Shown: positions 1 through 26,048 of the stretch, one piece after another
How positions within the stretch are numbered: the stretch's first letter is position 1
Layout: each line of letters opens with the position of its first letter
Program-made: the position numbers and the translations under genes
IMG/VR virus record: IMGVR_UViG_3300028299_000364
Span: 1-26,048 of that record
Direction: 5' to 3' (one strand)
Length of the DNA stretch: 26,048 nt
Origin: a virus
Notes under the pieces: generated by a model
Seen by the model: the letters and a program-made list of their open reading frames with translations, nothing else
Told to the model about the DNA's origin: nothing
Database searches by the model: none

Positions 1-520
1 CGGATGTTCCTGAAGTTCCATTCGTTCCTGATGTTCCATTTGTGCCTGATGTACCAGATGAACCAGATGAACCGGATGTTCCTGAAGTTCCTGATGATCC
101 GTCTGTACCGTCTGTTCCTGATGTTCCTGAAGTTCCTGAAGTTCCTGATGTACCGTCTGTACCATCTGTTCCTGATGATCCTGAAGTTCCTGATGTTCCT
201 GATGTTCCATTTGTACCATCTGTTCCTGATGTTCCTGATGATCCGTCTGTACCGTCTGTGCCAGATGATCCTGAAGTTCCTGATGTGCCTGATGAACCGG
301 ATGTTCCTGATGTTCCTGATGATCCGTCTGTACCGTCTGTGCCAGATGATCCTGAAGTTCCTGATGATCCGTCTGTACCAGATGTTCCATCTGTGCCTGA
401 AGTACCAGATGTACCAGATGTGCCTGATGTTCCAGAGGTACCCGATGTTCCTGAAGAACCCGCCGTTCCTCCAACTCCCGATGATCCGTCTGTACCTGAA
501 GTTCCAGATGTTCCACTACC
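1..520 (-). repeat. Degenerate 9-bp coding repeat (Gly-X-Y triplets)
   Basis: About 57 consecutive 9-bp units, such as GGAACATCT and GGTACAGAC on the minus strand, encode Gly-Thr-Ser, Gly-Thr-Asp and Gly-Ser-Ser. Third-codon positions vary freely while the Gly-X-Y pattern is kept, so selection acts on the protein. Longer blocks recur (the 242-285 and 316-358 areas are nearly the same), which suggests expansion by slippage or recombination. Long proline-rich reading frames on the plus strand here are only mirrors of this repeat. Confidence 0.9.
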
Positions 521-799
521 TACCCCTAATTCATCATCAGGATCCCACCATAAATCACCCTCATTAGGTAAGTTAGGTGGATCTTCTCCAACATAAATAG
601 AGGCAACAACATTTCATTGTGCCTCTACTGCATTATAAACTTTTAATTTTTCTTCAAGAGAATCCCACCATTCCCAACCAGCTTGGGGGTTTACAGGCGC
701 TATTGGCCCAGCAAAATTATCTTTTGGACTATACGCAACATTTCCTTCAGTTTCTGTTAAAAACGCACCAGCAAATTGTTCAGGTCTAGGAAGAGTCAT
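1..799 (-). CDS. Collagen-like (Gly-X-Y) tail fibre protein, N-terminal part
   Basis: Partial gene; its 3' part lies beyond the left edge. The start ATG is preceded by AGGAG. Residues 1-93 form a non-repetitive head, and from residue 94 the visible protein is unbroken Gly-X-Y triplets, mostly GTS, GTD and GSS with no proline. A segment reading EGDLWWDPDDE just before the repeat resembles linkers seen in phage tail fibres. One in-frame TGA (614-616, residue 62) must be read through; past it the reading frame enters the linker and repeat without another interruption. Phage collagen-like repeats usually form trimeric shafts of tail fibres, so a receptor-binding tip is expected further left. The Ser/Thr-rich shaft sits next to two glycosyltransferase genes, so O-glycosylation is a reasonable inference. 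Role as a fibre is fairly sure; the exact structure is not known. Confidence 0.8.
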
Positions 800-807
800 T
801 TTTTCTC

Positions 808-1188
808 CTAATTATATTTTTGGTAACTCTTTTCTTCTACAAGATTTGAATTGGTTAATAAATTAATTTGTTTTTTTAATTCAGAACGTTTGTCATTCGT
901 AAAATATACACTTCGTGCTAAATCTATAAATTCTTGATCAAATTCTTGCTTTTTCTCTTTAATACGAAGTTTATCTTCAATTATTCATAAATCCTTATCG
1001 ACTTTTTGTAAGATTTTAATTTCTTTGGATATATTATTTAAACCACTTATTTTATCCATTGCTTTAATAAGGACATCAAACTCTTTTATAATATTTATTC
1101 TTTTATCAAAATCCTTAATTTTATGTAACTTAATAATAAGTATACAAACCTTGTCAACAAGTTCTCCATTTGATATTTCTACCTTCAT
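808..1188 (-). CDS. DUF6165 family protein
   Basis: A 126-residue protein whose whole length matches what I recall of the DUF6165 family: an opening like MKVEISNGELVDKVCILIIK, a middle LWIIEDKLR, and a later segment containing ELARSVYFTNDKR-like residues and EEKSY near the end. The Trp of the LWxIED motif is encoded by TGA (985-987), which is strong local support for the recoding. The gene ends in TAG, 8 bases before the fibre start, and the fibre ribosome-binding site overlaps that stop. DUF6165 has no known biochemical function but is often found beside glycosyl- and methyltransferases, which is also the case here. It is predicted to be helical and soluble. Confidence 0.8.
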
Positions 1189-1200
1189 CTTTATCTCTAA

Positions 1201-4011
1201 TTAAATATACACCTTTTTTATTTCATTTACAACATTTTTTACAGAAGGATGACACTCAAACATTGACTTGTTTTCTAAACAATTAGAAATAACAGGCGTT
1301 CCTTGAATAGTACCATGTTCAGCTAAACCATATTTCATACAAGAACCACAAAAAAGATTACATGTACCTGGAACATAAGAATACTTATATTTTTGATTTC
1401 CATGTCTATATGGCGCTCTAAATTTTGGATCTATGGAACTTCCCAATTGTATTATATATGTATCTGTTGTTCCTGCCAAATGTAAAATACCAGAATCCAT
1501 AGTTACTACTACACTAGCTTTATTTAAAATATGCCAAGTTTCTGATATTGATAATTTATTACTATAATCCATTCCATCATAAATATTTAAAGCAAAAACA
1601 GGCTTGGCAACCATTGAATTCGAAGAAGCAAGAAATTCAGCTGTATCTTTTCCCACAACTACTACAGATATATTATTTGCATAAAGTTGATCTACAAGTT
1701 TTTGCCAATTTTCTTTAGACCAGGTCCTGCTTTCCCATGTTTCCGCAGGATGAACTACTACATATTTATTTGGGAGAGATATATTAGATTCTTTATCTGG
1801 AATATATATGCATGTTCTGTCTTCTGGTAATAAGTCAAAGCCAAGAAAAGCCGCATGATATTGTCGTATATCAATTAGATTATGTTGTAAAACAACACCT
1901 GGAAAAAATGGTTTATCAATATTAATAAATGAAGTATGTACTAATTTTGGTGAATATTTATTTAATTTTACATTTAATGTAGTGTGATCATATCCATGTA
2001 AATTAAAAAGTTTACTTACATCTGGATTATTTTTAAATAATTCCGGAACATAGGTAAAAACATCAAGTGGTTTTTCATATATACTTGCTAATTTACGTAA
2101 AGTAGCTGTTGAACTTAGTGTGTCCCCTAAAGAAGGACAACCTATTACAAAAACAGGATTATTTAATATAACAATTTTTTCTATCTGAAAAGGTTCCCAA
2201 GCAAAAATATTTGATTCATATTTTCCTTTTATAACTTGTACTCTTTGATATGCTTTCTTTAAAGAGGCAACAAAACTACTAAAGTCACTATCTGAATGAA
2301 CGGTGTGGTGAAACTCCAAAGCAATCTTTTTAATTTTAGGCGCTAAGATATATATATCTTGTAAAATATCAAGTTCAGACCCCTCTGTATCAATCTTTAA
2401 AAAATCAACATGTACTATTGCGTTTTCTATTAAAAAATCCTTCAAAGAAAGTACATTTACCTGTTCAGTCCTTCCCGTGTGTGTGGGATGCCCATCTCTT
2501 GGTTTTAGAATTGTATGACCACCGCTCACACTATCTATATACAAGTCTGTAGTCATAGATTTGTTTGAAAGACCAATGTTAAAATGTTTTGCATCTTTTA
2601 CATTATTTTGTAGAGCTTTAAAATTTTCTTTGTTTGGTTCTATGCTATATACAATAGATGCTCCAGCTTTAAAAGCAAATAAACTAAAAAGTCCAATATT
2701 TGCCCCTACATCTATGACAGTGTCTCCTTTTTGTACTTTACAATCTTCAAAAGAATACTCTTCTTTTGTCCAAACTTCATTCCACAGAAGGTTAAACTCA
2801 TTTTTATCTTGTATACTGTGTTGTAAATCTAATTTTGGTAAATTTTTAAAAGCATCAATGACCTGTTGTGCTTCTATAGTCTTAGAACACTCAAATTGTC
2901 TTGAAGTGTCCTTGTGTCTTGGACACCAATTCCAATCGCCCTTATCAAACATAATATCTTTGTCATTAAAACACCCTTTGCATTTTTCAGAATTATCAAT
3001 ACGGATGCAATTATTTTGAAATTCGTACCAAGATTCTGTAAAGCCGGAAATCATAATTGTTTTTTGTCCCATAGCCCATGCTAACCATGACAATCCGGAA
3101 CTAATACCTATAAGACACTCTGCATGTTTTATATAAGGAAGAAGTTGTTCAAGCGTCAAATCTTTTACATTTATAGTATCTAGTAATGCTTTATTACCCA
3201 TATAGCCATTAGGTTCACGTGACAAATTTACTACTTTATAACCAGAAGTATTTAGATAGTCAATAACCTCCTGCCAACCGGTTGAGTTATTCCAGTATTT
3301 TGCTTGTGCTGTCGAATGGGGGGCTATACAAACATATTTTTCTTCCATTGGCTTGCCAGCAGTAATTTCGTTTATTTGAGCCTGTTTTGATTCTAGAGGA
3401 AGTCCTAAAATAACGGCAGCTAAATGTTGTAGTGGAATTGTTCTGGAATCAACAGGTGCTTTATTTAAATCATAATATACACCAATATTATAATTAGCTG
3501 TAAGATTTTCAATAGTAGTTCCAGGTGAAACAAACTCAATTTGCGGATAACATTTATTAAAAAGATTGTTATGAAATGTACTAACAATAAGAAGACATTG
3601 ATGCTTCTTTTGAAAATCTTCTAGATATGGCATCCACGCAATTGTATCTCCCAGGGCACTACTTCCAAACTGAATAAAAACTTTTTTATTTTTTAAATTC
3701 AGATCACAACTAACCACTAAGGCATTATTATATAACACATCTATACGCCAATTTATAAAATATTCCCTTGAAGCTTTCGACCAGTGACCGGGTTTTATTA
3801 TACTCTCATATATTACTGCCTGCGTATCTTTATTAATAAACCTGGTTGTATATTCTTTTTGTGAAGGACCTACAATTGAAACTTTTGGTCCACCTATAAA
3901 TGAAAATTCAAAACGATCTTCTGTAGAAACTTGAGGTAATGGCAACGCCATTACTGCAGATATATCAGTTGTTTTATATGCCTCTATGAGTTCTTTTTGC
4001 ATTTGTGACAT
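1201..4011 (-). CDS. Three-domain glycosylation enzyme: O-heptosyltransferase-like GT, FkbM methyltransferase, GT9
   Basis: A 936-residue fusion. Residues about 1-395 resemble the Aah/TibC autotransporter O-heptosyltransferases: they have the nucleotide-sugar entry FGSSALGDTIAW (115-126) and a four-cysteine iron-finger pattern at C344, C347, C363 and C375. Residues about 428-605 are an FkbM-type SAM methyltransferase, with VIDVGANIG (432-440) and the signature FLKIDTEGSELD (537-548). Residues about 617-936 are a second GT9-like domain with IGCPSLGDT, HPAETW and MDSGILHLAGTTD, plus another cysteine cluster near the C-terminus. It likely transfers heptose-like sugars to Ser/Thr of a protein and methylates a sugar. 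The start overlaps the preceding gene's stop as TAATG. All 17 Trp codons are TGG, unlike most of the window, which hints at recent acquisition. Confidence 0.85.
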   Translation of the reverse strand: MSQMQKELIEAYKTTDISAVMALPLPQVSTEDRFEFSFIGGPKVSIVGPSQKEYTTRFINKDTQAVIYESIIKPGHWSKASREYFINWRIDVLYNNALVVSCDLNLKNKKVFIQFGSSALGDTIAWMPYLEDFQKKHQCLLIVSTFHNNLFNKCYPQIEFVSPGTTIENLTANYNIGVYYDLNKAPVDSRTIPLQHLAAVILGLPLESKQAQINEITAGKPMEEKYVCIAPHSTAQAKYWNNSTGWQEVIDYLNTSGYKVVNLSREPNGYMGNKALLDTINVKDLTLEQLLPYIKHAECLIGISSGLSWLAWAMGQKTIMISGFTESWYEFQNNCIRIDNSEKCKGCFNDKDIMFDKGDWNWCPRHKDTSRQFECSKTIEAQQVIDAFKNLPKLDLQHSIQDKNEFNLLWNEVWTKEEYSFEDCKVQKGDTVIDVGANIGLFSLFAFKAGASIVYSIEPNKENFKALQNNVKDAKHFNIGLSNKSMTTDLYIDSVSGGHTILKPRDGHPTHTGRTEQVNVLSLKDFLIENAIVHVDFLKIDTEGSELDILQDIYILAPKIKKIALEFHHTVHSDSDFSSFVASLKKAYQRVQVIKGKYESNIFAWEPFQIEKIVILNNPVFVIGCPSLGDTLSSTATLRKLASIYEKPLDVFTYVPELFKNNPDVSKLFNLHGYDHTTLNVKLNKYSPKLVHTSFINIDKPFFPGVVLQHNLIDIRQYHAAFLGFDLLPEDRTCIYIPDKESNISLPNKYVVVHPAETWESRTWSKENWQKLVDQLYANNISVVVVGKDTAEFLASSNSMVAKPVFALNIYDGMDYSNKLSISETWHILNKASVVVTMDSGILHLAGTTDTYIIQLGSSIDPKFRAPYRHGNQKYKYSYVPGTCNLFCGSCMKYGLAEHGTIQGTPVISNCLENKSMFECHPSVKNVVNEIKKVYI

Positions 4012-4967
4012 TATGAGTTCATGTTGATTAATTCTTTTACCTGCGTGGCATGCTGCGCAGGATCTTTATGAAAAAACTTTATTAACTGATTGTTTGAATA
4101 AGCTCCGTTGTATATTGGTAAGTCGTTCATTAATACGGGCAATTCCCAGGAAAGCGCTTCCCGTACAACGAGTGGGTTAGTTTCTAGTACAGAAGGGAAT
4201 ATCAATGCGTCGCAGGCCTGATAAAACAATTCCATATCGGCTCTTTCTCCCCATATAACGCAGTTATCAGGCTTTACAGCCATCAAGGGTCCCCAATAAT
4301 TTTCGAAATTTACAGCTTGATTACCAACAAAATTAAAATAAATGCCATTAGGAAGTTGTTGTGCTATTTTGAAAACTTGTCCTTGATTTTTATCTTTAGT
4401 GAATAAGCCTACCGTAATAACTTGTGCAGAATCGACCTTCATTCCTAGTTTTTTTCTGGCTTCTTCTTTAGTATATTGTCGTTCTTGTTTATCAATAGGG
4501 TACTCTACAACGTCATAAGGAATTTTTAAATCCCTGTATCTACTAGCCTGTCCTTCGCTGACAAAAATGAATTTATCCGGGAAAAATTGTTTTGTGCTTA
4601 CATTATAAGTTGAGTTATGGCAAGTCTCGAGAAGCTTGTATTGACGATCTGTGCGATACAGCCACTCAAAGGGTTTACGATCAAAGTCATACCAAAAACA
4701 TTCTGGATGTTCTTCGAGGTGAATAATATTGGGATTAATATCTTTTACGATTTGTATAAGTTCATTTTTATCTGTTCCTAACGTGAATAACCTATCGCCA
4801 AGAAGTTCGGATATTTTATCACGTTGAACAGTATACTTGTCGCTTATCTTAGCAAATTCTATAACATAAACAACAAAAACGTTTTTTAAAGCTTCTATCT
4901 TCTTTAGAAGATATTGTGGTTGGCCACCTGTTGATAAATGTGGCGCAACAAATAAAAGTTTTTGCAT
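4011..4967 (-). CDS. GT4-type glycosyltransferase
   Basis: 318 residues with the layout of a GT-B retaining glycosyltransferase: an N-terminal nucleotide-fold opening (LLFVAPHLSTGGQPQYL), a linker, and a C-terminal sugar-nucleotide domain with VGLFTKDKNQ and a late acidic motif region near VVREALSWELPVL. The family transfers sugars from NDP-sugars, usually in the cytoplasm. No signal peptide or membrane segment is seen. It is translationally coupled to the three-domain glycosylation enzyme through TAATG, so the two probably act on the same glycan. All five Trp codons are TGG. The ribosome-binding site is weak. Donor and acceptor cannot be read from the sequence. Confidence 0.8.
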   Translation of the reverse strand: MQKLLFVAPHLSTGGQPQYLLKKIEALKNVFVVYVIEFAKISDKYTVQRDKISELLGDRLFTLGTDKNELIQIVKDINPNIIHLEEHPECFWYDFDRKPFEWLYRTDRQYKLLETCHNSTYNVSTKQFFPDKFIFVSEGQASRYRDLKIPYDVVEYPIDKQERQYTKEEARKKLGMKVDSAQVITVGLFTKDKNQGQVFKIAQQLPNGIYFNFVGNQAVNFENYWGPLMAVKPDNCVIWGERADMELFYQACDALIFPSVLETNPLVVREALSWELPVLMNDLPIYNGAYSNNQLIKFFHKDPAQHATQVKELINMNS

Positions 4968-4979
4968 GTGTTTATTTGA

Positions 4980-5336
4980 TTACACAGCTGTTAAGGGGCC
5001 TCATAGTTCTATTTCGTCCCCATCAATTAGGTCATATCCTAAGTTACTATTAAAAGTAACTACTATATTTACTCCTAAATTTATAATGGAAGTAATACAA
5101 TTTTTAAATACAGCTAATCTATTAATTCCAATAGCTCAGTCATTTAAATCAGTAGCAACCCCATTTATATGAAAAGTTGAATGAATATTATAATTTTCAA
5201 TGGTAACTGTGTTTATAGTTGTAAAAACACCGTTTGCTTTTACCATATTCTCAACAAAATTTATTAACTCACTGGTATCAATTGATGTAGGATTTTGCCA
5301 ATAATTGTCTAATAAATGTTGTAATTTATGTGACAT
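4980..5336 (-). CDS. Small structural protein paralogous to the C-terminus of the preceding gene
   Basis: 118 residues that align end to end with the last ~120 residues of the gene ending at 5336: both share LLDxYW, TIENYNI, INR and the C-terminal LIDGDEIELWGP. Two Trp codons here are TGA (5136-5138 and in the final LWGP), and in both cases the paralogue has Trp encoded by TGG at the same aligned position. The chosen ATG (5334-5336) overlaps the upstream stop as TAATG; an earlier in-frame ATG at 5360 would lie inside the upstream gene. It is probably a virion or tail-completion component, inferred from its paralogue and position. Confidence 0.75.
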
Positions 5337-6541
5337 TATACAACAACCATTGGTCCCCACAATTCAATTTCATCTCCGTCAATTAAATCATATAGTAAAT
5401 TAGCATTAAAAGTAATTATGATATTAGAGCCATTATTTACGATTGAAGTAATAGTTTGTTTTGTTGCCGCCATTCTGTTAATAAAAACAGACCACATACT
5501 TAAATTTATAGCTGTTCCGTAAGTATGAAAAATGTCTACAATATTATAATTTTCAATGGTAGCTGTTGTGGCCGATGTAAAACCACCAATTACACGTTTT
5601 AAACTGCTAACCCACTGAACAGCTAAAGCTGTTTCTCCTTGCGAAGATTCATACCAATAACTATCTAATAGTTGCTTTATTACAGCATACACAGTTGTTT
5701 GTTCTGCTGCTTGTACCACAGGTAAACCTAGTATTGTTAGGGCAATATCTAAAGTTTCTTTTTCCAAATCATAAATTTGATCATCTTGAGAAATTAAAGA
5801 ACATTGTGCATTATGTTCAATAACATATCCAAGCTTTTCTGTTTTACGAATTTGCTTTACTATCCACCTTTGATTTTTATCATCAACAATTATATCTCGT
5901 GTCCGTATGGGTGGAAAATTTAACATTGTAAATAAAGCATCATGCGGCATCCATTCTCCAAACATAGTAATTTGATTATATTTTGGAGCTGGGTTTAACA
6001 TACCTTTTAAATATATTGCCTTAAAATAACCGCTTACCCATCCTGTTCCATAACAAATTTGACATGTATCATTTATAATACGTTGTAAAGTAGGATCCCA
6101 GCATTCTGTGCAATGTGTTCCATAAGTACGTTTTTTAATTACAAAAAAATCACGACCTGAATATTGTGCTAATGCAATTCCTTTACGTCTCACAATCTCT
6201 AAAGCTGCCTTATCAGTGGTAGTTGCTTTTCTAAAAGCTGGTGTAACAGGTTGAATTGACTCTTCTAAGGAAGAAAGATTTATAAATTTTAATTTATAAT
6301 ACCATGTTCGTAAAGGATCAAACAATCCAGAAATTCCATAATCATCATAATCATATGTTGTGGCAGGTATTCCTAATTCTACTAAATCAAAACCTAGTAA
6401 TCCGGAAACACCTGGATTTTCAGAACGATATATATTTAAGGAATAGCCAGATAAAGCTTCGACAGTGTCTTCTAAATCTCAAGTTAATGTAAGTTTATTT
6501 ACATCATAGGAAGTTACATCAAGATTTTTTAAAGTTAACAT
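5336..6541 (-). CDS. Virion structural protein with Fn3-like N-terminus and zinc ribbon
   Basis: 401 residues. The first ~90 look like a fibronectin type III or Ig-like beta-sandwich (LTWDLEDTVEAL, SLNIYRSEN, WYYKLKF), with the first of these Trp residues encoded by TGA. A zinc-ribbon pattern follows, C144-x2-C147-x12-C160-x2-C163, with the CYGTGW context seen in neck or tail-completion proteins of large phages. The last ~120 residues form a domain duplicated as the next gene. It starts at TAATG with the preceding gene and is the second gene after a promoter and terminator pair downstream of the capsid gene. A head-tail joining or tail-completion role is inferred from order; no enzyme motif is seen. 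Confidence 0.7.
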
Positions 6542-7020
6542 TAATAAATAAGTTCTTCAGTATCAGCTAAAAAGGAATATTCAGATGGAACAGATCCATA
6601 TGCTGAATCAATATTAGCGCTTACTTTCATGGCTTGCACAGCCAAGCGATATTTAGTAATTAGAACATTAAAATAGTTTATATAACGTCCATAGGTATCG
6701 TAATCTTGAATTGTAACACCACCAGTATCATTATAAGTCAGTGTATTTCTTGATGATAATATTCCCTTACCTGTTAAAACTTGTAAAATAGCTCCCAACT
6801 TTAAAATAGACCAATGTGGAAAATCAGCAATAGTATAAAAAGTTATAACTGGTGGTGCTATATTTACTTCATCAAGTGCATCTTCTATACATTCATACAA
6901 AAAAAGATCAGTACTTTCACGATCTTGTAAAAGTTTATTTAAAGTTGCATCATCACCTAAAAAACGACGAAGACGATCTACTTTAGTTTGAGATTCTACA
7001 GGTACAAACGGGTCTGCCAT
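6541..7020 (-). CDS. Probable head-tail connector or neck protein
   Basis: 159 residues, soluble and mostly helical, beginning MADPFVPVESQTKVDRLRRF. Its place directly after the capsid gene, the helical N-terminal half and the later segment rich in Tyr and Asn fit adaptor/neck proteins, but I do not recognise the exact family. It is the first gene of a new transcription unit: a sigma70-type promoter lies about 30-60 bases upstream, and AAAGGA sits eight bases before the ATG. One Trp, TGG. Confidence 0.55.
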   Translation of the reverse strand: MADPFVPVESQTKVDRLRRFLGDDATLNKLLQDRESTDLFLYECIEDALDEVNIAPPVITFYTIADFPHWSILKLGAILQVLTGKGILSSRNTLTYNDTGGVTIQDYDTYGRYINYFNVLITKYRLAVQAMKVSANIDSAYGSVPSEYSFLADTEELIY

Positions 7021-7052
7021 AATTTTTTTCCTTTAAATTGATTCTATATCTA

Positions 7053-7081
7053 AATATAAGCTTTTATCTAAACCTAGTCAA
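7053..7081 (-). promoter_or_regulatory. Sigma70-type promoter
   Basis: On the minus strand TTGACT (7076-7081), a 17-base spacer and TATATT (7053-7058), one and one mismatch from the consensus hexamers. It lies between the terminator after the capsid gene and the start at 7020, giving a leader of about 25 bases that contains the ribosome-binding site. It should drive the neck, tail-completion, glycosylation and fibre genes. Confidence 0.75.
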
Positions 7082-7091
7082 GTATTTAAAC

Positions 7092-7121
7092 AAAAAAGGG
7101 ACTTCATTAAAGTCCCTTTTT
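7092..7121 (-). terminator. Rho-independent terminator after the capsid gene
   Basis: A perfect 12-base-pair inverted repeat (7093-7104 with 7110-7121) around a five-base loop. The stem has a GGGACTT core flanked by A and T runs, giving a U-rich tail. It begins 18 bases past the capsid stop. Because the flanking runs are symmetric it could act in both directions, but no plus-strand gene was found. It splits head genes from tail genes. Confidence 0.9.
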
Positions 7122-7138
7122 CATAGTTTGTACTAAAT

Positions 7139-8032
7139 CTAACCTAAAGTCATCTTAGCACAGGATTTGGTATTACCAATTCCCATACCTACACTTTCAT
7201 AAGCAGCAAACGATATAATATTCTTTTTCTTTTCAATCCAGAATTTTACATCATTTAATACCAAGAATTGGCCCATAAATTCTTGAGCTGTAAAGCCATA
7301 GATTTTATTTTGTAGTAGGCTTACTTTATTAGATACAACTAATCTACGTCCAAACAAAGTTGAATAAGAATAACCATTTACATGGGTTTCTGATCCTACT
7401 GCGTCACCAACCGTTGTTGCGTCATATAAAAATAAACGGTTATACATTGTTGTGTCCATTAAAATAATTTCAGTACGTAACTCATTGCCGTCTAATACAT
7501 CAAACAGTGTTTTAAAAGCTGTTTTTGGTATTTGACCTGAACTGTAACTAGCGGTTTGAGCGCTACTTTCAGTTGTAATTGCTGCGTCTACTTGAGCTAA
7601 GAACGATGTATCTTCGATTTTTTGAATATCAAGAACTGAGTTCTTTTCGATAACCTCTGTTAAAGGCATTTCGTAAGCTAAAAGTTCTTCTTCTGTTTTT
7701 TGAAAATCCTCTGAACTGATCATATAAAAAGGAATCTCAAAACGAGGACCTTCAATGTAGTTCCAATCGGGTTCACCACGGAAGTTTACTGTCATAGCTT
7801 TTGAATCAGGTTCAATATCAACAATCTTTACAAGACCATCATGATTAACTGAACGTGTTAAATCGGCTTTTGTTACATACTGGGGTTGAATAATTTTACG
7901 CGCAAAAGATACTTCACGTAACTTTTGACGAATAAAAGCTGATCCCTCTTGTGCTACTTTTTCTAATCCATCCGGAGAATCTAACTTCTGGATGAATAGC
8001 TCATTAACAGTACTTGCTGATAAGTTTTCCAT
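7139..8032 (-). CDS. Probable major capsid protein (HK97-like fold)
   Basis: 297 residues. The start MENLSAS has AGGAGA nine bases upstream; longer in-frame versions run into the upstream gene. The sequence follows capsid proteins of large myophage-like viruses: a helical N-terminal region, REVSFARKIIQPQYV, a beta-rich middle with YIEGPRFEIPFYMISSE, the central helix region around LDIQKIEDTSFLAQVDAAI, and a C-terminal domain with LFGRRLVVSNKV and SFAAYESVGMGI. Its position after protease, scaffold-like and decoration genes, and just before a strong terminator, supports the call. No TGA codons; both Trp are TGG, which fits a highly expressed gene. I infer the HK97 fold from these patterns and not from a structure comparison. 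Confidence 0.8.
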   Translation of the reverse strand: MENLSASTVNELFIQKLDSPDGLEKVAQEGSAFIRQKLREVSFARKIIQPQYVTKADLTRSVNHDGLVKIVDIEPDSKAMTVNFRGEPDWNYIEGPRFEIPFYMISSEDFQKTEEELLAYEMPLTEVIEKNSVLDIQKIEDTSFLAQVDAAITTESSAQTASYSSGQIPKTAFKTLFDVLDGNELRTEIILMDTTMYNRLFLYDATTVGDAVGSETHVNGYSYSTLFGRRLVVSNKVSLLQNKIYGFTAQEFMGQFLVLNDVKFWIEKKKNIISFAAYESVGMGIGNTKSCAKMTLG

Positions 8033-8046
8033 AATTATTTCTCCTA

Positions 8047-8484
8047 TTATATCGTAATGTATTCGATTACGGTATGGCTGGCATTTAGATGAGTAATAGA
8101 GTGACTTGCTTTTGTACAATATGCAGCGATTATTCCAGCGCCTGCAGTTGTACTTAACATACCATCAGTGCCAACATATAATGCGGCTCCAACGGCTGGG
8201 GTACCTGTAAATTGATCTGTCAATGCACGGAATTTTCCGTAAACTACAGTTAATTTACCAGTACCTGTTGTAGATCTTGTGTCTGGTGTAAAGCCTGCTG
8301 TACCGTCACGATTGGATTCGTTCCACACACAACCTAAAGCAAAAGCGCCGGCAGAACCAACGTAATTTAAAGTGGTTGTATTTGGACCAACCCAAGTTCC
8401 GGTAAATCCTGACGCCAACAAGCCAGCTGCGGCTGTTACGTCAAAACGATGCACCATATTCAAGTTTGTCAACATTCTAAGCAT
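8047..8484 (-). CDS. Head decoration or stabilisation protein
   Basis: 145 residues, rich in Gly, Ala, Thr and short beta segments (for example TGKLTVVYGKFRALTD and VGAALYVGTDGM), starting just upstream of the capsid gene. A good GGAGG site precedes the ATG. Size, composition and adjacency to the capsid gene are typical of phage decoration proteins that bind the outer capsid surface as trimers. There is no membrane segment, and both Trp are TGG. The assignment rests on context and composition. Confidence 0.6.
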   Translation of the reverse strand: MLRMLTNLNMVHRFDVTAAAGLLASGFTGTWVGPNTTTLNYVGSAGAFALGCVWNESNRDGTAGFTPDTRSTTGTGKLTVVYGKFRALTDQFTGTPAVGAALYVGTDGMLSTTAGAGIIAAYCTKASHSITHLNASHTVIEYITI

Positions 8485-8514
8485 TATTACTTTCCTCCAG
8501 TAATATTATTAGTC

Positions 8515-8868
8515 TTAATCCTCCAGAAGCCCTTGTATAAAGCGCTCTTCTGGAGATAGTGATATAGATGAGATATTCTTAGCAACTTTACCCAAAAAAA
8601 ATCCCTGTCTGGTTTCTGTCATGGTAGCTGCTTTTTCAATTACATCTAATTGTTCTGAGGGCTGCTTACAAAATTCTGTAATAGTATCCTCAAATTTTTC
8701 AAGTGTTACATGACCAATTTTTAAAAAACGAGTTGCCAAACGTTGAGCTCTTTTATAATGCTCAAGCTGCATACCTTGTTCTTGCTGTTTTAATTCACTT
8801 TCTTGCAATTCTTGCGCCAAAGCTCTAATAGTTGAAGCAGCTCGTTTTTCTAAACTTTGTTCACTCAT
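8515..8868 (-). CDS. Small helical scaffold-like protein
   Basis: 117 residues, helical with coiled-coil character (EKRAASTIRALAQELQESEL) and no Trp. The C-terminus LSPEERFIQGLLED resembles the end of the 182-residue acidic protein two genes upstream (LQPDQRIVLGLYNRFFG). It lies between protease and capsid genes, where scaffolding and core proteins are normally encoded. The ribosome-binding site is weak, so coupling to the preceding gene is likely. The family is not recognised. Confidence 0.6.
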   Translation of the reverse strand: MSEQSLEKRAASTIRALAQELQESELKQQEQGMQLEHYKRAQRLATRFLKIGHVTLEKFEDTITEFCKQPSEQLDVIEKAATMTETRQGFFLGKVAKNISSISLSPEERFIQGLLED

Positions 8869-8887
8869 TGTTGTCTAAAAATTACTT

Positions 8888-9220
8888 TTATTCTTTTATT
8901 TCTTCTGTTGCTGCTAATTCTGCTTTAAAAGCCTTAGCCATAATAATACCTAATTGATGCTGTTCTGCAATTTTTTCTTGTTTTTCTTCAAGTGCAGCAT
9001 CTTTTTCTATTAAGTATGTAGCTAGTTCTGTTACATCATCTTCAGAATAATCATTGCCATATTCTTCAGCTAGCATATTATCTGCCGTAGTAGCGTATTT
9101 ATTAAGAACCTCTAAACGATCTTGAGTTAGTTGTTCTTCTGCATTTTTTTCAATAGTTTCAGAAACTTGTTCTTGATCAGCTTGAAGCATTGCATCATAT
9201 ATTTCTAATAAATTAGACAT
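8888..9220 (-). CDS. Small acidic scaffold-like protein
   Basis: 110 residues, strongly acidic and helical, with no Trp and no membrane segment. A segment GIIMAKAFKAELAA matches YMARGFMAELNE in the preceding 182-residue protein, so the two share a module. A GGAGG site inside the end of the preceding gene precedes the ATG (9218-9220). Position and composition suggest a scaffold or prohead core component removed by the maturation protease; this is inference. Confidence 0.6.
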   Translation of the reverse strand: MSNLLEIYDAMLQADQEQVSETIEKNAEEQLTQDRLEVLNKYATTADNMLAEEYGNDYSEDDVTELATYLIEKDAALEEKQEKIAEQHQLGIIMAKAFKAELAATEEIKE

Positions 9221-9223
9221 AAT

Positions 9224-9772
9224 TTAATTTTCCTCCGTTCCAAAAAAACGATTATATAGACCTAAAACAATCCGCTGATCCGGTTGTAAAGATGCCAACT
9301 TTTCTGCTTCAGATTCTTCTACTGCAGGTTCTTCTGCATCAGCAGCTACCTTTTCTACTGTTTTAGTAGTTATTTCATTTAATTCTGCCATAAATCCCCG
9401 AGCCATATAACGACCTTGTTTTTCTAAAAGAGCAATTGTTTCTTTATCTTCTTCAGAAAGTTCGGCTTCTTTTTCTGCTTCAGGTTCTTCTGCTGCAGAT
9501 TCTTCTGCTACAGGTTCTTCTGCTACAGGTTCTTCTGCTACAGGTTCTTCTGCTACAGGTTCTTCTGCTACAGGTTCTTCTGCTACAGGTTCTTCTGCTA
9601 CAGGTTCTTCTGCGTCAGCTACTTTAATTTCTTCTTTTACTTCAGCCGTTTCAACAACTTCTGTTTTAAGTTCGTCTACTTTGCTGTCGTCTAGAAGATT
9701 TTCCGCAAAAACTTGTTCCGCTTTTTTTACTGTCTCAAGTTCCTGTAGAATTTTATCGATGTTTACACCCAT
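9224..9772 (-). CDS. Acidic repeat protein, probable scaffold or prohead core protein
   Basis: 182 residues, very acidic. The N-terminal ~45 residues are helical. Residues about 52-96 hold tandem AEEPV pentapeptides encoded by a perfect 15-bp repeat. The C-terminal half has YMARGFMAELNE and ends with LQPDQRIVLGLYNRFFG, both echoed in the two following genes. TGGAGG lies upstream of the ATG. It follows the protease gene directly, the usual place for a scaffold. The flexible Pro/Glu repeat may act as a spacer or protease-sensitive linker. Confidence 0.65.
   Translation of the reverse strand: MGVNIDKILQELETVKKAEQVFAENLLDDSKVDELKTEVVETAEVKEEIKVADAEEPVAEEPVAEEPVAEEPVAEEPVAEEPVAEEPVAEESAAEEPEAEKEAELSEEDKETIALLEKQGRYMARGFMAELNEITTKTVEKVAADAEEPAVEESEAEKLASLQPDQRIVLGLYNRFFGTEEN
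9486..9620. repeat. 15-bp tandem repeat encoding AEEPV
   Basis: Seven identical copies of a 15-bp unit (plus strand TCTTCTGCTACAGGT) at 9501-9605, with degenerate copies on both sides. Identity at silent positions indicates very recent expansion, in contrast to the degenerate fibre repeat. The unit is a multiple of three, so copy-number changes keep the frame. Confidence 0.95.
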
Positions 9773-9788
9773 TTGTGTAATACCTCCA

Positions 9789-12700
9789 TTAGTTTATGAT
9801 TAAATCCTTATAAATAACATTTAATGTGTCTTCGTCTAATCGATTCAGAACACTAGCAAATTTTAGTCAATTTGAATTTAATGTTTTAAATTTATTTATT
9901 TGCTTTGATATTGTATTTAGCCCAGTTACACCCAAAATAGACGCTCCTAAAGCTACAAGCGCTGGATGCTTTCTCAAAAAATTTTCACTTGATGAGATAG
10001 GAATTCCTCGCTGTGCTTTTTGTTCAGGAAAAGAAGCAGCATAATATGATCCTGGAACAGTTATAAGCATTCCACCAATAACGTGTCCAGCATTTTCAAT
10101 CATACCTGCTTTCTTATCAAACGAATCCAAATCATGCACATGTTTTTGAGCCAATATTGAAACACCGGCCGCAGAACCAAGCATAGCTGTAAATATCCAA
10201 GGATGCCTTGCTAAAAACTTTTTAAATTCACTAGTACTAACATTATTAAATGTTTTTATATATCCGTAATATAAGCTACCCAACACTCCTAGAGGAACTA
10301 TTGGACTCTTAACTGAATTAAACACAGGATCTTCTGACTGGCCAAAAAAAACTTTACCTATAAGACTTCGTTCTTTTTTATTTCTATCAGGAAATACCTG
10401 ATTTAATTCTTCCGGAGATTGTGCTTGCTCTATAAAGTCCGCCTGGCTTATTTTATATAAACCACGCGCAATAATGTTAGGCTTTGTTAAAGCCATTCCT
10501 GGCAAGTCTTCAATTAACAACCCGGCAATTTTTTCATTAAAACGATCAAGAGATATATCTTCTGGAACAATGGCTTTTAGATTTGGATTTACATCAAAAC
10601 AAATATTAGCTTTTTCAAGTTCTTCTGCTCCGAGTGCTTTTCCCATACTATATAAAGCTAGTTTTTGAAAGTCTTCTCGTACAGGTACAATTCGTAATCC
10701 AATAAATGTTGAAAGTATTTCACTTAGCGGATACTCCGAAAGTTTTTCAATAGTTTCTTTGGATAGACGTTTTTGGGATGATCGTATTAAATTTTTTGGA
10801 TCATCTGCAATAACTTCTATTTTACCATCTATTTTCTTTTTTATCTCAGCTTGAGATTCAAGTTCTGCTGTTTTAGCAATACTTTGTGCTCAAGTTAAGG
10901 GCTCATCGATCATTTCATTTGCTGATTTATCAAAAGACGAAGAAGTTTTATTAGAAAGTTTCTTTATAAAACTAGCCGTCTTTTCGGCAGGGATTGTTAC
11001 TACACTAATGTCAAAAAACTTTGGTTGATTGTTTATAGCATAAACCTTTTTACCGTTTGGCATTACCTTATTCATGTTGTTTTTTAAATGTTCGCAATAA
11101 TTCGCGACCTTTGTTGCTTCGTTTCCACATATGCTGCAAGTATCTTTTGGAACTCTGCAATTATGAACTGCATACTGCTCTACTACATAAGAATTGTCTT
11201 TTTCTACTTCAAAGTTATAAACGGGCCCTTCATAATTTTCTTCTGCAATACTTTCGATACCTAAAAGATAAAAATCTTCATATTCAAAAGGACCCCCTTT
11301 ACCGCCCGATCCCATAGAATCGATATTTTGAATCTTATTTGCATATTTATATAATTCGTTGTTTGCTGTTTTTCTAAATCTTAAAATCCATTCTATGGTT
11401 TCCTCGTTTGAAAATCCTTTTCCGGCTCCGTGAATATTTCTTCCAATAGTGACGTTTAGCCCAATTGAAAAACCTAACCATTGAATTTGTTCTAAAAGTT
11501 GTTTATTGCACGAACTTATATAAATTTGATTTTTATGAAAAAAGCCATCTCCTGAAATATATGCACCTAAAAAAGTAAGTTTAGCTTCTTTACTTCAATT
11601 AAAAATATCTTTATGCAAAAACTTTTTATGGCTATACTTTCCACAATATTTTAACACTTCTTTTTTTAAATCTTTTGAAAAAATCCGAATTACTAAAGCT
11701 TCTTTTGAATGAGACCGTGTTCCAAATTTTGCTTCCGGTAATTGTAATATCTTTAAAACGCTGTCTATCTCTTGTACTATTTGATCTTTTTCATTAACAC
11801 TAAATTCTACCCCACTATCATTAATGTGTGTATACCCTTCAGCCAAATACCAACCTAAAAGTTTAGCCTTTGCGACAGATACATCAATTCCATCAACATT
11901 CTTTGGCTTTGGTATAAATAAATGATCGTGCACCGAAAGATCTTCTGAATTTTTTCAAACAGCGTCGTCAACTGACAATTGTTTTCGTCTTATTACCCGA
12001 TTTTTTTCATCTTTGTCAAAAAATTTATCAGGTTCAATAATCAATCATGGGTGTTCTTTAGTAGCTGTAATTGTTTCTCTATACTTACCAACAGGGTTTA
12101 TTGTGTATATCTTTCCAGAATAATCCCTTGGATGTAATTCAGTTACTTTGTGTATTTCTCCCATGTGTGTTAATACTTCATCCCCAACTTGAATATTTTC
12201 GATCGGTTTCTTGGAAAAATCACTAAGTATAATATTAGTACCAGCTTGGACACATCCCATACTCACCGCGGGCAGTTCGCCTTTATCCAATCTTTCTATA
12301 ACAGGTTTAGCTTTGCTCTTGTCTAATTCCAAAACTAATTCAACTCTTTTCATTTTATCATTATAATGTGCAAATTTTACTTGTCCTAATGACAATTTCG
12401 GATCTTTATTTACATGATGTGTGTAAACATGGCCGAGAGCTTCAAAAGTTTTATGATAATCTTTTAATGCTTTTTCAGGAAAATAATCGCCATTTCGGTT
12501 TGAATTATGTCCAATAAAATCAACAACATACGAGTTATCATCTTCAACTTCTAGATTATAAATGGATGTTTTTTCTATTTCTTCAAACATAACTGATTTT
12601 ACTTTCGCTAAAATATATCCGGTTGGTAAAATAAAAAAACCACCATTTTTACTAACTCGTTCTGTTAGATTTACACTTTTTAATCGTAATGTTTTTTCGA

Positions 12701-13868
12701 GCAACTCGGGCGTGTAATAACTACCAATACTTCCTTCATAAATATTATGATCTTCAGTTCCAAAACAATTATTACTGAATTTATTACAGCCGAGAGATGT
12801 TGTAGAAACAACTCCAATTTTAGCTAATAAACGTTGTAACGAAAAAGCTAAGTTTCTTGATACAGTGCTAAATTTAATTGTGTTTTCATACCTACTGTTG
12901 TCTGCGTCCGTTGTTAGATGCCCGTCGCCATCTAAATAAGCCGCAATAAAAGTTTTAATCCATTCATCGGTTTGAGCAAAAATTTCAGGATGTATAAATT
13001 TTCTTTTTGAGTGGTGCCCTAAATATTTTTCTAAAATATAAGCCATCTCTTTTCAACCAACACTTACCCTTAAAGCTTTATCTGATGTTTGAGACTCAGA
13101 GATAAACAACGAATGCTCAGCTTTTTGAACAATTTCATTTAATTTATCGATCATCTTCTGATCTGATTTACCAAATACAAAGACAATGCCGGCCCAATCA
13201 TCTTTTTGATTTATCCTGTCATATCTCTTTGTTAAACAGCCTTCTGCTAAATAATAACCAAAAAGATGTGCATAATCAAGCGGCAACTGTTCGGGCAACT
13301 TTTCAAACTTTGGATCAATGGGAGAATAAACATAATCTCCGGGACGTATTTCTTTTGCATTAATTCATTCGGGCTTTAGTTGCGATAATTCATTTAAAAA
13401 TTCTTCTCGAGATATTTTTTGTTTGTAATACCTTTTTTGAATAGGCACAAAATTTTCTTTTTTTAAGAGTAAAAAAGGATGATTTTCTGTAGATGTCTGC
13501 TCTTCAGCAAAATTTTGAATTTTAATTTTAGTTTGTAGCCCGTCATAATCTTTAACAAAACATGAAATAACTTTTTTAAAAGAATTTGTATGTGTTCAAA
13601 CTTGATCATCTTTTTTTATTTCTTCTATAGGGCTATAACCCATATTAGTTAAGATAGGTTGACCCTTAAAAAAACATCCAAAAAACTCTCCAGCCGCTAA
13701 TGCATTTACAAGTGCATACTCTTTTTCAGGTTTGCCATCTAAACCTTCTATATATTCTTGAATTTCCGGTGCATATTCAGCACGTTTTTCCATAGACGTT
13801 CCGGAAAGCACAGAAAAAACTTCAGTGTTGTTATCACCGTATATATAATTTAGAGTTTTTTCGATCAT
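9789..13868 (-). CDS. Prohead maturation protease with two inteins and a hydrophobic C-terminal domain
   Basis: A 1359-residue precursor that would give about 603 residues after removal of two inteins (residues 65-455 and 539-903). The joined extein has NRNGDYFPEKAL, YTHHVNKDP (candidate catalytic His 484/485) and VSMG (candidate catalytic Ser 536), then a CSICGN...YC.HL zinc-like segment and FFDISVVTIPAEKTA. This pattern is that of prohead serine proteases of large phages, which cleave scaffold and capsid during maturation. The C-terminal ~290 residues have four hydrophobic Gly/Ala-rich segments (about 1188-1205, 1223-1240, 1262-1277, 1302-1317), unusual for a protease. Eight TGA codons must be read as Trp; with them the frame is open throughout. 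The start overlaps the preceding stop as TAATG. The protease call is confident; the tail's role is unknown. Confidence 0.85.
11160..12254 (-). mobile_element. Intein 2 of the protease, LAGLIDADG type
   Basis: 365 residues, inserted directly after the active-site VSMG. It starts with Cys in the splicing-block context CVQAGTNIILSD, has TATKEHPW as the block B His region, and ends VVEQYAVHN before a +1 Cys. Two LAGLIDADG-like helices are present, LLGWYLAEG (670-678) and FLGAYISGDG (766-775). The acidic residues needed for a homing endonuclease are therefore at least partly kept (E and D), so the element may still be mobile. Three Trp are TGA and three TGG, so it has adapted to the recoded genome. 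Confidence 0.9.
12504..13676 (-). mobile_element. Intein 1 of the protease, LAGLIDADG type
   Basis: 391 residues, inserted before the conserved SNRNGDYFP. It begins CFFKGQPILTNMGYSPIEEI (block A), has the block B sequence STENHPFLLL, and ends DNSYVVDFIGHN followed by +1 Ser. The LAGLIDADG-like helices are LFGYYLAEG (202-210) and FIAAYLDGDG (307-316). Terminal His-Asn and first Cys suggest it is splicing-competent. Three TGA and two TGG Trp codons. It is not a close copy of intein 2: the C-terminal block is alike (DNSYVV) but the endonuclease parts differ. Confidence 0.9.
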
Positions 13869-14356
13869 TATCCGATGGAAGTTGGATCCATTGCCGAATG
13901 CATATAATTTTTTATGAGTGTTTGTGCAAAGGCATCCCGCGCCGAATTTGCATTCAACGATAATCCTTTTGCAGGCCCTCTAGCTTTTATAATACTTTCA
14001 TTTATACTTGTTAAAGTGCCGTACGTGTCTGGAGCAGGACCACCAAATTCATCTGGAAGACCACGAGCTAAAGACTGTCTAATAAATGCGCCGGCTGCAA
14101 GAGGATCTTGCGCCATATAGGGAGCAAAATGATATAACGATGCTCAATAACGTGCAACGGTTTCAGGTTTTTCTTTTTTTAATTCAGGATGGGCATCTAA
14201 CATCTTAGCATAATATTCAGTACTTTTAGTTTTTAAATTACGCATTTTTAAATAGTCAATTATTACATCAATTATTTTTGCACTGACTGTTAAGCCTGTA
14301 GCAACAGCAGCACCCATCATTAAACTGCCTCTTAAATCTGCTTTTTTTTCATTCAT
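13868..14356 (-). CDS. Unknown protein with one predicted membrane segment
   Basis: 162 residues. An N-terminal hydrophobic Gly/Ala segment (about residues 9-30, SLMMGAAVATGLTVSAKIID) is followed by a soluble part containing RYWASLYHFAPYMAQDPLAA, in which the Trp is TGA (14144-14146). The C-terminal ~90 residues are rich in Gly and Pro. It is coupled to the protease by TAATG. Its place between terminase and protease is where a portal is usually found, but it is far too short for one. The family is not recognised. Confidence 0.65.
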
Positions 14357-14365
14357 CTCTTTAGA

Positions 14366-15388
14366 CTACCTAAATATTTTTTGTGGGTTTTTTGTTGGTC
14401 CTAATTTTGCATATCCCTGTTCTAAAAAAGCACCTTGTTCTACTTTCCCTTTACTTTTTCCAAAATAATATGAACCAACAGATAGTGGTACTGCAGCCGC
14501 CAAAATAGGATGTTTACCTGGAAACACTATTATACTTTTTAAAAATTTACCCATATTGGTAATAGGTTCTTTTTTTAAAAAGTTTGGTATTCCAGCTTCT
14601 TTTATAATATCAACATATTTTTGCGTATAGTGGGAAAGGGCATTATCAATTTGTTGATGTCTTCCAACATTGCCTGCTGCACTCACAGCACTTTTAAAAA
14701 TTTTAGACTCTGGATTTGGTGAAGCATGATATTGTGCTTCTTTTTCAAATGAATAAAACTTTAAATCGTCTTTTAGGTCATTTTGAATATTTTCACACAG
14801 TGATTCACCAATTGGGTTAGCAGCAATAAAAACAATGTTTTTTATATCTGCAAATGATGTATCTTGTAACATTGCCTGCTTTACATGATATTTTAAATCT
14901 AAATAATTTTTTTCAAAAGAACTATTTGTTTCTAATAAAGCATCTGTTAGAAATTGTATTGTACCCTTACAAGCAGAAGCTTCTTTTAGTCATTCACTCT
15001 TACTTTTTGAAAGAATTACTTTGTCAGATCTCTCTACCCCTTCTAAGCTTGCAAATTTATTAAAAACTTCCGACACAGAAACCTGTGTAAGAGGTTGATT
15101 ATAATCATTAGAAACGACAGTTGAAGCTTCTTTTTCAAGACCTTGGCTAATTTCAAATGCTTTTTTTGCATCCGCTAACGGAAAATTAATATATTTATTT
15201 TCCGCAGTTTTCATTAGTGATAGATATAGTTCAACATTGGCTGACTCAGCAACACGATTAGTTTGATGTTGATTCAATCCTTTTGTCGTAGCTATTTTTG
15301 CCAAATTATCTGTTAAATTGGCTTTATTATCTAAATAATCTTGAGAAAGTTCTTTGCCCAGGTTGTCCAAATCGTGTGCAGTAAACAT
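14366..15388 (-). CDS. Unknown head-region protein with a C-terminal hydrophobic segment
   Basis: 340 residues. The N-terminal ~250 are helical and soluble; near the C-terminus is KHPILAAAVPLSVGSYYFG followed by a basic KSKGK, a pattern shared with several other proteins of the window. One TGA (14990-14992) is read as Trp. It ends in TAG. The first ATG is preceded by AGGAG at an unusually long spacing of 13 bases, and a strong promoter-like sequence ends only five bases before the ATG. It is the first gene after the terminase. Not recognisable as a portal: it lacks the size and the mixed domain pattern. Confidence 0.65.
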
Positions 15389-15393
15389 AACTT

Positions 15394-15422
15394 AATATAA
15401 TCTCCTATGTTTAGATTGTCAA
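15394..15422 (-). promoter_or_regulatory. Near-consensus promoter overlapping a start region
   Basis: On the minus strand a perfect TTGACA (15417-15422), a 17-base spacer and TATATT (15394-15399), in the short gap after the terminase. The -10 element ends five bases before the ATG at 15388, so the transcript would begin at or inside the start codon, that is, leaderless or misplaced. The spacer also holds the AGGAG that would serve transcripts reading in from the terminase. Confidence 0.6.
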
Positions 15423-15444
15423 GTAATATTTTATTTTTTTATTA

Positions 15445-18216
15445 TTAGGCAGAACCATATGCTAACTGGGCTGACAAAATTGCATATAAGGTCGCATGAA
15501 AAAAATCATCAGGACCTACATTTATATACTTGCTTTTTCCTAATTCCTCATTATATTCTGTTTGAATATTTAAAATATCCTCTAAGAATGTTTGAGAGTC
15601 TTCTCATTTTGGAAATACTACCTTTCCACTTTTTATTAAACTAAATACGTCATTCATTGTTTGGTTTCTACTAAGAGTATACGCAGGCATTTGCTTGTTT
15701 CATCTTAATTTTTCTTTTTGAGCAGCATTGTGTTGAAATGCAATTACTACTTTTTTTCCTATTCGTTTCTGTATTTCGCTATTAGGTGCTTCACCCATAC
15801 CATAGTCAGCTGCCAAAATCTCACAATTTCATATATTCATTAATCTTGGAACTTCATCATGAATAAAACCATAATCTGCTTCTTTTCCTATAAATCTTTT
15901 AGCATATACCACATGATATTTATTATCACCACGTAACTGAACAACACTAATAATAGTATATGACTCAGTTGAATTTACAGGACCATAATCAATTCCCATA
16001 ATAGACTGATAAGACAAATCAAGTTCTGAAGGAGTTTCCTGTATATTTTTATTTTGGCTGCAAGCGGCCATAACTTCTGTTCTAGTAATTGGCGCCACGC
16101 CATGATCATACTCAAGAGCAAGAACTTCATTAAAAAATGCAGCCTTACTATAAGTTTTCATTTTACCTATAACATCTTTTTCTCAACTAACCCATGGAGC
16201 TTTTGCAAAATGTAATAAACAAACTCTATAACCTTCTAAAGTAGGTTTATCTTTTATATTTGAGTATGTTGAAATCCATTCACCTTTTATAATATTAGTA
16301 TCTAATTCCTTTCCGCAATTAGCATTATTACAAATTAAAAAATGTGGGCCAATATTTGACTCATCTAAAAGATTTCAATGATTGCAATGCGGACATTTTA
16401 ATAGATATTCGTTTTGTGTAGATGCATACCAAAGATCTGCTAAAGTTCCTTTTGTTCGTTTTGGAGTTCCTGAATATAATGTACGTTTATACAATGATCG
16501 TGACATTGTTTCATGAATAACTGGAATAACGCTTGCTTTTAAATCTTGGATTTCATCCAAAAGATTAAAATCCGCCGACATGCCTCGTAAATGATCAGCT
16601 GATAACAACGCATATCTTAAATACATGCGACTATAATTAAGAAGTTGTTTCATGAATACATTTTGTACCATTGTGCTATTTAAATAATGTTCTTTAATCA
16701 AAGGAGAAGTTTCAAGTACAGGTGCTACACGATCCCTAGAAAACACTTTTGCTTGATCCACCGTAGGTGCCACATATAAAGTTCGAAAGTGTGGAATGAG
16801 CGCACTATTTGAAACCATTATATTCGCCAAGGTTGTACTTTTTGAAGTATTCTTGGTCAAAATACCATCAATTTGAAATGTGTGAATGCCCTCAATTTCT
16901 AAAGCCGTAGTAGCTTTTTTTCCCAAAAGCACTATTGAAGTGACTTTATCAAAATGAAAATCCGCATCATAAAGTTTTTGAAGCTGTGTAAACGTACAAT
17001 CAGTTTTTAAATATCTTTTTAGTTTTTCATAAGAAACATTATTATTAGGACTATAGAATCTTTTATCTTTTTTTGGCCTATCTTTTTTTAATTGTTCATA
17101 TACAAATTTTTTATCAATAACTAATCGGTTATGCGTTTTATGTAAATTTTGTATTAACTGCGGCGGTGCTTTTTTTGTCAAAATTTGATTATAAAAACTT
17201 TTTATTGCATCCTGTCCTTCTAAAGTTAATTTATAAACTTTTTTGTTTGTATCTTTATAAACTTTTGGTATAGATTCTGATATTATTGAATGTATGCCTA
17301 ACTTTAAAAGAAGTATTTGTATGCCCTTTATTAGCTTTTCAGATATGAGGCCTATACCAACATAATGATCACCTGAAAATTTAGTCGATCAATATCCATC
17401 AATGTCTCACCAAATTCTTAAATAATCTTTTAACTGTTTTTCAGAAAGATTATATACTAGATCAGGATGAAATTTTGTTTGTGAGTTAGACGGATATAGT
17501 CCTAAACTTTTAAATCATTCTTTTAGAGGAGACGATTTACCAATACCTATTCCATTTATTCTATATTGACCGGGATACATATCTTGTGGCAAGGCATGTA
17601 ATGAAATGTCTGGATGAAAATCTTTTAAAGCTTTTCTAAATTCTTGGACTATCGCAGCATCACAATTAGTAAAAGTAAATGAGCGGGTTGTCATTTCACC
17701 TTCAGCGAGCATATATGCTAAAACTTTATACTGATGGTCTGGAACAGTTGCTTCTTGTCGTAGTGCACACCTATTATTACGTGAAAGTGCTATAAAATCA
17801 TTAATTTTTAGATCTTTTGCATTTTTAAAGCCAAACGCAGTTCAAATGGGGTGATTTCCAGTTACTCTTAAGGAGCGCCCTGTTCTGGTTTTTATATGAA
17901 AAACGTCTTCTTGTCCGTTATCCCACTTATTTTTTACAACAGAAATAACGTTTTTAAATGTGTCTTGATTAAAGCCAATTATTTCTTCGCCTGGCTTTAT
18001 ATCACTTGCTAAAACTGCCTGACCATTAGCTAAATTTAAAATTTGTATATTATCAACACATTGACGACTAAACTTTAAAACAATATCACTGGCAGGATCA
18101 TTATATATTGCACGCATATGCGGATAAGCATCTAATGACAGCGGATGCCCATCTATATGTAAAAAACTCTCCGCAAAATCACTTCTACGAAGTTCTAATA
18201 TTTTTTTAGAACCCAT
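15445..18216 (-). CDS. Terminase large subunit with intein
   Basis: A 923-residue precursor; about 519 residues after intein removal, the usual size. It is the ATP-driven motor and nuclease that packages DNA through the portal. The intein interrupts the Walker A region: SRQ before it and TSKSTTLAN after it. Walker B is NLLDEIQD (acidic 554). A zinc-ribbon-like CPHCNHW...CNNANCG follows, as in GpA-type terminases. The RNase H-like nuclease has aspartates in MGIDYG (D743), AADYGMGE (D804) and DDFFHATLYA (D903/904). Nine TGA codons, five of them in the extein, are read as Trp; WVSWEKDV and FPKWED fall at family Trp positions. It starts at TAATG overlapping the bS21 gene and stops with TAA. Confidence 0.95.
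16849..18060 (-). mobile_element. Terminase intein, LAGLIDADG type
   Basis: 404 residues (53-456). It starts with Cys (CVDNIQILNLANGQAVLASD), has the block B-type VTGNHPI, and ends TFQIDGILTKN before +1 Thr. The penultimate residue is Lys in place of the usual His, which may slow splicing. Endonuclease helices: VLAYMLAEG (165-173) and YLRIWWDIDG (265-274). Insertion in the Walker A loop is a known hot spot for terminase inteins and would block ATP binding until splicing. Four TGA and two TGG Trp codons. Confidence 0.9.
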
Positions 18217-18485
18217 TAATAATCAAAAACCTGTTTCGTATATTTTGCAAGATGTTCAGCTTTTTTACGAGCTGCTCTTAATTTAGCACTTTTTTTAACA
18301 AAAAAAGTATGATCATAAAAAGTTTCCATTATTTGCGCCGTATCCATACGTTTATGTAAACGTCTTAATGCCTCATCAACTGCTGATACATCATTATAAT
18401 GTACGTATACCATTAATCCAGAATCTTGTGGTCGGTCGTCTTTTTTATCTGTTTTTTGCTTAAAGGATGAAATATTCATCGACAT
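18216..18485 (-). CDS. rpsU-like: Phage-encoded ribosomal protein bS21 homologue
   Basis: 89 residues from the first ATG. Residues 25-80 align with bacterial bS21: a start like MVYVHYND, the core VDEALRRLHKRMD matching the family's DVALRRFKR, and a basic tail with KKSAKLRAARKKAEHLAK. bS21 binds the 30S subunit near the anti-Shine-Dalgarno end of 16S rRNA and affects initiation; viral copies are known from other large phages. The N-terminal 24 residues are extra, and a start at 18413 would give the standard length, so the start is uncertain. Its 5' end overlaps the nucleotidyltransferase gene by 26 bases, and its stop overlaps the terminase start (TAATG). No Trp. Confidence 0.8.
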   Translation of the reverse strand: MSMNISSFKQKTDKKDDRPQDSGLMVYVHYNDVSAVDEALRRLHKRMDTAQIMETFYDHTFFVKKSAKLRAARKKAEHLAKYTKQVFDY

Positions 18486-19257
18486 TTAATGGTTGAAGTT
18501 TTTTAAAGAGTTCCCCGTAAGGACCATGCTCTATATATTTATATACGATATTATGATAATTATTTCTGGGCACTCCCCAGCCAACACCATAAACCATTTT
18601 TCTGTTATTTTCAATATAATCAACAAAGCGAACCAAGTCACGAAAATCTCGAACTAAATTATTCTTTGTTTGTTGTATATATCAACGCATTTCTCAGCTA
18701 TTTGATATAACACAATAAAGTTTCTTTAATTTTTTATAATCAGTTTTTAATTTAATAACTTTTCTTTCAAAATTTCGAGCTTCACGTTGTGCATATAAAA
18801 TTTCATCATCAAATTCTTCATTAGGATCGCGAACAGTATCTCGTGAAGGCGGTTCATTAATTCATTTATCTGATAAAATTTCATAGACCCCAAACATAGC
18901 ATCTTGTCAAGTAGTTGCCGGAGAATATGGTTGAACAAAGAAACTAACAGGGTGTCGTCCTCCTAAACCTAAAAAACCATTTATAACACCAGTAACTTTT
19001 TGTTTATCCATTGTTTCATCAAATGGCTCAATATGCACATTAATATCTATATCAGAAGTATCTGTATATTTATACCCAGTTGTAGAACCTATAAGGTATG
19101 CAGCTTTTACAATTTCTTTTGGTAAAATTTTATAAAGTTCGGAAAGAATTTGTTCCTTTAATTGAGGAATAAGTTTTTTATTTGTATCTCACACATCCAC
19201 TGCAAGTTGATTTTGGGGTTTATCCAAGAGACTTGCAATTTTAGAAAAATTAAGCAT
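18460..19257 (-). CDS. Nucleotidyltransferase-fold protein
   Basis: 265 residues, unbroken only if five TGA codons are Trp. Residues about 40-65 hold the polymerase-beta-like motif LIGSTTGYKYTDTSDIDINV, that is, GS followed by D-x-D at the metal site. The third acidic strand is not clear (HPVSFFVQP). The C-terminal half is helical with many charged residues, and one Trp is TGG. Such proteins transfer a nucleotide to RNA, protein or a small molecule, and they occur near terminase genes in large phages. The substrate cannot be told. It is coupled by TAATG to the upstream 80-residue protein. Confidence 0.75.
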
Positions 19258-19499
19258 TAATTTTTTAATTGACCTGCACGCAATTTATTTATAATTTTTG
19301 ATGTTTTTAAGTCTACATCGTTTAAAGACTTAAACATATCAGTTGTTTTTAGTCGATTAATCATATCATTGTATTTTTGAACATTACGTCGATCACCAAT
19401 ATTTACAGCTTTTTTATAATACTTATTTGCCATATTTCACATATTAGAAAAAGTATCTACAGAATTTCGGTTCACTACTATTTTAAAAAATTTACCCAT
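19257..19499 (-). CDS. Small basic protein, unknown
   Basis: 80 residues, basic, starting MGKFFKIVVNRNSVDTFSNM and continuing through one TGA read as Trp. The second half is helical (YNDMINRLKTTDMFKSL). It overlaps the end of the preceding gene by eight bases (ATGGGTAA) and the next start by TAATG, so translation is coupled on both sides. The family is not recognised. Two short in-frame pieces would appear if TGA were a stop. Confidence 0.65.
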
Positions 19500-20310
19500 T
19501 TTGTATTTCTGATAAATGTCTTTTTTTGTCTTCTTCGCCAACCAATTCCTTTATTTTAAAACTAACTTCTTCAAACAAATTCTTTTTATCTTCGGTATCT
19601 TTTTCAAGTTTATCTAATCGATCTGTCAAACGAATAGCTAGTGTTCCCCAACGTTGTGCTGTATCTGGATTTGCGCGAGACTGCTCTTTAAAATTAAAAT
19701 AAGAATCAGTCATCATGTCTCTTAACATAGTGTCAAAACTTTTATCCGGTGCGGCTCCTAATTTTCAAATTAAATAATCTTTATCACCCTTTAAAGCTAA
19801 CTTATAAGAATTTTTTAATTGTTTATCATCAATAGTTTCCACATATTCTTTTTTTTCTGCTAGATCCCAATCTTTTACATTAAAAAAATAATGTAAAAAT
19901 TCCTGAATATCTTCTGCAGCATAAGAAATATTATATTTACCATTGATAATTAATTCAATATCTTCATTGGTTATTCTCGCTAATGCTAAAGAAGTAATTA
20001 AACGATACATCAAAGGATCTTCAGTTACATTAAAAGCTCCTTTTATTCCAAGAGTGCCAGATGGAACTTCGACTTTAAATAAATACCCAAACATCTTATC
20101 TATTTCTAACTCAAGTAATCAATCCATATCTATAGGTATTGAATAATCATTAAAATACTCAGGTTGTTGCGCAGAAAGAGCATCATATACTACTTGAACA
20201 GCGGGTAAAGGTAATGTTAAGTTTACCTGTAAAAGTTTATCATGTATAATACTTGGAGATAATCTTCCAATAACTAAAGTTTCAAGATATTTTATATATG
20301 GAAGTTGCAT
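19492..20310 (-). CDS. Unknown 272-residue soluble protein upstream of the packaging genes
   Basis: Three fragments join through two TGA codons (20119-20121 and 19765-19767). The protein starts MQLPYIKYLETLVIGRLSPS and is acidic and helical, with a charged C-terminus (EEVSFKIKELVGEEDKKRH). No enzyme motif or membrane segment is seen. It lies three genes before the large terminase, so a small-terminase or other packaging role is possible, but nothing in the sequence proves it. It is coupled to the XhlA-like gene by TAATG. Confidence 0.7.
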
Positions 20311-20549
20311 TAGGCACCATATATTTTAATTAAAATGGCCCCTAAAAGACCAAAAATAGCGCCAGCAATAGAACCTCAAACAGCTGCTTTAGTTTTTAAC
20401 ATTAAAAGATCATCATGAATTGTATCTAATTTTGTTTCGAACTTATCATGTATTTTATCATTACGTTCAAGTTCTTTTAAAACATGCATACTTCATTTTT
20501 TTCAATCATCTTCTACATTACCATTAAGCTTTAGTCGTTGATTATTCAT
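20310..20549 (-). CDS. XhlA-like coiled coil plus C-terminal membrane anchor
   Basis: 79 residues, too broken by three TGA codons to be seen with the standard code. A charged N-terminal coiled coil (HVLKELERNDKIHDKFETKL) is followed by one membrane segment near the C-terminus, AAVWGSIAGAIFGLLGAILI. This layout resembles the XhlA haemolysin/holin-associated family and many small phage membrane proteins. A lysis role is possible, but no endolysin is nearby. The start overlaps the cupin gene's end by eight bases (ATGAATAA) and the stop overlaps the next start as TAATG. Confidence 0.7.
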
Positions 20550-20955
20550 TTGGATATCCTTTGTCTGCGGGTATTGTTATTCCATACAACCATGTGTCTT
20601 TTAAAGCTTCAATACTGTGTATTTGCCCACTTTCAAATTTTATAGCATCTGCGGGACCAAGTAATTTATCACTCAAATTGTCGTTGAAACACTGTACATT
20701 TCCCGAAATAACAATTAATCATTCCACTATAGGGGCAAGATGTGCATGTTTTTGTATTTTAGATCCTTTCAGCATAAAACTAAGTCTGGCTGCACCAAGA
20801 CCATTATTATGCAAACACCATGCTTCGATAGATTCTCCTTTTTCTGCCGAGTATGAAATACTAGGACCAATTCTTTTTTTTACAAGTTGTAGTAATGATG
20901 CAACATCTGGTAAATTTTCTGTTAGAGTTCTTAAATTTTCTAATTCTTTACTCAT
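20542..20955 (-). CDS. Cupin-domain protein
   Basis: 137 residues. After a helical N-terminal ~35 residues, the rest is a small beta barrel of cupin type: KHAHLAPIVEWLIVISGNVQ carries the two metal-binding His of motif 1, and GPADAIKFESGQIHSIEAL has the motif 2 His. One Trp (VEWL) is TGA. AAGGAG precedes the ATG. Cupins bind metal and range from enzymes to sugar-binding proteins; the phage role is unknown. Confidence 0.75.
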
Positions 20956-20963
20956 ATTACTCC

Positions 20964-21395
20964 TTATTTTACAAGACCCGATAATGGGATAAACATATAT
21001 TGTTTACCTTTTACATGCTTTAATTTAAATTCGCGAAGATCGGTTTTAAATGTAAAGCCATCTTTTTCTAAATTTATCAGTTCTGCCATTCCTTGTTCAA
21101 TTATTTTTATTATATTTTTATGTCCGGCATTTGATATATACTCGCCTTCGAAGGTTAACCAATCAAGATCGTGATCTTTTGTTCGGCGAATTTTAATCGG
21201 ATAGGCTTTGCCCAAAAGATGCGTACGTGCACTTCAGGAATATACTGCTGAGCTTCCTGCGGGGCAATAAAGTCGTAAATCAAAATGCGTTCCATTATTG
21301 TTTTTATGTATGTTATACGAATAGTCCCAAGATACTAGATCAGAATCTATCGCTAAATATGAATACCCTTGTTCATAGTATTTTTCATTAGGCAA
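20964..21395 (-). CDS. LigD-type 3'-phosphoesterase-like protein, start uncertain
   Basis: About 143 residues from a TTG at 21395. The sequence resembles the PE domain of bacterial LigD: an H-x6-H-x-D-x-R-L motif (HKNNNGTHFDLRL), then KDHDLDWLTFEGEY with the third His, and GMAELINLEKDG. LigD PE enzymes trim 3' phosphates and ribonucleotides at DNA breaks. The family spacing is usually H-x5-H, so one extra residue is odd. No ATG exists in frame; a TAA lies 15 bases upstream, and an ATG at 21411 is in another frame, opening only 7 codons. Either TTG is used, or a frameshift or sequence error hides the true start. One Trp is TGA. Confidence 0.6.
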
Positions 21396-21428
21396 TGTTT
21401 CGTAAACACATTATACTTCGTATTTCGG

Positions 21429-21722
21429 TTATTTTTGTGTAAGTACTATTAATTTACTTCTATCAAGTGATAAATGATTTGTTCATCTATCAAACGCTTT
21501 ATCTAATCTATTTTCAAAAATAGAAGCAACTTTTTCTCTAAAACCTTTGAATGATTCTGGAACCCACTCCTCGTATAAATCACAAAATAAAGAGTCACAT
21601 CCCTTATCAGTGTCAAGTTCGTAAGTTCGTGAAGCGGTTTTAAACACACTATCAGAATTTAAAAAGTCATCAACTTTTTTATCTTTTTTAATATCCAAGT
21701 CTTCTACTGTAATTGATTTCAT
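21429..21722 (-). CDS. Small acidic protein, unknown
   Basis: 97 residues. The start MKSITVEDLDIKKDKK is preferred to an earlier ATG at 21740 because GGAAGA sits before it and the earlier one lies in the upstream gene. A TGA (21483-21485) is read as Trp, adding 18 residues to a TAA. The middle has acidic and Cys-containing stretches (CDSLFCDLYEEW). No family is recognised. Confidence 0.6.
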
Positions 21723-21723
21723 A

Positions 21724-21948
21724 TTAATCTTCCAAGTCATTAAAATAATAGTTTAGTTCTGTTTCGTCCGGAAATTTCTGAAACTCTGCTATTTTTTCTA
21801 AATTTTCTTTATATATATTTATATATCCAAAATCTTCTCCAACTATGGGTTGAACTGTAAAACCATATTCATCTTCAGCAAATTGTTGAATAAATTCAGC
21901 TATCTTACAGTGATCAGCGGTTCCAGAATGTTCTATAATTATAAGCAT
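21724..21948 (-). CDS. Small acidic protein, unknown
   Basis: 74 residues, beginning MLIIIEHSGTADHCKIAEFI and ending in an acidic NDLED. Predicted alpha/beta, soluble, no Trp. It sits one base from the next gene's start, so the two are probably translated together. The family is not recognised. Confidence 0.6.
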   Translation of the reverse strand: MLIIIEHSGTADHCKIAEFIQQFAEDEYGFTVQPIVGEDFGYINIYKENLEKIAEFQKFPDETELNYYFNDLED

Positions 21949-21958
21949 TATTTTTCTT

Positions 21959-22234
21959 TTAATCTTTTTCTATAGCTTTGCCAATCATTATACCAGTTCC
22001 TAGCGTTGCAGTTCCAATAGCTATTCCTTTAGTTATTTTTCTTTTATTTTTAAAGGCATAATCAATGCCTGTTTTAGCCTTTCCTCCAACAACGTCAACT
22101 CCAAGCGCAGCATAATTTTTAGCACCGGTTACAAGATTTTTTATGGCTTCTATTTTAGCACCAGCTATCTTTATATTATCAACAGCTTCCTTTATAATAA
22201 AGCTAGAAAAGCCCCGTTGTATATGTTTATTCAT
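21959..22234 (-). CDS. Small Gly/Ala-rich membrane protein, unknown
   Basis: 91 residues from MNKHIQRG, chosen because GGAGAA precedes it and an earlier ATG lies inside the upstream gene. It has two glycine-rich hydrophobic stretches: AALGVDVVGG and, near the C-terminus, ITKGIAIGTATLGTGIMIGK, which fits a glycine-zipper membrane helix. No Trp. Basic residues flank the helix. It may belong with the other membrane-type proteins of this region. Confidence 0.6.
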   Translation of the reverse strand: MNKHIQRGFSSFIIKEAVDNIKIAGAKIEAIKNLVTGAKNYAALGVDVVGGKAKTGIDYAFKNKRKITKGIAIGTATLGTGIMIGKAIEKD

Positions 22235-22235
22235 A

Positions 22236-23384
22236 TTAATTTTTCTCCGGATCATTGACAGGAAGAAAAACCTGTCTTTGCTTTGGCATTAAAACCGTAC
22301 TAAATCCCGTTGCAATTGCTCCAACCACTAAACCAGTTTTTAACGGTTTTCGAGCTTTGCCTAAATAATTAAAACCTGCTGTCAATATTGCAGAAGGCGC
22401 TCCAGCATATATAGTTGCAGTTTGTACTCTTTTTGTCAAAGGAATTTTCTGCACCACAGGTTCATATAATTGATCAGAATAACGAGTAGCCGTTTTTTTC
22501 ATTCATTCTCATACTTGTTCTTCTGATATTTGACCTATTTTTTCAAAACCAAAAATTGCATTACGTTTACCTTCTAGATGAGTATATATATTTGTATTAT
22601 CAATATCTTGCATTTTACGTGTTTTTAATGCTATTTTAAAACCACGCTTACGATTACCACGTTGCCCAATAGGAGTTTTCCTTTGAATACGACGAAGAGT
22701 TTGGTCAATAAAGTCATCCATAATTTCGGTTTGTATTCGTGCCGCACTTATACCTTCTGGAGAATTAAAATCTCTTAGTATACGAGCATTTGTATATTCT
22801 AGTTTTTTATTCATTTTATAATCTTTGACTTCTGGAAAATCTTTAGCAAAATGTTTTGTAGCTTTACGTATTTCTGTTGCCACCATTTGCTGTTTTCTAT
22901 GAAGCCCACTAAACATTTTTTGTGTGTCTTCCAAAGGTTTTAATGTGGCTTTTACAGCTTGAACATTTTTAATTTTTGTGCCCACTCCGGACCCTATAGC
23001 TGCACCCGCCATTCCTCCCAAAAGCATTCCTTTCATTACTCCCGTGACATGCTGATCAAAAGATATTGGAACTCCTTTTTTTGCTAAATCTTTATATCTT
23101 TTATCTTGTATGGCGCCTCCAACAACGCCACCACCAAGAGAACCCGTTGCTGTTGTTATGGCACGTAATACATTTGATTCTTTTTTCATACTTGCTTTTT
23201 TCTCCGGCAACCCTTTCTGCTTTGTAGAAGCAAAATCATCTACTTCTTTTTTAGTCATTCCTTCGGCTGCTTTTTTTATTTTTTGTACTAATTCGTCTGG
23301 AAGTTTAGACGTATCTAAAGTTCCAGTTTTGTAGGCATGAACCATGCCCATAAATCTTTGTTGTGATTTCGAGTTGGCTGGCAT
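22236..23384 (-). CDS. DUF3008-headed protein with Gly-rich membrane segments
   Basis: 382 residues formed by reading two adjacent TGA codons as Trp (VWEWMKK). Residues 1-62 match DUF3008 (MPANSKSQQRFMGMVHAYK ... STKQKGLPEK), a short domain common in large phages. Two glycine-zipper segments follow (GSLGGGVVGGAIQ and GMLLGGMAGAAIGSGVG, about residues 80-145), then a basic helical middle and two more hydrophobic segments (about 320-360). DUF3008 usually stands alone, so this fusion is unusual. GGAGT precedes the ATG and a promoter lies just upstream. It may be an ejected or membrane-associated virion protein; that is inference. Confidence 0.7.
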
Positions 23385-23405
23385 AATTTAACTCCAATTT
23401 AATTT

Positions 23406-23434
23406 AATATAAATGTTTTTTGTCATAATTACAA
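23406..23434 (-). promoter_or_regulatory. Possible promoter
   Basis: TTGTAA (23429-23434), a 17-base spacer and TATATT (23406-23411) on the minus strand, in a 51-base gap. The -10 and spacing match the two other promoters of the window, but the -35 has two mismatches. It would give a leader of about 15 bases carrying GGAGT before the start at 23384. Confidence 0.45.
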
Positions 23435-23435
23435 A

Positions 23436-24161
23436 TTATTTTGTATTTAAATAATTATCAATATACATTATAACATCAGGACTTACTTTTAAAGTATTGT
23501 GTCTACTCATATATCATTTTCTAAATGTTGGGAATGGCCGATTTGAAATTTGTTCATGTATACCTCTGTTTGCACTATATCAATCTGCAACCATTTCTAA
23601 TTTAGTATTAAAATCTTGTGGCTTATTTAATTTATGAAAATGATGCGGGTTACGTTGAAAATGTTTATCTCTAGCAATTAAAAAATTTCCATAGACTATT
23701 GGATCAGAAAAACCATATCTAGTCTGAACAACTCGATTAGGAGTATCGCCGGTAACACCTTTTGGTCCAAATCAAAAAGCTGTATATGGTCGTCATTCGC
23801 TTGGCCTAAATTTAGAAAGATCGTGTTTTAATAATTTTATTCTGGGCACATCCATTTTTCTTCCAGCTTTATAAACATAATATTTATGTTTACCTAAATA
23901 TTTTCCATATTCTAAATTAGGCTTGATATTGTCTTGCCAGAATCCTGCAGTTTTTAGTTGTTCTCCATAATTAATTGGTATTTTCACCTCTTTTAAAATA
24001 CCTTTTGGTGGTTGCCTATGAATTCATTCAGCTCCCAGTCGACGAATAGCATGCGAAGTTGGAAGATTTCGGTTATGACGATATTCTGCCTTAGAATCAT
24101 ATCCGAGTGCTTGATGCACCTGCGTGAGATCATAAGATTCCTCTTTAAAAAATTTAGCCAT
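23436..24161 (-). CDS. DUF5662 family protein
   Basis: 241 residues, containing five TGA codons read as Trp. After an N-terminal ~90 residues it follows DUF5662: HKYYVYKAGRKMDVPRIKLL, HDLSKFRPSEWRPYTAFW, NPHHFHK, KLEMVADWYSANRG. Three of the five TGA fall at Trp positions of the family (SEW, ADW, KWY). The start is ATG 24159-24161, which overlaps the preceding gene's end as ATGGCTAA; a GTG at 23987 would remove 58 residues. His and Asp residues are conserved in a way that suggests metal binding (HD-like), but the function of the family is not established. Confidence 0.8.
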
Positions 24162-24636
24162 TATATTTTCCAAAACGTTCAATACGATTAGCGCGAGCAT
24201 TAGTTAAATTCCACAACGCCTGCATTTTTGGATGATCAACTGTAAATGTCGTTCCCATTACAGCATTATATTCTTTAACAAAATTTTGTTTATCTTTTTT
24301 AGAAGCATTATGTCATCTCGTAATTGATACAATAACTAAAAGCCCACCTGTAAGATATGGCCAAATAGATTCTGGATTATTAGATCGTTTCTTATGAGAC
24401 AAAAATAAACTCGCACCGCCCAAAGCCCACGTTAGAGGATTATTCATTGTTCGTCCAACTTTTCCAACAACACCAGAACGTTGATGTGAGTCTAAAAAAG
24501 CATCATCTTTAGCAAAAGAAGGTTGCGTAAATGATTCAGGATGAAATCCTAATTTTATTAATTTTGGCTGTTCACAAGAAAATTTACATTTTTTTTTGTG
24601 TGTTTTTTCAAACCCTAATTTAATTAAAATTCCCAT
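24154..24636 (-). CDS. Two-helix membrane protein, unknown
   Basis: 160 residues. The N-terminal half is soluble and Cys/Lys-rich with a short internal repeat (LIKLGF at residues 4-9 and 26-31). Two hydrophobic segments follow: NNPLTWALGGASLFLSHKK and PYLTGGLLVIVSITRW, the last Trp by TGA (24313-24315). The C-terminus is basic and soluble (NFVKEYNAVMGTTF). The NNP-hydrophobic pattern recurs in other proteins of the window. No family is recognised. Confidence 0.65.
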
Positions 24637-24637
24637 A

Positions 24638-25837
24638 TTACTTTTTGTGACCTTTGGATTTTTGTAATAATTTTATTCCACCATAAGTAGCTAGTGATGT
24701 TGCCCCAGCAACGGCTAATCCTTTAGGATGTGAAATTTTTCCAGTAATATACTCTACCATACGACCCGTAGATCCATAAGGTTTCGAGATCATGTGTTTC
24801 ATTTCTTTTGCATGAAAAGGAAAACCAGAATTTCATTGTAATTCAACAGCTTTAATTTTTCCATCTCTAGGAATAATTATATCTGCACCTACAAAAGGAA
24901 CTTCGTGTATATGTTTATATGCTCCTTTACTAGATAAATATTTTTTGTAATCTCTAACAAAAGCTTCATATCCAGCACGTCCTTCAGAAGTCAGATCTTT
25001 ATTTAAAATTACTTTCATTCCTTTTTTTCGGCCAAAACGATTTAGTAATGTAGCCCTATCTCCCAAAATCTCCATACGATATTCTTTATGCCCAGTCCCC
25101 CAATCTTTACTAATAAGTAAATTAGGCGCTTCTTTGCGAAGCTTTGTTAACAGTTCTGGATCTGTTTTGTATTTTATATCAATATTTTGAAGACGATCTC
25201 AAAAATTAATATCAACTCTATGTTGTTTTAAAGGCACATCTTTACTATGTCCATATAAACCCAACATAGAGTGTCCCAACCCTCTATCAAAATCTGGTTT
25301 TTGTTTATAAAAAAACGCGCCCCTCTTTTTCTCAATTTTTGTTATACCGTGTAATAATTCTTTATCAGTTGTTTTACTAATATTTTTTATACCAACTTCT
25401 GCGAATGCTTTTGGTAACGTTGTTGTCTCAGGAAAATATTTTCCTATATGTTTTAATTTTGGATACTTAGCTTTATTTCGTAAACTAGATCTATAAGCTT
25501 TAAACAGCTGTGGACCATTAATTGTTATCCCACCTTCTGTGTTTGCTAATAACTTTGAGAAAAGCACTCCGGGCGGTTTATCTCTTATTTCTGATTTATA
25601 TGTAAAATATTTAAACCTCGGTTCGTATATAATTTTAGCTAATATGGCGCGCGGTTTATTTTTAAACCCTACACCTGTGCCACGCGCATTGTGTGCAGCA
25701 ATGAGACGTTGTTGTGTAATATCCGCTTTATCTGATATATCAATACTACGACTACCAAAATATGAAGCTGTACCAACACCCGCAGCAACAACAGGTATCA
25801 TATGTTTTTTACTTCTGTCTTTTTTTATTGATGCCAT
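24638..25837 (-). CDS. Possible ATP-grasp-like protein with terminal hydrophobic segments
   Basis: 399 residues, two TGA codons read as Trp. The middle shows features like ATP-grasp enzymes: a KAYRSSL region, KRGAFFYKQKPDFDRGLGHS resembling the lysine/glycine loop, DWGTGHKEYRMEILGDRA resembling the strand before the active site, and GADIIIPRDG followed by AVELQWNSGFPF where ATP-grasp enzymes carry the metal-binding Glu and Asn. The N-terminus (HMIPVVAAGVGTASYFG) and C-terminus (HPKGLAVAGATSLATYGG) are hydrophobic, as in neighbours. If true, it would ligate carboxylates using ATP, perhaps an amino acid to a protein. This is a tentative reading from motifs. The start overlaps the preceding gene by 29 bases. 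Confidence 0.55.
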
Positions 25838-26048
25838 AAATAGCAGCTCCTGTTAGTGCAGCAACGCCAAGACCCGGTACAAGTGCTTTGGCCATTGCCA
25901 CATTTCTAAATTCTTTTCGTCCTGTAAGAGATTTATAAAAAGCTTTTTCAGCTTTATAACTAATTATATTTCGTTCTTTTTGTGCTATACGTACCGTTTT
26001 ATTTTGTATTTTTTTACTTAAATTTTTTGTATTTTCCAAAATTTTTGC
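25809..26048 (-). CDS. C-terminal part of a membrane-anchored protein
   Basis: The frame is open to the right edge, so the start is not in the window; a TTG at 26039 is only one possible start. The visible ~80 residues are a basic helical stretch (NLSKKIQNKTVRIAQKERN) and a final membrane segment, MAKALVPGLGVAALTGAAIY, with a short basic tail NKKRQK. It ends in TAA, overlapping the next gene. The family is not recognised. It resembles the other Gly/Ala-rich segments of this region. Confidence 0.6.
   Translation of the reverse strand, partial: AKILENTKNLSKKIQNKTVRIAQKERNIISYKAEKAFYKSLTGRKEFRNVAMAKALVPGLGVAALTGAAIYGINKKRQK

Follow-up and report, generated by a model that had tools for sequence, protein, structure and literature searches.

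Probable glycosylation of a Ser/Thr-rich collagen-like phage fibre by an adjoining TibC-family enzyme fusion

Background

Among bacterial protein glycosyltransferases, the TibC/AAH autotransporter heptosyltransferases (BAHT, TIGR04414; PDB 4rap) are most closely related to the enzyme described here. Members of known function have proteins as their substrates, and TibC modified Ser but not Thr (PMC4358343). In many large phages, glycosyltransferases are also found near the fibres, where they are usually interpreted as acting against the host surface. A link between TibC and a Ser/Thr-rich shaft offers an alternative role: assembly of a glycosylated virion. An earlier note, made from the sequence alone, had proposed such a role for the phage studied here, namely decoration of its own fibre shaft with methylated heptose-like sugars.

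Results

The window (the whole analysed stretch of 26,048 nucleotides from IMG/VR record IMGVR_UViG_3300028299_000364) is a fragment of a phage genome in which TGA is read as Trp. With this code the long open reading frames on the coding strand increase from 6540 to 8812 amino acids, and the terminase (9 TGA) and a prohead-protease-like frame (8 TGA) become whole. Profile matches confirm the GT4 gene and the TibC/Aah-FkbM-GT9 fusion on the minus strand where they had been proposed (Table 1). The DUF6165 and fibre genes adjoin this cassette directly, as was also claimed, but lie outside the positions given for it (1,201 to 4,967), and in the standard code each is broken by one in-frame TGA. Trp codons are unevenly distributed: 0 TGA against 22 TGG in the two enzyme genes and 48 against 45 in the other genes (p 1e-6). 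A recent gain of both genes from a standard-code host was considered but set aside as unproven, because the orthologous fusion of a sister phage (L006) needs TGA as Trp.

Table 1. Features of the glycosylation cassette and the adjoining fibre
Feature	Position	Strand	Basis
GT4-type glycosyltransferase, 318 aa	4011..4967	-	PF00534 5.8e-11
Fusion TibC/Aah - FkbM - GT9, 936 aa	1201..4011	-	Profile matches; L006 orthologue
TibC/Aah O-glycosyltransferase domain, residues 30-390	2842..3924	-	TIGR04414 352.9 bits; PDB 4rap match
Putative iron-finger cysteines C344, C347, C363, C375	2887..2982	-	Alignment with TibC
FkbM methyltransferase domain, about residues 431-571	2299..2721	-	PF05050 1.3e-18 at residues 434-571, TIGR01444 3e-23
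GT9 (heptosyltransferase-like) domain, about residues 620-929, own Cys cluster	1225..2154	-	PF01075 7.3e-27
DUF6165 protein, 126 aa, in-frame TGA 985-987 as Trp	808..1188	-	PF19662 1.4e-11
Fibre protein, 266 aa up to contig end, in-frame TGA 614-616 as Trp	2..799	-	PF01391 6.8e-25, PHROGs tail fibre families
Ser/Thr-rich Gly-X-Y shaft (GTS, GSS, GTD, GTN), runs off contig	2..523	-	Triplet composition

The first domain of the fusion is a true member of the TibC/Aah family: it scores 352.9 bits against a curated family cut-off of 200. The AlphaFold2 model has the N-terminal beta-barrel and GT-B catalytic core of TibC, with 4rap as the best PDB match (TM 0.86 by target length, E 2e-34, 34% identity). 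Structure prediction of all three domains had been suggested as a check; only the TibC part is modelled with confidence (pLDDT of 80-96 for most of residues 30-390), the mean for the whole protein being 68 and residues 607-735 and 880-919 falling below 50. Consequently, the model was not used for GT9 or for domain packing. The best PF01075 stretch covers residues 744-870, and the GT9 domain is 41-42% identical to two GT9 domains in a permuted fusion (L002). The L006 orthologue has an identical domain order at 54% identity.

In alignment, the four putative iron-finger cysteines have the spacing of C339-C342-C358-C370 in TibC and are conserved in 41 of 41 phage representatives, as are the equivalents of Asp110, Lys230 and Trp305. 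The window enzyme retains the catalytic base Asp110 together with the donor-site equivalents Thr226, Lys230 and Trp305. The position of Arg286, which contacts adenine N1 in TibC, is Leu in this enzyme and in L006; Arg is absent from 30 of the 41 phage enzymes and present in the other 11, against 23 of 23 cellular enzymes compared. Since this residue underlies ADP-sugar use, ADP-heptose should not be assumed as the donor.

The heptose identity put forward in the earlier note is therefore not upheld, and heptose synthesis genes are not enriched either: gmhA (TIGR00441) occurs in 1/26 long TibC records (W03) against 1/22 others, and rfaE domain II, with sub-cut-off matches only, in 5/26 against 2/22. 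A donor supplied by the host is a candidate, ADP-heptose being just one option. For DUF6165 a literature search found no paper; in cyanophage S-SRM01 a relative is flanked by a glycosyltransferase on one side and a nucleotide-sugar epimerase on the other.

In place of an autotransporter passenger as acceptor, the neighbouring gene encodes a predicted collagen-like tail fibre with a long unbroken Gly-X-Y tract (PF01391 6.8e-25, PHROGs tail fibre 2.4e-20), whose 92 N-terminal residues are weakly similar to cyanophage tail fibre or tail collar proteins (E about 1e-3). Counting tracts of at least 6 triplets, it holds 52 G-X-Y triplets (26 GTS, 11 GSS, 11 GTD, 3 GTN and 1 GTA), 71% of which contain Ser. 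Ser or Thr fills 86% of the X and Y positions, against a median of 21% across 118 viral Gly-X-Y loci chosen without regard to glycosylation genes. The shaft is nearly Pro-free; the repeats of BclA, which is found on Bacillus spores, are of the Gly-Pro-Thr type.

TibC relatives were found on at least 566 viral contigs, of which the 80 best-scoring loci (not a random draw) were sampled and the representatives thinned at 80% identity. An isolated phage, Microcystis phage Mel-JY01 (PP395634), carries TibC as well, together with an 805-aa GSSGTSG protein that contains Gly-X-Y repeats. A second sample contained two duplicate record pairs (L382/L417 and L365/L374), so that its true size is 36.

Among 22 well-flanked TibC representatives, 19 encode a repeat protein of the Ser/Thr-rich Gly-X-Y or mucin-like kind no more than 10 kb away, against 2/27 for terminase-centred loci from kin of one TibC phage (Fisher p 2e-8). 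The TibC-linked tracts are distinct in composition: the median Ser/Thr fraction at X and Y is 0.81 against 0.21 in a pattern-picked control (p 9e-13), and that of Ser at Y is 0.74 against 0.02. The relation also holds from the fibre side, where a search starting from collagen-like tracts gave TibC in 22/48 Ser/Thr-rich records against 1/52 others (p 7e-8), the single positive among the others also encoding a Ser/Thr-rich GSSG fibre. L180, first scored as a TibC record with Ser/Thr-poor collagen only, also holds a 78-triplet GSSG/GTSG tract. With GT4 alone as bait, 20 viral loci were retrieved, 16 of them with TibC nearby, and Ser/Thr fibres were recovered again. FkbM alone did not mark Ser/Thr-rich fibres (2/10 against 3/40). 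The pairing recurs across many distant phages in various gene orders and fusions; with the fibre up- or downstream and on either strand, it is not one inherited block. In one gammaproteobacterial clade, 5/5 TibC genes adjoin GTSG/GSSG lipoproteins.

There are exceptions. Relatives whose cassette stands apart from any Gly-X-Y fibre, which the earlier note named as evidence against its claim, do occur as a minority beside the common pairing: Thr-Pro mucin-like proteins replace the fibre in L024, L048 and L049, and L005, L042 and L069 have neither repeat type within 10 kb. Given that TibC modified Ser and not Thr, these Thr-rich proteins may fall outside the enzyme's substrate range. TibC stands alongside Ser/Thr-poor collagen in L207/L213, and of the records with Ser/Thr-rich collagen that are 30 kb or longer, about half showed no TibC, so that it is dispensable there or another enzyme serves.

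Discussion

The TibC relatives lie almost always beside a Ser/Thr-rich fibre or stalk, and in many unrelated phages, which makes it very probable (we estimate roughly three chances in four) that the cassette is a phage-encoded protein O-glycosylation system acting on the fibre of the phage itself. Of the original proposal, a TibC-family enzyme adjoining and most likely acting on the fibre stands, as judged from recurrent gene context and repeat composition, and the heptose does not. The purposes that the note raised, receptor mimicry or protection, find neither backing nor contradiction in these results. The TibC-family domain would place the first sugar onto Ser (possibly Thr) of the Gly-X-Y repeats during fibre synthesis in the host cell, after which GT9, in the same polypeptide, and GT4, encoded next to it, would probably extend it and the FkbM domain probably O-methylate it. 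The glycans would probably shield the nearly Pro-free shaft along which they sit and maintain its solubility and stiffness.

GT4, GT9 and FkbM domains are frequent in surface polysaccharide genes, and it might be argued that the cassette instead serves, during infection, to modify lipopolysaccharide or a protein on the host surface, perhaps excluding competitor phages in this way, its proximity to the fibre merely reflecting a shared variable host-recognition region. The glycosyltransferases of such phage regions have been interpreted in this way (PMC7029224). We regard this as unlikely: characterised TibC-family enzymes act on proteins (PMC4358343), and no tie to fibre composition would be predicted, yet TibC tracks Ser/Thr-rich tracts and is absent from the Ser/Thr-poor collagen records of the reverse search. 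Slightly less likely again is a substrate that is mainly another virion protein, be it a different repeat or tail protein or the capsid. The Thr-Pro mucin-like replacements and the three well-flanked TibC phages with neither repeat type point in that direction, as does the glycosylation of capsid and tail tube by mycobacteriophages as cited in PMC12619734; against it, pairing with a Ser/Thr-rich Gly-X-Y protein is the commonest arrangement, appears from both search directions and extends to bacteria. Chance or shared ancestry is very improbable. Glycosyltransferases and collagen-like fibres are both numerous in aquatic phages, which supply most of the loci, and relatives are non-independent draws; the controls contradict this explanation nonetheless, given the thinning by identity, the terminase result, the lack of TibC in Ser/Thr-poor collagen phages and the varied gene orders and fusions.

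Fibre glycosylation by a TibC-family enzyme would be new for the family. It would predict which phages bear sugar-coated fibres, explain a possible stabilisation of Pro-poor Gly-X-Y shafts and widen the family's substrates from autotransporters to collagen-like repeats, in bacteria as well. More tentatively, and with somewhat less than even confidence, we suggest that O-glycosylated fibres are widespread among phages, as a class built on Ser/Thr-rich, nearly Pro-free Gly-X-Y shafts and perhaps also on Thr-Pro mucin-like stalks. Their dedicated modifiers would be the TibC-family enzymes, which often carry fused GT4, GT2, GT9 and FkbM domains and would then work as one-protein glycan assembly lines; in most phages these enzymes would have changed to a different sugar nucleotide. 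The bacterial version of this pairing of enzyme and repeat protein would constitute a glycosylated collagen-like lipoprotein system.

Comparison with known systems

Host-recognition regions of marine myophages likewise hold several glycosyltransferases close to tail fibres, but these are interpreted as host surface modifiers and TibC is unmentioned (PMC7029224). Mycobacteriophage glycosyltransferases do decorate virion proteins (Freeman et al. 2023, cited in PMC12619734), although at capsid and tail-tube C-termini rather than on a Gly-X-Y shaft, and the available excerpts of this source do not name the TibC family. The BclA glycoproteins offer a bacterial example of a sugar-bearing Gly-X-Y shaft with a proposed hydration benefit (PMC8968730), made by different enzymes. 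Mimivirus L230 with the viral collagens comes close in principle, as a viral enzyme there attaches sugar to a collagen-like protein of the same virus (PMC9614988), as is predicted for our phage; L230, however, belongs to a eukaryotic virus and is unrelated in both enzyme and linkage, since it hydroxylates Lys and glucosylates the hydroxylysine. Compared with TibC/AAH, the phage enzyme differs in being phage-borne, in its fusion to FkbM and GT9, in the change of Arg286 to Leu and in having a Gly-X-Y fibre as neighbour instead of an autotransporter beta-helix, whereas it shares the whole fold including the iron finger, the catalytic Asp, Lys and Trp with the four cysteines, and a gene position adjoining a repeat-rich surface protein that is the probable substrate in the phage.

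The predicted glycosylation cassette and the adjacent fibre

The earlier note had described a glycosylation cassette that leads directly into a fibre of GTS and GSS triplets, and this is borne out: the GT4 gene, the TibC-FkbM-GT9 fusion, DUF6165 and the fibre are consecutive, and the sister phage L006 shows the same gene order (capsid protein, GT4, fusion, DUF6165, fibre) with a fusion that is 54% identical. The TibC domain of the window scores 352.9 bits against the family profile TIGR04414 (cut-off 200) and its best solved relative by sequence is TibC itself (4rap, 6e-66). The structure prediction that had been suggested as a check agrees for this domain, since the modelled fold also matches 4rap best (TM 0.86 by target length). 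In the fibre, an N-terminus of about 92 residues with weak likeness to cyanophage tail fibre and tail collar proteins (E about 1e-3) is followed by GTS, GSS, GTD and GTN triplets up to the contig end; because this end cuts the fibre, its role in the virion rests on homology.

Features of the window and of loci retrieved for comparison (positions refer to the window unless a locus is named)
Feature	Position	Strand	Remark
Fibre	2-799	minus	last in transcription order of cassette; cut by contig end
DUF6165	808-1188	minus	third in transcription order
TibC-FkbM-GT9 fusion	1201-4011	minus	second in transcription order
GT4	4011-4967	minus	first in transcription order
Acidic protein	9224-9772	minus	tandem AEEPV repeats; directly downstream of prohead-protease-like gene
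Prohead-protease-like protein	9789-13868	minus	two LAGLIDADG inteins; eight in-frame TGA
Terminase large subunit	15445-18216	minus	one LAGLIDADG intein; nine in-frame TGA
Protein	18460-19257	minus	weak match to polymerase-beta / MntA-type nucleotidyltransferase
Thr-Pro mucin-like repeat protein	L024:2514-5828		near TibC; no Gly-X-Y fibre
Thr-Pro mucin-like repeat protein	L048:2075-5404		near TibC; no Gly-X-Y fibre
Thr-Pro mucin-like repeat protein	L049:4807-6651		near TibC; no Gly-X-Y fibre
Small bacterial lipoprotein-like protein beside stand-alone TibC	L289:7718-8952		GTSG/GSSG tracts
Candidate tRNA-like gene	L328:5786-5883		anticodon TCA; 98 bases; in sister phage record

Pairing of TibC with Ser/Thr-rich repeats

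In a profile scan, TibC relatives turned up on at least 566 viral contigs. The 80 highest-scoring ones and L001-L005, thinned at 80% identity, gave 41 representatives, which thus stem from top scorers, are not independent where related and include many fragmentary records. Gly-X-Y tracts of at least 10 triplets occur in 26 of the 41 (many of the remainder are short contigs), the longest having 920 triplets (L029, 94% Ser/Thr). The expectation that related phages carry cassette and fibre together holds in part: with at least 8 kb on each side, 16/22 representatives have a Ser/Thr-rich tract, and three more carry Thr-Pro mucin-like proteins of 600-1100 aa in place of Gly-X-Y fibres. Among terminase-centred control loci from kin of Mel-JY01, a Microcystis phage that itself has TibC, the count is 2/27 (Fisher p 2e-8 against 19/22 TibC representatives). 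Median Ser/Thr content at X/Y is 0.81 in TibC-linked tracts against 0.21 in 118 control loci chosen solely by the repeated pattern GGNNNNNNN; for Y = Ser the medians are 74% and 2%, in line with the preference for Ser that has been reported for the TibC enzyme.

The association is also seen from the fibre. TIGR04414 was sought in 50 whole records of pattern-picked loci and found in 5/10 with Ser/Thr of at least 0.74 against 0/40 below (p 1e-4). A second sample, chosen via a G-(S/T)-S codon pattern, gave TibC in 17/38 records that reach 30 kb and in 1/12 Ser/Thr-poor ones, the single positive also having a 78-triplet GSSG/GTSG tract. Pooled, TibC occurs in 22/48 Ser/Thr-rich records against 1/52 others (p 7e-8). 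In about half of the Ser/Thr-rich records TibC was not seen, for some because the record is a fragment, and other enzymes may serve there. With the window GT4 alone as bait, 16 of 20 viral loci also encode TibC, of which 12 have Gly-X-Y tracts (10 Ser/Thr-rich).

Exceptions to the pairing are L005, L042, L069 and L207/L213. The TibC phage of L207 and L213 has long Ser/Thr-poor collagen proteins of GPQGYQG type, breaking the Ser/Thr rule. The huge phage L005 (LR756504, 636 kb) has a stand-alone TibC with gmhA about 26 kb away, and no collagen-like protein in the whole record.

Gene arrangement also varies. In L222 fibre, small protein, GT4, GT4, FkbM, TibC and a tail sheath-like protein follow one another in this order as separate genes, in L002 the fusion runs GT9-GT9-FkbM-TibC, and other loci have fusions in which FkbM, GT2, GT4 or a DXD-type transferase precedes TibC. 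As the same functions are joined differently and the fibre lies upstream or downstream of TibC on either strand, the pairing does not amount to a single, rigidly conserved operon.

Active site and sugar donor

Catalysis by TibC relies on Asp110 as the base; the phosphate is bound by Thr226 and Lys230, the heptose by Trp305, and Arg286 touches adenine N1 (PMC4358343). Equivalents of Asp110, Lys230 and Trp305 and four Cys are invariant in all 41 phage representatives, whose TibC domains, judged by these residues, retain the protein-glycosylating machine. The residue that determines stereoselectivity, at position 300, is a Ser in the window enzyme, as in AAH. Arg286 is present in 23/23 cellular enzymes compared against 11/41 phage enzymes, so ADP cannot be assumed as the donor nucleotide. 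The heptose-like sugar suggested in the earlier note is not supported: the Arg286 equivalent is Leu in the window, and TibC phages show no enrichment of heptose genes, so that any ADP-heptose would be host-supplied.

Bacterial relatives

When 79 TibC domains are placed in a tree, the enzymes of phages and of a gammaproteobacterial clade (L289, L291-L294) stand apart from those of acetic acid bacteria, Trinickia and Selenomonads (support 99/91). In 5/5 clade members a stand-alone TibC adjoins a small lipoprotein-like protein with GTSG/GSSG tracts, possibly a glycosylated collagen-like lipoprotein; the L289 pair is surrounded by ordinary cellular genes. Such tracts occur in no acetic or Trinickia locus. 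TIGR04414 was found in 2/369 gammaproteobacterial genomes, both of this kind. Four 'cellular' contigs (L285, L286, L288, L295), placed among phage rows or bearing phage-like genes, could represent prophages, or phage DNA that was binned wrongly.

Genetic code

All genes of the window, a viral fragment of 26,048 bases, lie on the minus strand, where summed ORFs of at least 100 aa rise from 6540 aa (standard code) to 8812 aa with TGA = Trp; the same recoding raises the 210-kb sister record from 43,711 to 58,494 aa. It makes whole the intein-bearing terminase, prohead-protease-like protein, DUF6165 and fibre, and Trp is encoded by 48 TGA and 67 TGG. The window phage uses table 4. In the sister record, some 25 tRNA genes are accompanied by a tmRNA and the tabulated tRNA-like candidate. 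Both glycosylation genes (1201-4967) use TGG for 22/22 Trp, whereas other genes mix both codons (p 1e-6), perhaps reflecting later gain; however, the sister fusion requires TGA as Trp.

Comparison with known systems

TibC family membership, conserved catalytic residues and specific pairing with Ser/Thr-rich repeats are established at the sequence level. In the mechanism we propose, the TibC domain would prime Ser on the nascent Gly-X-Y shaft, GT4 and GT9 would lengthen the sugar and FkbM would methylate it. By analogy with glycosylated bacterial collagens, for which a gain in stability and solubility has been proposed (PMC8968730), the sugars would confer both on a Pro-poor shaft. Among the mainly open-access papers that were searched, none was seen to tie TibC to phages or collagen-like fibres. 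The substrates of TibC and AAH are autotransporters (PMC4358343), and marine myophage glycosyltransferases near fibres have been interpreted as host surface modifiers (PMC7029224). Mycobacteriophage virions are glycosylated, according to work cited in PMC12619734, and Mimivirus glycosylates its own collagen, though with an enzyme unrelated to TibC (PMC9614988).

Follow-up and report, generated by a model that had tools for sequence, protein, structure and literature searches.

Tandem genes with in-frame TGA codons

The window analysed here is an entire IMG/VR record of 26,048 bases. Two adjacent genes on its minus strand encode proteins of 401 and 118 aa, and the ATG of the 118-aa gene overlaps the TAA of the upstream 401-aa gene. 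The features of this locus are:

4980-5336, minus strand: tandem domain copy of 118 aa with two in-frame TGA codons, identified by BLASTP
5001-5003, minus strand: TGA codon 112 of the 118-aa protein (IEL-W-GP), aligned with TGG395 (5357-5359) of the neighbour
5136-5138, minus strand: TGA codon 67 of the 118-aa protein, aligned with TGG350 (5492-5494) of the neighbour
5336-6541, minus strand: 401-aa virion (neck-region) protein, with core-only orthologues of 261 aa in L003-L011
5339-5680, minus strand: C-terminal domain of the 401-aa protein (residues 288-401), duplicated in the 118-aa protein; every Trp is TGG
6479-6481, minus strand: TGA codon 21 of the 401-aa protein (LTLT-W-DLE), at a site where all nine orthologues compared have Trp

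The 401-aa protein has a core of ~260 aa with an FN3-like N-terminus and a CxxC...CxxC motif, followed by the C-terminal domain. As a preliminary description of the sequence had proposed, the 118-aa protein is a copy of the C-terminal end of its neighbour, with 57 of 114 residues identical (50%) in an ungapped BLASTP alignment (E = 2e-37). The pairwise alignment also confirmed that both TGA codons of the copy, at positions 67 and 112, fall on TGG codons of the neighbour. Given that the neighbour has four Trp in the 114 columns, the chance of both TGA codons landing on Trp is 6/6441, or ~0.001. A third common Trp (position 13 of the copy, 296 of the neighbour) is TGG in both copies. The sites of W67 and W112 are invariant Trp in 11 homologous domains from several phages. 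These two sites had been presented as an internal proof that TGA encodes Trp rather than Gly; the assignment holds far beyond them, and the sites themselves are strong evidence but incomplete as a proof on their own.

The description also saw here a TGG/TGA exchange after a domain duplication; a special link between the two was not borne out, as every lineage has its swaps at Trp sites of its own. The 401-aa and 118-aa pair is also present in two sisters, L001 (part of the 210-kb record G001) and L002. The copy in L001 has TGA at position 13 and TGG at 67 and 112, that in L002 has TGA at 112 only, and the domain in the 401-aa neighbour is TGG throughout in the window, L001 and L002. Codon 21 of the 401-aa protein, TGA in the window, is TGG in L001, L002 and L007 and TGA in L003 and L004. 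On these alignments, the TGG/TGA swaps are lineage-specific synonymous drift, separate from the duplication. Dating the duplication by synonymous distance, which had been put forward as a check, was attempted, but dS was saturated (~1.2 between the copies in the window, 1.0-2.4 between orthologues). The dN was 0.11-0.32 between a copy and its orthologue and 0.41-0.50 between a copy and its partner. A copy thus resembles its orthologue more than it does its partner, which places the duplication before the divergence of the three phages.

Phages with core proteins 48-56% identical have the 261-aa version without the domain. The domain forms the C-terminus of longer fibre-like proteins in L045, L048 and L056 and is a separate 131-aa gene in L067. 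This distribution suggests that the duplicated domain is probably a mobile virion-surface module. An AlphaFold model of the 118-aa protein was confident and mostly beta (pLDDT 89), and that of the 401-aa protein was poor. A structure search of the PDB with the 118-aa model gave no significant match, with weak matches only to pilins, spore appendages and phage tail or tailspike proteins. In our view, both tandem proteins are probably domains of the virion surface, with TGG and TGA exchanged in them by synonymous drift.

TGA encodes tryptophan throughout the window

The 31 ORFs of the window contain 48 in-frame TGA and 67 TGG codons, and none of them terminates in TGA. Genes relevant to the distribution of these codons are:

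1201-4967, minus strand: two glycosyltransferase genes with 22 TGG and no TGA, inside an otherwise TGA-rich window
7139-8038, minus strand: major capsid protein with no TGA and two TGG, used as the query for finding relatives
9789-13868, minus strand: maturation-protease-like gene with two inteins and eight in-frame TGA
15445-18216, minus strand: terminase large subunit with an intein and nine in-frame TGA; those that could be aligned correspond to Trp in most relatives

The residues of relatives at the TGA codons of the window were W encoded by TGG (117), W encoded by TGA (45), L (34), F (22), K (10) and G (1). TGA is also a sense codon in lineages using code 25 (PMC10746230), where it encodes glycine, as in Gracilibacteria, Absconditabacteria and their phages. 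The single Gly against 117 Trp (TGG) rejects code 25 for the window and leaves the glycine reading with a negligible probability. From the aligned codons, we conclude that TGA encodes Trp throughout the window.

The remainder of the window outside the glycosyltransferase genes has 45 TGG and 48 TGA codons (Fisher p = 1.4e-6), and the capsid block (6541-9772) is likewise without TGA. The TGA-free glycosyltransferase genes could reflect either recent acquisition or selection for TGG. The three inteins of the window, two in the protease-like gene and one in the terminase, carry LAGLIDADG domains and have in-frame TGA codons as well. At 2-799 on the minus strand lies a gene for a collagen-like tail protein with GTSGTSG repeats, where the complementary strand is open for 175-197 codons in several frames.

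Relatives use a mixed code

The distribution of TGA over whole genomes was seen in three relatives of ~205-210 kb, with early and late genes assigned by gene content. In G001, sense TGA occurs only in the plus-strand blocks with the terminase, capsid, baseplate and fused RNA polymerase genes, and there is almost none in the minus-strand blocks with primase, ribonucleotide reductase and ligase. In the large minus-strand block (93-153 kb) genes end in TGA, and most of these stops overlap the start of the following gene as ATGA. When ORFs ending in TGA under code 11 were inspected, at least 40 further open codons followed in 34 of 40 late cases and in 2 of 20 cases from the early minus-strand block (p = 2e-8). 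G021 and G018 showed the same late/early split. In these relatives, recoded codons are thus confined to virion and late genes and the early genes follow the standard code. TGA is absent as a stop in the window, yet it ends early genes of G001, G021 and G018, so that a rule of TGA never being a terminator fails for the phage group. The code of this group is mixed and its recoding partial. In two other relatives, G005 and G023, TGA is an ordinary stop. On a quick capsid-protein tree, the use of TGA had to be gained or lost at least five times, a rough count given that many of the records are fragments.

A low GC content and the use of TGA for Trp would also fit a phage that borrows the code of a Mycoplasma-like code-4 host, in which case a phage-encoded device would be needless; most cultured code-4 phages do infect Mycoplasma or Spiroplasma (PMC11210395). 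A code-4 host is difficult to reconcile with early genes that end in TGA with ATGA overlaps, with close capsid-protein relatives that use TGA as a stop, or with the dedicated UCA tRNA carried by recoded relatives (see below). By capsid homology the lineage is related to Salmonella phage Arash and Vibrio phage D69, and its capsid and terminase relatives among cultured phages infect hosts with the standard code. Collectively, these results make a code-4 host very improbable.

A 2019-aa single protein of G001 (83406-89465; L016) joins Rpb2- and Rpb1-type RNA polymerase domains and has three in-frame TGA codons. No TrpRS was found in 16 records, and an RF-1-family release factor match was found in only one record, G032.

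A UCA tRNA in recoded relatives

No tRNA gene was found in the 26-kb window. G001 has 25 tRNAs on the early strand, including a tRNA-Trp(CCA). Its late strand has a single UCA tRNA, labelled tRNA-SeC by ARAGORN. The UCA tRNA lies directly upstream of one and the same late-strand gene in G001, G021, G018 and L136, and no tRNA is present at the corresponding place in G005. A covariance model built from 30 UCA tRNAs of the two-arm type described below gave 67-77 bits in G001, G018, G020, G021 and G043, some of whose sequences are in the model. The next-best matches anywhere were at most 53 bits and coincided with other tRNA genes, and the model found no UCA two-arm tRNA in the non-recoded G005, G023, G025 and G009.

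The UCA tRNA of G018 (L112:16160-16258) has a non-standard T loop, GGCGGTA, and was missed by ARAGORN, illustrating how suppressors escape detection. Class I CUA (amber) tRNAs are present in G021 and G018 (L103:5393-5469 and, on the minus strand, L114:15365-15439). No TAG recoding was seen in the relatives of the window although these two phages carry them, an oddity also reported for zeta crAss-like phages (PMC12386605).

The UCA tRNA has a second anticodon arm

The UCA tRNA has two anticodon-like arms. Arm A holds the UCA anticodon, and arm B is a hairpin in the long variable region with the loop N-U-C-C-A-A-N. Its loops, such as GTCCAAA, CTCCAAA and TTCCAAC, resemble the anticodon loop of tRNA-Trp(CCA). 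The pattern used to scan viral sequences specified the UCA loop, the T loop and the CCA end and set no condition on the variable region; the 34 distinct viral UCA tRNAs comprise those among the scan matches listed together with the syntenic cases. TCCA was present in the arm B region of 34/34 viral UCA tRNAs among the matches listed, compared to 1/77 bacterial tRNA-Sec-type controls found with the same pattern. A hairpin with an exact 7-nt loop and a central CCA was formed in 26/34 (among the matches listed), against a mean of 0.4 and a maximum of 4 in shuffled sequences; the other hairpins (8/34 among the matches listed) had a loop other than 7 nt under a strict parse. In the arm B stem, 110 of 120 cells were standard pairs, whereas 64 were expected and none of 5000 reshuffles exceeded 83, and compensatory changes were seen in all five helices of the two-arm tRNA. 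The predicted minimum-energy fold breaks arm B in one of five tRNAs.

Arm B is separated from the T stem by 4 nt in 23/29 cases, the normal variable-loop spacing of an anticodon arm, and from arm A by 3-6 nt in 29/30. In BLAST searches against annotated phages, arm B, the T arm and the 3' acceptor strand matched the 3' halves of tRNA-Trp genes; the fifth query, L210, matched tRNA-Gln instead. Five two-arm tRNAs were searched, and none was covered to 80% by an annotated record of a cultured phage. This spacing and the BLAST matches to tRNA-Trp genes suggest that arm B is, very probably, by descent the anticodon arm of tRNA-Trp, and arm A the addition. A recent duplication of arm B as the source of arm A found no support, as the likeness of the two arms within one tRNA was no higher than across tRNAs. 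Pairing of arm B with the D loop was likewise put aside on inspection by eye, since D loops vary and that of G018 has no UGG, while the CCA is constant.

Bacterial TrpRS recognises its tRNA by the bases of the anticodon, by G73 at the discriminator position and by the first pairs of the acceptor stem (PMC9976931). G73 is present in 30/30 two-arm tRNAs, and the first pair is A1-U72 in 22/30, G-U in 6 and G-C in 2. The two-arm tRNAs thus combine Trp identity elements (G73 and the first acceptor pair) with a UCA anticodon. The Trp-like acceptor end and arm B also speak against glycine.

G73 and a long variable region are shared with Ser and Sec tRNAs, and these features, along with the ARAGORN label, would allow the UCA tRNA to be a class II tRNA charged by SerRS or a tRNA-Sec. 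The loop of arm B would then have another role, and TGA would be read as Trp by other means, such as a near-cognate host tRNA-Trp. This is unlikely, though it is the most credible of the alternatives. The TGA sites correspond to Trp, not to Ser or Sec, the spacing of arm B is that of tRNA-Trp and unlike that of a class II arm, and the BLAST matches were to tRNA-Trp. Moreover, the variable arms of bacterial tRNA-Sec lack the CCA loop (1/77), and where arm A has CUA instead of UCA, it is TAG rather than TGA that is recoded, still to Trp (see below). The two-arm tRNA has a 7-bp acceptor stem and a 5-bp T stem, so that the 13-bp stack of tRNA-Sec is not formed.

Two different ordinary tRNAs would result if arm A or arm B were spliced out on maturation, for instance as a very small intron. 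When arm A is removed in silico, what remains looks like a normal tRNA-Trp(CCA), and tRNA introns occur in recoded jumbo phages (PMC13037316). Both arms are, however, conserved and covary, and an additional, separate tRNA-Trp(CCA) is present in the phages examined. We know of no bacterial system that excises a hairpin of ~20 nt, and we regard excision as highly unlikely.

A CUA anticodon in arm A coincides with recoding of TAG

If arm A determines the codon and arm B the amino acid, a different arm A is expected to move recoding to another codon with Trp kept. A scan for CUA in arm A followed by CCA further on gave one true case, L517 in G045:

G045:10262-10356 (L518): CUA/CCA two-arm tRNA, 8 nt after an ordinary tRNA-Trp(CCA), in a 146-kb record

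Readthrough in G045 was 41/56 for TAG and 9/40 for TGA, indicating that TAG is the sense codon. The relatives with a UCA arm were the reverse, with TAG 7/33 and TGA 43/52 in G028 and TAG 3/40 and TGA 42/50 in G047. At sites with both flanks conserved, the TAG codons of G045 aligned with W (15), TGA (8, Trp in those relatives), Y (7) and Q (0), compared to three UCA-arm relatives in which TAG aligned with W once in 87 sites. Since Y occurs in the controls too, Y and the other partners in G045 are probably antisense-frame noise. Exchange of UCA for CUA in arm A is therefore accompanied by a shift of recoding from TGA to TAG, and Trp stays.

In G030 (8971-9145), a two-arm tRNA lies 4 nt from a second, lower-scoring match of the same model. 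This arrangement and that of G045 hint at a possible origin of two-arm tRNAs beside ordinary tRNA-Trp genes. A Trp-like UCA tRNA with a short variable loop is present in L467, so two arms are not the sole route.

Discussion

We put at roughly three in four the probability that the window is a fragment of a jumbo phage in which TGA encodes Trp in the late (virion) genes and is decoded via a two-arm tRNA, with early genes of its relatives ending in TGA. The phage would carry the same UCA tRNA outside this fragment. As the tested records have no TrpRS of their own, a host enzyme that expects CCA would have to charge the tRNA, and arm B supplies CCA. Host TrpRS would recognise arm B together with the Trp-like acceptor end (G73, mostly A1-U72), and arm A would read UGA on the ribosome. 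Late transcription of the tRNA gene would switch TGA from stop to Trp, and its late gene position would delay TGA reading until the late genes are transcribed. That the two-arm tRNA is charged with Trp we infer from the codon alignments and the CUA swap.

More broadly, and with a little less confidence, we think it likely that these tRNAs form a widespread class of phage suppressors, in which host TrpRS reads arm B (CCA) and the ribosome reads arm A (UCA, with CUA in one phage). Phages could then convert a stop to Trp without a synthetase of their own, and could switch to another stop codon through arm A alone.

Stop-codon-recoded phages are already known, and code-4 phages with late-gene recoding were reportedly described by Borges et al. 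in 2022. Like the present group, the crAss-like code-4 phages read TGA as Trp mostly in late genes, have opal suppressor tRNAs in part of their genomes and have relatives that keep the standard code; they differ in that here the lineage is one of jumbo phages and the UCA tRNA has a second (CCA) anticodon arm. In crAss-like phages, TGA recoding to Trp is confined mostly to late genes and suppressor tRNAs often go undetected (Yutin et al. 2021, PMC7886860); a TCA suppressor was found in 11 of 73 catalogued table-4 phages (PMC11210395), and Trp-type suppressors linked to UAG were predicted before (PMC10879173). Opal suppressor tRNA-Trp(UCA) likewise has a UCA anticodon, G73, mostly A1-U72 and Trp at the decoded codons. 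The tRNA described here differs from it by an additional CCA arm of 5 bp with a 7-nt loop in the variable region, a length of ~96 rather than ~74 nt and its classification as tRNA-SeC by ARAGORN. With tRNA-Sec it shares the UCA anticodon in the loop CUUCAAA, a long variable region and G73. In contrast to tRNA-Sec, its acceptor and T stems of 7 and 5 bp add up to 12 rather than 13 bp, its extra arm has a CCA loop, and the TGA sites are many and ordinary, with Trp at the codons. RNA mimics of anticodons, such as the thrS operator and tRNA-like structures, also use an anticodon-like hairpin for synthetase recognition (PMC9976931), whereas here the mimic would sit inside a working tRNA beside a different decoding arm. 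No description of a second anticodon arm was found in the open papers searched, and an earlier report may exist.

The anticodon of tRNA-Trp is both the decoding part and one of the main identity elements for TrpRS. Because of this double role, a change to stop-codon reading should weaken charging. If our reading is true, a second arm that keeps the CCA identity would solve this loss, and the rule of a single anticodon for both tasks would be broken. A second arm may also be the reason that suppressor tRNAs in recoded phages often go undetected or are mislabelled, here as tRNA-SeC. Finally, it would offer a design principle for tRNAs in which the amino acid and the codon are set separately.
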